Shown: piece after piece, positions 1 to 64,000 of the stretch
How the letters are laid out: each line of letters opens with the position of its first letter
How positions within the stretch are numbered: the stretch's first letter is position 1
Translations under genes and position numbers: made by a program
Assembly: GCA_948144175.1 (NCBI GenBank)
Contig: CANXME010002135.1
Location: forward strand, 62,001 to 126,000
DNA from: Closterium sp. NIES-65
Taxonomy: Eukaryota > Streptophyta > Zygnematophyceae > Desmidiales > Closteriaceae
DNA length: 64,000 nucleotides
Direction: 5' to 3'
The notes under the pieces: generated by a model
Told to the model about the DNA's origin: nothing
Database searches by the model: none
The model's input: only the letters and a program-made list of their open reading frames with translations

Positions 1-3000
1 GAACCCGGCGGCCGCTTCACCCTGAAAATCCACATGCCACTGACGATGTTCGCCCCAGGGGGGGGAACAGCGTCAACGTAGGTGCCTGTGGACTTCCAGG
101 AAGCCATCTCTGCATCCATAGCTGCCTGCCACTGAGAGGAGTAGGGACCCTCTATCGCCTCCGCGTAAGAGCGCGGAGTCGGGATGTCTGGTGCATCCGG
201 GTCTCCCTCAGGGGCTAGCAGTACAGACGCGAGACGAGGTGAAGCGGCGGCCAGACACTGGAACTCCTCCTGCCTGTCCTCAAGGACGTCCGTGCCAAGG
301 GCACACTCACCCCCGACGGACGGAGGACAGGCGGACTCAGACTCAGTGACAAGACGGGCAGCGTAGTCTAGACGACAGCGCGCAGCAAAGTCGACAAGCT
401 CAGTGACAAGGGCAGACGCAGCAGACGACTCGAAGGAAGGGTCAGTGACGACAGTAGCAAGGAGACGCGTGACAGTAGGACTGGCAGCACGAAGGGAGTC
501 CGACTCCGGGTCGGCAAGAGCAGGAAGAGAGGAAGCAGGAGGAGAAGGCAAAGGGGCACGCAGAGGAGCAGTGGACGGACGCAGTGACATCCGGTGCGTG
601 CCAGGGACAGGAGGAGGACGCTGACGCGACCCGCGACCACTAGCGCGCTCAGTACGAACAGGCGACACAGGACGAGACGCAGGCTCACGACGCTCAGTAA
701 GACCTCCAGTCGGACCAGTGTAGGGAGAAGGAGCAGGCAAAGGGGAGGCAGGCTGTAGCTGTGGCTGTGACCGGACAGGCTGCGGACCCTCTAAGGGAGG
801 AGGAGGAGGAGGCGGAAGACCAAGAACCTGCTGCAGGAGCGGAACGAAGTAAGGTCGGGGCCGCGCGGCGACACCAGAAACAGCAGGAACAGTACCAGCA
901 GCCCCGGCAGGAGTACCCACTCCAGCAGCACCTCCAGCAGCACCACCAGAAGCTCCAGAACCTCCAGCAGCAGCACCAGGAGCACTGGCAGTCGGACCGC
1001 CAACGGCAGGCTCAGCGCCAACACCCTCAGTAGCACCAGCTCCAGGAGAACTCTCAGACCCAGCAGCTCCAGCACCCACAGTACGAGCACCGGCGGGACG
1101 CGAGGCAGCAGTACCCTCTGCAGCCGAAGAACCACCAGCACCAGCAGCACACCTCCAGCGCCTGGCAAACCACTCACGCAGCTCCTGTGGGGAGAGTGGC
1201 TCCCGGCGAGACGAAGCACCCCCAGGCACAGCACCCCCAGGCTCAGCACCCCCAGGCACAGCACCCCCAGGCTCGGCACCTCCAGGCTCAGCACCCCCAG
1301 ACGCAGCACCCCCAGGCTCAGCACCCCTAGGCACAGCACCCCCAGGCTCAGCACCCCCAGGCTCAGCACCCCCAGGCTCAGCACCCCCAGGCTCAGCACC
1401 CCCAGGCTCAGCACCCCCAGACTCCGCACCCCCAGGCTCAGCTCCCGCAGCAGCACCAGAGTCACCAGTGACCTCGACAGGCTCGACCGCGTCTACCTGG
1501 GACACACCTGAAGGGGCAGGACCCTGAGGGGGGAGGGGGACTACCGGGGGGGGACCTGGTACCAGGAAGAGCGGGGGTGGGGGGAGGGACGGAGTGCGGT
1601 AGGGGAAGAGGCGGTAGTAGGGTACCGACTCGTCGAACGTGACGTCCTGGGAGGACAGAACACGTCGAGAGGTGGGGTGGTAAAACTGCCACCCAGGGGC
1701 GTCGGGGGGGAACCCCAGGAAGACGCAGGGAGAAGCACGAGGGGACAGCTTGTCCGCAGACAGGTCGCGAACAAACGCCCGAGATCCCCAGACCCGGAAC
1801 GCCGACGCATCGCCAACCTTCCCCGTCCACAGCAGGGCTGGGGAGGTCTCCGGTCGAGAGACCCTGGGGTGGAGGTTGATCTGGTGCGCAGCGTACCTGA
1901 CCGCAAACGGCCACAGAAAATGGGGAGCAGCCGCATGCATCATGGACGTACGAGCGACGTCCATGACCATGCCAATGCGGCGCTCAGCAATCCCATTCTG
2001 CTGTGGTGAGTCCGGAAGCGTGAAGGTCTGACGGATGCCTCGTGCACGACAGTAGGCACTCAGGAGGCCAGAGGAGAACTCTCCGCCTCTGTCCGAGTGC
2101 AGACGCAAAACAGGGAAGTCAGAGCCAAAGCTCCTCCGAAGCTGGAGACGAGCTGCGCGGATCCAGTCGATCAACACCGCAGTGACCTCACCCTTGCTGC
2201 GCAAGGGGAAGACTGTGGTGTAACGCGAGTAGTCGTCAACCACCAGCAAGAAGTAGCGCTCCTGACCCTGTCCACGGACGCGGGCTGGACCCCACACGTC
2301 CATGTGAAGCGTCTGCAACGGGGCCTCCGTCGGAGGAAACTGGGAGGAGTGAGGGGCAGCACGCTGGCGCCCCTCGACACAGGGGACACAGGTAGGGCCA
2401 GGGCCCGGAGGAAGGGGAGGGAGAGACCGGGGAAGACCAGACACAAGGACTCGCGAGGCCATGCCTCTGAGCCGAAGCAGAGAGGGGTGGCCAAGGCGGT
2501 GGTGCCAGAGGAGGGTCTCGTGAGACAGACGACGACACGAGCAGGGGGCAGACTCAGGACCAGACCTGGACGCTGCAGCAAACACCTGACCAGACGAAGG
2601 GACCCTACCAGACTCAGCACCTGGAGGAGAAGCAGTGGTCAGTGTGTACAGGCTCGACCCTGGCCGACGTGTAAACGTAGCCAGGTGGCGACCTGTATCC
2701 GCCTCCGTGCAGTGGGTCACCCGCTGACGAGCAGGGGTGAACTGGTGGACACCCGCATCCTGGAGGTCAGCACCACTCACCAAGTTCGTCGAGAACGAGG
2801 GGAGGTAGAGACCAGTCAGGGCGCCAGAAGGGGCCGCCGGACACGGGAGGACAGTGGAGAAGCGAGACAGGACAGGCCCCCCAGAGGGGTCAGCCAGGGA
2901 CACCGCAACCGGCCGACTCAGCGGCGTGAGAGTGGTGCGGTCCCTAAAGAAGGAGCGAGACGCTCCAGAGTCAAGGGTGAAGGTGTGAGAGGCCGAAGCC

Positions 3001-4639
3001 GACACAGTACCTGAGAGGGCAGACTCACCAGCACCTGAGAGCACAGACGCACTGGCACCTAGAGCAGCAGCCTCACTAGTACCTGACGCGGCAGTACCAA
3101 TGCCCGGGTCGGGCGGGAAACACCGGTAACAGTCATCCTCATCACTACCAGTCACAGCATACATAGCAGAGAGAATAGCATCAAAATCAAGATCATAAAT
3201 AGCTACACCAGCCCTAGACAGCTCTCCCCAGCGGGGGATCTCAGCGGCCTCCGGAAACTGCTGACGCCAGGCGTCGGTCAGGCGGCCAAAGCAGCGGCGG
3301 GCTGTGTGGGCGCCTCCACACCTCTCCCCTGCACGGTCACCTGTGCGAAGAACGTAGGGGCAGGGACCAAGCGCACCACCACGCTGACGCTGCAAGTACC
3401 ACTCACGGAGCTGCTGAGGGCCGGGGACGGTGCGAGAGCGCTGCTGCTGCTGTGGCTGCTGCTGCGGCTGCTGCTGTTGCTGCTGCTGCTGCTGGCGCTG
3501 ACCACCCCCAGAGCTGCTCCGCTGGGACGAGCCACTCCGACCCCCGCCTCCACCGCCACCCCCGCCTCCACCGCCACCCCCGTCTCCACCGCCACCTCCC
3601 CCACCAGGACCGTCGCTCCCACCGCTCCCACCGCCTCCTCCGCTACCACCTCCGCCGCCACCTCCGCCTCCACCGCCGCCACCAGTACCTCCACTCCCGC
3701 CACCACCCCCACCGCCACCCCCACTCCCCCCGCCACCCCCACCGCCTCCTCCACCGCCCCCTCGAGCTCCACCCGCTCCCTTGCCCCCCTTGCTCTTGCC
3801 AGAGCGGCGTCTGCCGCTGGGGGCAGACGCCGCGCCGACCGACTCAAAACCAGTGAGGTCGGCCGCAGCGGCAGAGGCGACAGAGGGCAGCAGGGGGGAA
3901 GGACCACACCCCTCAAAGATGGGGGTGCGAGGGTCACCCCGAGAGGCCCCTACAGCGACAATACTCTTCTCAGCCGCTAGCAGGGACTCCTCAAGGAGGT
4001 CGACAGTGAGAGTGGTGGGACAGACAGAGAGAAACTGGTCCCTAACGACACGAAGGGACTCAGGGAGACGGGTGACGAGAAAGTAGAGGGTGATGTACAT
4101 GGGAGGAGGGTTCGCAGCGCGGAACTCAGCAGGAAGGGCAGCGCGGTAGCGGGTGTCACTAGCACGGAGGTGGGTAACGAGGTCAGCGACAGTGGGAAAG
4201 GAAGCGAGGTCAGGGAAGAGAAACGGTAGCATGAGGCGGCTAAGGGTAGCGGAGGAAGGGGAGGAGTAGCGTGCAACTACAGCGTCGTACAAGGCCTGAG
4301 CGGTCTTGCACTGACTAAAGTGGGCACGCTCAGAGGAAGGGAGGTGGCGACGCACAGCAAGACGTGCAGCAGCATCGCGGGTCGCCCACTTGGAGCGAAC
4401 GGCAGAGTCAGCATCAGCAGGTGGGGCAGGAACAGCGCCAGAGACAAAGTCAAAAAGAGAGACCTCATCTATCGCATCACACAGTAAGTACAGCTGCAGG
4501 TCTTCAATCCAGACGGCAAAGTCAATGGCCCTCCCCTCAGCGTCAAAAGTAAGAACATTGGGGGTGGCCATGGCAGCAGCTGGAAGTCTCACCGGGCTGG
4601 GAGAGTCGGGTAGGTCAGCAGCAGAAGAGCACAGCTCAG

Positions 4640-5491
4640 GAACAGCAGCACGGCGGCTCGGGCGGCTCGGGCGGCTCGGGCGGCTCGGGCGGTTCGGGCG
4701 GCTCGGGCGGCGGCTCGGTCGCAGCTCAGCGGCGGCTCGGGCGGCGGCGGCTCGGCGGCGGCTCGGCTGCTGCTGGGCGGCTGGGCGGCGGCTCGGGCGG
4801 CTCCGGCTCGGCGGCGCAGGCGGCGGCGGCTCGGCGGCGGCCCGGGCGGCGGCTCAGGCGGCGGCGGCTCGGTGGCGGCTCGGCTGCTGCTGGGCGGCTC
4901 GGCTGATGCTGGGCGGCTCGGCGGGGCCGCGGAGCAGAGGGCGGCGGTGCCGCGTAGGAGAGGGCGGCGGGGCCGCGTAGCAGAGGGCGGCGGGGCCGCG
5001 TAGCAGAGGGCGGCGGAGCCGCGTAGCAGAGGGCGGCGGGGCCGCAATCGAGGGGCGGCGGGGCCGCGTAGCAGGGGGCGGCAGGGCCGCGTAGCAGAAG
5101 GCGGCGGGGCCGCGTAGCTGAGGGCGGCAGGGCCGCGACGTAGGGCGGCGGGCGGGCCTTCGAAGTAGGGCGGCGGGCGGGCCGGGACGTAGGGCGGCGG
5201 GGCCGCGACGTAGGGCGGCGGGCGGGCCGTCGAAGTAGGGCGGCGGGCGGGCCGGGACGTAGGGCGGCGGGGCCGCGACGTAGGGCGGCGGGCGGGCCGT
5301 CGAAGTAGGGCGGCGGGCCACGACGTAGGGCGGCGGGGCCGTCGAAGTAGGGCGGCGGGCAGGCCGCGACTTAGGGCGGCGAGGCCGCGCGATAGGGCGG
5401 CGGGGCCGCAAGGTAGGGCGGCTCGACAGGCCGCTAGGGAGGGCGACACGACGGGTCGCTAAAAAAAAAGGACGCGCGCCCCGGGGCGCGC
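4640..5491 (-). repeat. copia-1 leader: GC-rich minisatellites and stem-loop
   Basis: Between the primer site and the Gag ATG lies about 0.85 kb of very GC-rich tandem sequence. 4920-5440 is built on variants of GGGCGGCGGGGCCGCGTAG, and 4650-4910 on CGGCTCGGGCGG. Next to the primer site are a perfect palindrome (5474-5491) and a 9-base A-run (5461-5469, a T-run in element sense). Long open frames across this tract on both strands are composition artefacts. Confidence 0.8.
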
Positions 5492-5541
5492 TTCGGTGGG
5501 CCCAAGAAACAGTCCCTAGTAGGGGACCTGCTCTGATTCCA

Positions 5542-5673
5542 TGTGAAAGAGAGAACGAGAATGAAATGACTATGAAAGAAGTGGGTACAAATAGGAAACC
5601 CTAATTGGGTTGTACCCCCTATGGGATACCCCACTATAGCCTACACAATAGTATAAGCTATATAGTTCTGACA
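5542..5673 (-). repeat. copia-1 5' LTR (132 bp) with adjoining primer site
   Basis: On the minus strand it starts TGTCAGAAC and ends TTTCACA, and it is clearly related to the 137-bp copia-2 LTR. The next 12 bases (5530-5541) read TGGAATCAGAGC, one base from the plant initiator-tRNA-Met primer site TGGTATCAGAGC. LTRs of 120-140 bp are typical for every copia copy in this window. Confidence 0.92.
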
Positions 5674-5689
5674 GGTTGTAGTAGTTGGC

Positions 5690-7729
5690 GAATCCAAGGA
5701 ACTGTTGTAACTCCTTCACGTTCTCAGGGGTCTTCCACGTTCGCACTGCTTCGATCTTCTTAGGATCCACGTGAACTCCTTTAGCGCTCACCATATGTCC
5801 AAGGAACTGGACTTTTTTTCAACGCAAACTCGCTCTTGGATAGTTTCACGTAGAAGCGTTCTCATCAAAGAATTTCAAACACCCGTCGTAGATGCTCAAC
5901 GTGCTGCTTCATATCTTTCGAGTAGATTAGGATATCGTCCAAATATACCACCACGCACTCGTCCAGAAGGGGCCGAAGGATGTGGTTCATTTCCGCCTGA
6001 AATGTGGCTGGTGCGTTAGTGAGTCCGAATGGCATCACGAGATACTCGTATGACCCGTACCGAGTTCGAAAAGCGGTTTCGTGGATAGAGTTGTCCGCCA
6101 TACGAGTTTGCCAGTATCCTGATCTGAGGTCGAGCTTGGAGAATACCGTAGCACCGCGAAGTTGATCGAGTAAGTCGTCGATCCGTGGTATCGGGTATTT
6201 ATTTTTTACAGTCTGCTTGTTCAAGGCTCGGTAGTCGATGCACATTCGCAGACTTCCGTCTGGCTTCGGAGTGAAGAGAACTGGAGCTCCGTACGGCGAA
6301 GTCGAAGGTCGAATCAGCCCTTTCTCCAGGAGATACTCTATTTGTTTTTTCATATCGGCAAGCTCTGTCGGGCTCAGCCGGTATGGTGCTCGAAATGTTG
6401 GCTTGGACCCCGGCTCTTCTACGATCTCGTGTTGATGTGTCCGGTATGGCGGTAGTTGATCAGGTAAATCGTCGGGGAGAACGTCCTGGAACTCTTCAAG
6501 AATTTTCTTGACTGCTGGAGGAAGTTCCTGGGTCTGCTTCTCTCCGTTGTCTGCCTCGTTGACTATCGCCATGAATCCCGCCGTGGTCCGTTTGACGTCC
6601 TTTTCAAAGCGTGCGAGTGTCTCGACTGGAATATTTCCCGTGTCGTCCCATTTGGGAAGGCTGATTTTCCTCCCGTTGTTGTTGATGTTGGCCGTCTGGT
6701 TAACCCAGTTGATCTCGGGGTTGAACTTTTTAAGAAAGTCTCTTCCGAAGATTACGTCGAGTCCTTTGATATTTGTGACGGGGAGAGCAGGCTTCCATCG
6801 AAGGGGTCCAATCTGGAGTAGCAACCGTGTTTCCCCGTAGATAGGTAGCTTACTGCCATCCACCATCGTTGCAGAGAAGCTTGAGGACTTGATGTCACTT
6901 CCGAGTCGATCGATTGCCTTTTTGTCATAGACGCTGTGCGACGCCCCGCTGTCCACGAATGCTTGGAGGCGCTGTCCGTTGCAGATCACCTCGAGCAGGA
7001 GTGGTGAGCGTTGCTCGGAGTACCCAAAAATAGTCTCATTAATAGGATCATAGGGTATATCCCAATATTCAGTACACACCGTGGTTCCACTGCTTTCTTC
7101 TGGACGACTAGCTGGCCTGGGCTGCGTGGAGAAAGGCTCTTCTCCAATGCCAGGAGTAGAGGTAGTAACCGTACAAGTTGACCCTGAGGGGGTGGATCCG
7201 GTCGACGCCTGCGATCCACTGGATGCATCCTTGAGGGGTTTTCGGAGTTTCTGCAGCTTCTTTTGAACTCCCAGCTGCCTCTTCAGCTGCTTCAGCTCCA
7301 TAGACTTCTTCCCTGGGGAGTGGAGAGTCGTCTTGGGCTGGTTCCGGGAGAGGACGTTGACGCCGTGAAAAGGTCTACTCCTTTCCACACTCCTTAATTT
7401 TTTCCCCAGCTCCGTAGGCACCGGTACCACTTTTTTAATTGTCTGCTTCCTCTGGAGTTCTTCCCGGAATTTGTTTATGGCTCCGGACCCGCGAAAAACG
7501 CCAGTCTTCATTAAAGCATCCTTGAAAGATAACCTTAACGAATTCTGTTTTTTCCCCGGGTCGAATTGGAGAGTTCCCGTCTTGGTCGAGTCTGTTTTCG
7601 CGGAGGTTTTCTTTTCCTCGGCGAATTCCTCTGGCAAATTTCGGTCAAGGGGCTTGGGATTTCGCCCTTGATTCTCCAAATCTCGCGCCCAATGCTGTCC
7701 TTCAATTTCGATTCGGTCCAGATTGCGCT
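5690..7729 (-). CDS. gypsy-1 Pol segment: retropepsin and reverse transcriptase (fossil, interrupted)
   Basis: An open minus-strand frame of about 600 codons. In order it has a basic linker, an aspartic protease centred on [12 protein letters not shown], and a Ty3/gypsy reverse transcriptase with [39 protein letters not shown] and the YLDD catalytic motif followed by ILIYSK. The family copies element RNA into DNA within virus-like particles. The gypsy-2 reverse transcriptase at 19.4-20.1 kb is very similar, so the two belong to the same or sister families. The frame runs out where copia-1 is inserted. Confidence 0.93.
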
Positions 7730-7866
7730 TGTCAGAACATATCTATAGCTTATACTGCTGTGTAGGCTGTAGTGGGGTATCCCATAGGGGGTACAACCCA
7801 GTTAGGGTTTCATATTTGTACTGCTTTCATTCATAGTTGATTCATTCCTGTTTTCCTATTTTCACA
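7730..7866 (+). repeat. copia-2 5' LTR (137 bp)
   Basis: It starts TGTCAGAACATATC and ends TATTTTCACA, and matches 15091-15227 base for base by eye. It is followed by the primer site TGGTATAGAGC. Confidence 0.96.
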
Positions 7867-8976
7867 TGGTATAGAGCGGGTCCTACCTTAGGACCGTTGT
7901 CTGGGCCCACCGACGCGCGCCCCGAGGCGCGCCCTTTTTTTTAGCGACCCCTCGGGTCGCCTTTTCACTCGCGGCCCCGCCGCCTCCTCTGACGCGGCTT
8001 TGCCGCCTCCCCTGACGCGGCCCAGCCGCCTCCCTTGACGCGGCCCCGCCGCCTCTTTTAACGCGGCCCCGCCGCCTCCCTTGACGCGGCCCCGCCGCCT
8101 CCCTTGACGCGGCCTCGCCGCCTCCCCTGACGCGGCCCCGCCGCCTCCCCTGACGCGGCCCTGCCGCCTCCCTTGACGCGGCCCCGCCGCCTCCCTTGAC
8201 GCGGCCCCGCCGCCTCCCCTGACGCGGCCCCGCCGCCTCCCCTGACGAGGCCCCGCCGCCTCCCCTGACGCGACTCCGCCGCCTCCCCTGACGCGGCCCC
8301 GCCGCCTCCATTGACGCGGCCCCGCCGCCTCCCCTGACGCGGCCACGCCGCCTCCTCTGACGCGGCCCCGCCTCTGCTGCCGACGGCCCCGCCGCTGCAC
8401 TCTACGGCCCGCCGCTGCACCCTGCCGGCCCGTCGCTGCTCCTGCCGGCCCGCCGCTGCACCCTGCCGGCCCGCCGCTGCTCCTGCCGGCCCGCCGCTGC
8501 ACCTACCGGCCCGCCGCTGCACCCATCGGCCCGCCGCCTCTTACGGCCCGCCACTTGCACCTGCCGGCCCGCCGCTGCACCTGCCGGCCCGACGCTGCAC
8601 CTGCCGGCCCGACGCTGCATCTCCCGGCCGAGCCGCCCCAGCAGCCGAGCCGCCCGGGACCCGAGCCGCCCTGCCGCCGAGCCGCCCGGGAGCCGAGCCG
8701 CCCTGCACCCGAGCCGCCCAGCCGCCGAGCCGCCCGGGAGCCGAGCCGCCCTGCACCCGAGCTGCCCAGCCGCCGAGCCGCCCGGGAGCCGAGCCGCCCT
8801 GCGCCCGAGCCGCCCAGCCGCCGAGCCGCCCGGGAGCCGAGCAGCTGTGCACCCGAGCCGCCCGGTCGCTGAGCCGCCTTTCTGCTGACTGCACGACCTG
8901 CCCTGCCTGGTGAGCACTGTCCCACTGACACTGCGAGCTCTTTCCCTACTGCTTGCACTGCGTCGCTGTCGTCACC
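7867..8976 (+). repeat. copia-2 leader: stem-loops, T-run and three GC minisatellites
   Basis: After the primer site come a GGGCCCAC box (7903-7910), a stem-loop with arms GCGCGCC/GGCGCGC (7915-7932), T8 (7935-7942) and a second stem-loop GCGACCC/GGGTCGC. Three tandem blocks follow: about 7970-8370 with a 24-bp unit around GACGCGGCCCCGCCGCCTCC, about 8385-8635 with CTGCCGGCCCGCCGCTGCAC, and about 8640-8880 built from GCCGAGCCGCCCGGGA variants. No protein-coding signal is evident; this is untranslated leader. Confidence 0.85.
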
Positions 8977-11900
8977 ATGGCTACCCCTAGTGTCCTAGCT
9001 TTTGACGCTGAGGGTCGCGCCATTGATTTTGAGGTCTGGTTAGACGACCTGCAGCTGTTCTTACAGTGCGACAGGGCTGACGACCTTTCTCTCTTTGACC
9101 TCACCTCTGGCGCCTCTCCTGCCCCTGCTGCTGATGCTGATCCCGCTGTCTGCTCTAAGTGGGCCACCCGCGATGCTGCTGCACGTCTTGCTGTGCGTCG
9201 CCACCTCCCTACCTCTGAGCGTGCGCACTTTAGTCAGTACAAGAGTGCTCAGACCTTGTACGACGCTGTAGTTGCGCGCTACTCCTCCCCTGCCACTGCT
9301 GCACTGAGCCGTCTCATGCTTCCCTACCTCTTTCCTGACCTCTCTGCCTTTCCCACTGTCGCTGACCTCATTACGCACCTCCGCACTAGTGACACTCGCT
9401 ACCGCGCCGCCCTTCCTGCTGAGTTCTGCGCTAAGAACCCCCCCCCCATGTACATCGCTCTCTACTACGTAGTCGCACGCCTCCCTGACTCCCTTCGCGT
9501 CGTCAGGGACCACTTTCTCGCAGTCTGTCCCACCACTCTCACCGTCGACCTCCTCGAGAAGGCCCTCCTTGCAGCGGAGAAGAGCATAGTCGCTGTAGGT
9601 GCTTCTCGTGGTGACCCTCGCACCCCCATCTTTGAGGGGTGCTCTCCTTCCCCCTTGCTGCCCTCTGTTGCCTCTGCTGCTGCTGCCGACCTGCTTGGTC
9701 TTGAGTCGGTCGGCGCGGCGTCTGCCCCTAGTGGGAGACGTCGCTCCAGCAAGGGCAAGGGGGGCAAGGGCGCGGGTGGAGCTGGAGGGGGCGGTGGCGG
9801 TGGCGGCGGTGGCGGCGGAGGGAGTGGGGGTGGCGGCGGGGCTAGTGGCGGGGGTGGTGGTGGTGGTGGCGGCAGCAGCGGCGGAGACGGTGGTGGTGGT
9901 GCCAGCGGTGGTGGTGGAGGCAGCGGCGGAGGTGGAGGCGGCGGAGGTGGAGGCAGTGGAGGCGGCAGCGGAGGAGGCAGTAGTGGTGGAGGAGGTGGAG
10001 CTGGTCGGGGTGGTACCCAGCAGCGTAGCGGCGGTGGTGGTGGCCAGCGCTCGCACCGGCAGCAGCAGCAGCGCTCGCGGGACATCCCTTCGCCTCAGCA
10101 GCTTCGTGAGTGGTACGCTGGGCGTCAGAGGGGTGGGGGTACTGGTCCCTGCACCTACGTTCTTCGTTCCGGCGACCGCGCGGGTGAGCAGTGTGGGGGT
10201 GCCCACGCCACCCAGCGCTGCTTTGGCCGCCTGACGGACGCTTGGCGTCAGCAGTTCCCTGGGGCTAGTGAGATCCCTCGCTGGGATGAGCTTCTCAGGG
10301 CTGGTGTAGCGATCTTTGATCTTGATTTTGATGCTATCCTTACTGCTATGTATGTTGTGGATTATAGTGAGGAGAATGAGGGTTACCGGTGTTTTCAGCC
10401 CGACCCGGGCATTGGTACTGCTGCGCTAGGTGCTTGTGAGGCTGCTGCTCTAGGTGCCAGTGCGTCTGCGCTCTCAGGTACTGGTGAGACTGCGCTCTCA
10501 GGTACTGAGTCGTCCTCGTCCTCCCTCACTTTCACACTTGACTCTGGAGCTTCTCGCTCCTTCTTTCGAGACCGCACTACCCTTTCGCCGCTCGCCAGGC
10601 CGGTTGCGGTCTCCCTTGCTGACCCCTCTGGGGGTCCTGTCCTGTCTCACTTCTCCACTGTCCTCCCGTGTCCGGCTGCCCCTTCGGGCACCCTGTCGGG
10701 TCTGTACCTTCCCTCGTTCTCTACGAACTTGGTGAGTGGAGCGGACCTGCAGGATGGGGGTGTTCACCAGTTCACTCCTGCGCGTCAGAGGGTGACCCAC
10801 TGCACGGAGGCTCGCACAGGCCGACACCTGGCCACGTTCTCACGTCGGCCGGGGTCGAGTCTCTACACCCTGACCGTTGAGTCTCCTCCTGTCCCTGCGT
10901 CTGGTCAGGTGGCTGCGTCGGGTCAGGTACTTGCTGCTGCGTCCCGGTCAGGTCCTGAGTCTGCCCCCTGTTCTTGTCGCCTCCTGTCTCACGAGACTCT
11001 CCTGTGGCACCACCGTCTTGGCCACCCCTCCTTGCCCCGTCTTCGGAGCATGGCTTCCCGTGTCCTTGTCTCTGGTCTTCCCCAGTCTCTCCCTCCTCTC
11101 CCCTCCGGGCCAGGACCTTCCTGTGTCCCCTGTGTCGAGGGTCGCCTCCGGGCTACTCCTCACTCCTCCCACTTCCCCCCGACAGAGGCTCCCCTGCAGA
11201 CGCTTCACATGGATGTGTGGGGCCCAGCCCCCGTTCGTGGGCAGGGTTACGAGCGCTACTTCCTGTTGGTGGTTGACGACTACTCGCGTTACACCACAGT
11301 CCTCCCCTTGCGCAGCAAGGGTGCGGTCACTGAGGTGCTGATCGACTGGATCCGCGTGGCTCGTCTCCAGCTCAGGAAGAGCTTCGGCTCGGACTTTCCT
11401 GTTCTGCGTCTGCACTCTGACAGAGGCGGAGAGTTCTCTTCTCGCCTTCTGCGAGACTACTGTCGTGCACGGGGGATCCGCCAGACCTTCACGCTTCCGG
11501 ACTCACCACAGCAAAATGGGATTGCTGAGCGCCGCATTGGCATGGTCATGGATGTCGCTCGTACGTCCATGATGCATGCGGCTGCCCCCCATTTTCTGTG
11601 GCCGTTTGCGGTGAGGTACGCGGCGCATCAGCTCAACCTTCACCCCCGGGTCTCCCGGCCAGCGATGTCCCCAGCCTTGCTGTGGACGGGGAAGGTTGGC
11701 GATGCGTCTGTGTTCCGTGTCTGGGGATCTCGGGCGTTTGTCCGCGACATGTCTGCGGACAAGCTGTCCCCTCGTGCTGCTCCCTGTGTCTTCCTTGGCT
11801 TCCCCACTGACGCCCCAGGGTGGCAGTTTTACCACCCCTCCTCTCGTCGTGTTCTGTCCTCCCAGGACGTCACGTTCGACGAGTCAGTCCCCTTCTACCG

Positions 11901-14883
11901 TCTCTTCCCCTACCGCACTCCTTCCCTCCCCCCTCCCCCGGACTTCCTTGTGCCGGTTCCCCCCCCGGTAGACCCCCTCCCCCCTCAGGTTCCTGCCCCC
12001 TCAGGTGTGTCCCAGGTAGACGCCGTTGACCCGGTCGAGGTTACTGGTGACTCTGGTGCTGCTGCGGGTGCTGAGCCTGGGGGTGCTGACTCTGGGGGTG
12101 CTGTGCGCGGGGGTGCTGAGCCTGGGGGTGCTACTGCTGGGGGTGCTGGGCCTGAGGGTGCTACTGCGGAGGGTGCGGAGCCTGGGGGTGCTGAGCCGGG
12201 GGGTGCTGTGCCTGGAGGTGCTGGGTCTGGGGGTGCTGGGTCGGGAGCTGCTGAGCCTGGGGGTGCTGAGCTGGGAGCTGCTGAGCCTGGGGGTGCTGCG
12301 TCTGGAGCTGCTGAGCCTGGGGTTTCTCCTGCTGCTGCGTCTCGCCGGGAGCCCCTCTCTCCACAGGAGCTGCGCGAGTGGTTCGCTCGCTGCTGGAGGC
12401 GTGCTGCTGAGTCTGGAGGTGCTGCTGGAGCTGGAGCTGGAGCTTCTTCGACCGTCGAGGGTGCGGGTGCAGCCGGTCCCGGAGCTGCTGGCCCTGCAGG
12501 TCCTCCTGGAGCTGGAGCTGCTGAGGGCGTTCGTGCTGAGCCTGCTGCTGTTGGTCCTGCCGCTGGAGGTGTGGGTGGCGCTGGTGCTGTCGCTGAGGGT
12601 GCTGGTGCTGTCCCTGCTGAGTCTGGAGCTGCCGCGCGGCCTCGGCCGTACTTCGTTCCGCTCCTTCAGCAGGTTCTTGGTCTTTCTCCTCCAGTAGAGG
12701 GTCCACCGCCTGTCCAGTCGCAGCCCCTACTGGAGCCTTCCTCTCCACTGCCTGCTCCCTCTCCTTACAGTGGTCCTACTGGAGGTCTTGCTGAGCGTCG
12801 TGAGCCTGCGTCTCGTCCCGCGTCGCCTGTTCGTGCTGCTCGCGCTAGTGGTCGCAGTTCGCGTCAGCGTCCTCCTCCTGTCCCTGGCACGCACCGGATG
12901 TCTTTACGTCCGTCCACTGCTCCTCTGCGTGCCCCTTTGCCTTCTCCTCCTGAGTCCTCTCTTCCTGCGCTTGCGGACCCTGAGTCGGACTCTCTTCGTG
13001 CTGCCAGTCCCACTGTCACGCGTCTGCTTGCTACTGTCGTCACTGACCCCTCTTTTGAGTCCACTGCTGCGTCTGCTCTAGTCGCTGAGCTCGTCGACTT
13101 TGCTGTTCGCTGTCGTCTCGACTACGCTGCTAGTCTTGTTGCTGAGTCTGCGTCTGTCTGTCCTCCGTCCGTCGGGGGTGAGTGTGCTCTTGGCACGGAC
13201 GTCCTAGAGGACAGGCAGGAGGAGTTACAGTGTCTAGCGGCTGCTTCACCTCATCTCGCGTCTGTACTGCTTGCCCCTGAGGGAGACCCGGATGCACTAG
13301 ACATCCCGACTCCGCGTTCTTACGCGGAGGCCGTAGAGGGTCCCTACTCCTCTCAGTGGCAGGCAGCTATGGATGCAGAGATGGCTTCCTGGAAGTCCAC
13401 AGGCACCTACGTTGACGCGGTTCCCCCTCCTGGGGCGAACATCGTCAGTGGCATGTGGATCTTCAGGGTGAAGCGGCCGCCGGGCTCTCCACCTGTCTTC
13501 AAGGCACGGTACGTTGCTCGTGGCTTCAGTCTGCGGCAGGGAGTTGACTACTTTCAGACCTTCTCTCCCACCCCGAAGATGACTACTCTTCGGGTGCTGC
13601 TGCACATAGCCGCTCAGCGCGACTACGAGCTTCACTCTCTCGACTTCAGCACTGCGTTCTTGCAGGGTAGCCTGCACGAGGAGATCTGGCTTCGCCGTCC
13701 ACCTGGCTTCACTGGGACTTTCCCTCCTGGCACCCAGTGGAGCCTCCGACGGCCAGTCTACGGTCTCCGCCAGGCACCGCGTGAGTGGCACGACACACTG
13801 AGGACTACGCTTGCGGCTCTTGGGTTTGCTCCTTCTACTGCTGACCCGTCGCTGTTTCTTCGCACCGACACTTCCCTGCCGCCGTTCTACATCCTCGTGT
13901 ACGTCGACGACCTGGTCTTTGCCACAGCGGACACTGCTGGACTCGCCTACGTGAAGTCCGAGCTGTTGAAGAGACACACGTGCACAGACCTGGGTGAACT
14001 GCGCAGCTACCTTGGCTTGCAGATCACTCGGGACAGAGCACGCCGCACCATTACCTTGACTCAGTCACACATGGTGCAGCAGGTCCTTCAGCGCTTCGGC
14101 TTCACGTACTCCTCGCCTCAGGCCACTCCTCTGCCTACTCGCCACTCACTCTCAGCTCTGCCTTCGGATGAGTCCGTAGAGTCGAGTGGTCCGTATGCGG
14201 AGCTTGTTGGCTGCCTCATGTACCTGATGACCTGCACACGACCTGACCTTGCATACCCTCTGAGCATTCTTGCACGCTATGTTGCTCCTGGGAGACACAG
14301 ACCGGAGCACATGGCTGCAGCGAAGAGGGTATTGCGCTACCTGTGCAGTACGTCAGGCATGGGGCTAGTGCTTGGAGGGCGGAGTCCAGTGGTCCTTACC
14401 GGCCACGCGGACGCTTCTTGGGCTGACGACCAGGCTACGCAGCGGTCGTCACAGGGTTACACCTTCAGCCTTGGTTCCGGCTCTGTCTCGTGGCGGTCTA
14501 CTCGCTCGTCTTCGGTTCTCGGCTCCAGTTGTGAGGCTGAGATCTACGCGGGGGCCATGGCTGCACAGGAGCTTCGCTGGCTCACCTACCTGCTGACTGA
14601 CCTTGGAGAGCCGCCTCGTTCTCCTCCAGTGCTGTACGTAGACAACAAGGCTATGCTGGCCTTGTGTCGAGAGCAGCGCTTGGAGCACAGGACGAAGCAC
14701 ATTGCTCTCCGCTACTTCCTTGCTCGTGAGCTGCAGCAGCGTGGTCAGTTGCGACTTGCGTACGTGGCCTCTGAGGCCAACACTGCTGATGTGTTCACCA
14801 AGGCACTTGCGCCTTGTGACCATCAGCGCTTCTGCACCCAGCTGGGTCTTGTGCCTGTCTTGCCTCACCTGCTCTCCTCTTGA
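8977..14883 (+). CDS. copia-2 Gag-Pol polyprotein (1,968 aa, single open frame)
   Basis: The chosen ATG at 8977 has good context (GTCACCATGG). In order (approximate residues): UBN2-type Gag 1-215; Gly-rich linker 265-345; a stretched zinc knuckle C-x13-C-x3-H-x4-C near 390-412; aspartic protease FTLDSGASRSFF near 517; GAG-pre-integrase HHCC domain near 675-740; integrase with DVWGP near 747, HSDRGGEF near 812 and ERRIG near 851; a Gly/Ala/Glu-rich tandem tract near 1025-1120; reverse transcriptase with FKARYVARGF, the DFSTAFLQG block and YVDDL near 1641; RNase H from GHADASW near 1808 to the end. Domain order INT-RT-RNH is diagnostic of Ty1/copia. Stop TGA. The frame looks whole. Confidence 0.97.
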   Translation: MATPSVLAFDAEGRAIDFEVWLDDLQLFLQCDRADDLSLFDLTSGASPAPAADADPAVCSKWATRDAAARLAVRRHLPTSERAHFSQYKSAQTLYDAVVARYSSPATAALSRLMLPYLFPDLSAFPTVADLITHLRTSDTRYRAALPAEFCAKNPPPMYIALYYVVARLPDSLRVVRDHFLAVCPTTLTVDLLEKALLAAEKSIVAVGASRGDPRTPIFEGCSPSPLLPSVASAAAADLLGLESVGAASAPSGRRRSSKGKGGKGAGGAGGGGGGGGGGGGGSGGGGGASGGGGGGGGGSSGGDGGGGASGGGGGSGGGGGGGGGGSGGGSGGGSSGGGGGAGRGGTQQRSGGGGGQRSHRQQQQRSRDIPSPQQLREWYAGRQRGGGTGPCTYVLRSGDRAGEQCGGAHATQRCFGRLTDAWRQQFPGASEIPRWDELLRAGVAIFDLDFDAILTAMYVVDYSEENEGYRCFQPDPGIGTAALGACEAAALGASASALSGTGETALSGTESSSSSLTFTLDSGASRSFFRDRTTLSPLARPVAVSLADPSGGPVLSHFSTVLPCPAAPSGTLSGLYLPSFSTNLVSGADLQDGGVHQFTPARQRVTHCTEARTGRHLATFSRRPGSSLYTLTVESPPVPASGQVAASGQVLAAASRSGPESAPCSCRLLSHETLLWHHRLGHPSLPRLRSMASRVLVSGLPQSLPPLPSGPGPSCVPCVEGRLRATPHSSHFPPTEAPLQTLHMDVWGPAPVRGQGYERYFLLVVDDYSRYTTVLPLRSKGAVTEVLIDWIRVARLQLRKSFGSDFPVLRLHSDRGGEFSSRLLRDYCRARGIRQTFTLPDSPQQNGIAERRIGMVMDVARTSMMHAAAPHFLWPFAVRYAAHQLNLHPRVSRPAMSPALLWTGKVGDASVFRVWGSRAFVRDMSADKLSPRAAPCVFLGFPTDAPGWQFYHPSSRRVLSSQDVTFDESVPFYRLFPYRTPSLPPPPDFLVPVPPPVDPLPPQVPAPSGVSQVDAVDPVEVTGDSGAAAGAEPGGADSGGAVRGGAEPGGATAGGAGPEGATAEGAEPGGAEPGGAVPGGAGSGGAGSGAAEPGGAELGAAEPGGAASGAAEPGVSPAAASRREPLSPQELREWFARCWRRAAESGGAAGAGAGASSTVEGAGAAGPGAAGPAGPPGAGAAEGVRAEPAAVGPAAGGVGGAGAVAEGAGAVPAESGAAARPRPYFVPLLQQVLGLSPPVEGPPPVQSQPLLEPSSPLPAPSPYSGPTGGLAERREPASRPASPVRAARASGRSSRQRPPPVPGTHRMSLRPSTAPLRAPLPSPPESSLPALADPESDSLRAASPTVTRLLATVVTDPSFESTAASALVAELVDFAVRCRLDYAASLVAESASVCPPSVGGECALGTDVLEDRQEELQCLAAASPHLASVLLAPEGDPDALDIPTPRSYAEAVEGPYSSQWQAAMDAEMASWKSTGTYVDAVPPPGANIVSGMWIFRVKRPPGSPPVFKARYVARGFSLRQGVDYFQTFSPTPKMTTLRVLLHIAAQRDYELHSLDFSTAFLQGSLHEEIWLRRPPGFTGTFPPGTQWSLRRPVYGLRQAPREWHDTLRTTLAALGFAPSTADPSLFLRTDTSLPPFYILVYVDDLVFATADTAGLAYVKSELLKRHTCTDLGELRSYLGLQITRDRARRTITLTQSHMVQQVLQRFGFTYSSPQATPLPTRHSLSALPSDESVESSGPYAELVGCLMYLMTCTRPDLAYPLSILARYVAPGRHRPEHMAAAKRVLRYLCSTSGMGLVLGGRSPVVLTGHADASWADDQATQRSSQGYTFSLGSGSVSWRSTRSSSVLGSSCEAEIYAGAMAAQELRWLTYLLTDLGEPPRSPPVLYVDNKAMLALCREQRLEHRTKHIALRYFLARELQQRGQLRLAYVASEANTADVFTKALAPCDHQRFCTQLGLVPVLPHLLSS

Positions 14884-15069
14884 CTTCACTTGTACTGTGA
14901 CATATATATATACCTGCTCTTGCTTGTCTAGCTTTATATATATGTCTGTACTCTTGCTTGTGAACTGGCCTTTGGCCTTGCTCTTGTGCTCGGACTGTGT
15001 GGTGACTTTGTGATCCACCCTGAGCTTTGCTTTGTCTTGCTTGACTGGTCTTGTGACCCCTTGTTCTCC

Positions 15070-15090
15070 CCCACTTTGCCTATGGGGGTG
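15070..15090 (+). other. copia-2 polypurine-tract region
   Basis: CCCACTTTGCCTATGGGGGTG lies immediately before the 3' LTR. Near-identical words precede the 3' LTRs of copia-5, copia-6, copia-7 and the TRIM, so this block is a family hallmark and the likely primer for plus-strand DNA synthesis. Confidence 0.8.
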
Positions 15091-15227
15091 TGTCAGAACA
15101 TATCTATAGCTTATACTGCTGTGTAGGCTGTAGTGGGGTATCCCATAGGGGGTACAACCCAGTTAGGGTTTCATATTTGTACTGCTTTCATTCATAGTTG
15201 ATTCATTCCTGTTTTCCTATTTTCACA
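15091..15227 (+). repeat. copia-2 3' LTR (137 bp)
   Basis: Visually identical to the 5' LTR and directly followed by the target duplication GCGCT. The identity points to a recent insertion. Confidence 0.96.
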
Positions 15228-15232
15228 GCGCT

Positions 15233-16237
15233 GACGCTTTCGGATCTGTTTTTTCTCGCCAGCACGATCCGCAATCACTGGCGAGATCCGTTTTTTGACT
15301 TTTTGTTTTTAGTTTCGCCACTCCCACGAGCTCGGAATGCCGCACGTGCAGATTTCATGTGAAAACAGTCGACAATCTGATGTCCGTTTCCGCCGCAAAA
15401 TTCGCATAGTGTTTTGTTTTTTGCAGGACGTGAACTCGCGTCAAATTTGTCGACTTCCATGGGGTCGGCGAACGTGGTTGAAGCCGAGCGATCCCCTTGT
15501 CGTGATCCGACGACGTGGGGTCGTCGTGTCCCGGAGTTGACCAAGTCAAAACGCTCCGCGGCCGATATGATTTCGCTGTAGCTGCTGCAATTCGCTGCTG
15601 CAACCTGGCGCCGAATGTCAGTTTTCAGCCCCGCGATGTAGGACTGAATTTTTTCGCCCTCGGTAATGTCGGGAATGCGATTATAAAATTCCTCCATCTA
15701 CTGCGTGTATTGCGCGACACTCCCGTATTGCCTATGGTGATGTAATTTTTCGCGCGCAATATAAGGGGAATTAATCGGCTCAAAACGTTTGAGAAGGTCT
15801 GCCTGGAACTGCTGCCACGTGGCTTCGCCCTGGAAAATGCTACTGTGGCTTCCGAGCCACTCGAGAGCTGGACCGCGCATCAACGTTGTCGCGAGACGAA
15901 TTTTCTCGCCGTCGTACTCCGTCGTCGTCCATCCGATCGCCGCGAAATAAATTTCCATCGTCGCGAGCCACCGCCTGACGTCGGATTTTCGATCGCTAGG
16001 GTCGAACGATTCCGGCGAGCGGAGTTTCGGAACCTCGAACTGACGCTGCGACAGCTGCGAAGTCGTCGAAGCAGGAATGTTCATGGTCGAGAGGAGCCGC
16101 GTAACGCGCAGCAGTTCGTTTCGCATCTGCTCGTTCTCCAATCGCGACCGTTCAGTCGTCGCTCGCATCTCCGCTTCCATCTTGGCGATTTGCGCGAAGA
16201 GCTGCTGCGTAACGTCGTTGGTCGCCGGGGAACCCAT
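15233..16237 (-). CDS. gypsy-1 Gag with canonical CCHC zinc knuckle (fossil)
   Basis: A Ty3/gypsy capsid region. The likely start is MGSPATNDVTQQ (ATG at 16237), followed by a coiled-coil-like stretch rich in Glu and Arg, the retrotransposon Gag core (ALEWLGSHSSIFQGEATWQQF, FKRFEPI-like) and a canonical knuckle CEFCGGNGHQIVDC (C-x2-C-x4-H-x4-C). It lies directly downstream of the primer site at 16389-16400. The element continues into Pol on the far side of copia-2. Confidence 0.88.
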
Positions 16238-16400
16238 CCTGTTCAAAAACCACGCGAGGGGGTTAATTCGAAAAGCGCGGAACTGGTACTTACCAGAAAT
16301 CAGCGTCGAATTGGTCGCCCCCGGCGGTTTTTCGAGGCAATTTTTTCCGCGACCGCTGCTTAGCCGAGAGTTGTCGAGTGAGAACGGCTCTGATACCAAG

Positions 16401-16802
16401 TGTCACAGGATCGAATTCTCAATCGAAACTTGTCACTAAAACTGAATACAAGGCCTATTTATACTCGGAAAGTACAAGGATAAACGAGATAAAACGAACC
16501 TTCGGGAACTCACCCTTCCCGATACTACAATCACAAGTGCGCATAAGCACGCAAGTCTATTGGCACTTGGGATTACGCCCAGATTACACCGTATACACCA
16601 CTGTCGGCGCTGTCGGTGCCGTATAATAGGTATGTCGGTGGGAAAAGTAGGAAATAAGAGAAATAAATAGAAGGCTCTAGAGAATAGAATAGTAGGCCGA
16701 TTGAGATGAGATAAAGACCAAAATAAAGAGGAGAAAAGGGAGAATGGGATAACGGAAAAATATAATAGTGAGAAAATATTATAACGGGGACGTCCTCTCA
16801 CA
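16401..16802 (-). repeat. gypsy-1 5' LTR (402 bp) with primer site
   Basis: In element sense the LTR starts TGTGAGAGGACG and ends CCTGTGACA. A TATA-like TATAAATA lies near its 3' side (around 16455), a likely promoter. Just below it (16389-16398) is TGGTATCAGAGC, a perfect initiator-tRNA-Met primer site set 2 bp from the LTR. It begins with the same eight bases as the gypsy-2 LTR. Confidence 0.9.
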
Positions 16803-17235
16803 GGTGGCTTGGCGGCTCGGCTGCTGGGCGGCTCGGTTGCTGGGCGGCTCGGCTCCTGGGCGGCTCGGGTGCTGGGCAGCTCGGCTGCTGGGCGGCTTGG
16901 CTGCTGGGCGGCTCGGTTGCTGGGCGGCTCGGCTGCTGGGCGGCTCGGCTGCTGGGCGGCTCGGCTGCGGGGTGGCTTGGCTGCTGGGCGGCTCGGCGGC
17001 TTGGCGGTTCGGCGGCTCGGCGGTTCGGCTGCCCGGCAGCTGAAGGGGCCGTGAAGGGCGGCGACGGGGCCGCTAGAGGCGGCGACGGGGCCGCTAAGGG
17101 TGGCGACGAGGCCGCTAGAGGCGACGACGGGGCGGCGAAGGGCGGCGACGGGGCCGCTAGAGGCGGCGACGGGGCCGCGAAGGGCGGCGACGGGGCCGCT
17201 AGGGGCGGCGACGGGGCCGCAAAGGGCGGCGACAG
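16803..17235 (-). repeat. copia-3 leader minisatellite, left part
   Basis: 16803-17040 is a tandem tract based on GCTGGGCGGCTCGGCT. 17041-17235 is based on GCGACGGGGCCGCTAGAGGCG. The second motif resumes at 18779, directly beyond the TRIM, confirming that the TRIM split one tract. Confidence 0.85.
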
Positions 17236-17365
17236 TGTCAAAAGTTAGAAGAAGAAAGAGAGTTGAACTAGCAGAAATGGGGATACAAATAGCAAACCCT
17301 AGAAGGGTTGTACTCGCTATAGAGCACCCCACTACAGGCTAGAACATAAGAATAACATTCTGACA

Positions 17366-18289
17366 CACCCCCATAGCCAAAGTGGGGTGTAATCAGCAGA
17401 GCAAGCAAAGCAGTACAAGCTCAGGGTGGATCACAATGTCACCACACATTCTGAGCACAAGTTCAAGAAGTAAGTTCAAGTGCACAATTATGAGCAAAGC
17501 TAGTGGTGGTCACAACGGGCAAGTGAGGAGGAGGAGTGAGAGCGAGAGGAGTTGGGAGGCGACGGCTGAAGCTGCAGACACTCGGGCAACAGGAGGCACA
17601 CTGGCACAGCGGCTACCGGGCGAAGCCCCCGGAATACTGGAGTAACTGGCCCCGCGGCTAAAGTAGCGGCAGACGAGCAACGGACCCACGGGCGGCTGGC
17701 ACAGCTGGCTACGACTGGGCTACCGGGCGAAGCCCCCGGAATACAGGTGCTGCTGACGACACGACGGCAACCTCCATGCAGCTTCCCTAACTATCCAACT
17801 CCCCCAACACACACCCGCTGATACGCTCCTAGCTCCACTCCCACGCACCCCCCTTAAACCCTAAACCCGAGTCTCCCACACAACCACCCCCCTCAGCGAC
17901 AGCTGCAGCAGTGGGAGACGAAGGAGGAGGAGAAGGGGACGGCACGCACAAACGACACCCCCACAACCATCACCCCCATACCCGTCACCCCCATACCCTG
18001 AGTGTGCGGTAAGCGAGCTCAGGTGTGCGTGAAGCGTGCACAAGCTTACGGGAAGCGAACTCGGATGTGCGGTAATCGAACTCAGGTGTGCGGGGAGGGG
18101 GGCCGCAGGGTGACGCGCGGGTCGACGGGGACGGGTGCACGGGTCCCCAGGGGCGGCGCGCGGGTCGACGGGGCCGCCACGAAGGGCGACCGGAAGCCGC
18201 GCGCGGGTTGACGGGGCCGCCGCGAAGGGCGACGAGGAGCCGCACGCAGGTCGACGGGGACGGGCGTGCGGGTCGACGGAACGCGAAAC
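17366..18289. other. TRIM interior without recognisable gene
   Basis: It holds the polypurine side, a low-complexity stretch and GC-rich tandem words such as GGTCGACGGGGACGGG around 18110-18280. Open frames here are Arg/Pro-rich and occur on both strands, so I do not call a gene. Confidence 0.6.
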
Positions 18290-18552
18290 CGCCGCGTGCG
18301 CCCAAGGTGCGCGGTGGGCAGAAAACCGCCACGCGTCCCGAGCGCATGGCGTGCAGAATACCGCCGCGCAAAGCAGGTAACCGTCGCGCGCCTCGAGGCG
18401 CACGGTGGGCAGAAAACCGCCGCACGCCCCGAGCGCGCGGTGGGCAGAAAACCGCCGCGCGCCTCGGGGCGCACGGCGGGCAGAAAACCGCCGTGCACCT
18501 CGGGGCGCAGGGCGGGAAGAAAAAATGCCGCACGCCACGGGGCGTGCGGCAC
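18290..18552 (-). repeat. TRIM internal array of stem-loop + T-tract modules
   Basis: About seven imperfect units of roughly 40-45 bp. In element sense each has a GC stem-loop (arms like GCGCGCC/GGCGCGC) followed by GGCGGTTTTCTGCCCACC. The member nearest the primer site (18527-18550) is a perfect 10-bp stem (GCCGCACGCC and its complement) with loop CCGT followed by T6. The same stem-loop occurs once in the copia-7 leader at 59883-59906. Confidence 0.85.
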
Positions 18553-18778
18553 AGAGAGTAGTAGTAGCAGTTGCAGCGGAAGCAACGAGGTGGTGAGCCC
18601 ACCCAGAGGATCGATCCAAGGGGATCGACCTGCTCTGATAGCATGTCAAAAGTTAGAAGAAGAAAGAGAGTTGAACTAGCAGAAATGGGGATACAAATAG
18701 CAAACCCTAGAAGGGTTGTACTCGCTATAGAGCACCCCACTACAGGCTAGAACATAAGAATAACATTCTGACAGACAG

Positions 18779-19240
18779 GGCCGCGAAGGGCGGCGACGGG
18801 GCCGCTAGGGGCGGCGACGGGGCCGCTAGGGGCGGCGACGGGGCCGCTAGGGGCGGCGACGGGGCCGATAGGGGCGGCGACGGGGCCGCAAAGGGGCCGC
18901 GAGGGGCCTCGAAGGGCGGCGACGGGGCCGCTAGGGGCGGTGACTGGGCCGCGAAGGGGCTGCGAGGGGCCTAGAGGGGCGGCGACGGGGCCGCGAAGGG
19001 GCCGCGAGGGGCCTAGAGGGGTGGCGACGGGGCCGCGAAGGGGTCGCGAGGGGCCTAGAGAGGCGGCGACGGGGCCGCAAAGGACGGCGACGGGGCCGTA
19101 AGGGGTGGCGACGTGGCCGCTAAGGGTGGCGCGACGGGCCGTGAGAGGCGATGTGAGGGCGGCCAACGGGGCGCGCCTCGGGCAGGGGCGACTCACGCTC
19201 CGGTCACGAAAAAAAAAGTCGATTTCAGTGGTGGGCCCTG
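18779..19240 (-). repeat. copia-3 leader minisatellite, right part, with T-run and GGGCCCAC box
   Basis: Tandem GGGGCCGCTAGGGGCGGCGAC units run to about 19170. They are followed on the primer-site side by a GC stem region, an A-run near 19207-19215 (T-run in element sense) and TGGGCCCTG near 19236. The layout matches the copia-5 leader. Confidence 0.8.
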
Positions 19241-19275
19241 AGAAGCGTTCCCACTAGGGAACCTGCTCTATACCA

Positions 19276-19401
19276 TGTGAAGAAATGAGGAATGAATGAA
19301 CTAGCAAGCAGGTGGGTACAAGTAGGACAACCTAGAAGTGTTGTACCCCATATTGTCTACCCCACTACAGCCTACATAGACTATAGCATAAGAGTTTGAC
19401 A
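19276..19401 (-). repeat. copia-3 5' LTR (126 bp)
   Basis: In element sense it starts TGTCAAACTC and ends CTTCACA. It is closely related to the copia-6 LTR at 54845-54970, which has the same length and core. Confidence 0.88.
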
Positions 19402-19419
19402 TACCTCCATCACGCAACC

Positions 19420-20258
19420 ATTAGCACGAGATCGTGGAGGAACCAGATGCGAAACCCGTCTCACGTGCACCGTACCGACTGAGTCCGACCAAACTGATAG
19501 ACATGAAGAAGAAGATTGAGTTCTTACTAGACAAACAATCAATCCGCCCATCCACCTCTCCCTATGGTGCACTAGTTATGTTCACCCCAAAACCAGACGG
19601 TAGTTTACAAATGTGCATCGCCTACCACGCACTAAACAAATAGACAGTAAAAAACAAATATCCCATACCGCGCATAGATGACCTATTGGACCAACTGCGT
19701 GGTGCAACTGTATTCTCGAAGCTCGACCTACGGTCGGGTTACTGGCAGATCAAGATGGCGGACAACTCGATTCACAAGACAGCATTGTGTACCAGATACG
19801 GCTCCTACGATTACTTGGTGATGCCGTTCGGACTCTGCAATGCACCAGCAATGTTCCAGGCAGAGATGAATCACATCCTACGGCCCCTATTGGATAAATG
19901 CATCGTGGTGTACCTGGACGGCATACTCATCTACTCCAAGAACCTGAAGGAGCATGTGGAGCGTCTGCGGAAGGTGTTCGAGATCCTGCGGAAAATAAGT
20001 TCTACGTGAAGCTATCAAAGAGCGACTTCACCCTGAAGAAGGTGCATTTTCTCGGGCACATGGTGAGTGCTGAGGGCGTACACGTGGACCCGCGAAAGAT
20101 CAAAGACGTCAAGAAGTGGAAAGTACCAGAGAACATGAAGGAGTTGCACTAGTTCCTAGGCTTCGCCAACTACTACAACAGGTTCGTGCCTCAGTACGCT
20201 AAGATAGCAGCGCCACTGACCAACCTACTGAAAAAGGATACGTCCTACAAATGGGATA
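19420..20258 (+). pseudogene. gypsy-2 reverse transcriptase (fossil)
   Basis: Recognised by [52 protein letters not shown] and the following [15 protein letters not shown] and FANYYNRFVPQY blocks. It is very similar to gypsy-1 reverse transcriptase. Several breaks are present. Confidence 0.9.
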
Positions 20259-21426
20259 TGTCAGTGGGAGTTGTGTGTTGGCCCCGTCCTCGCTTGGGCG
20301 GAGCCGACATCGTGGTCGGGTGTGAGGGGAGCAGCCGACCTGCAGCAGTAGGCGAGCTGGTTGACGAGGAGGTCGACCTGCACGAGGACCACTCCACGGG
20401 CGCCGACTTCAGGGTGGCGCCGACTTCGAGGAGGTCGACTTGGGAGTCGACCTGCGGAGGACGTCAACTTGGTGACATCAACTTGGGGAAGCCGACTTCG
20501 GTGGTCGGCTGACGGACTGCTGGTAGACATGCGGGTGGTCGACTGGACCTGGTGGTCGACGAAGGAGGGGCCGACGTCGACCTCGACTCAGGACGCCGAG
20601 CAGTTGGGCGGCGAGTAGCGGGGTGTCAACTTCGTGACGCCAACTTCGGGTGGTCGACTTGGGTGGTCGGCCGACAATGTGCCGGTCGACGAGGAGCAGG
20701 TCGACCAGGAGTGCTGGTCGACGTGGAGCTGGTCGACCAGAAGGGACGTCAACCTGGAGGAGGTCAACCGAGGGTGTGGTCGACCTGGTGAGATCGACGT
20801 GGAGGTGGTCATCAACTTGGGAGGTCGACGGGCACGTACGGGAGCTGCTGGTCGACGTGGTTGCCCGGTCGACCAGGTTACCTGGGTGACGAGGTTCTGC
20901 GGAGGAGTGCGACGGTCGCCTAGGCGAAGCTGGCGAGCCCGACCTCGGTGGTGGTATCCTGAGGTCGACGTGGCCGATCAGAAGCAGTCGTCAGCTCGAG
21001 GTTGACGTGATGTGTGCGGTGTGCAGGTGACGAGACTCTGCACGCCAATCATCTGCGCGCACCTGCGAAGCGGGTGCACTGCTGTTCTGCGTAAGCAACG
21101 CTGGCACGCCGTCAACCTGCGATGCTGGCACGCCGTCGACCTTGCCTTGCTCGAGCACGGTCGACCAAGTCGTGCTGGAACGCGGTCGACCAAGCTGCGC
21201 TGGCAGTTGACCGACCTGAGTGCTTGCTCTGATGTAGTCTTGCTATGCCAACTTCATTGTACCATTGTTCTGAACTTTTCCTAGTGGAACTCTTGCCAAC
21301 TTTCCCTGTGAACTAGCAAGTAGTGTGCGCACAAGGAAAACGACTAAGGACTAACAAACGCAGAGATCACACGAGCACCCGTGCCTAGCCCGTAGTCTAG
21401 CTCCCGTTGTAGCAGTTGTCTCCGCA
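20259..21426 (+). mobile_element. Solo LTR (1,168 bp) of an unidentified LTR element, GTCGAC-rich
   Basis: The insert starts TGTCAGTGGG and ends GTCTCCGCA. It is flanked by a perfect 5-bp target duplication GGATA (20254-20258 and 21427-21431). It has no internal terminal repeat and no Gag or Pol motif, so a solo LTR is the simplest reading. From about 20360 to 21190 it is packed with GTCGAC and near-variants. It resembles none of the other LTRs here. Strand is arbitrary. Confidence 0.82.
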
Positions 21427-21431
21427 GGATA

Positions 21432-23175
21432 CTCCTCATCAGCAAGCCACGGAGCAGCTACAGGCAGCACTTACCACAGCGCCAGTACTCATCCTACCTG
21501 ACCCAGACAAGGACTACGTGGTGGAAGCAGACGCTACTGACCAGGCAGTCGGAGTAGTATTGATGCAGGATCATGGACGCGGTTTGCAGCCCATTGCCTA
21601 CCTAAGTAAGAAGCTACACGGAGTAGAACTGAACTACCCAATCCAAGACAAGGAAGCCTTAGCGATAGTCACAGCCTTCAAGGCATGGAGGTGTTATCTA
21701 GAGGTAGCCAGGACTGCAGTTTACAGTGACCACTGCAGCCTCAAATACCTGAAGTCACAGCCGACACTCTCACGACGACAACTGCGGTGGGTGGACTTCC
21801 TCGGAACTCACTTCCACTACGACATCGTCTACAAGCCCGGGCTACACAACAAAGTAGACGTGTTGAGCCGCCCCGGTCATGTTGCAGGTATCCAGCTCGA
21901 TGGGATGAACCCTCGGCTCGATGGTCTATTCCAACATGGGTACTCCGTTGACGCAGAGATTGCTACGGCAGAGAAACGGAAACTGTTACAGTCGGAGAGA
22001 GACTTAGCTGTAAGGAAGGGTTCAGGATAGATTTGGGTACCGAACTATGCCCCGCGACGGCAGATCCTACTGGAGGAATTTCACGACGTACCATATGAGG
22101 GACATTTCGGGAGCAACAAGACATTAGCAGGGATAGCGAAGTATTACTGGCCTGGGATGGTGCTATACTCGTGGTGATCGACAAGCTTTCTAAGATGGGA
22201 CGATTCATCCCGACCAACGCCACGGCTACAGCTAAAGCAACTGCTCGCCTCTTCTTCGACTGCATCGTCACCATCCACGGCATCCCCGCTACCCTCATTT
22301 CAGATAGAGACCCAAAATTCACCAGTACGTTGGGAAGGATCCCATGGGATTGTTGGGTACAAAGCTTGCGATGTCTTCAACATACCACCCCCAGACCGAC
22401 AGACATACGGAGCGACTCAATAAAGTGGTTGAACAGTTTCCGCGCATAGCAAGATGACATCACCCCCTGGGATACACAGTTACCAATCCTAGAGTTCGCT
22501 TACAACAACGCTTCACATGCGGCCACAGGGAGAACTCTGTGATTCCTGTGCTACGGACGGGAACCACTTACACCACAACAGCCCACCACACCAGCACATG
22601 TCCAAGCCACACACGACTTTGTCACCACCATGCAGCAGCTATGGGAGAAGACTCAGCGACGTCTCACTACGATGCAAACCTCCGAGAAGCATTACGCCGA
22701 TCGCTAGCGACGTGATCACACCATAGCAGTCGGAGATCAGGTGCTTCTCGACACGCGTAACCTGACCCTGCCTCACCTGCCATCCAAGCTACAGCCTCGC
22801 TTCTGTGGCCCTTTTCACGTTGAGGCACAGGTGACACCAGTAACATTTCGCTTGCGCTTATCTACTACGTGGAAGCTTCCCAATGCTTTCCATATTCAGC
22901 TACTAAAGCCCTACAAGGACCCCAAACAACAGTTCCAGGGACGGCAGCTACCGCCACCACCCCCTGTACTCCTACAGGACGAACCAGAGAACGAGATCGA
23001 GCGCATTCTCACTCGTCGGCACCGCGGCGGCAAGACCCTCGAGTTCCTGATAAGCTGGAAGGGATTTGACCCCACTGAGGATAGTTGGGTTGCAGAAGCT
23101 GATATGGGCAATGCACGCCATGCTCCCAATGACTATCTTGTCAAGCAGGGTGTCTCTCACGCCACCCAGCTTTGA
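21432..23175 (+). pseudogene. gypsy-2 RNase H, integrase and chromodomain (fossil)
   Basis: RNase H is shown by YVVEADATDQAVGVVL, NYPIQDKEALAIVTAFK and YSDHCSLKYL. Integrase is shown by the zinc-binding region near 22070-22160 and VIDKLSKMGRFIP with LISDRDPKF. The C-terminal chromodomain reads EIERILTRRHRGGKTLEFL followed by ISWKGFDPTEDSWV. Chromodomains in this family direct integration to marked chromatin. Several breaks are present. Confidence 0.9.
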
Positions 23176-23185
23176 GGGGGGGACG

Positions 23186-23555
23186 TGTGAGAGTACGACG
23201 GCTTATGCTGGCTTTGCTAGCTTGCTTGAACTTTATTATGCTATTACTAGCTTAGGTTCTCTTTATCATGCATAGCTATGCTTGATCTCCTAGGTTAGGT
23301 GCATTCCTATATGTTATTATAGTTATAGCACCGAACCAGGTTACGTGTACCGAAGTCAAGCCTTTTCGGTTGCCACCAAATTGCTTTCTACCGGGTTCGG
23401 GAAGGTTCTGTTCGGGACGCTTCGCGGCCCTCGTAATATTCGTGTAACACCTGGGTTACTAGCCTTGTGTCGAGACTATATATAGCCTCGTGTTGTACCC
23501 GGGTAGAGCATTCAATTCGAACTCTCTTTTCTGAGCTCGATCTTAGATCCTCACA
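23186..23555 (+). repeat. gypsy-2 3' LTR (370 bp)
   Basis: It starts TGTGAGAGTACG right after a purine tract (GAGGGGGGGACG) and ends GATCCTCACA. It contains the TATA-like word CTATATATAGCC near 23478. It shares its first eight bases with the gypsy-1 LTR. Confidence 0.9.
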
Positions 23556-24750
23556 ATGACGAAGCCAATGTGGCGTTCAGCAACCCCGTTCTGCTGTGGG
23601 GACTCTGGCAGTGTCCAGGACAGTGAGATGCCCTGTTCACTATAGAATCCGGCAAGCACATCAGAGCGAAACTCACCCCCACGGTCGGAGTGGAGATAGG
23701 AGACACGACGACCACGAGTATACTCAGTGGCCAGAAGCCACGTGATCAGCGTAGAAGTCACCTCGGACTTCTTTGCGAGAGGAACCACTGTGGTGTACCT
23801 GGAGTAGTCGTCGACGACCACAAAAAAATAGCGCTCCCTCTCGGTCCCTTGCCAAGGAGCCGGGCCCCAGACGTCCAGGTGGAGGGTCTGAAAGGGAGCA
23901 GTGGCTGGACGGAGGGAGGAGGAGTGAGGAGTTGCACGCAGGTGGCCAGCGACGCAAGGGGTGCAAGGCAGAGCAGGCGAGGGAGGGAGCGACCCAAAGA
24001 CTCGTGGAAGACCTGAGACAAGACGGTGACTGACCATTCCACGGAGATGGGGGGATCAAAGGGTGGCCAAGACGGTGGTGCCACCGGACGGCCGGGTGGG
24101 CGAGGGACCAATAGGAGCAAGACGCAGCAACCGGGTCGGACAAAGCAACCTGACTAGACACAATAACCTGACCTGACTTAGCAACCAAAGGGGACACAAC
24201 TACCAGGGGACGCAAGTATTGCTTTGGTGGAAGTGTCGGTACAGATCGCAGTCCTCCCGTGCGTCAAAAAAGTGATTGTGATCCCAAGGTTGTGAAGGTA
24301 TCCAACACCAACCAAGTTCCGAGAGAACGAGGGGATGTAGAGATTAGTGAGGAAACCAGAGGGGACAGCCGGGCACGGGAGGGTGGTAGAACTGCGAGCG
24401 ACCGCAGGTTCCGGAGTAGGATCAGCCAGAGCCACTGAGACCGGAGCAGATAGAGGTAGGACAATGGTGTGGTTGCGGAAGAAGCACTGGGACGCGCCAG
24501 AGTCTAGCGTGAAAGAGATTGACGCGTCAGCAGTCGACACAGCCGCACTGGTCACTACACAAGCACCTACACTAGAAGCACATGTACCTACACTAGGAGC
24601 ACAAGCACCTACACTAGCAACTGGCAAAGGTCCAAAGCTGGGAACACGCAAGTCAAGAGATCCATACGTGACAGAATAAACAGCATCCATAGACATCTCA
24701 AACACACGGTAACCCACTACGAGACAGACCGGGCCCAGCGAAGCCAAGTG
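23556..24750 (-). pseudogene. copia-4 protease to integrase (fossil)
   Basis: Contains protease FTLDSGAS, the GAG-pre-integrase zinc region (HHRLGHP, CTPC) and the integrase core with DDYSRYTTVV and SPQQNGVAERH. Amino-acid similarity to copia-2 is clear but lower than between copia-2 and copia-5. Broken in several places. Confidence 0.87.
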
Positions 24751-26175
24751 AGGCCCAAAACGCTCACGGTACAGGTTGTCAAGGCGGCTGTTGCAGCGCA
24801 GTGCAGAGTGGTCAGGACTCCAGCAAGTAGTGCCAGCACGAGGCCCGGTCAGGATCCGGTACTAGCATGGTCCGATGTCGCGGCCACCGCAACGAGCCCC
24901 CTGCTGGCTAGGCCGCTGCTGCATCCAACACTACCCGAACCACCAGGTCCTCACTGCTCCTGAGGGCGCCACTGCTGCTGAGGGCGCCACTGCTGCTGAG
25001 GGCGCCACTATGGAAATTGCCGCTGCTGCTCTCCTTGCTGCTGGAGAACTCTAGTGGACGCCATAGCTAGACACGGCTGGAGCTAAGTACGGTTGGAGCT
25101 AGACGTGGCTGGAGCAAGGCGCGGCTGGAGCAAGGCACGGCCGGATTAAGACACAGCTGGAGCAAGGTACGGCTGGAGCTAAGTACGGCTGGAGCTAAGT
25201 ACGGCTGGAGCTAGTAGTGGACGGTGCAAGGCGCGGCTGGAGTAAGGCACGACTGGAGCAGGGCACGGCCGAAGCAGGGCATGGCAGGAGCAGGGCACGA
25301 CTGGGGCAAGGCACGGCTGGAGCAAGGCACGGCTGGAGCTAAGTACGGCTGAAGCAAGGCACGACTAGAGCAGAGCATGACTGGAGCTAAGTACGGCTGG
25401 AGCAAGGTGCGTCGTTAAACTAGGCTACCGGAGAGAGAAAGCGGCTGCCAGCCGCGGAAAGGATAGCCAAGAGCGGGAGAAATGGCGTGGGCCCGGGTAG
25501 CAGGTTGGGGAGGGGAGGGGAGCTCTCCGGCAGGTGTGGGAGGGCTCCGGGGGAGGAGGGCAGGGCGGGGCCTAGGCAGGGGAGATTTAGGGCAGAGCGC
25601 GGGGTATGGCAGGGCGCGGCGTAGGCTGCGGCTCGAGCAAGGGCGCGGGGAGGGCTGAGTGAGGGCATGGGCTGCAGGCAGGGCGCGGGCAAGGCTAAGG
25701 CGTGGGCTGGGCTGGGCACGGGCTGCAGGCAGGGTGCGGGCAGGGCTGAGCTGGGGCGACGGGCTAGGGCGCGAACTGGGGCGACGGGCTAGGGTGCGGG
25801 CTGGGGCGTCAGGCTAGGGCGCGGGCTGGGGCGGCGGGCTAGGGCGCGGGCTGGGGCGACGGGCTAGGGCGCGGGCTGGGGCGACGGGCTAGGGCGCGGG
25901 CTGAGGCGCGGGCTAGGGCGCGGGCTGGGGCGACGGGCTAGGGCGCGGGCTGGGGCGACGGGATAGAGCGCGGGCGCTGGTGGAGGCGCAAGCGAGGCGC
26001 GGAGGGCGCTAGGGCGCTGAGGGCGTGGACGTCGCGAGGGCGCGAAGTTATCTAGGGCGCGGAGGGCGCTAGGGCGAGGATGGCGCTAGGGCGTGGAGAG
26101 CGCTAGGGCGCGGAGGGCGCGAGCACGAACTAGGCGAGGTGAGGCGAAGCTAGGAAACGAACCTAACTAATACCA
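24751..26175 (-). repeat. copia-4 eroded Gag and GC minisatellite leader
   Basis: 24751-25060 is an eroded Gag remnant. 25060-25410 is a tandem tract around GGCTGGAGCAAGGCACGGCT. 25740-25980 repeats GGGCTAGGGCGCGGGCTGGG in units of about 25 bp, and 26000-26140 repeats GCTAGGGCGCGGAGGGC. No gene is seen. Confidence 0.75.
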
Positions 26176-26295
26176 TCTCAAGAAACATGCACGACGGAAT
26201 GCATTGGACTAGCAGAATGAGGGTACACATAGTAACCCTAACAAACTGTACTCGCTAGAGTGCACCTCATTGTAGCCTACAATTAACATTTGACA
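26176..26295 (-). repeat. copia-4 5' LTR (about 120 bp)
   Basis: In element sense it starts TGTCAAATGTTAATTG and ends near TTGAGA. The core (GGTGCACTCTAGCGAGTACA) resembles the other copia LTRs. The right edge is certain; the left edge is set by the decayed primer site TGGTATTAG. Confidence 0.75.
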
Positions 26296-28055
26296 CACAG
26301 ATATAGCGAAAGCCTAGCTGGGCGACAAACCGGAGTCACGATGGTTGTGTGCTGTTTCGGGGTTGTCAAAACCCGAAGGCGAGGCGAGGAACGCCTGGAG
26401 GGCGAGGTCATCGGACCGAGCTTGGAACTCTGAAAGTTGGAGTTTGTATGCGTATGGAGTGACCTGGTAAGGAATCAGAAAAAATCCTTACACTCCCCCC
26501 CCTTTAAGAAGTTGGTCAATATTAGGCATGTGGCGGCGTGCGAGGTAGTCCCCAAGTACCGAGTGGCCTTAAAGCGAGTCGGGCGTGACCCACGTGTCAT
26601 CATCACTCGTCCGATCTGCCCAACAGAGCAGGAAATCAACGTGGCGTCCAGCCGGTGTCACACGCACGCGGTGATTCAGAATCTTCCACGGTTGTGGTGC
26701 AGGGTCTGCCACAGGCCGAACACTTGGCGCGATGTTGGGACGCGATATATCAGATCACGGAGGTGCAGCGTAATGTCGGAGCAGGCTAATGTGGAATGCG
26801 TCGTGAATACGCCGATCATCCGGTAGTAGCAGCTTCGACGTGACAGGTGTCAACATTTTGACGATGCGGAACGGTCTCATGTAGCGGGAACTGAGTTTTG
26901 CCGGTTGGGGGAGACGAAGATTTTTCCCATTTGCCCCGTGCTGAAGGGTAAATCCCTTCGGTGCTTGTCAGCGTTGCAGCTAGTGCCCGTGTTAGTCTTG
27001 CGGATGAATTCGGCAACTTCGTCGAGGGCAGCTTGAAGTTCCGTGACGAACTGCTGGGAGCGTGGTACCGGGTTGTCAAGAGTCGTGGATGAGGGTACCA
27101 CTGGATCTATCCCATAATTAAGGTAGAATGGGGATTGATTTGTCGTTGCAGAGGGTGCGCTGTTATGCGCACACTCCAGCATGGGGAGGGAGTCTTCCTG
27201 GTCAAAGCAGCTGGTTCGAATCAGCTGCTCCATAGTCTGGTTTGTCCTTTCTATCTGGCCGTCGGTTTGCGGGTGGTATGACAACGAGAACTGCAGGATG
27301 TTCTGTACTGTGCCTACGTTTCTTGCCAGAAATTCAACGCAAATTTCAGATCTCGGTAGCTGATACTCGCCGAAAGTAACCCGTGTAGGCGTACGACGGT
27401 TGAGATGAACGGCTTCGATGTTTCTTCGGCTGTGGTTGTCGTGCGGCATGGTGCGAAGTGCGCCATTTTCGTTAAGCGGTCAACGACGACCCACACCGAA
27501 TTGTTGTCACTTACGCCAGCTCGCAGGCCCGTAACAAAATCCATCGTTACTTGCTGCCATGGTCGTTCGGGTCGGGTAGGCCCGTAACGAAGGGCTGAAG
27601 CAGTCCAGCTAGCCGTTGTCGTGACGATTTCATGGCTTGGCAGGTCGGGCAGGTTGTCACGTAGCGTTGCACATCTGACAGCATGTCGGGCCAATATTGA
27701 TTGCGCTGCAGCGGCTTGAGTATTTTATCGATGTCGAAATGCCCGGAGAGGCTAGTGTCATGAACCTCCTGCGTCAGCAACTCTCTTAAGGGCCGATATG
27801 ACAGGTCCCAAATCTGGCTCGTACCGGCTTTGAGGTAATACTTCTTGTGTTGCGCCGTGGCCCATAGGTGTTGGTTTCACTTAAAAAAGTGATCAATTCT
27901 GTAGCCGTGGGTGAATAGTCCTGATAACAGCGGGTTGAATTGGGAGAGAAGTTAAGCAACATTTTGCATGGATGGTCGGGTCAGGGCGTCAGCAATGTTG
28001 TTGGCGCCCTTTTTGTACGTGATGACGTAGCAAAAATTGGATTCCATAAAAGTCA
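26296..28055 (-). mobile_element. gypsy-3: Ty3/gypsy fragment (partial 3' LTR, integrase, zinc domain, end of RNase H)
   Basis: In element order from 28055 downwards: the end of RNase H (YVITYKKGANNIADALTRP), the integrase H2C2 zinc domain (YVTTCPTCQAMKSSRQ), the integrase core (DFVTGLRAG, SYHPQTDGQIERTNQ) and a purine tract at 26493-26502 leading into a partial LTR (26296-26492, starting TGTAAGGATTTT). Copia-4 enters that LTR. Sequence above 28055 no longer looks like this element. It is broken in several places and is the outermost, oldest layer of the stack. Confidence 0.85.
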
Positions 28056-28186
28056 CTGGAGCAAGTGTCAAGGTGATGTCAAGGCCTCCCCTTCCGGCGA
28101 GTGATGGGAAAGGCCTGAGCAACAAGGCGATCCCCACCGCTCAAACGACGACACGTGGTGTCGTCCAAACCGGCCTAGCACCGACT

Positions 28187-30186
28187 TCCTCGATTCCCCA
28201 TCACCCTCCTGCTATTGTGCTTCCAAGGGCGACGTCCCGCCACCTGCAGACCGCCGCACTCTTGAGGTCCCGCCCGCCGCCAAGAACGGCGTGCTTGCTC
28301 CTGCGGCTGGCCGTGCTGAGAAACACCCAACTCCCACCAAGGTGGTCACGGCGGCGAATGCGCTCAAGGCCCAACTGACGCTTCTTGCGAGTCGCAAGGC
28401 TTTGCAGCAACCTCCCATCGTCGATGCTGGGGTTGCCAAAGCAACAGGTCCTTCGCGCAGCCCCACCGTCGCCGTCGCATTGTCAAGTGCAGCAGCTTCA
28501 TGAGTTGTGCTTCGTGTCGATGACCGTACTCCATCGGACCCGAAATCCGTATTGCTTCGCGCCCAGTTGGGCGCACATAGTGCGGCTGCGCCAACCCGAC
28601 CTCAGCGGGCACTCGCAACTGGTACTACCGAACCGTCGAAAGAGGGGATTGTTTCCGTACCCACTCTCGTGATAGCTGATATCGACGGTGCGGCGGAGAA
28701 GGGAGTTCGTGCCGCGCTTGCTACCGCCAGCACCGCTGTAGACATGGAGACAAACGCGGATATCGCTGCCATCCAGACACACTTGGATGCAGCCAAACGC
28801 ACTGAGCATCCCCCTGCACTGGCCATCTCAGACACGGCACACGTGGAGCCCTTGGCGACTCCTTCCGGTGGTTCAGCGGTGCCATCAACCACTACGGGCG
28901 ATGTCGGCGAGGGAAAGTTGAAACGGAAATGAAAGGCGATCTCTGAGAGGAAAACGCGGGCGATGTCGGCGGAGAAAGGCAAGGAGAAGTCGGACGAGGA
29001 CAAGGAGGTCGGCAAGGGGAAGTCGGCGAGGAAAGGGAAGGGGAATGCAGAGGAGAAAGAGAAGGAGAGGACGGAAGGGGCATGGCATTTGCCAAGACAA
29101 GGCAGGCGACGGGAAAGGATGGGTGGCCGAGATCAAGGTGGTCGGCGACTCGCGATACATCAGCAAGTCACGTGACTTCTTTGAGCTGGCTTGCCTCCAC
29201 TTAGTGGCGTACATCGTCTATGACGGTTACGTCAGCCCCGTCCTCATGGACGAGCTCACCGGCTTGGAGGAAACCACGATGGAAGAATGGAAGAAGGTGT
29301 GGGACGAGGTCAGGATTTTGCCGACTGGGATGTGGACGCAGATCTGGGCCCGAGCCGTATACCTTCCTTGAACACAATAAGATGGCTGCCCATCCGCCTA
29401 GTGCTGCCAACGATGTCGGTGTTACTAACGCTCTCCCGTTAGGTTGTGATTGCGTGACAGGTTCGATGATATACTTGCCAGGTACCGAGTGTTCTTGGCT
29501 TGCGGTGATGCAATTCACGACGCGCTCCTGCCAGCGGTCTGGTTCCCCATCAAAGAAGAGACCAAGGAGGAGAAGGCGGAGTCGGCTACTTTGATGTCGT
29601 CCATGATACACCGCGTGTCCATGTGCGCGTGTCCGCGTGTCGACGTTTGGGAAGGTCACTGCAAGCGCGGCGAGGAAGGCAGGGGAGACGGGTGAGAAGA
29701 CGGAGTTGGCGGCCAAGGCGTTAGCGGCCTCCGCTTGTGCCGTGTGGTACTTCGTCGAGACCGGTGCGTCGGTGCTCGGTGCTGCGGGCGAAGGGAAGGC
29801 GCGGCGATGGTGGCTGGTGCGAGCGAGAAAACCGCCGATGTCTTCAAGGAGGTTATGCAAGCGGTGTTAGATGTGAAGATCAAGAGGGAGCCAGCCGCAT
29901 GCGAGGTTGCCCTCAACGTTGCGCCGGCACTGCAGAGTCACACTCTAGCGAGGGCCTATCCGTGGGGAGATGGGGGAGTTGAGGCCGACGTGATCGATAG
30001 AGTGACGGTAAGACCACGGCGTTCTGAGGAATGTGCACCGTGGCTGGGCCCGAACTAGAAGAGCTCGGTATCGCTGTGCCTTGTGACACGCAGATGGAGT
30101 ATGATTTGGACCACAGGGGGAGGAAGGGGGAGAAGGGCAGGCACAACCCGGCGAGGAAGAAGGGCAAGCACAGCAGTGCGACGTAG
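28187..30186 (+). pseudogene. Decayed plus-strand gene of unknown family, Lys-rich C terminus
   Basis: I do not recognise this gene. Protein-like stretches occur in succession: an Ala/Pro-rich region (28190-28500, then 28507-28932) ending GEGKLKRK; a charged block (MSAEKGKEKSDEDKEVGKGK, 28963); a well-formed globular piece (WVAEIKVVGDSRYISKSRDF, then LACLHLVAYIVYDGY and MEEWKKVWDEVRIL, 29125-29350); RFDDILARYRVFLACGDAIH (29462-29600); a piece with ASEKTADVFKEVMQAVLDVK (29815-29900); and a basic tail MEYDLDHRGRKGEKGRH ending at 30186. TGA codons interrupt at 28501 and 28930, and the frame changes between pieces. Some gaps could be introns (for example one ending in ACAG before 29461), but decay is likelier. 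It converges on the next gene, perhaps as parts of one mobile unit. Confidence 0.45.
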
Positions 30187-30756
30187 TCGGCGGTCGGCGA
30201 GCGCGCTTTGTGGTATGCTTGCTAGGGTGTATAGCATGTTTGAGTGATCGGCGCTGTGTTAGTGTAGCGCATGTAACTTTTTGTGTGTGTTTGCTAATCG
30301 GCTATCGATACCCTAGACAATGTCGACCATAATCACAACAGGCTCAATTGCACACTCACATGCTACGCGGCGATTAGCCATGTCATCTTTGTTTTACAGT
30401 GTATATGTCGGTGCCAGAGTGGCGTAGATTGTATTGGTCGACATGGCGGGCTGGCTGCCAGTGTCAGCGGGGTGTTTGTGGTCGGCGGCTCACTGCTGTT
30501 TCAATTGTAGGATCATGGAGTTTCGCATGGGTTCTGTTTTTCAGCCCTAGCTCGTGCTGATTTAGTCGACAACAATTACAGCATGAAAAAACGCACACGC
30601 ACATGCTCCACGACCATTCATGCCGGCTGGTTTTGCTTTGACAGTGTCGAATGCGTGTTGTCTAGAAAGGACCGTAACAATATCAAAACAAGGGATTGTT
30701 TGCACCGACCAGAACTAAAGCATGCAACATCGCACACGAACAAGCTGCAAGACCAG
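30187..30756. other. Spacer between convergent unknown genes
   Basis: About 570 bp, less GC-rich than its surroundings (for example TTTTTGTGTGTGTTTGCTAATC). No coding signal, repeat or RNA gene was seen. Confidence 0.6.
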
Positions 30757-31915
30757 TCACGCAGTCTTCTTACGCTTGGACGACGCCTTGGTTGAAGGCT
30801 GCTTCCCAGTGGCGCTCTCATTGGCCATGTCGGCCAATGTCTTCGACATCTGCTCCTCCCAGGTGTCTGGGAACAGGGCGGTGACCCACTCTTTCAGCTT
30901 CAATCAGTGCGCAACCAGTGCACACGCGACACGTAGCTTGGGAGCTTCCGACTTGCCGAGCCCCTTGACGCCCTTGCCCGCCTCCTTGGAGTATGTCGGC
31001 CCGGTTCCCTTTTTTAACACCGTTAGGGCTGATGTCGATGATCTTGTCCAGAGCATCGACGACGGCTTCGGTGTCAGCCTCGCCGTCGCTCACGTGAAGG
31101 AGGCGCACTGCATCCATGGCCTTCAGCATGCGGCGCACCCTCATGTCGTGTGCACCCTGCGAGGCGCCGGCGAGGAGAGTGTGGCGGTCGGCGAATCCCG
31201 GCTGCTTGAACCTGTCGCAAAGTCGACATGTATCCTCGGCGGTGATGCAGTTCCAGTGGCGCCACGCGTCGTGCACAGTTTTGGCCTCTCGCCTAGGCTG
31301 GACCATATTGAGCTTGTAACGAGCCTCGTAGACCGTCTGTGGGGGCTTCTCGGGTTTCTCATCCTGTTTCTTGGCTCCTGCCCCAGTACTTACCGACTCC
31401 GCAGAGCCACCCTCGCTCGGCAGTTCCTCGTTCGCCGCCGCCGGCGCCTCCGGCACCCTCCGTGCTTCTGAGACTCGGAGTGCCTTAGTGAGACAGGTCA
31501 CCTCGGCCGTTAGAGTCGCGATGGTCGCGTCACGCTTCTCGAGCTCGTCGAGGAGGTCAATTGTCTCGACCGCGGAGCGCTCCCTCTCGTACAACAGCGT
31601 CTGGCGGACGGACTTGACCTCGTATTCGGCGTCCAATCGAACAGAGATCTCCTGCAATGGTCGGAGAATGACGTTGGCAATGAGGGGCGTTAACACACAT
31701 TTGTAACAGGGCGACGCCAGCTTCAGTGACGGCTTACATCCGGCTGGATGAGGGTCGGGTCTCGGCGCTTTTTTATCGTTTTGGTGTCGATATTCTCGAC
31801 ACTTTTTGCCCATTGCTGGAAGAGGGCAATCCGGGAGAGCTTCGAACATTGGACCTAGGCAGTTGCTGGTGTCGGCCAATTTGGAAGTCGGCGCTCGAGG
31901 TCGGTGTCTAACCAA
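30757..31915 (-). pseudogene. Decayed minus-strand coiled-coil gene of unknown family
   Basis: I do not recognise the family. An open frame from 31915 gives an N-terminal basic region, a long heptad-like coiled coil (LQEISVRLDAEYEVKSVRQ to LLDELEKRDATIATLTAEV), an acidic linker, and a conserved-looking block TVYEARYKLNMVQPRREAKT with HDAWRHWNCITAEDTCRLC. The likely true C terminus, EWVTALFPDTWEEQMSKTLA and a Lys-rich tail ending KRKKTA, is in another frame and ends at 30757. A shift near the T-run at 31012 and a TGA codon near 30905 break it. The Lys-rich tail resembles the end of the convergent partner. Confidence 0.45.
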
Positions 31916-32398
31916 TAGGTGTCCTAAGTACGGACATGGTCAGCGTCTCAACCAAGTCGACGCAAACTATGCCGACGAGCTCATCTGGTCGGCGACCGAG
32001 GAACCTACAATCGTGATGATAGGATGAGAGGGGAAAATGCTAAGTGCCAGAGGGCGCAGACTCTACATGAGAGGGAAGGAATACAGACAGAATGGCAGAT
32101 TGAGCGACTAGGGCTTGGAGGTGAAGGGGTATGGTCGTGAGCGACTCCAGACCTGTCGCGCTCCACGCAAGCCCCTTTGCAAGTGCCAGCGTGCATGTAT
32201 CCTCGTTCGACGGCGGAGTTTTCGACGTGCCATGTGCCATGCATGGCTAGTGGTACGCCGCGCTGCACTCACCGAGCTTAATGCCTGGCCATTCCACGGT
32301 GCCATGGGCATGCGCTACGTGTCGTCGACTCACCATTGGTGCCTCGCACCATGAATGCCGGGGCCGCCGACTTCCCGCGTAATTTTAGCATCACATCA
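31916..32398. other. Non-coding stretch left of copia-5
   Basis: Contains GTCGGC words like those in the flanking decayed genes and short inverted stretches. No gene is supported. It ends at the copia-5 target duplication CATCA (32394-32398). Confidence 0.55.
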
Positions 32399-32529
32399 TG
32401 TGAGAATGAAAACGAGGAATGAATGCATTGAGCAGCATGAGGAGTACAATTAGGAAACCCTAAAGTGTTGTACCCCATATTGACTACCCCACTACAGCCT
32501 AAACAGACTATAGCAGATATAGTTTGACA
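32399..32529 (-). repeat. copia-5 3' LTR (131 bp)
   Basis: In element sense it starts TGTCAAACTA and ends TCTCACA. It is preceded by the family polypurine block (TTTGCCTATGGGGGTG, 32530-32550). Confidence 0.95.
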
Positions 32530-32762
32530 CACCCCCATAGGCAAAGTGGGGGAGAACAAGGGGTCACAAGACCAGTCAAGAGAAGCAAGACAAGCCCAGG
32601 GTGGATCACAACGTCACCACACAATCTGAGCACAAGCACAAGGCCACAAGGCCAGTTCACAAGCAGAGTTATACATCAAGAAGAACAAGCAAGGCAGTGA
32701 TCACAACCTAGCAAGAGTATGCATGCAAGTGCAGGTATATATAGATCACAGTACAAGCAAAG

Positions 32763-35700
32763 TCAAGAGGTGAGCAAGTGAGGCCAAGTAGGCACAAGAC
32801 CTAGCAAAGTACATAAGCTCTGATGATCACAAGGCGGAAGTGCCTTGGTAAAGATATCAGCAGTGTTGGCCTCAGAGGCCACGTAAGCAAGGCGCAGCTG
32901 ACCCCGCTGCTGCAGCTCACGAGCAAGGAAGTAGCGAAGAGCAATGTGCTTCGTTCTGTGCTCCAGTCTGTGCTCCCGACACAAGGCCAGCATGGCCTTG
33001 TTGTCCACGTACAGAACTGGAGGAGAACGAGGCTGCTCTCCAAGGTCAGTCAGCACGTAGGTGAGCCAGCGTAGCTTCTGTGCAGCCATGGCCCCAGCGT
33101 GGATCTCGGCCTCACAACTGGAGCCGAGAACAGAAGACGAGCGGGTAGATCGCCACGAGACAGAGCCGGAACCAAGGCTGAAGGTGTAACCCGGTAACGA
33201 CCGCTGCGTAGCCTGGTCGTCAGCCCAAGAAGCGTCTGCGTAACCAGTGAGGACCACTGGACGTCGCCCTCCAAGCACTAGCCCCATGCCTGACGTACTG
33301 CACAAGTAGCGCAAAACCCTCTTCGCTGCAGCCATGTGCTCTGGTCGGTGTCTCCCAGGAGCAACATAGCGTGCAAAGATGCTAAGAGGGTATGCAAGGT
33401 CAGGTCGTGTGCAGGTCATCAGGTACATGAGGCAGCCAACAAGCTCTGGGTACGGGCCACTCGGCTCTACGGACTCATCCGAAGGCAGAGCTGAGAGCGA
33501 GTGGCGAGTAGACAGAGGAGTGGCCTAAGGCGAGGAGTACGTGAAGTCGAAGCGCTGAAGGACCTGCTGCACCATGTGTGACTGAGTCAGGGTAATGGTG
33601 TGCTGTGCTCTGTCCCGGGTGATCTGCAAGCCAAGGTAGCTGCGCAGTTCACCCAGGTCTGTGCACGTGTGTCTCTTCTGCAGCTCCGACTTCACATGGG
33701 CGAGTCCAGCAGTGTCAGCAGTGGCAAAGACCAAGTCGTCAACGTACACGAGGATGTAGAACGGCGGCAAAGAGGTGTCGGTGCGCAGAAACAGAGACGG
33801 GTCGGGTGTAGAATGAGCAAACCCAAGAGCCGCAAGTGTAGTCCTCAGTGTGTCGTGCCACTCACGGGGCGCCTGGCGGAGACCGTAGACTGGCCGCCGG
33901 AGGCTCCACTGGGTACCAAGAGGAAATGACCCAGTGAAGCTAGATGGGCGGCGCAGCCAGATCTCCTCGTGCAGGCTGCCCTGCAGGAAAGTTGTGCTGA
34001 AGTCAAGAGAGTGAAGCTCGTAGTCGCGCTGAGCGGCTATGTGCAGCAGCACCCGAAGAGTGGTCATCTTCGGGGTGGGAGAGAAGGTCTGAAAGTAGTC
34101 AACTCCCTGCCGCTGACTCAAGCCTCGAGCCACGTAACGCGCCTTGAAGACAGGCGGAGAACCTGGCGGCCGCTTCACCCTGAAAATCCACATTCCACTG
34201 ACGATGTTCGCCCCAGGTGGGGGAACCTCGTCGAGGTAGACGCCTATGGACTTCCAGGAAGCCATCTCTGCGTCCATGGTTGACTGCCACTGAGAGGAGT
34301 AGGGACCCTCGATCGCCTCAGCGTACGATCGAGGATTCGGGATGTCTGGTGCATCCGGGTCTCCCTTAGGGGCAATCAGCGTGGACACGAGATGAGGCAA
34401 AGCAGCAGCAAAACACTGGAACTCCTCCTGCCTGTCCTCAAGGACGTCCGTGCTAAGAGCACACTCACCTCAAGGAGAGAGGACAGACAGACTCAGACTC
34501 AGCAACAAGACTAGCAGCGTAGTCTAGAGGACAGCGAGCAGCAACGTCGACCAGCTCAGCCACTAAGGCAGACGCAGCAGTGGACTCAAAAGAAGGGTCA
34601 GAGACAACAATAGCCAGGAGACGTGTGACAGTAGGACTGGCAGCACGAAGGGAGTCAGACTCAGGGTCAGCAAGAGTAGGAAGAGAGGACTCAGGAGGAG
34701 ACGGCAACGGGACACGCAGAGGAGCAGTGGAAGGACGCAGTGCCATCTGGCGCGTGCCGAGGACCGCAGGAGGACGCGGACGCGAAGCACGACCACTAGT
34801 GCGAGCAGCACGAACAGGCGACACAGGACGAGACGCAGGCTCACGACGCTCAGCAAGACCTCCAGTAGGACCAGTGTAGGGAGAAAGAGCAGGTAGGTGG
34901 GAGGCGGGCTGTAACTATGACCGCGACTGGATAGGCTGTGGACACTCCGAGGAGCAGGACTAGTAGAGGGCGGGAGACCAAGAACCTGCTCAAGGAGCGG
35001 AGCGAAGTACGGCCGCGGCCGCGCAGCGCCTCGAGAAACAGCTGGGACGGCACCAGTATTCCCAGCGGCAGCACCAGTGCCAGCAGCACCTCCAGCTCCA
35101 ACAGCGCCAACTCCAGCACCCTCAGACGCACCAGCGCCAGCAGAAACACCAGCGCCAACACCCCCAGAAGCTCCAGCTCCAGCAGCTCCAGCAGTAGCAG
35201 GACCGGCAGCTCCAGTACTGTCGGCAGCTCCAGCACTGCCTCCATCAGGACCAACTCCAGTAGCTCCAGCAGCACCCCCAGTCCCTGTAGCTCCAGTACC
35301 GCCTGTACGAGCACCTCCGGGACTAGCAGCAACAGTAGTACCTCCAGCTCCAGCAGCACGGCTCCAGCGCCGGGCAAACCACTCGCGCAGCTCCTGTGGA
35401 GAGAGTGGCTCCCGCCTCGACGAAGCACCGCCGGCGGCCACACGAGCAGACCCAGCGCCCCTTGGCTCCACACCCCGAGGCTCCGCACCCCCTGACTCAG
35501 CACCCCCAGGGACAGCACCTCCAGACTCAGCACACCCAGGCTCAGCACCCCCAGTCTCAGCACCCCCAGGCTCAGCACCCCCAGACCCGGCACCCGCAGG
35601 CTCAGCAGCTCTAACAGCACCAGAGTCAACAGCTACCTCGATAGGCTCGACTGCGTCTACCTGGGACACACCTGACGGGGCAGGACCCTGAGGGGGAAGG

Positions 35701-38700
35701 GGGTCTACCGAGGGAGGACCTGGCGCAAGGAAGAGCGGCGGCGGGGGGAGGGGCGCAGTGCGGTAGGGGAAGAGACGGTAGTAAGGCACCGACTCGTCAA
35801 AGTTGACGTCCTGGGAGGACAGAACACGGCGCAAGGTGGGGTGGTAAAACTGCCACCCTGGCGCGTCAGGGGGGAAGCCAAGGAAGACGCAGGGAACAGC
35901 ACGGGGGGACACTTTGTCCGCAGACAAGTCGCGGACAAACGCCCGAGATCCCCAGACCCGAAACGTAGATGCATCGCCAACCTTCCCCCGTCCACCGCAA
36001 GGTGGGGGAGGTCTCTGGCAAGGAGACCTGGGGCTGAAGGTTGAGCTGATGCGCGGCGTACTGAACCGCAAACGGCCACAGAAAATGGGGGGCAGCCGCA
36101 TGCATCATGGACGTACGAGCGACATCCATGACCATGCCAATGCGGCGCTCAGCAATCCCATTTTGGTGTGGAGAGGCCGGAAGCGTGAAGGTCTGGCGGA
36201 TGCCCTGTGCACGACAGAAGGCTCCCAGACGGGCAGAGGAAAACTCCCCGCCTCTGTTAGAGTGTAGACGAAGAACAGGAAAGTCCGAGCCGAAACTCCC
36301 TCTTAGCTGGAGACGAGCTGTGCGGATCCAGTCCATCAACACCTTAGTGACGTCACCCTTGCTACGCAAGGGGAAGAGTGTGGTGTAACGCGAGTAGTCT
36401 TCAACCACCAACAGGAAGTAACGCTCGTGCCCCTGTCCACGGACGCGGGCGGGGCCCCTGGAGAGTCGACAGCTTAGCCTCTGTCGGAGGAAACTCGGAG
36501 GAGTGAGGGGCGGCACGCTGTCGCCCCTCGACGCAGGAGATGCAGGTAGGGCCAGGCCCCGGAGGTAGGGGAGGAAGAGACCGGGGGAGACCAGAGACAA
36601 TGACACGGGAGGCCATGCCTCGGAGACGAGGCAGGGAGGGGTGACCAAGGCGGTGGTGCCAAAGGAGAGTCTGGTGGGACAGGAGACGACACGAGCAGGG
36701 AGCAGACTCAGGACCAGACCTGGACGCTGCAGCAAACACCTGACTCGACGCAGCCACCTGACCAAACGCAGCAACAGGAGGAGACTCAGTGGTCAGTGTG
36801 TACAGGCTCGACCCCGGCTGACGGGTAAACGTGGCCAAGTGTCGGCCCGTCCGAGCGTCCGTTCAGTGGGTCACCTGCTGACTCGCAGAAGTGAACTGGT
36901 CAACCCCCCTATCCTGTAGGTCCGCTCCACTCACCAAGTTCGTAGAGAACGAGGGGAGGTAGAGACCTGACAGGGTGCCAGAGGGGGCTGCAAGACACGG
37001 TAAGAAAGTGGAGAAGCTAGCAAGGACAGGACCTCCAGAGTGGTCCGCCAGGGAGACTGCAACCGGCCGACTGAGCGGCGTAAAAGTGGTGCGGTCTCGA
37101 AAGAAGGAGCGGGACGCACCCGAGTCAAGGGTGAAGGTGTGTAAGGCCTGAGCCGACTTAGTACCTGAGAGAGCAGACTCACCAGCACCAGAGGCAGCAG
37201 ACGCACTAGCACCCGGGGCAGCAGACGCGCTAGCACCTGGGGCAGCAGACGCACTAGTACCTGGGGCAGCAGACGCACTAGCACCTGGTGTAGCAGACGC
37301 ACTAGCACCTAGAACAGCAGCCTCACCAGCACCTAGAGCAGTGGCCTCAATGCCCGGGTCAGGCGGTACACACAGGTAACAGTCACCCTCAACACTAGTA
37401 GACACATCATACATGGCAGCAAGGATAGCATCATAGTCAAGATCAAAGATGGCAACCCCCGCCCTAGACAGATCTCCCCAGCGAGGGATCTCTGACGCCT
37501 TAGGGAACTGGTGACGCCACGCGTCTGTCAAGCGGCCGAAGCAGCGCATGGTGGAGTGCGGCCCCCCGCACTGCTCACCTGCTCGGTCGCCGGTACGGAG
37601 GACGTAAGTGCAGGGACCAGTGCCCCCACCGTGCTGACGCGCAGCGTACCACTTACGAAGCTGCTGAGGGGACAGGGTCTCACGACCGCGCTGCTGCTGC
37701 TGGCGCGGACCACCACCTGACCCACTCCTCTGCGTAGAGTCGCGACCCGCTCCACCACCGCCTCCGCCGCCGCCTCCGCCGCCTCCTCCACCGCCGCCTC
37801 CTCCGCCACCTCCGCCGCCTCCGCTCCCTCCGCCACCACCGCCGCCTCCTCCGCCTCCACTGCTGCCGCCGCCACCAACGCCCCCGCCACCACTCCCACC
37901 ACCACCCCCACTCCCTCCACTGCCTCCACCACCACCACCTCCACTGCCCCCGCTAGCCCCTCCTGTTCCCTTGCCCCCCTTGCCCTTGCTGGTGCGGCGT
38001 CTCCCGCTAGGGGCAGACGCAGCGCCGACCCCGTAGAAACCAACGAGGTCGGCAGCAGCAACAGAAGCAACAGAGGGCAAGAGGGGGGAGGGGGAACACC
38101 CCTCAAAGACGGGGGTGCGAGGGTCACCACGAGAGGCTCCTACAGCGACTATGCTCGTCTCTGCTACTAGGAGGGCCTTCTCGAGGAGGTCAACGGTGAG
38201 AGTGGTGGGGCAAACTGAGAGGAAGTGGTCCCTGATTAAGCGGAGAGAGTCAGGGAGCGAGTGACTATGTAGTAGAGGGTGATGTACATGGGGGGGGGGT
38301 TCTTGGCGCAGAACTCAGCAGGAAGCGTAGCGCGGTGGCGAGTGTCACTAGTGCGGAGGTGCGTAATCAGGTCAGCGACTATGGGAAAGGCAGCAAGGTC
38401 AGGGAAGAGGTACGGTAGCATGAGGCGGCTCAGTGCAGCAGTGGCAGGGGAAGAGTAGCGTGCAACTACAGCGTCGTACAAGGTCTGAGCACTCTTGTAC
38501 TGGCTAAAGTGCGCATGCTCAGTGGTCGGTAAGTGGCGACGCACAGCAAGACGGGCAGCAGCATCGCGAGTCGCCCACTGTGAGCGAACAGTGCTGTCAG
38601 CAGTAGCAGCCGGGGCAGGGAAGGCACCAGAGGTGAGGTCGAACAAAGAGAGGCCGTCTGCCCTATCGCACTGGAGGAACAGCTGGAGGTCATCGACCCA

Positions 38701-38758
38701 GACCTCAAAGTCAACAGCACGGCCCTAAGTGTCAAAGGTAAGGACACTGGGGGTAGCC
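32763..38758 (-). pseudogene. copia-5 Gag-Pol (fossil)
   Basis: From the Gag start MATPSVLTF (38758) the minus strand shows UBN2-type Gag, a Gly-rich linker of perfect GGSGGG type (about 37740-37960), the stretched knuckle CTYVLRTGDRAGEQC (about 37560-37620), protease FTLDSGASRSFFRD, integrase (HSNRGGEFSS, HQNGIAERRIG), reverse transcriptase (DFSTTFLQG, YVDDLVFATAD) and RNase H (GYADASWADD to ANTADIFTKALPP). Similarity to copia-2 is high throughout. Broken in several places. Confidence 0.93.
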
Positions 38759-38829
38759 ATGACTGCAAAGGTGTAGCGAGGAGGGGGCTCACCACTACGA
38801 GTAAGTAGGGCCGGGGCGCGTCGGCAGGA

Positions 38830-39540
38830 CTGGTAGCGGCCAGCGGCTCGGCTGCTGGGCGGCTCAGCTGTTGGGCGGCTCGGCGGCTGGGCGGCTGGGC
38901 GGCTCGGCTGCTAGGCGGCTCGGCTGTCGGGCGGCTCGGCGGCTGGGCGGCTCGGCGGCTCGGCTGCTGGGCGGCTCGGCTGTCGGGCGGCTCGGCTGTC
39001 GGGCAGCTCGGCGGCTCTGTCGCTGGGCGGCTCGGCGGCTCTGGTGCTGGGCGGCTCGGTAGAGGCGGCGTCGAGGCCGCTTAGGAGGCGGCGTCGGGGC
39101 CGCGTAGGAGCGGCGCAAGGGGCCGCTAAGGGCGGCGTCGGGGCCGCTTAGGAGCGGCACGAGGGGCCGCTAAGGCGGCGGGAGGGGCCGAGGAGCGGCG
39201 CAAGGGGCCGCAAGGGCGGCGTCGGGGCCGCTAAGGGCGGCACGAGGGGCCGCAAGGGCGGCGGCGTGGCCGAGGAGCGGCGCAAGGGGCCACAAGTGCG
39301 GCGCGTGGGGCCGACGAGAGGCGTGCAGGGCCGCAGGGGCGGCGCGCGGGGCCGACGAGAGGCGCGCGGGGCCGCAGGGGAGGCGCGCGGGGCCGAAAGG
39401 GCGGCGCGCGGGGTCGACGGGTGGCGCGAGGGGCCGCAAAGGCGGCGCGCGGGTCCGTGAGGGCGGCTCAAGGGGCTGTGAGAGGGGCCGCTAAGGGCGG
39501 CGCGACTCGGGCAGGAGCGAAGCACGCTCCGGGCAGGAAA
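38830..39540 (-). repeat. copia-5 leader minisatellite, stem-loop and T-run
   Basis: 38835-39060 is a tandem tract around GGCTGGGCGGCTCGGC. 39060-39480 is built from GGGGCCGCTAAGGGCGGCG and GGGGCCGACGAGAGGCGCG. Next to the primer site are a stem-loop with arms GGAGCG/CGCTCC, an A-run (39539-39546, T-run in element sense) and a TGGGCCCTA box (39556-39564). Confidence 0.8.
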
Positions 39541-39598
39541 AAAAAATATCGAGGTGGGCCCTATAGAGTGTTCCACTAGGGAACCTGCTCTGAAACCA

Positions 39599-39729
39599 TG
39601 TGAGAATGAAAACGAGGAATGAATGCATTGAGCAGCATGAGGAGTACAAGTAGGAAACCCTAAAGTGTTGTACCCCATATTGACTACCCCACTACAGCCT
39701 AAACAGACTATAGCAAATATAGTTTGACA
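39599..39729 (-). repeat. copia-5 5' LTR (131 bp)
   Basis: It matches 32399-32529 except for about two substitutions and is followed by the target duplication CATCA. Confidence 0.95.
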
Positions 39730-39734
39730 CATCA

Positions 39735-40347
39735 CGGAGAGCCGCGCGTCATGCCGACAAAAAGCCTCTCTTGGTCGACGCCGGCATTCCCTCTGGCTCC
39801 AGCCCGTATGTGGTTCGATTCGCTGCACCTAGACAGCGGCGGGGCCGGTCGGGGTAAGACGCATGGCTCGCTTATCGGCCGTTGGATAGGTGGGCGACAC
39901 CGACATTGCATTATAGGCGGGTTTTTTTTTTTCCCCGCAAAAAAAAGGTCGGCACGCTGTGTTCCCGCGAAAAGCAGATCGACCAGGGAGCGATACGTGG
40001 CACCGCCGTGGCGATCGCGGCAGCCCTCGTTGGTCCCGCGACCTCAGGGACGATCTCGGTCGTCCCCCTGTTGCCGTGTGGCGAAGATCGCGGCCTGACG
40101 TGTCGAGCTGGGAAATTGCCACGCGTTGAGATATCCTTCTCGGGGTTGTCTCAGCGAAACCCGAGGTCGTCGGGCTGTCGACAATCCCGAGGGCTCGCGT
40201 GCCCGGGAGCAGTGCCAGTTCGCCCTAGTTTGCCACCCGGAGCTTGTCAAGGGTTGGTCAGGCCCGAGGGCGGGCCTTGTCCTTTCGCAACCGCGAAATT
40301 GGGCGACAGTTTTCGTCCGCTGAGGTGTATCATCCCGACTGTCGCAG
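39735..40347. other. Spacer between copia-5 and the His/Asp-rich gene
   Basis: About 600 bp of GC-rich sequence with a T-run/A-run pair at 39922-39950. An open plus-strand frame runs through into the next feature but lacks protein-like composition until about 40348, where a possible splice acceptor (CTGTCGCAG) occurs. Nothing else is recognised. Confidence 0.5.
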
Positions 40348-41015
40348 CCAGGCGATTCCTGGACGATGATCATCACGATCACCATGACGACCATCACGAC
40401 GACGACCATCACGATCATCATGGCGATCATCACGACGACGATCATTACGACCATCACGACGACGACGATCATCGCGAGAAGAAAGAGAAGCCAAAGCCTA
40501 AGCCGAAGCCTCTCACATGCATGCAGAAATTCCAGCTTAAGCAGAAGAAGTGCGCGGAGAAGAAGCACGAGTGTGCGGAGAAAGCGTCAAGTTCCTCCGA
40601 AGGCATGGCGACGTGCGAGGCGCAGGCTAAGACGTGCGGGCGCAAGGCGTACCGGTCATTCAAGAGCTGATAGTACGGCAAGTGGGGCTGCAAGGACTGG
40701 TGCCTGTACCACCGCCACCAGTGCTACTAGGCGAAGGTGGGGTGCGAGCCGAATTACGCGGTGTGGGTGAAGGCGTGTGCGCTGAAAAAGGCGAAGAAGG
40801 ACGACGATGACCATGATGACCATCATGACGACCATGATGACCACCACGACGACCATCATGACGACCATGATGACCACCACGACGACCATCATGACGACCA
40901 TGATGACCACCACGACGACCATCATGACGATCATCATGACCATCATGACGATCATCACGACCATCATGACGATCATCACGACCATCATGAAGACCATCAC
41001 GACCATGACGAGTAG
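40348..41015 (+). pseudogene. His/Asp-rich, Cys-patterned protein, apparently broken
   Basis: One plus-strand frame gives a His/Asp block (DDDHHDHHDDHHDDDHHDHH), a KPKPKPKP linker, a Cys/Lys domain (CMQKFQLKQKKC, KKHECAEK, CEAQAKTCGRK), a second Cys domain (GCKDWCLYHRHQCY, GCEPNYAVWVKACALKKAKK) and a long HDD/HHDDHDD tail to the stop at 41013-41015. Adjacent TGA-TAG (40668-40673) and a TAG (40728-40730) interrupt the frame, yet coding character continues after them. It is either a recent pseudogene or two genes. The tail is encoded by a tandem repeat at 40800-41010. His/Asp richness suggests metal binding (inference). I know no matching family. Confidence 0.55.
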
Positions 41016-41607
41016 ATCGTCCTCATGGCAACATCTCGTGATGCCAGTGAGGCCTGGCGGAAACGAATCGTGTTCTTCCTGAGATTGTCAGGTCAGCTCT
41101 TGCAATGCGGTGGACCCTGTTTCGAGCAATGATGGAATGTCTATTTGGGGTATTAGCGTGTAAAGCAGCAGCAGAGTGTTCAACTGTAAGGGTGTAGATG
41201 CTTCAAGCACACGGCGCTGGGAGCTGTGACATGCTGTGTTACTGGTAGGTGCCGGTTAGTGGTGGGTTGAGTGGGAGATCAGAGTGTGGTGTATGTGTGG
41301 GGCGGGGAGCAGCATAGAGGGGAATAATCTTGTAATGAAGTTAACATAACAAAAACATGTGGAATTCGGGAAAAATATTGCAGCGAGAGTAACAGGAGGC
41401 AGGCCTTCACTCAAGCACAAAAACACCCTACTTTCGTACAGCTCTCATATTAGTAAATCACAGATTGCTGCAACTTCACACTTGAGAGGTATTAAATCGC
41501 AATCAAACATCTGACTCCCTTGTTCCCATTTAATAGCATCGTTGTGTCATCAAAGTCTGACTTACATAATAACAGATCACAAAGTGGTGTAGTTTGAGTG
41601 CACTGCC
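41016..41607. other. Intergenic stretch between convergent host genes
   Basis: AT-richer, non-repetitive sequence between the His/Asp-rich gene and the ALG7 stop. No gene seen. It probably holds the ALG7 3' untranslated region on the minus strand; I could not place a polyadenylation signal with confidence. Confidence 0.55.
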
Positions 41608-44600
41608 TCATTTGTACCACCCTTGAAGGACAAGGCGGGCAGAGAAGCAAAGGAGAGCAGAGAGTACCTGCATGGGACGAGGGGGGGGGGGAAGCAAAGG
41701 CAGGGGAGGGGGAGAGAGACGAGTGGGAAGAAGAAGAGGGGAAGGAAGGCGAAGGGGTTGCATAATGCAAAGGAGAGGAGAGAGGAGAGTACCTGCATCG
41801 GACAAGAGGGAGGGAAAGTAAAGAGAGGCTCCAACGACAGGAGAATGCGCGGCGAGAGAGGTGAGCGCCGGGTGGGAGAGGGAAAAGGGGAGCAAACACG
41901 AAGGGGGTGAGTAATGTGAAGCAGAGGAGAGCAAAGGGACCTGGAAGATACGAGAGGATGCAACGACAGGAGAATGAGCAGAGAGCAGGGACAAGAGGTG
42001 AGCATGAGGAGAGAAGGAAAGGTGGGTGCGCTGTGTAAGGTTGTAGTGGTATTCTCTACGGAAAATGCAGGGAATTTCTATGGTAAGTACGGGGAATCTG
42101 AATCAACCCCAAGGGATGAGGATGGGCATAACGCGTGATAGGCCAAGTAGGCCTTGAAGGGAGAATGGGTGAATAAGGGAACACTTGAATGAGGATAGGA
42201 AGGATGTGAAAAGGAGATGTGACTTGACTGAGTGATGTGAAGTGAGGGTGCGAGGAAAAACTGTGAGGAGGTAGTTTGACGAGGGAGTGTGAGGAGGAAG
42301 TGTGAGGGAAGAGTGTGAGAAGGGCGATTGAGAGCGCAGAGTTAGAAGGAATGTGAGAAGGGAGTGTGGGGAGGGAGAGCGAGGAGTTGGAATAAGAAAG
42401 GACTGAAAGGAAGTGTGAGTGGGTGACACAGGACGGAGAGTCGAGAAGGAATGAGTATGAGACCATCTAGCAGAAACAATCCAGAGCAATAGATGATTCT
42501 GAGGCGTGACCATCCAAGTGCGAGCCATGCCAATCCAGCAAAGAAACAGCGCGAGAAAGAGCAGGCGAATGTGGAGCGTGTCCTCTGTGCATGGACCAAT
42601 GTGAATGAGCAACACACACCCAATGTGAATGAGCGACACACACCCAGCACAGACACAGTGCAGTTACCACAGCCACTGTCAAGAAGATACACCCTCAGGT
42701 CATTTGATGCTACCTGTGACAGCAACATTAGCTAGAGCTGCCAATGGGGCTCCTGACAAAGCACGCGGCACCTGAAAGGGCAGGGAGTACCTGGAAGGGC
42801 AGGGAGTACCTGGAAGGGCAGGGAGTACCTGGAAGGGCAGGGAGTACCTGGAAGGGCAGGGAGTACCTGGAACGGCAGGGAGTACCTGGAACGGCAGGGA
42901 GTACCTGAAAGGGCAGGGAGTACCTGGAAGGGCAGGGAGTACCTGGAAGGGCAGGGAGTACCTGGAAGGGCAGGGAGTACCTGGAAGGGCAGGGAGTACC
43001 TGGAAGGGCAGGGAGTACCTGGAAGGGCAGGGAGTACCTGGAACGGCAGGGAGTACCTGGAACGGCAGGGAGTACCTGAAAGGGCAGGGAGTACCTGGAA
43101 GGGCAGGGAGTACCTGGAAGGGCAGGGAGTACCTGAAAGGGCAGGGAGTACCTGGAAGAGCAGGGAGTACCTGGAAGGGCAGGGAGTACCTGGCGTTGCA
43201 GCAGGCGGATGCAGAAGTGTTCCTCTGTGCACGGGCCGAAGAGCCTGAGCAGCGTGGCCGAAGATCCACCCTCACCCAACCATCACCCACTCTCAAAATG
43301 AACAACCCTCAAGGCGTCCTGAGGCTACCTGGAAGAGCAGCAGGCGGATGCAGAGGTGTTCCTCTGTGCAGGGGCCGAAGAGGCGCAGGAAGAGGTTGAC
43401 GAGGTTGAGGTCGCTGCTGCCCGTCAGGCGGTGCGTGGCCGGGTCAAACCTGGTGTGGTGTCAGGGCGGAATGAGGAGGAGAAAGATTGGAGGGGGAGGG
43501 GAGGGAGAGGAGATGTGTGATATAGAGGGGTGGGTGAGGGGAAGAGGTTGACCAGGTTGAGGCGCCTCAACAGACGTCACCTGTCAGGACAGATCGACCT
43601 GACCCGACTTTACGAGTCAGACACGCATATCGAATCCCAAGGTGGCCCATCTGTGCAGAAGAACAGTCGAAATGCTCCGATTTACGAAATCGGCCACCGA
43701 AATCGCCGAGGGACATGGACTGGCGATTGTACTGTGCCCATTCACGTGGATCGGCCACCAAAACTGCCGATCTGATTTGTTGAAATCCGCGGATCCACCA
43801 ATCGGCGGTTGCACAGATTGGTTGTCGGAATGCGCCAGTCTGCATGGATTGGCTGTCAAGATCGACAATTCACACAAAAGCCGGTCGAAATGCACCAATC
43901 AGCACGAATTGATGGTTGAAATGCGCCTATCTGCTGCGCGGATCAGCAGTCAATATCGACAATTTTCCCATGCTCTGTACAATTGTCCCATGCTCTGTAC
44001 CATTTTCCCATGCTCTGTACCATTATCCCATGCTCTGTACCATTTTCCCATGCTCTGTACCATTTCTCCTCCAACAGGTGTTGTGTTGGTGTGGGCGGGG
44101 CTGAAAATGCCCGTATGGGAGCACGTTTGACCTTGCACCCTACCTCAAAATGAATTAAGGCCTACCTCAAAATGAATCAAGGCCTACCTCAAAATGAGTC
44201 AAGGCCTACCTCAAAATGAATCAAGGCCTACCTCAAAATGAATCAAGGCCTACCTCAAAATGAATCAAGGCCTACCTCAAAATGAATCAAGGCCTACCTC
44301 AAAATGAATCAAGGCCTACCTCGAAATGAATCAAGGCCTACCTCAAAATGAATCAAGGCCTACCTCAAAATGAATCAAGGCCTACCTCAAAATGAATCAA
44401 GGCCTACCTCAAAATGAATCAAGGCCTACCGCAAAATGAATCAAGGCCTAACGAGGGACGTCAAGAGGGTCTGGCGCTGCCCCATCTGCTACCAGCAGCA
44501 CCTGATGTGGTCGGGTCGGGACTCCAGGAATTCTGTGAAGTTTTTGGCCAGATGTGACCTTGCATCAATCGGTCGGAGGTAGGATAGGATGCAAGGTCAA

Positions 44601-47600
44601 ACGTGCTCTTATGCGGGCACTTCCTGCAAGGTCAAACGTGCTCTTATGCGGGCACTTCCTGCAAGGTCAAACGTGCTCTTATGCGGGCACTTCCTGCAAG
44701 GTCAAACGTGCTCTTATGCGGGCACTTCCTGCAAGGTCAAACGTGCTCTTATGCGGGCACTTCCTGCCCCGCACCGGCATCTATCGGGGGAGGTAGGATG
44801 GGAAAATTTGACCCGCTTCTTCATCTTAAGTAGAGGTAGGGTACCATGTTCAACGTTTTTATGAGAGTACTTCTTGCTTACAGCACTGGCAGAGTCAATG
44901 CGATGTTAAAAGAGCAGCACTGGCACTCTCATCCCATAAGCGCACTTTCCGCCGTACACCAGTATGTGGCGGACAATGGGAAAACCAACGGAGCTAACCA
45001 GACATGAATCAAAGGAGCATGCGAAGAGGGAGAGACAATACGGGAGGAGGGGGCACGGTATCGAGGCGCTTCATTTCACGCAAAACGGAGCGCAAAGGCA
45101 TGGTACTCACTTGGGCAGGCGATGTCTTGGGCACGGCACGAACTTGAAGAGCTGAGACGGGACGACAAGGGGCAGGAGGAAAGGGTCGAGGGGGAATGGG
45201 AGGGGTGAGGGGGATTGTGAGGGATGGGGTGCATGGGGGAAGGGAAAGGATGAGCGAAAAGTTTGCTTAGAAGAACATGAGCAGGCGATGACATGTTGAC
45301 ATTCAGAGGAAAACAAAGTTGTTCTGAAATTTCTGAGAAGTGACAACATACCTGGGGAATGGAGTAGATGAAATTGATGACCTGAGGGAGGAAGAGCAAC
45401 AGAAGAGTCTCACTGGTGGAAAAGAAGAGAGGAAAGGGGAAAGCAAGGGTTGAGTGTGTGAGACAGCAGAGGGGGACAGGGTCGTAGCAGCAGACAATGC
45501 AATGCAGCAAGAAGAAGAGGAGGTCAATATGGATTGATAATAGACTGATGGACTGAATGGAAATGAGAAAATCGATGGATCGATTAAGACGGGTTGAAAA
45601 CATTGATAAGGACAAGCTACTGAACTGATAAGCGGTTACCTGAAGTGGCCTAGAATGCCGACCACAGCGAGTGTCATTCCAGCAAAGTAGGTGAAGGTGT
45701 CGCCCACAAAGACCTGCGAGGGGTACCTGGGAGAGAGGGGAGAGGGCAGAAGACATGAGGAGGGGTAGAGGTATGCTTCAATCAAGCTGCTATTTTAGAG
45801 GTCTCAAAAGTCGAGGTGAGGACCACGTGAAATAAGTGTGTTTTTGAGACGCCTCAGAAACACACTTATTTCAAGAGGTATGCTTCAAGCTGATACTTGA
45901 GAGGTCTCAAAAGTCGAGGTGGGAGGAGAAGAGGTGTGTTTCAAGCTAATATCTGAGCCTGCTTTTGAGTCGACTCAAAAGCAGATTCAAGCTAATAGCT
46001 GAGCTGAAACGTCTCAGAAGTAAAGGTGGATGGAGATTACCTTTTGTAGCAGCTGCTTTTTGAGAATTCTCAAAAGCACCTGCACCAGAAAGCACCAGCA
46101 CCAGAAAGTTCCAGAGAAACACCTGCAGCGAAAAGTGGACGAAATAAGAGTTCGGCTTTCAGCCGATTGGACGCACAGCGTAACACCCGTTGAAAACTCA
46201 CCAGTTGAAGACGAGGAGAGCGAGAGTGCATGCAAGCAGAGGGAGGATGAGGTAGATGGAGAAGAGGTGCGCCTGTTGCATGTCCGGCTGCAGTGGCAGC
46301 TTCAAGCCCGGCAGCTCGCCTATCTGCCATATGTTGAACAGCAGCACCTGCGAGCGAGGGAGGAGGAGGGGGGAGAAGGGGGAGGGTAGAAGGGGCGACA
46401 GTGAATGAGGGGAGAGGAAGACGAGAGAGAGGGAGAGAGTGGCTGGCAGCTTAATTTTTGAGAGTTCTCAGAACAAAGAGAGAGTGGCAGCTTGTTTTTT
46501 GAGAATTCTCAAAACAAAGAGAGAGTGGCAGCTTGATTTTTTAGAATTCTCAAAACAAAGAGAGAGTGGCAGCTTGATTTTTTAGTTTTCTCAAAACAAA
46601 GAGAGAGTGGCAGCTTGATTTTTTAGTTTTCTCAAAACAAAGAGAGAGTGGCAGCTTGATGCCTGGCAGCGTATTTGAACTTGCCAGATGCTGGACTGAA
46701 CAGCAGTCCCTGAATGGGTACGGGAGGGGGCGGGAAGAAAGAGAGCAAGAAATGGGGGGGACTGGGGAGGGGGAAGGTAGGGAGCAAGAGACAGAGAGAG
46801 GATGCGTGGTGGGAGGATAAGAGGGAGGAGTATGAGAGACGGGTAAGGGGGGGTCGCAAGGAGGAGGCAGGTTGAGAAGGGCAACAGGGTAGAGAGGGGT
46901 AGAGAGGGGTAGAGAGGGGTGGCGTGGGTTGGAGGTAACCATTATCTATTCCTGAGCTGTCTGTGCTGCTCTCGAATCTAATGCATGTTGCGGTAAAGCT
47001 GTACTCTTTACAAGATAATGATGGGGTTCGCCGTCGTCTTATAGAGCACCCCAAGTACGCCTTATAGAGCACCCCATGTACGCCTTATAGAGCACCCCAT
47101 GAACGCCTTGTAGAGCACCCCATGAACGCCTTGTAGAGCACCCCATGAACGCCTTGTAGAGCACCCCATGTACGCCTTATAGAGCACCCCATGAACGCCT
47201 TGTAGAGCACCCCATGAACGCCTTGTAGAGCACCCCATGAACGCCTTGTAGAGCACCCCATGAACGCCTTGTAGAGCACCCCATGAACGCCTTGTAGAGC
47301 ACCCCATGAACGCCTTGTAGAGCACCCCATGAACGCCTTGTAGAGCACCCCATGAACGCCTTGTAGAGCACCCCATGAACGCCTTGTAGAGCACCCCATG
47401 AACGCCTTGTAGAGCACCCCATGAACGCCTTGTAGAGCACCCCATGAACGCCTTGTAGAGCACCCCATGAACGCCTTGTAGAGCACCCCATGTACGCTTC
47501 TTAGTGGGAATATAAGCTTATTGCGTATATAAGCTTATCTTATATACGCACTCGTATATACGCTAAACACTTTCGGGCCGAGTTTGGGAATACGCTTTTC

Positions 47601-50600
47601 CGGGCAGAAAAAAAACTTCCCGGGCAGGGTCAAAAAAACCCTGGGAAGGGGGGGGGGGGGGGGGGGGGGGTATGGGGCAGGGGTTTGGGGTCTGAAATTT
47701 CAGAGTACATTTTTTTCCCACTAAGTCACATACACCAAGGCCTGCACATAACTTTCCCCTACTCTCTAACTCTCTTACCACTACCATCACTACAATGGTA
47801 CACTACACCATCACGACCATCACTTATATCCTGGACTCTCTAGGTACTACTCCTTAGGCCTGGCCGCCCACTGCAATGCAAGCCACATATGCCCCCTCTA
47901 CTTAGCGTACTCGTCTTCGAGGATGTCGTCGTCGCTTTCCTCCTCATCCTCTCCCTTCGCCTCGTCTTCCAGCCCATTGTATCCCGCCGGGATTGGAGGC
48001 TCCGCTCCTATCCCGGCCACCACATGTGGCAGGACATCGGCGCGCGTGTGCCAGTTGCGCACAACATTCCAGTTGTGCGTAACATAGACCAAGTCCCTGC
48101 ACTTGGCGGATCCGAGCCTGTTCCGACGTGCGGTGTGGACGACATCCCAAGATGACCATCCACGCTCACAAGGTGAGGCGGACACGGGCTGAGACAGCAC
48201 CCGTACCGCTAGCCCCGCCACACGTGGAGCATCGGTCCCATTCCACTGCCACCACTTCACCATGCTATACTTCCCCTCTTTCACCAGCTTCCTTTGTGCC
48301 ACGGCTTCCGGCATCCCAAAAGAACCCTTCATGTCAAGAAACGCCCTCAGCCCGTCCCCCAGCTCAAGCAAGATGCTGCAAGCGTCATCCCCCCCATCCC
48401 CGCGGCTCGCAAGGAACTCGGCGTACTGGCTGATGAACACCTTGAAGACCTTCGTGCACTCGAGATCAGTGCCGAAGATATCTTCCTCCTGATTGGCGGG
48501 GTTGAGGATGCGGCCAGCGACATGCATGGCGCATGCGAGGCTGCCGTCCCAGCGGTCTCTGAGGATCTTGCGGATCTGGTCCTTATCCGCGTTGCTCAGC
48601 TGCTCCTCGTCCGCATCGAGTAAGTCCCCCACGTCCTCAGTCAACTGAAGCATAACATCGTATATCCTCCCCATCATCCCCACGGCATGCCCGTCCGTCT
48701 GCCTCATCGCCTTATAGGGCAGCTTCAGGAGGGCAGTGAAGAAGTCGGCCGTCTTCCACCAGGCGGCATCATGGATCAGCGCAGCAAACGCGTCGCATGA
48801 TTTCTTCCGGTCCCCTACCGCCCACTCCTTCCACCCCTCGCTCGTCACCATGTTGGTGAGGCTGCCGCGCATCGCACACAGCCGGGAGATGGAGATGTAG
48901 TTCGTCCCGAACCTCGTTCCAGCCGGCTTCAGCGCTTCCAGAACCTTCCCCTCCACCAATTCCGGCGTGCGCAGGTACCCGCGGGTCCAATGGTGGTTGC
49001 GGACGAAGCTGCTAATCTCCCCTCCCTTGTCGACCACCGGCTTAGCCCACCCCATCTTCCCCACGTCTTCCAGGAGAAGATCCATCACATGGGTGGCGCA
49101 CGGCACGTCTTGAATGTGCGGCCACTCCTGAATCAGTCGCTTCACCGCCACCGCGTAGTTCGATCCCCCATCCATGCAGAACGCCACAACGTTCTCTGGC
49201 CCCACTTCCTCCACCACGGGCCTGAGAATCCCCGCCACGTAACCACCCGTTTTCTTCTCCATGTTGCAGTCAACACAGTCGTAGAAGACGGCGCCCGAAT
49301 CATTGACGAGAAGAATGTTGGCCTGCGGCCTGCCCCTGCGGTCCGTCATCATGTCGGACGACACCGTCACGCCCGTCCGCTTCCAGCTCGTTTTGACGCC
49401 CACCAAACCCGCCTCGATGCCGTTGCGACACGCTACAAGGCCAGCACCGCCGACGTATTTCCGCTTGGGGGGAACGTAGTCTTTCCCGGCGCGGGAGACG
49501 TTGTTCAATGCGTTGACCATCAGAGGATGGTCAATGTGGCGCTCGGGGATGTGGAGGGCGGCCCAAGCAAGCGCAAGTGACTCGTCCGCTTCTCGCTTTC
49601 GTGCAGCCGTATCCCCCTCGAGGTAATCGGTGATTCGCGCGCGCTTCCCACCGTCAGCCGTCACTGCGGCAACCGCGGCAGCAGCGGCCCGCCTCCTTTC
49701 GTCGGCCGCAGCAGTCTTTGCCTCGTAATGCGCTTTCATGGCCCGACGCACATCTTGCGGCGCATCCTTGCACAGCACCACTTCACGGCGTTTCATGCCC
49801 TTCCACGACGCGAAGTGTTGCGCGCATCGGATGGCAGCACCGGTGTAGAGGTTGCTGCAGAACTTGCACTCGTACTGCTGGGCTTTACCCTCGACCCGCT
49901 TGACGATGCGGAAATGCTTGAAGACGACATGGTCGACGTCGGGGAGATACTCCCGTGCCTCGGTTAGAAGAGTCTGCGAGCTGCCAACGGTGTTAACTGA
50001 CGGTGTCGTGGGAGAAGTGGTAGTAGTCGACATAGGCACCAGGCGCTAGGGAATGCCCAGTGCTCTGCTGGTAGCGGGAGAAGACCTAATGAGTTGGATG
50101 TTGGGGGTGTGCGTGTTTAATAGCGAGTAGATTGGGGGAGTTGGAAGATGGGCAACTGAAGTTGGAATCGCAATTGGTTGTGAAGGTTTTGAATGCGGTA
50201 CTGACTGTGACCACCAAAATGTGAGGGAACGTGCAAGCGCGACTCGACGTACGTTACTTTCCATTCGCGGCTCAAACTTTCAACCCACGTCCACGCTAGC
50301 ACACAGCGCGGACGTGACATTTGACCCCGCCAATGTGTTCGTCGTGCAATTCCGAAGCGAACCGTATAGGTTGAATTTTTTTGGCCGGGCTGCCCCTAAA
50401 AAAATTTGGCTAGCGTATAGCGTATTCGCTAGCGTTTTGCGTATTGCGTATAAACGCTAGCGTGTATACGCTAAACGCAAACAGTTCTGAGCGTATTTTC
50501 CCACTAAGGTACGCTTCACAGAGCACCCCGAGACCCCACACTTAATGCCTTGGAGCTATAAGTTCACATTCTCTTTCTCCCAATCTTACCGCAGCAGCGA

Positions 50601-53600
50601 TCACTGCAGCCTGGCCGGCCTCCCAACCATTCACTCCCGCCAGGATATTAATGGAGGGAGCAGAACACCCGAGCATGGCCATGTAGACCTTGTACAGCAC
50701 GCCTAGGTCCCACACTACCACCTCCCTCCATTCCACACCCCCCCTCCCCCCATTCCATATCCCCCCTTCCCCAGGTGCATGCAGCCCTAGTGAAGCACGT
50801 TCACGCCACACCACACTCACCGCAGCAGCGATCACAGCAGTCTGCCCAGCTTCCAACCCGTTCACTCCCGCGAGAATGTTGATGGAATTAGAGCAGAAGA
50901 CGACGAGCATGCCCATGTAGACCTTGTACAGCACGCCCAGGTCCCACACGGCCACCTCCTCGCCTGCCAGCCCTGCCAGCAGCGGCCGCAGCGGCTTGGG
51001 GATGACGATGGTGGTGTGGCCTGAATAGGCCATCAGGAGAGGCAGGGCCGCTATAGACGGCAGAATGAGCTTGCTGCAGGGGAGAAGGGGGCAGGGAGGG
51101 AGGGAGAAGCACGGGGCAAGGGATTGGAAGGGACCGACGAACACTTGGCTTGGGGATGACGATGGTGGTGTGGCCTGAATAGGCCATGAGGAGAGGGAGG
51201 GCCGCGATGGAACGGAGAATGAGTTTCCTGCAGAGGAGAGGGAAAGGAGGTGGGGGCGGGACAGAAGGCGAGAAGGGGCGGGAACGGGGCGGGAAGGGGC
51301 GGGAAGGGATGGGAAGGGGTGGGAAGGGGCGGGAAGGGGCGGGAAGGGGCAGGAAGGGGCGGGAAGGGGCGGGACGGGGCAGGAAGGGGCGTGAAGGGGC
51401 AGGAAGGGACGGCAAGGGGCAGGAAGGGGCGGGAAGGGGCAGGAAGGGGCGGGAAGGGCGGGAAAGGGGTGGGAAGGGGTGGGATGGGGCGGGAAACAGC
51501 ATGATGATGGTGGTGTGGGTGGAGTAGGCCATGAGGAGAGGCAGCGCGGCGATTGCGGGGAGAATGAGCTTGCTGCGGGGAGAATGAGCTTGCTGCGGGG
51601 GAGAAGGGGGGGAAGGAGAGAGACAAGCATGGGGCTTCGGAGGGAGCAACCACGTGGCTTGGGGGTGGCAATGGTGGTGCGGCGAGGGCAGGCAAAGAGG
51701 ATCGGAGAGGCAGTGCGGTAAAGGACGAGGTAGCCACGTGAAAGAAGAGTGTTTGTGAGACGTCTCAAAAACACTCTTCTTTCACGGAGACGCAGAGCGG
51801 TAAAGGACGAGGTACAGAATGACATGAAGCATGCGGGATGGCGGGAGACCTTGTGAGGCGTCTCAAATGGCTAAGGACGTTAGGAGACGTGGGAGGGGAG
51901 GGGAAAAGGGCCCCGAAAGTAACCTCATCTCATCTCCCCCCTGCCCATCTGCCCCTGCCCATCCTCCCCTGCCCATCCTCCCCTGCCCATCCTCCCCTGC
52001 CCATCTTCCCGAGCCCAAACGTGCCCTTGATATGATCCATTCCCCCCAGCAGCACCCCCCAGCAGCACCCCCCAGCAGCACTGACACACGCCAGGGGATG
52101 TCGAGCACATCGTCGATGAAGCCCAGGAAGGCCATGTAGCAGATGCACGCGAGCGCTGCATTGTACTCCAGCAGCCACTGCCCCATGGGGGGGGACGGCA
52201 GGTGGGGGAGCGAAGGGGGAGAAAGGTAGGAGGGGGCGAGCAGGGGGTGAGTGGGTAAAAGTGAGTAGAGCACGGCATGTAGCAGATGCACGCCATGTAG
52301 CAGATGCACGCCATGTAGCAGATGCACGCCAGCACTGCGTTGTACTCAAGCAGCCACTGGAGGGGGGAAGAGAGGGGAGAGGGAGCGGTGGGATAGCAAG
52401 GGGGACTGAACGAAGCCCAGGAAGGCCGTGAAGCAGATGCTCGCCAACGCTGCATTGTTCTGAAGCAGATGCGCAGAGAGCAGGCACGGCACTGGGAGAG
52501 GGGGCGTAGAAGTGGATGTGCACGGGCGAGTGGGTACAAGTGGATGTGCACGGGCGAGTGGGTAGAAGTGGATGTGCACGGGCGAGTGGGTAGAAGCAGG
52601 CAAGGCCACGAAGCAGATGCACGCCCGTCCCAATCCGGCCAGGATAAACAGCCAAAGGCGCGTTTGGCTCCAGCAGCTGTTGGGTCCGCTGATGCACGCG
52701 GGCAGAGGGGGGATGGCAGGGAGAAGTGGGGCGAGGGGCGCACGGGAGCGAGGAGAGGGAGCTGAGAAGGACATGATAAGGGGAGAATGCAGCGTGAGAG
52801 TGGGATCAGCTGAGCAAGGACCTGCATATCTTACCTGAGCTCGCTATAGCTGAAGAAACACCTGAAACATCACCTGGGAGGCACTCACAGGCGAGTCAGG
52901 CGTGAAGTAGAAGTGCTGGAAAAGGATGGTTACCACCAGGTACACGAGCGCCACCACCAGTCCCTGCGTCTCGGGTCTGGATAGGGGGTAGTGTGGAAGC
53001 ACATGGCATGGGGTTGCATGGAGCCATGGGGGTCATGGGGTGCATGGGGGTACATGCACAGCACAGGTGACAAGGGGGAGTCACCATTCACGTCTCGGGT
53101 CTGGGGAGTGTGGGGCAAGCATGGAATGGGGGGCATGGGGGTGCACGGTTGACAAAGGAAATGCACAGTACCACCTATCCACCCATGAGCACACAGTGGG
53201 TACCACCAAACCCGATCCTGAGTCCCGCAGTACGGGGGAGGGAGGGAAAGGGTGAGTGGAAGTGGGAATGATGCACACTACCACTACCCAATCGACCCTG
53301 GGTACACTTGGAACATTACTCTCCCCTTCACTAATATCACACTTGGAATTGCCGGCTGAGAGCATCGCTCGTAAGCAGCACATCTGAGCAGTGTTGATAT
53401 ATCAGTGCTTCTCACCGTTCGTTGTACTCACATCTTGATTTCTCCAGCTGGGGAACCTCGCTTGTTTATATCGAATCCGAACATGTTTCTCCGCAACATA
53501 TAAGGCACCGCCAACGGAATGAGTTTCGTCGTTATAAAGAATCCCGCGACGCTCATAACGGCGTTGATTGTAATGGATCGTCGCTCTAACGGATCCAGGT

Positions 53601-53832
53601 CCATCACGAGAAACGCCACTATAACGGGAGTGAGGACGCACGCCGCGAAGATCCCCACGCGGACGCGCCGCGACCATCTGTTCAGCGGCGGAGCGATGAT
53701 GACGTCACCAGAAGCATCGCCTGGTTTGCCGTCAGCGACGCTTTTCGAATCTGCCGTCGCGACGCTTTTCGGATCATCTGCCGTCGCGATGCTTGATTTT
53801 GGTCTCCGTGCTTGTGCTTGACTGTGAGCCAT
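41608..53832 (-). CDS. ALG7: UDP-GlcNAc:dolichyl-phosphate GlcNAc-1-phosphate transferase (ALG7/GPT/DPAGT1), 10 exons, 449 aa
   Basis: Coding exons in order: 53832-53432, 52976-52889, 52177-52086, 51073-50821, 46347-46202, 45726-45640, 45412-45352, 45151-45111, 43449-43329, 41667-41608. All introns are GT-AG, phases agree, and the sum is 1,350 nt ending TGA. The enzyme makes dolichyl-PP-GlcNAc on the ER membrane, the first step of N-glycan assembly and the tunicamycin target. Key motifs: [17 protein letters not shown] and [12 protein letters not shown] in exon 1; [11 protein letters not shown] (184-193); [33 protein letters not shown] (256-271); [12 protein letters not shown] (333-344); PCPRHRLPK (382-390); C-terminal GWYK. 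Length is slightly above the usual 400-430 because of a polar N-terminal extension (1-50). Start: ATG at 53830-53832. Introns carry many partial exon copies and a hAT element. Confidence 0.95.
41763..41940 (-). repeat. ALG7 intron 9: two copies of the exon 10 acceptor and start
   Basis: Copy A (exon-like part 41763-41792) has GATGCAG|GTACTCTCCTCTC followed by TCTCCTTTGC. Copy B (41914-41940) has CTTCCAG|GTCCCTTTGCTCTCC. The true border is CATGCAG|GTACTCTCTGCTCTCC at 41667, and only it reads on to LVLQGWYK and a stop. Confidence 0.7.
42556..42600 (-). repeat. ALG7 intron 9: second, more worn copy of the end of exon 9
   Basis: It reads [14 protein letters not shown], against [15 protein letters not shown]. 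It lies beyond the 19-bp array from the first copy. Confidence 0.75.
42770..43193 (-). repeat. ALG7 intron 9: 19-bp array matching the spliced exon 9/10 junction
   Basis: About 22 units; in gene sense each reads CTGCCCTTCCAGGTACTCC. Exon 9 ends CTGCTCTTCCAG and exon 10 starts GTACTCT, giving 17 of 19 matches to the spliced junction. Every unit carries a possible AG|GT splice site. It lies between exon 9 (43329) and exon 10 (41667), directly next to a partial exon 9 copy. Confidence 0.85.
43190..43254 (-). repeat. ALG7 intron 9: partial copy of the end of exon 9
   Basis: It reads [21 protein letters not shown], against [20 protein letters not shown] in exon 9 (43329-43449). It runs straight into the 19-bp array. 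Confidence 0.87.
43968..44066. repeat. ALG7 intron 8: 20-bp tandem repeat
   Basis: About five units of CCCATGCTCTGTACCATTTT. No coding or splice relation recognised. Confidence 0.85.
44142..44450. repeat. ALG7 intron 8: 22-bp tandem repeat
   Basis: About 14 near-perfect units based on CCTACCTCAAAATGAATCAA plus GG, without spacers. Confidence 0.9.
44590..44768. repeat. ALG7 intron 8: 35-bp tandem repeat
   Basis: Five near-identical units starting GCAAGGTCAAACGTGCTCTT. One inverted, slightly diverged copy lies at 44105-44140, on the other side of the 22-bp array. Confidence 0.9.
45828..46660. repeat. ALG7 introns 4 and 5: palindromes and a GAGAATTCTC repeat block
   Basis: 45828-45873 is a foldback with 16-bp arms (TGAAATAAGTGTGTTT) around GAGACGCCTC. 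45961-45982 is a perfect 22-bp palindrome with core TTTTGAGTCGACTCAAAA. 46054-46078 centres on TTTGAGAATTCTCAAA. 46440-46660 is a tandem block of about 46 bp units with TTTTTGAGAATTCTCAAAAC variants and GAGAGAGTGGCAGCTTG. They lie outside exons 5 and 6 (46202-46347 and 45640-45726). Confidence 0.75.
47040..47491 (-). repeat. ALG7 intron 4: 23-bp minisatellite, probably exon 4 derived
   Basis: About 19 units; in gene sense each is near GGGGTGCTCTACAAGGCGTTCAT. This parallels exon 4 GGGCGTGCTGTACAAGGTCTACAT (GVLYKVYM) with one base missing. The flank beyond the hAT element (50517-50545) continues the last unit into GTGTGGGG-CTCGG, matching exon 4 GTGTGGGACCTGG. Confidence 0.8.
47500..50508 (-). 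mobile_element. hAT DNA transposon (3,009 bp), apparently intact
   Basis: Terminal inverted repeats begin CTTAGTGGGAA at 47500 and, on the other strand, CTTAGTGGGAA at 50508. Perfect 8-bp target duplications GTACGCTT lie at 47492-47499 and 50509-50516; 8 bp is the hAT signature. Subterminal regions carry repeated GCGTATA/TATACGC words at both ends. It encodes one intronless transposase. It sits in ALG7 intron 4, in gene sense, within the 23-bp minisatellite. A 23-base G-run lies at 47648-47670. Confidence 0.95.
47898..50033 (-). CDS. hAT transposase (711 aa)
   Basis: One uninterrupted frame; ATG at 50031-50033, stop TAG at 47898-47900. It has an N-terminal BED-like zinc finger ([20 protein letters not shown], about residues 52-71), an Ala-rich basic linker, a DUF659-type RNase H-fold core with [18 protein letters not shown] and [15 protein letters not shown] (the two catalytic Asp regions), and a C-terminal hAT dimerisation region with [20 protein letters not shown] (catalytic Glu and dimer interface). 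The acidic tail ends DILEDEYAK. With intact ends and target duplications the copy may be autonomous (inference). Confidence 0.95.
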   Translation of the reverse strand: MSTTTTSPTTPSVNTVGSSQTLLTEAREYLPDVDHVVFKHFRIVKRVEGKAQQYECKFCSNLYTGAAIRCAQHFASWKGMKRREVVLCKDAPQDVRRAMKAHYEAKTAAADERRRAAAAAVAAVTADGGKRARITDYLEGDTAARKREADESLALAWAALHIPERHIDHPLMVNALNNVSRAGKDYVPPKRKYVGGAGLVACRNGIEAGLVGVKTSWKRTGVTVSSDMMTDRRGRPQANILLVNDSGAVFYDCVDCNMEKKTGGYVAGILRPVVEEVGPENVVAFCMDGGSNYAVAVKRLIQEWPHIQDVPCATHVMDLLLEDVGKMGWAKPVVDKGGEISSFVRNHHWTRGYLRTPELVEGKVLEALKPAGTRFGTNYISISRLCAMRGSLTNMVTSEGWKEWAVGDRKKSCDAFAALIHDAAWWKTADFFTALLKLPYKAMRQTDGHAVGMMGRIYDVMLQLTEDVGDLLDADEEQLSNADKDQIRKILRDRWDGSLACAMHVAGRILNPANQEEDIFGTDLECTKVFKVFISQYAEFLASRGDGGDDACSILLELGDGLRAFLDMKGSFGMPEAVAQRKLVKEGKYSMVKWWQWNGTDAPRVAGLAVRVLSQPVSASPCERGWSSWDVVHTARRNRLGSAKCRDLVYVTHNWNVVRNWHTRADVLPHVVAGIGAEPPIPAGYNGLEDEAKGEDEEESDDDILEDEYAK
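50590..50726 (-). repeat. ALG7 intron 4: partial copy of the end of exon 4 with donor site
   Basis: It reads [17 protein letters not shown], then [20 protein letters not shown], and ends GCTGCTGCG|GTAAGA. The true exon 4 end is GCTGCTGCG|GTGAGT at 50821, about 95 bp upstream in gene sense. It could serve as a mutually exclusive or decoy exon end. Confidence 0.87.
51149..51720 (-). repeat. ALG7 intron 3: three decayed partial copies of the start of exon 4
   Basis: Copy A (51149-51227) reads [20 protein letters not shown] through VIPKP with acceptor CTGCAG. Copy B (51501-51592) reads [20 protein letters not shown], and its acceptor plus KLIL stretch is itself doubled. Copy C (51655-51720) is more worn ([20 protein letters not shown]). 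The true exon 4 begins at 51073 and alone continues to [13 protein letters not shown]. Confidence 0.87.
51260..51500. repeat. ALG7 intron 3: GGGAAGGGGC minisatellite
   Basis: About 24 units of a 10-bp motif, GGGAAGGGGC with variants, lie between copies A and B of the exon 4 start. It gives long repetitive open frames on both strands that are not genes. Confidence 0.85.
51737..51786. repeat. ALG7 intron 3: 50-bp near-perfect foldback
   Basis: Arms CGTGAAAGAAGAGTGTTT and their complement surround the palindrome TGAGACGTCTCA. Architecture and flank (CCACGTGAAA) match the foldback at 45828-45873, but the arm sequence differs. Confidence 0.8.
51935..52075. repeat. ALG7 intron 3: CCCCTGCCCATCCT and CCCCAGCAGCA repeats beside the exon 3 donor
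   Basis: About five 15-bp units of CCCCTGCCCATCCTC (51945-52010) and three 15-bp units of CCCCCCAGCAGCACC (52045-52080). The second lies within 10 bp of the exon 3 donor. Confidence 0.8.
52271..52678 (-). repeat. ALG7 intron 2: three decayed partial copies of exon 3
   Basis: Copy A (52271-52356) keeps the acceptor and reads [15 protein letters not shown]; an 18-bp piece encoding ACICYM is then repeated three times. Copy B (52406-52467) reads [19 protein letters not shown]. Copy C (52601-52678) reads [10 protein letters not shown] and later ACICFVA. The true exon 3 (52086-52177) reads [20 protein letters not shown] and is the only copy that runs on to DDVLDIPWR and a donor. All are in the same orientation. 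Confidence 0.85.
53091..53110 (-). repeat. ALG7 intron 1: short copy of exon 2 acceptor and start
   Basis: On the minus strand CCCCAG followed by ACCCGAGACG repeats the true exon 2 border (CCAG|ACCCGAGACG at 52976) 115-125 bp upstream of it, then diverges. Confidence 0.7.
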
Positions 53833-54844
53833 CACGCGACTACAACAGCAAGGTCGTCGCCGGAATCAAGCTACACGATTAATCTGAAGTCCGATAAAGC
53901 AACCAACGGCGATATTAGACAGAGAAAAGATGGCAGCTCGAAATTGAGCAACAGCAAGGGATGCAGCAGTCTACGTGATCATCCCGATCTAGAGACATTC
54001 GAGGTTGGCGGTTGAAACTAGCACCGCCGAAAATGCAACCAACAGGACAGGCCGGATGTCAGGAAAACATTGATTCTATATTCTTGTAAGTCCGTTATTG
54101 GCCTCTCCGTTGTTCCACTACACCTCTTGAATGCACTAACGAAGTGAGCCCATTATTCTAGAAAAAAAACGTAATATGAGGCATCATATTAAAAGGGATT
54201 AAGAGATCACATCTCAACCAGAAAATACATCATACATATAGATTCACCGCAACAGCTCCATAACAGGTTAAAATGAAGGAATTGCAACTCTACCCAACAT
54301 GTATATAATATGAAATCATATTTAACAGCGGCATTATTAGAACAGTGTTGGAGTATGAAGGGAATTATACTTAGCATTCCCGTAGGTGCAGCAGTATCGC
54401 ATCCGTCATTATCGAAGCAGCGCTAGCATAGTATTGGATCAGCCCGTATCAAGGGCAGGAAGGTCAACAGTCGCAAGAGTCAACTATCGTGATAGTTGAC
54501 CATCTGAACCGACGATTGACTTACCATCGACGAATGGCAACACGCGTAACTCTGCGTACGGTTACACGCAGCGACTCAGTAACAAGAAGAAGTGCAACGG
54601 TCAGAGTCACTGTAGAATTGCCAGTAAAGCAGTTTGATTAAGGGAATGTACCCCTCAGAGTACATGGCTAGTTAGATCTATTTATTGTGTGTAATTTTAT
54701 GTTTTAATCAACATTGTCATTTACATTCACTATGACCACAGTTCCTACCATAAGAATTCCGCTACCAAACTTTTCAAGGCACTCCTATCATAACAACGGT
54801 CTTCACTCTAACATGGTATGAGAGCTAGTTTGGATAATAGGAAT
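53833..54844. promoter_or_regulatory. ALG7 upstream region
   Basis: About 1 kb of moderately AT-rich unique sequence between the ALG7 start and copia-6; it should hold the ALG7 promoter. I see no certain TATA box at a fixed distance. A perfect inverted repeat lies at 54479-54500 (arms GTCAACTATC and complement, 2-nt loop) inside a cluster of GTCAAC words. No coding signal. Confidence 0.45.
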
Positions 54845-54970
54845 TGTGAAGAAATGGGGAATGAATGCACTGGGAAACAGGTGGGTACAAGTAGGAAAAC
54901 CTAAAAGTGTTGTACCCCACATTGTCTACCCCACTACAGCCTACAAAGACTATAGCATATAACTTTGACA
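54845..54970 (-). repeat. copia-6 3' LTR (126 bp)
   Basis: In element sense it starts TGTCAAAGTT and ends CTTCACA. It is nearly the same as the copia-3 LTR. Confidence 0.92.
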
Positions 54971-55167
54971 CACCCCCATAGGCAAAGTGGGAGAGAACAA
55001 GAGGTCACAAGACCAGTCAAGCAAAGCAAAGCAGGCTCAGGGTAGATCACAGCGTCACCACACATTCCGAGCACAAGTTCAAGGCCACAAGGCCAGTTCA
55101 CATGCAAGATCATATATAAAGGTAAACAAGCAAGTGCAGGTATAGATAGATCATAGTACAAGCAAGG

Positions 55168-58100
55168 TCAAGAAGTGAGCAAATGAGGCACAGTATGCAC
55201 AAGACCTAGCATCATACAGCAGCGCTGATGATCACAAGGCGGAAGTGCATTGGTAAAGATATCAGCAGTGTTGGCCTCAGAGGTCACGTAAGCAAGGCGC
55301 AGGTGACCACGCTGCTGCAGCTCACGAGCAAGGAAGTAACGAAGAGCAATGTGCTTCGTTCTATGCTCCAGTCTGTGCTCCCGACTCAAGGCCAGCATGG
55401 CCTTGTTGTCTACGTACAGAACTAGAGGAGAACGAGGCGGCTCTCCGAGGTCAGTCAGCAGGTAGGTGAGCCAGCGTAGCTCCTATGCAGCCATGGCTCC
55501 CGCGTAGATCTCAGCCTCACAGCTAGAGCCGAGAACAGAAGACGAGCGGGTAGACCGCCACGAAACAGAGCCGGAACTAAGGCTGAAGGTGTAACCCTGT
55601 GACGACCGCTGCGTAGCCTGGTCGTCAGCCCAAGAAGCGTCTGCGTGACCTGTGAGGACCACTGAACGCCGCCCTCCAAGCACTAGCCCCATGCTCGACG
55701 TACTGCACAAGTAGCGCAACACCCTCTTCGCTGCAGCCATGTGCTCCGGTCTGTGTCTCCCAGGAGCAACATAGCGTGCCAAGATGCTAAGAGGGTATGC
55801 AAGGTCAGGTCGAGTGCAGGTCATCAGGTACATGAGGCAGCCAACAAGCTCTGGGTACGGGCCACTCGGCTCTACGGACTCATCCGAAGGCAGAGCTGAG
55901 AGCGAGTGGCGAGTAGACAGAGGAGTGGCCTGAGGCGAGGAGTACATGAAGTCGAAGCGCTGAAGGACCTGCTGCACCATGTGTGACTGAGTCAGGGTAA
56001 TGGTGCGGCGTGCTCTGTCACGGGTGATCTGCAAGCCAAGGTAGCTGCGCAGTTCACCCAGGTCTGTGCACGTGTGTCTCTTCTGCAGCTCGGACTTCAC
56101 GTGGGCGAGTCGAGCAGTGTCAGCAGTGGCAAAGACCAAGTCGTCAACGTACACGAGGATGTAGAACGGCGGCAAAGAGGTGTCGGTGCGTAGAAATAGC
56201 GACGGGTCGACAGTAGAAGGAGCAATCCCAAGAGCCGCAAGTGTAGTCCTCAGTGTGTCGTGCCACTCACGGGGCGCCTGGCGGAGACCGTAGACTGGCC
56301 GCCGGAGGCTCCACTGGGTACCAGGAGGAAACGACCCAGTGAAGCCAGGTGGGCGGCGCAGCCAGATCTCCTCGTGCAGGCTGCCTTGCAAGAAAGCTGT
56401 GCTGAAGTCAAGAGAGTGAAGCTCGTAGTCGCGCTGAGCGGCTATGTGCAGCAGCACCCGAAGAGTGGTCATCTTCGGGGTGGGAGAGAAGGTCTGAAAG
56501 TAGTAAACTCCCTGCCACTGTCTGAAGCCTCGAGCCACGTAACGCGCCTTGAAGACAGGCGGAGAACCCGGCGGCCGCTTCACCCTGAAAATCCACATGC
56601 CACTGACGATGTTCGCCCCAGGTGGGGGAACCTCGTCGACATAGGTGCCTGTGGACTTCCAGGAAGCCATCTCTACGTCCATGGCTGACTGCCACTGTGA
56701 GGAGTAGGGACCCTCGATCGCCTCAGCGTACGATCGAGGAGTCGGGATGTCTAGTGCATCCGGTCTCCCTTAGGGGCAATCAGCGTGGACACGAGATGAG
56801 GCAAAGCAGCAGCAAAACACTGGAACTCCTCCTGCCTGTCCTCAAGGACGTCCGTGCTAAGAGCACACTCACCCCCGACGGACGGAGGACAGACAGACTC
56901 AGACTCAGCAACAAGACTAGCAGCGTAGTCTAGACGACAGCGAGCAGCAAAGTCGACAAGCTCAGCAACCAAGGCAGACGCAGCAATGGACTCAAAGGAA
57001 GGGTCAGTGACGACAGTAGCCAGGAGACGCGTGACAGTAGGACTGGCAGCACGAAGAGAGTCCGACTCTGGGTCAGCAAGAACAGGAAGAGAGGACTCTG
57101 GAGGAGACGGCAACGGGACACGTAGAGGAGCACTGGAAGGACGCAGTGCCATCTGGTGTGTGCCTGGGACCGCAGGAGGACGCGGACGCGGAACACGACT
57201 ACAAGTGCGAGCAGCACGAACAGGCGACGCAGGACGAGACGCAGGCTCACGATGCTCAGCAAGACCTCTAGTAGGACCAGTGTAGGGAGAAGGAGCAGGC
57301 AGGGGGGAGGCGGGCTGTAACTGTGACTGCGACTGGACAGGCGGTGGACACTCGAAGGGAGGAGCAGGACCAGTAGAAGGCGGAAGACCAAGAACCTGCT
57401 GAAGGAGCGGAACGAAGTACGGCCGCAGCCGTGCATCGCCTCCAGAAACAGCACGGACAGCACCAGTACCCCGAGTGGCAGCACCAGCGCCAGCAGCACC
57501 TCCAGCTCCAGCAGCGCCAACTCCAGCACCCTCAGAAGTACCAGCGCCAACACCCCCAGGAGCTCCAGCTCCAGCAGCTCCAGCAGCACCTACTCCAGCA
57601 GGACCGCCAGCTCCAGCACCGCCAGTAGCTCAAGCACTAGGAGCACCTCCACGCCCAGTAGCTCCAGTCCCCCCAATAATACCAGCAGCTCCAGTACCTC
57701 CAGCAGCACCAACTCCAGCAGCACAGCTCCATCGCCGGGCAAACCACTCGCGCAGCTCCTTTGGAGAGAGTAGCTCCCGCCGAGACGAAGCACCCGAAGG
57801 GCCCCCAGACCCAGTACCGCCAGAGGCCACAGGAGCAGACACAGCACCCCTAGGCTCCGCACCCTCAGGCTCAGCACCCCCAGGCTCAGCACCCCCAGGC
57901 TCCACACCCCCAGGCTCAGCACCCCCAGGCTCAGCAGCCCGAGACTCAGCACCCCTAGGCTCAGCACCCCCAGACTCAACACCCCTAGGCTCAGCACCCC
58001 TAGCAGCACCAGAGTCAACAGCTACCTCGACAGGCTCGTTTGCGTCTACTTGGGACACACCGGACAGGGCAGGACCCTGAGGGGGGAGAGGGTTTACCGG

Positions 58101-59688
58101 GGGGGGACGTGGTGCAAGGAAGAGCGGCGGCGGGGGGAGGGGCGCAGTGTGGTAGGGGAAGAGATGGTAGTAAGGAACCGACCCGTCAAAGGTGACGTCG
58201 TGGGAGGACAGAACACGGCGCGAAGTGGGGTGGTAAAACTGCCAACCAGGCGCGTCAAGAGGGAAGCCAAGGAAGAGGCAAAGAACAGCACGGGGGGACA
58301 GCTTGTCCGCAGACAAGTCGCGGACAAACGCCCGAGATCCCCAGACCCGAAACGCAGACGCATCGCCAACCTTCCCCGTCCACCGCAAGGTGGGGGAGGT
58401 CTCCGGCAAGGAGACCCGAGGCTGAAGGTTGATCTGATGCGCTGCGTACCGAACCGCAAACGGCCACAGAAAATGGGGAGCAGCCGCATGCATCATGGAC
58501 GTACGAGCGACGTCCATGACCATGCCAATGCGGCGCTCAGCAATCCCATTTTGCTGTGGAAAGGCCGGAAGCGTGACATCTGGCGCATGCCCTGTGCACG
58601 ACAGAAGGCTCCCAGAAGGCTAGAGGAGAACTCTCCGCCTCGGTCAGAGTGCAGACGCAGAACAGGAAAGTCCGAGCCGAAACTCTGTCTTAGCTAGAGA
58701 CGAGCTGCGCGGATCCAGTCGATCAACACCTCAGTGACGTCACCCTTGCTGCGCAAGGGGAAGACTGTGGTGTAACGCGAGTAGTCGTCAACCACCAACA
58801 GGAAGTAACGCTCGTGACCCTTTCCACGGACGTGGGCTGGGCCCCACACGTCCATGTGAAGCATCTGCAGCGGAGCCTTTGTCGGAGGAAACTCGGAGGA
58901 GTGAGGAGCAGCACGCTACCTCCCCTCGACGCAGGGAACGCAGGTAGGGGCAGGCCTCGGAGGAAGAGGAGGGAGGGACCGGGGGAGACCAGAGACAAGG
59001 ACACGGGAGGCCATGCCTTGGAGACAAGGCAGCGAGGGGTGACCAAGGCGGTGGTGCTAGAGGAGAGTCTGGTGAGACAGGAGACGACACGAGCAGGGGG
59101 CAAACGCAGGACCAGACCTGGACACTGGAGCAGACACTTGACCCGACGCAGCTACCTGACCAGACGCAGAGATCGGAGGAGACTCAGTAGTCAGTGTGTA
59201 CAGGCTCGACCCCGGCCGACACGTAAACGTGGCCAAGTGTTGGCCCGTCTGAGCACACGTGCAGTGGGTCACTCGCTGACTCGCATAAGTGAACTGGTCA
59301 ACCCCCCCATCCTGTAGGTCTGCACCACTCATCAAGTTCATAGAGAACGAGGGGAGGTAGAGACCTGACAGGGTGCCAGAAGGGGCCGCCGGACACGGTA
59401 AGACAGTGGAGAAGTGGGCAAGGAAAGGACCCCCAGAGGGGTCTGCCAGGGAGACCGCAACTGGCCGACTAAGCGGCGTGAGTGTGGTGCGGTTTCGAAA
59501 GAAGGAGCGGGAAGCACCCGAGTCAAGGGTGAAGGTGTGTCAGGCCGAAGCCGACGTGGTACCTGAGAGAGCAGACTCACCTGCACCTGGGGCAGCCGAC
59601 TCTCTAGCACCTAGAGCAGCAGCCTCACCAGCACCCAGAGCAGCAGTCCCAATGCCCGGGTCAGGTGGAACACCAGGTAACAGTCACC
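55168..59688 (-). pseudogene. copia-6 Pol: RNase H, reverse transcriptase, integrase, protease (fossil)
   Basis: RNase H (LTGHADASWADD, ANTADIFTNALPP), reverse transcriptase (DFSTAFLQGSLHEEIWLRRP, YVDDLVFATAD), the Gly/Glu-rich tract, integrase (MVMDVARTSMMHAAAPHFLW) and protease remnants lie in copia order. Very similar to copia-5. Broken in several places. Confidence 0.92.
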
Positions 59689-59817
59689 TGTCAGAACATT
59701 ATAGCTTATGCTTTTGTGTAGGCTTTAGTGGGGTAGCCTATATGGGGTACAACCCAATTAGGGTAAGTACATGTACCCAACTCTTTCATACTCCATTCAT
59801 TCTCGTTGATTCTCACA
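59689..59817 (+). repeat. copia-7 5' LTR (129 bp)
   Basis: It starts TGTCAGAACATTATAGC and ends GATTCTCACA. About 97% like 63004-63132 by eye. Confidence 0.94.
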
Positions 59818-59829
59818 TGGTTTCAGAGC

Positions 59830-60632
59830 ACATATGCTCCTGGCCTGTGGGCCCTACTACTGCTTCCGCTGCTACTCGATCTGTCGCACGCCCCGTGGCG
59901 TGCGACCTATTTTTCATCTCGCCGCGCGCCTCTCTGGCGCGCGCCCCGAGGCGCGCGGCCCCGTTCCTTCTAGGCGCGCCACTCCCCGCTACCCCGTCGC
60001 GGCCCCATCTCGTCGCGCTGCCCTAGCGGCCGCGTCGCGCCGCCCTCGCGGCCCCGATCCGCCGCCCTAGCAGCCGCGTCGCGCCGCCCTCGCGGCCCCG
60101 GCGCCGCCTCTGCTGGCCCCGTCACCTACCCTGCGGCCCCGGCGCCACCTCTGCTGGCCACGTCGTCGCTCCACCCGGCCCCGTCGCCGTCCCCAAGCGG
60201 CCCCGCCGTCACCACCGAGCCGCCGGCGCCGCCGAGCTGCTATTGAGCCGCCCGAGCCGCAGCGCCACCTGAGCCGCCCGAGCCGCCGGGTCGCCGAGCT
60301 GCCGAGCTGCAGTTGCTGCCGAGCCGCCGTACCGCTGAGCCGCCCGAGTCGCCCGAGCCGCCGAGTTGCCGAGCCGCAGTTGCCGCCGAGCCGCCCGAGT
60401 CGCCCGAGCCGCCGAGCCACAGTTGCTGCCGAGCCGCCGTGCCGCCGAGCCGCCCGCACCGCCGAGTTGCCGAGTCGCCGAGTCGCCGAGCCTGCTCTTC
60501 CCACCACTGGTGAGCCCCTGCCCTGCTAGCGCGCTGCCCGCCGCTTGATTACCTGCCTGCCTGCCTTTTGGCCTGCCTGGCTGCCTGCCTTACTGCTGCT
60601 ACTCCTGCTCCTACTTCTACTAGCGGAGCCAG
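59830..60632 (+). repeat. copia-7 leader: stem-loop and GC minisatellites
   Basis: A GTGGGCCC box lies near 59846. A perfect 10-bp stem GTCGCACGCC with loop CCGT (59883-59906) is followed by CTATTTTT, then a second stem (GGCGCGCG words). 59990-60180 is built on GCCGCCCTCGCGGCCCCG and 60215-60490 on GAGCCGCCCGAGCCGCC. The sequence around the stem-loop closely resembles the TRIM leader. Confidence 0.82.
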
Positions 60633-62216
60633 ATGCAGCCCCAGCGACGTCCGCGTGAGTCCCTCACGCCCCAGCAGCTGCGTGAGTGGTACGCTGGTTG
60701 GGGTTGTAGGGGTGGCTGCGCGGCTACTGCTACCACTACTGCTGCTACTACTACTGGCGGCGGCCAAATGCAGCTCCAGCGACGCCCACGCGCGTCTCTC
60801 ACGCCCCAGCAGCTTCGTGAGTGGTACGCTCAGAGTAGAGGGTCTCTCAGTTCTGTTCGCTGCTCTTACGTGATTCGCACTGGTGCTCGGACTGGTCAGC
60901 CTTGTGGGACACCTAGTCACACACAGTCCCGCTGCTTTGCCCGTCTGAGCGACGCCTGGCGTACCGAGTTTGGCGACGAGGCTGAGCTCCCCGACTGGGT
61001 GGAGTTGCTTAGGCAGAGGGTAGATATATTTGCTCTTGACTATGATGCTATTCTCACTGCCATGTATACATTGCCTACTAGTGCCGACCGTGCCGGTCAC
61101 CTGTGCGTACCGCCTGTCCCGGGTATAGAGCCTGCTGCTCTAGCTGCTGGTGAGGCTGCTGCTCTGGGTGCTAGTGAGTCTCCTGCTCAAGGTACAGGTG
61201 CGGCTGCTGCTCTAGGTGCTAGAGTGTCTGCATCCTCAGGTGCAGGTGAGTCTGCTCTCTCAGGTACCGCGTCGGCTCCGGCCTCTCACACCTTCACTCT
61301 TGACTCGGGGGCTTCCCGCTCCTTTCGAGACCGCACCACACTCACGCCGCTTGGTCGGCCAGTCGCAGTCTCTCTGGCAGACCCCTCTGTGGGTCCTGTC
61401 CTTGCTCACTTCTCCACTGTCCTCCCGTGTCCGGCGGCCCCCTCTGGCACCCTGTCTAGTCTTTACCTCCCCTCGTTCTCTACGAACTTGGTGAGTGGTG
61501 CTGACCTACAGGATGCGGGGGTTCACCAGTTCACTCCTGCGAGTCAGCGGGTGACCCACTGCACGGACGCTCGGACAGGCCGACACCTGGCCACGTTTAC
61601 ACGTCGGCCGGGGTCGAGCCTGTACACGCTGACCACTGCCTCTCCTCCAGTCACTGCGTCTAGTCAGGTAGCTGCGTCGGGTCAGGTGTTTGCTGCAGCA
61701 TCCAGGTCTGGTCCTGAGTCTGCCCCCTGCTCGTGTCGTCTCCTGTCTCACGAGACTCTCCTCTGGCACCACCGCCTTGGTCACCCCTCCCTGCTTCGTC
61801 TCCGAAGCATGGCCTCCCATGTCCTTGTCTCTTGTCTTCCCCGGTCCCTCCCTCCCCTTCCTCCGGGGCCTGGCCGTACCTGCGTCCCCTGTGTCGAGGG
61901 GCGGCAGCGGGCTGCCCCTCACTCCTCTCAGTTTCCTCCGATAGAGGCCCTGCTGCAGACGCTTCACATGGACGTGTGGGGCCCGGCCCGCGTCCGTGGA
62001 CAGGGTTACGAGCGCTACTTCGTGCTGGTGGTTGACGACTACTCGCGTTACACCACAGTCAACACGGAGCTGCTTGATCGTTTCGAACATGACATCAAGG
62101 AGAAGCTGGAAGTGACCATCGATCACGAGGTCACTCAATTCCTCGGCCTCAACGTCACCCAGACCGATGACACGATCCACCTCTCCGCCGAGAAATACGC
62201 CGAAACCATCGCTTAG
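60633..62216 (+). pseudogene. copia-7 short Gag/protease/pre-integrase frame with foreign tail (fossil)
   Basis: From ATG 60633 the frame starts at the region before the zinc knuckle rather than at the usual capsid start. QRRPRESLTPQQLREWYA occurs twice (60636 and 60777). It continues with a knuckle-like CSYVIRTGARTGQPC, protease TFTLDSGASRSF, the pre-integrase HHRLGHP/CVPC region and DVWGPARVRGQGYERYF. It then changes at about 62061 to sequence of another copia lineage (VTQFLGLNVTQTDDTIHLSA). Confidence 0.88.
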
Positions 62217-62508
62217 AAGTTTGGCATCGCTCCCATCGGCATCACCACCCCGTTCCGCACTCCTCTGCCTAATCACGAGCGCGATACTGCCACGCTCTCC
62301 CCGGCCGACCATCACCTCTACCAGCAGCAGCTCGGGTGTCTACTATTTGCCGCCGTCACGTGCCGCCCGGACTTATCCTACATCGCCAGCCGGCTTGCCC
62401 AGTACCTCCGTCGACCTAAAGGGGAGAACCTGGCAGATCTGCGACGCGCCTTACAGTACTTCATCTCTACGCCCGATGTCGGCCTCACCTACACAACGAA
62501 CCTAACTG
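62061..62508 (+). other. Segment of a different copia lineage within copia-7
   Basis: The segment encodes the end of a reverse transcriptase (FLGLNVTQTDDTIHLSAEKY, LGCLLFAAVTCRPDLSYIAS, AQYLRRPKGENLADLRRALQ) unlike the corresponding part of copia-2 (YLGLQITRDRARRTITLTQS, LMYLMTCTRPDLAYPLSILA). The homologous home sequence resumes after it with the RNase H end (YVDNKAMLALCREQRLEHRT to 62787). Confidence 0.82.
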
Positions 62509-63003
62509 TGAGAGCCGCCTCGTTCTCCTCCAGTGCTGTACGTAGACAACAAGGCCATGCTGGCCTTGTGTCGAGAGCAGAGACTGGAGCACAGAACGAA
62601 GCACATTGCTCTCCGCTACTTCCTTGCTCGTGAGCTGCAGCAGCGTGGTCAGCTGCGTCTTGCGTACGTGGCCTCTGAGGCCAACACTGCTGATATCTTC
62701 ACCAAGGCGCTTGCGCCTTGTGATCATCAGCGCTTCTGTACTCAGCTGGGTCTTGTGCCTGCCTTGCCTCACTTGCTCACCTCTTGACCTTGCTTGTACT
62801 GTTACATATATATATATACACCTGTTCTTGCTTGTCTAGCCTTTTATATATATATGTACTCCTGCATGTGAACTGGCCTTGTGGCCTTGACCTTGTGCTC
62901 GGAATGTGTGGTGACTTTGTGATCCACCCTGAGCTTGCTTTGCTTTGCTTTGCTTGACTGGTCTTGTGACCCCTTGTACTTCCCCACTTTGCCTATGGGG
63001 GTG

Positions 63004-63132
63004 TGTCAGAACATTATAGCTTATGCTTTTGTGTAGGCTGTAGTGGGGTAGCCTATATGGGGTACAACCCAATTAGGGTTAGTACTTGTACCCAACTCTT
63101 TCATACTGCATTCATTCTCGTTGATTCTCACA
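63004..63132 (+). repeat. copia-7 3' LTR (129 bp)
   Basis: Preceded by CCCACTTTGCCTATGGGGGTG, the family polypurine block, and followed by target-duplication copy TCATC. Confidence 0.94.
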
Positions 63133-64000
63133 TCATCCTCATCACTAGCAGACACAGTATACATGGCAGCAAGAATAGCATCATAATCAAAATCAAAGAT
63201 AGCAACCCCCGACCGCTGTAGCTCTCCCCAGCGAGGGATCTCAGTGGCGTCAGGGAACTGGAGACACCAGGCATCCATCAGACGGCCGAAGCAGCGCTGG
63301 GTGGGGTGCGGGCCCCCGCACTGCTCACCCGTACGGTTGCCGGTACGCAGGACGTAGGTACAGGGACCAGCACCCCCACCCCGCTGACGCGAAGCGTACC
63401 ACTCACGAAGCTGCTGGGGGGGCGGGGTCTCACGAGTGCGCTGCTGCTGCTGGCGCTGACCACCACCGGAGCCGCCCCTCTGCGCAGAGCCGCCCTGACC
63501 AGTCCCACCGCTGCCGCCGCCACCTCCACCGCCGCCGCTACCTCCGCCTCCTCCGCTCCCACCACCACCGCCGCCGCCTACTCCGCCTCTACTGCTGCCA
63601 CCGACGCCCCCACCCCCGCCACCACTCCCACCACTACCCCCACCCCCTCCACCGCCTCCACCGCCACCTCCACCGCCCCCGCCAGCTCCTCCAGCACCCT
63701 TGCCCCCCTTGCCCTTGCCGGTGCGGCGTCTCCCACAAGGGGCAGACGCAGCTCCGACCGACTCGAGGCCAACGAGGTCGGTAGTAGCAGCAGAGGCAAC
63801 AGAGGGCAGGAGGGGGGAGGGGGAGCACCCCTCAAAGAAGGGAGTACGAGGGTCACCACGAGAGGCTCCTACAGCGACTATGCTCTTCTCAGCTGCCATG
63901 AGGCGCTCCTCGAGGAGGTCAACGGTGAGTGTGGTGGGGCAAACAGAGAGGAAGTGGTCCCTGACCGAGCGAAGGGAGTCAGGGTGCCGGGTGACTATGT
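63133..64000 (-). pseudogene. copia-6 Gag part: Gly-rich linker and stretched zinc knuckle (continues right)
   Basis: It reads AAEKSIVAVGASRGDPRTPF, a Gly-rich run of about 75 residues, then CTYVLRTGNRTGEQCGGPHP with C-x13-C-x3-H-x4-C spacing, FGRLMDAW and FDYDAILAAMY. The sequence continues past 64000 into the capsid part of Gag. Confidence 0.9.

Follow-up and report, generated by a model that had tools for sequence, protein, structure and literature searches.

The 19-bp tandem array in intron 9 of ALG7 reads much like the joined ends of the two exons that flank this intron. The question raised by this locus is whether the array marks the birth of the intron by tandem duplication of coding DNA around an exonic AG|GT, as the initial annotation had proposed, or whether it arose secondarily within an older intron. 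The window, i.e., the whole stretch of 64,000 nucleotides that was analysed, carries the gene on its minus strand from 53499 to 41608. According to our own gene model it comprises ten exons, with a putative start of the first exon. The predicted protein matched PF00953 in Pfam (E 4.5e-30), and its best matches in the PDB were UDP-GlcNAc:dolichyl-phosphate GlcNAc-phosphotransferase chains (E 1.9e-82), the enzyme in these entries being presumably human DPAGT1. Judged by its predicted protein, the gene is ALG7/GPT (UDP-GlcNAc:dolichyl-P GlcNAc-1-P transferase). The interval 41608-43449, initially given for intron 9, contains the intron but takes in both neighboring exons (for the true limits see Table 1).

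The genome searched was a eukaryotic assembly of 874 Mb in 2400 contigs. An LHC protein encoded in it had its best matches among chlorophyll a-b binding proteins of the plant type, which identifies the organism as green. Most gene matches in the Pfam and family searches were paired on two contigs, and a second copy of ALG7 was located on contig C2219. Outside the stretches of intron that resemble exons, referred to as exon copies in the following, the two ALG7 genes differ at 15 of 7455 aligned intron bases. Haploid Closterium strains are described as carrying many duplicated genes (PMC10407611). A third ALG7 locus, found on C841 with a 160-base fused-exon query, is a broken paralog whose reading contains stops; it is 84% identical to ALG7 over the 121 bases of exon 9 and 87% over the 60 bases of exon 10. 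More ALG7-like fragments, several of them with stops, occur outside the window at C1837:139690-141526 and 168419-168715, that is, on the window's own contig, and on C2219.

The 19-bp array and the age of intron 9

Analysis by TRF gave a period of 19, 22.3 copies and 96% matches, which agrees with the roughly 22 units counted initially. In gene sense the unit reads CTGCCCTTCCAGGTACTCC, with close variants; 22 full units are present, and the gene copy on C2219 carries the same 22 full units in identical order. This is unlike two other arrays, which vary in size between the ALG7 gene copies (L009/L010), with 20 units in the window versus 73 for a 23-bp array and 5 versus 13 for a 35-bp array. As had been noted initially, the unit equals the fused exon 9/exon 10 junction at 17 of 19 bases, and the joined junction holds CTGCTCT twice at a spacing of 19 bp. 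Local alignment of the unit yielded a score of 22 for the fused junction, compared to 17 for intron end plus exon 10 and 13 for exon 9 plus intron start; none of the 28 other fused junctions scored above 11. With position-wise sampling from 29 intron starts, the chance of an intron-start heptamer matching exon 10 in at least 6 of 7 bases was 0.001; that of an intron-end 12-mer matching exon 9 was 0.0004. The array is more similar to exon-edge sequence and to the joined exon 9/10 junction than chance would allow. The reported in-frame reading LPFQVLPAL is present as well but, with 19 not divisible by 3, only one unit in three repeats it in frame.

In gene order, intron 9 leads from the donor GTAGCC through a partial exon 9 copy, the array, a weaker exon 9 copy and two exon 10 edge copies to the acceptor (Table 1). 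The array begins in register directly at the end of the partial exon 9 copy, and its second unit is identical to the end of exon 9, CTGCTCTTCCAG. Behind the third, weaker exon 9 copy no continuation into exon 10 was found beyond the level of shuffles (p 0.5). In another intron of the gene, the exon 3 edge copy with a 3' splice site continues as an array (52270-52331) with an 18-bp unit of exon 3 sequence. The gene also harbors a hAT-like transposon of 3009 bp (47500-50508, minus strand) bordering the 23-bp array that resembles exon 4. Its reading frame of 713 aa matches Dimer_Tnp_hAT and DUF659, it shows an 8-bp target duplication (AAGCGTAC), and the gene copy on C2219 represents the empty site.

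Table 1. Exons, exon copies and arrays of ALG7 in the window
Feature	Position	Strand	Basis and remarks
ALG7 exon 9 (intact copy)	43329..43449	-	Gene model and protein match; ends CTGCTCTTCCAG
ALG7 exon 10 with stop codon	41608..41667	-	Gene model; begins GTACTCTCTGCTCT
ALG7 intron 9, 1661 bp	41668..43328	-	Starts GTAGCCTC, ends CCCATGCAG
19-bp array, 22.3 units, exon 9 end plus GTACTCC	42770..43193	-	TRF; C2219 copy agrees
Partial exon 9 copy (exon positions 68-121 plus GTA), 89% identical	43187..43243	-	E 1.2e-17; directly before array
Probable older exon 9 copy (positions 74-111), weak	42560..42597	-	E 4.5e-4
Exon 10 edge copy plus 13 bases of 3' splice region	41770..41806	-	E 4.9e-7
Second exon 10 edge copy, weak, also with 13 bases of 3' splice region	41918..41954	-	E 8.8e-4
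Exon 9 fragment upstream of exon 9	43540..43562	-	E 1.1e-5
Exon 3 edge copy with 3' splice site	52310..52359	-	blastn and array test
Exon 3 copy	52412..52468	-	blastn
Exon 4 edge copy with 3' splice site	51147..51242	-	blastn
Exon 4 edge copy	51501..51584	-	20-bp array across its 3' splice site, 51554-51605
Exon 4 downstream copy, 5' splice site GTAAG	50585..50725	-	blastn and edge check
23-bp array resembling exon 4 (GVLYK)	47038..47497	-	20 units in window

Introns are known to be gained by tandem duplication of an exonic AG|GT (PMC3443670, PMC4974935). The ALG7 array appears similar in that its unit spans AG|GT, resembles joined coding sequence and would offer both splice dinucleotides. However, an intron born in this way should start like exon 10 and end like exon 9, and intron 9 does neither: its start is GTAGCCTC versus GTACTCTC, its end CCCATGCAG versus TCTTCCAG, so that its true ends differ from the unit. 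A repeat unit spanning the joined exonic AG|GT is present, as such an origin demands, but the array of a PC-esterase gene described below fits equally. The initial annotation had itself held that a relative with an intron at this position and without the array would speak against its proposal, and such a relative was found within this genome. The C841 paralog has an intron 9 of 1517 bp at the same splice position, in which the 19-bp array was detected neither by reading through the intron nor by genome pattern searches, and which holds five exon 9 edge copies spaced 133-135 bp. Unless C841 acquired its intron independently, intron 9 therefore predates the array. In addition, the array sits behind an exon 9 copy inside the intron, the same intron carries the two exon 10 edge copies with their 13-base 3' splice region, and similar copies flank exons in other introns and genes. 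Thus, in spite of the match to the fused junction and the doubled CTGCTCT, it is highly improbable that the array is the remnant of a duplication that created intron 9, and intron birth by the array appears largely refuted.

Exon-edge copies in modelled genes and sampled loci

Four genes, ALG7, CCT-beta, CCT-epsilon and CCT-eta (the latter with a partial model), were modelled using our own spliced aligner, which had been checked on ALG7, and their 33 exons were compared to the 29 introns at a match threshold of at least 36 bits. All 56 matches were in sense and located in an intron touching the exon in question, while among these exons and introns no antisense, reversed or non-adjacent-intron match occurred. 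The upstream intron contained 36 matches, all closer to the 5' edge of the exon (11 of them units of one 124-bp array), and the downstream intron 20, all closer to the 3' edge. An upstream copy was present in 17 of the 29 exons following an intron and a downstream copy in 12 of the 29 preceding one. The nearest upstream copy was 117-179 bp off in 14 of 17 cases and 263-298 bp in three, the nearest downstream copy 139-240 bp in 12 of 12. The splice edge was reached by 43 of the 56 matches; AG was kept in 27 of 28 upstream edge matches (16 of 17 when the recent array is set aside) and GT in all 15 downstream ones, a count that is biased by the 13 matches ending short of the edge. Tandem duplication across an exon-intron boundary should yield direct, local, same-strand copies with one splice site and one part of an exon, and in sense and adjacency 56 of 56 matches agree with this. 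In the four genes the copies were all partial and accounted for 4304 of 20636 aligned intron bases (about 21%, with one recent array counted in), and the pieces between an exon and its nearest copy mostly measured 45-130 bp. By blastn, the ALG7 exons gave ten sense matches to the introns at E<1e-4 and none in either control; the list at E<0.01 includes trivial self-matches of 15-base flanks, which were disregarded.

Arrays in introns partly showed the same relation to the exons. Eight of 37 intronic arrays with a period of at least 12 matched an exon of their own gene above every shuffle and above all exons of other genes; two of these consist of about two units each and represent no more than paired exon copies. 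With fused junctions left out, the ALG7 19-mer scored 15 against its own exons compared to a shuffle maximum of 14 and was the weakest of the eight. The remaining 29 arrays failed this test; by raw score, 14 arrays fit their own exons better and 17 those of other genes. CCT-epsilon (L014) contains an 11.5-unit array with a period of 124 bp across a 3' splice site, in which most units equal the real exon edge including its intron part. This array is a fresh case of edge duplication.

A wider sample consisted of 17 loci from Pfam searches (chaperonin family, class I tRNA synthetases and PF00953), picked without regard to repeats. With 61 anchors, they produced 133 sense, 2 antisense and 0 reversed matches at E<1e-4. 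Sense matches were found in 16 of the 17 loci, although in one of these the sole match was a 29-base adjacent repeat, and one locus had no sense match at this threshold. Among the best 12 matches of each locus, a few had shorter offsets of 29 to 111 bp, and for some exons upstream and downstream copies appeared by eye to have abutting inner ends, an arrangement that insertion of an exon into itself would give. When exonic 50-mers were used, 34% of 498 had a sense match of at least 40/50 within 1 kb, with offsets peaking at 120-280 bp, and 0 had an antisense match. For non-exonic 50-mers of the sampled loci, exon copies and arrays included, the values were 25% of 2624 in sense versus 0.1% in antisense, and in the rest of the window 7% of 1013 50-mers had local sense repeats. 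Local direct repetition is therefore not confined to exons. Copies were present at 52 of the 75 exons or anchors examined, and all copy counts stem from one genome. Sense copies occurred in none of six intron-poor LHC loci, all close paralogs, two of which had one antisense match.

A different kind of repeat, palindromes of the form TTTTGAG-NCGN-CTCAAAA, occurs at 45844-45980 and at many other loci (24,964 in the genome versus 0 for the reversed pattern), and some of the intronic ones are embedded in longer hairpins. Palindromes of the general type TTTTGAG-N4-CTCAAAA were considered as a cause of the copies; they are common, but no link emerged.

Origin of the copies and of the array

We consider it most plausible, at a probability of about 0.6, that the array is a secondary minisatellite in an old intron, formed after recurrent duplications of exon edges that were sometimes derived from a diverged allele or paralog. 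Short duplications would repeatedly place one exon edge, splice site included, in the intron next to it, which is the pattern observed, and the edge copies would be tolerated because the outer copy is spliced out. Such a copy of exon 9 is present in ALG7 intron 9, and its 3' end, CTGCTCTTCCAG plus seven bases, may subsequently have been amplified by slippage to 22 units. The template of many copies may have been a functional yet diverged version of the exon, allele or paralog, because these copies differ mostly at silent sites though they now seem to be neutral. Adjacency, orientation, edge bias, short nearest offsets and an intron-like SNP rate are observed for the copies; as a mechanism we propose that a break or stalled fork in the exon might be repaired by copying a short piece across the exon edge from sister, homolog or paralog and then end-joined, and that whole-exon duplications would be purged. 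There was no sign of a function of the array or the copies.

The 11 copies in the CCT-epsilon array were left out of the tests of divergence and flanks, so that 45 of the 56 copies remained. Mismatches between exons and copies were distributed over the codon positions as 81:60:278, and 26 frame-breaking indels occurred in the 45 copies. Divergence amounted to 265 changes in 875 silent sites (0.303) and 147 in 2707 nonsilent ones (0.054), resulting in a pN/pS of 0.18. In 42 triplets consisting of an exon and two same-side copies, the changes by codon position were 23:20:98 on the branch of the inner copy, 48:35:111 on that of the outer copy and 15:9:75 on that of the exon. Across bins of divergence, positions 1-2 stayed at about 3-7% as position 3 rose from 5 to 32%. 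In contrast, SNPs between the gene copies of the four aligned gene pairs had a frequency of 0.209% in exon copies (9/4304) and 0.190% in other intron sequence (31/16332), as compared to 0.041% in exons (2/4863). Seven of the SNPs in copies fell on positions 1-2 and two on position 3, versus 141:278 for divergence (Fisher p 0.0097), a contrast of nine SNPs, of which five stem from one gene and two are adjacent. Small as these numbers are, they suggest that the copies drift neutrally at present and that most differences arose while both versions coded. Mostly silent differences together with neutral SNPs therefore suggest that the template was a diverged allele or paralog, or that the copies were once used as exons. 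Diverged ALG7 copies exist elsewhere in the genome; for CCT-epsilon, the one copy searched matched its own locus pair only, and no donor was found.

An alternative, on our assessment rather unlikely, is that all copies are plain neutral tandem duplications from the same chromosome that later decayed, without a diverged template. The fresh CCT-epsilon array with its 11.5 units of 124 bp is of this kind, copies with matching intron flanks exist, and the 14 copies in the bin of lowest divergence at position 3 display a near neutral 10:12:17 by codon position. In a comparison of four loci, some insertions between gene copies likewise proved to be exact tandem duplications of 10-62 bp and others did not; ALG7 rows near the transposon or arrays and rows from the array region of L017 were left out here, and L038 was used in this comparison only. 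However, under plain duplication the three codon positions should change to about the same extent, which is at odds with the 23:20:98 of the inner copies and the low pN/pS. Plain duplication also predicts shared intron flanks, and flanks were similar at p<0.05 in only 8 of the 33 copies that reach an edge and have a flank of sufficient length. The power of this flank test is low, since 7 of 10 equivalent flanks between ALG7 paralogs failed as well and 3 were similar, with two unclean exon 1 comparisons in this control, one being the 5' flank and one seemingly out of register. A fused appearance was seen in only 1 of 35 copies tested. With regard to a possible use of copies as split exons, GT occurred near their inner ends in 6 of 19 cases and AG in 9 of 15 as raw counts.

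With respect to the array itself, the source of the seven bases added to the exon 9 end has to be considered. The exact unit was found in the genome at two near-identical loci only, the window and its partner, and the genome pattern search did not reveal the same sequence in introns of many genes, as would be typical of a dispersed element. A 32-base array query with up to 3 mismatches identified arrays on at least four contigs and at least one single site, among them 19-bp arrays of CTGCCCTTCCAGGTGCGCC on C170 and C1711 and a single site on C2285. The C170 array (L040, C170:293500-298000) is preceded by ...GTCACGCCCTTCCAG and followed by GTGCGATCC, and peptides of the surrounding gene match PC-Esterase (PF13839). 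Read by eye on C170 alone and without a gene model, its unit apparently consists of an exon end plus the start of the gene's own intron and lies at the exon end/5' splice site. As the PC-esterase unit equals the ALG7 unit at 17 of 19 bases, the same as the ALG7 junction does, an origin from an exon/intron boundary rivals one from the junction. The other case named initially as speaking against the proposal, a better match of the 19-mer to an unrelated genomic satellite than to the junction, thus ended in a tie: the exact unit is limited to two loci, but its PC-esterase relative fits as well as the junction.

That the seven bases represent the start of the own intron of the exon 9 copy, as PC-esterase seems to have it, has a little less than an even chance in our view; the match to the fused junction counts against such a plain boundary array. 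Alternatively, the seven bases may be exon 10 sequence, joined via the CAGGTA common to the exon 9 donor and the exon 10 acceptor, which we regard as possible but doubtful. For these bases to derive from shared ancestry with, or import from, the PC-esterase array is improbable. The same holds for the whole ALG7 array having been imported from, or sharing ancestry with, the arrays on C170 and C1711, with its likeness to the junction arising by chance. The units would be in accordance with this, as they agree at 17 of 19 bases with equal period and the same register at CCTTCCAG|GT, and the tail of the exon 9 copy is weakly similar to the esterase tail (shuffle p 0.034). However, the end of the exon 9 copy passes in register into the array, unit 2 of which is that exon's end, and a comparison of C170 and ALG7 detected no similarity outside the arrays.

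The coding-type divergence and the kept splice sites might also be explained if the copies had once been working alternative exons, mutually exclusive because the introns between them were too short to splice, and were later truncated. Spacer pieces of mostly 45-130 bp and nearly complete exon 3 copies in the C841 ALG7 paralog are consistent with this idea. However, offsets are often below the length of the exon (153 bp for a 486-bp exon), so that many copies probably never were whole exons, and the SNPs show no present constraint; we consider such a past quite unlikely. Finally, although the copies resemble edges of another functional version and the nearest offsets are close to short-read length, an assembly artefact that wove exon edges of a second, diverged haplotype into the contigs is very unlikely, as both gene copies carry exon copies that differ with a frequency close to that of intron SNPs, the exon 9 copies in intron 9 come before those of exon 10, opposite to a simple concatenation of two haplotypes, and long exact arrays are present.

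Relation to known systems and significance

Ordinary intronic minisatellites are thought to spread by slippage or unequal exchange. The ALG7 array is similar to these in its head-to-tail arrangement of very similar 19-bp units, but differs in lying next to an exon copy and in having a unit similar to an exon edge. Introners are intron-associated repeats across a genome, and so are the exon-edge copies; unlike introners, however, each copy derives from its own exon, and the ALG7 unit is limited to two near-identical loci and one related array pair. As described in PMC4974935, a tandem duplication across an intron-exon boundary in potato RdRp made a new intron in one event. The copies described here resemble this case in that the duplication crosses the 3' splice site and the 5' part of the exon, whereby polypyrimidine tract and acceptor are inherited; in contrast to the single event in potato, there are many per gene, and the gene models leave the copies unused. 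In contrast to introns gained by AGGT duplication, intron 9 exists without the array in a paralog and its ends are not derived from the unit. In the literature as searched, by titles and with most subscription papers outside, no account of pervasive exon-edge copies was found. A single boundary duplication is already known (PMC4974935), and the occurrence of copies at most exons examined, in this one genome, would be the new aspect.

Even if an array mimics a spliced junction, it does not necessarily mark the birth of an intron. Intron lengthening and new splice sites are usually inferred from single cases; if the pattern described here is general, it would record intron growth at the level of the sequence, supply decoy splice sites and be apt to mislead gene prediction. 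As a tentative and wider proposal, which we regard as possible rather than probable, introns may grow by a genome-wide repair habit that copies exon edges from a diverged functional allele or paralog. If this is true, each intron would preserve earlier alleles of its own exons like fossils, and some of the scars would swell into minisatellites of splice sites.
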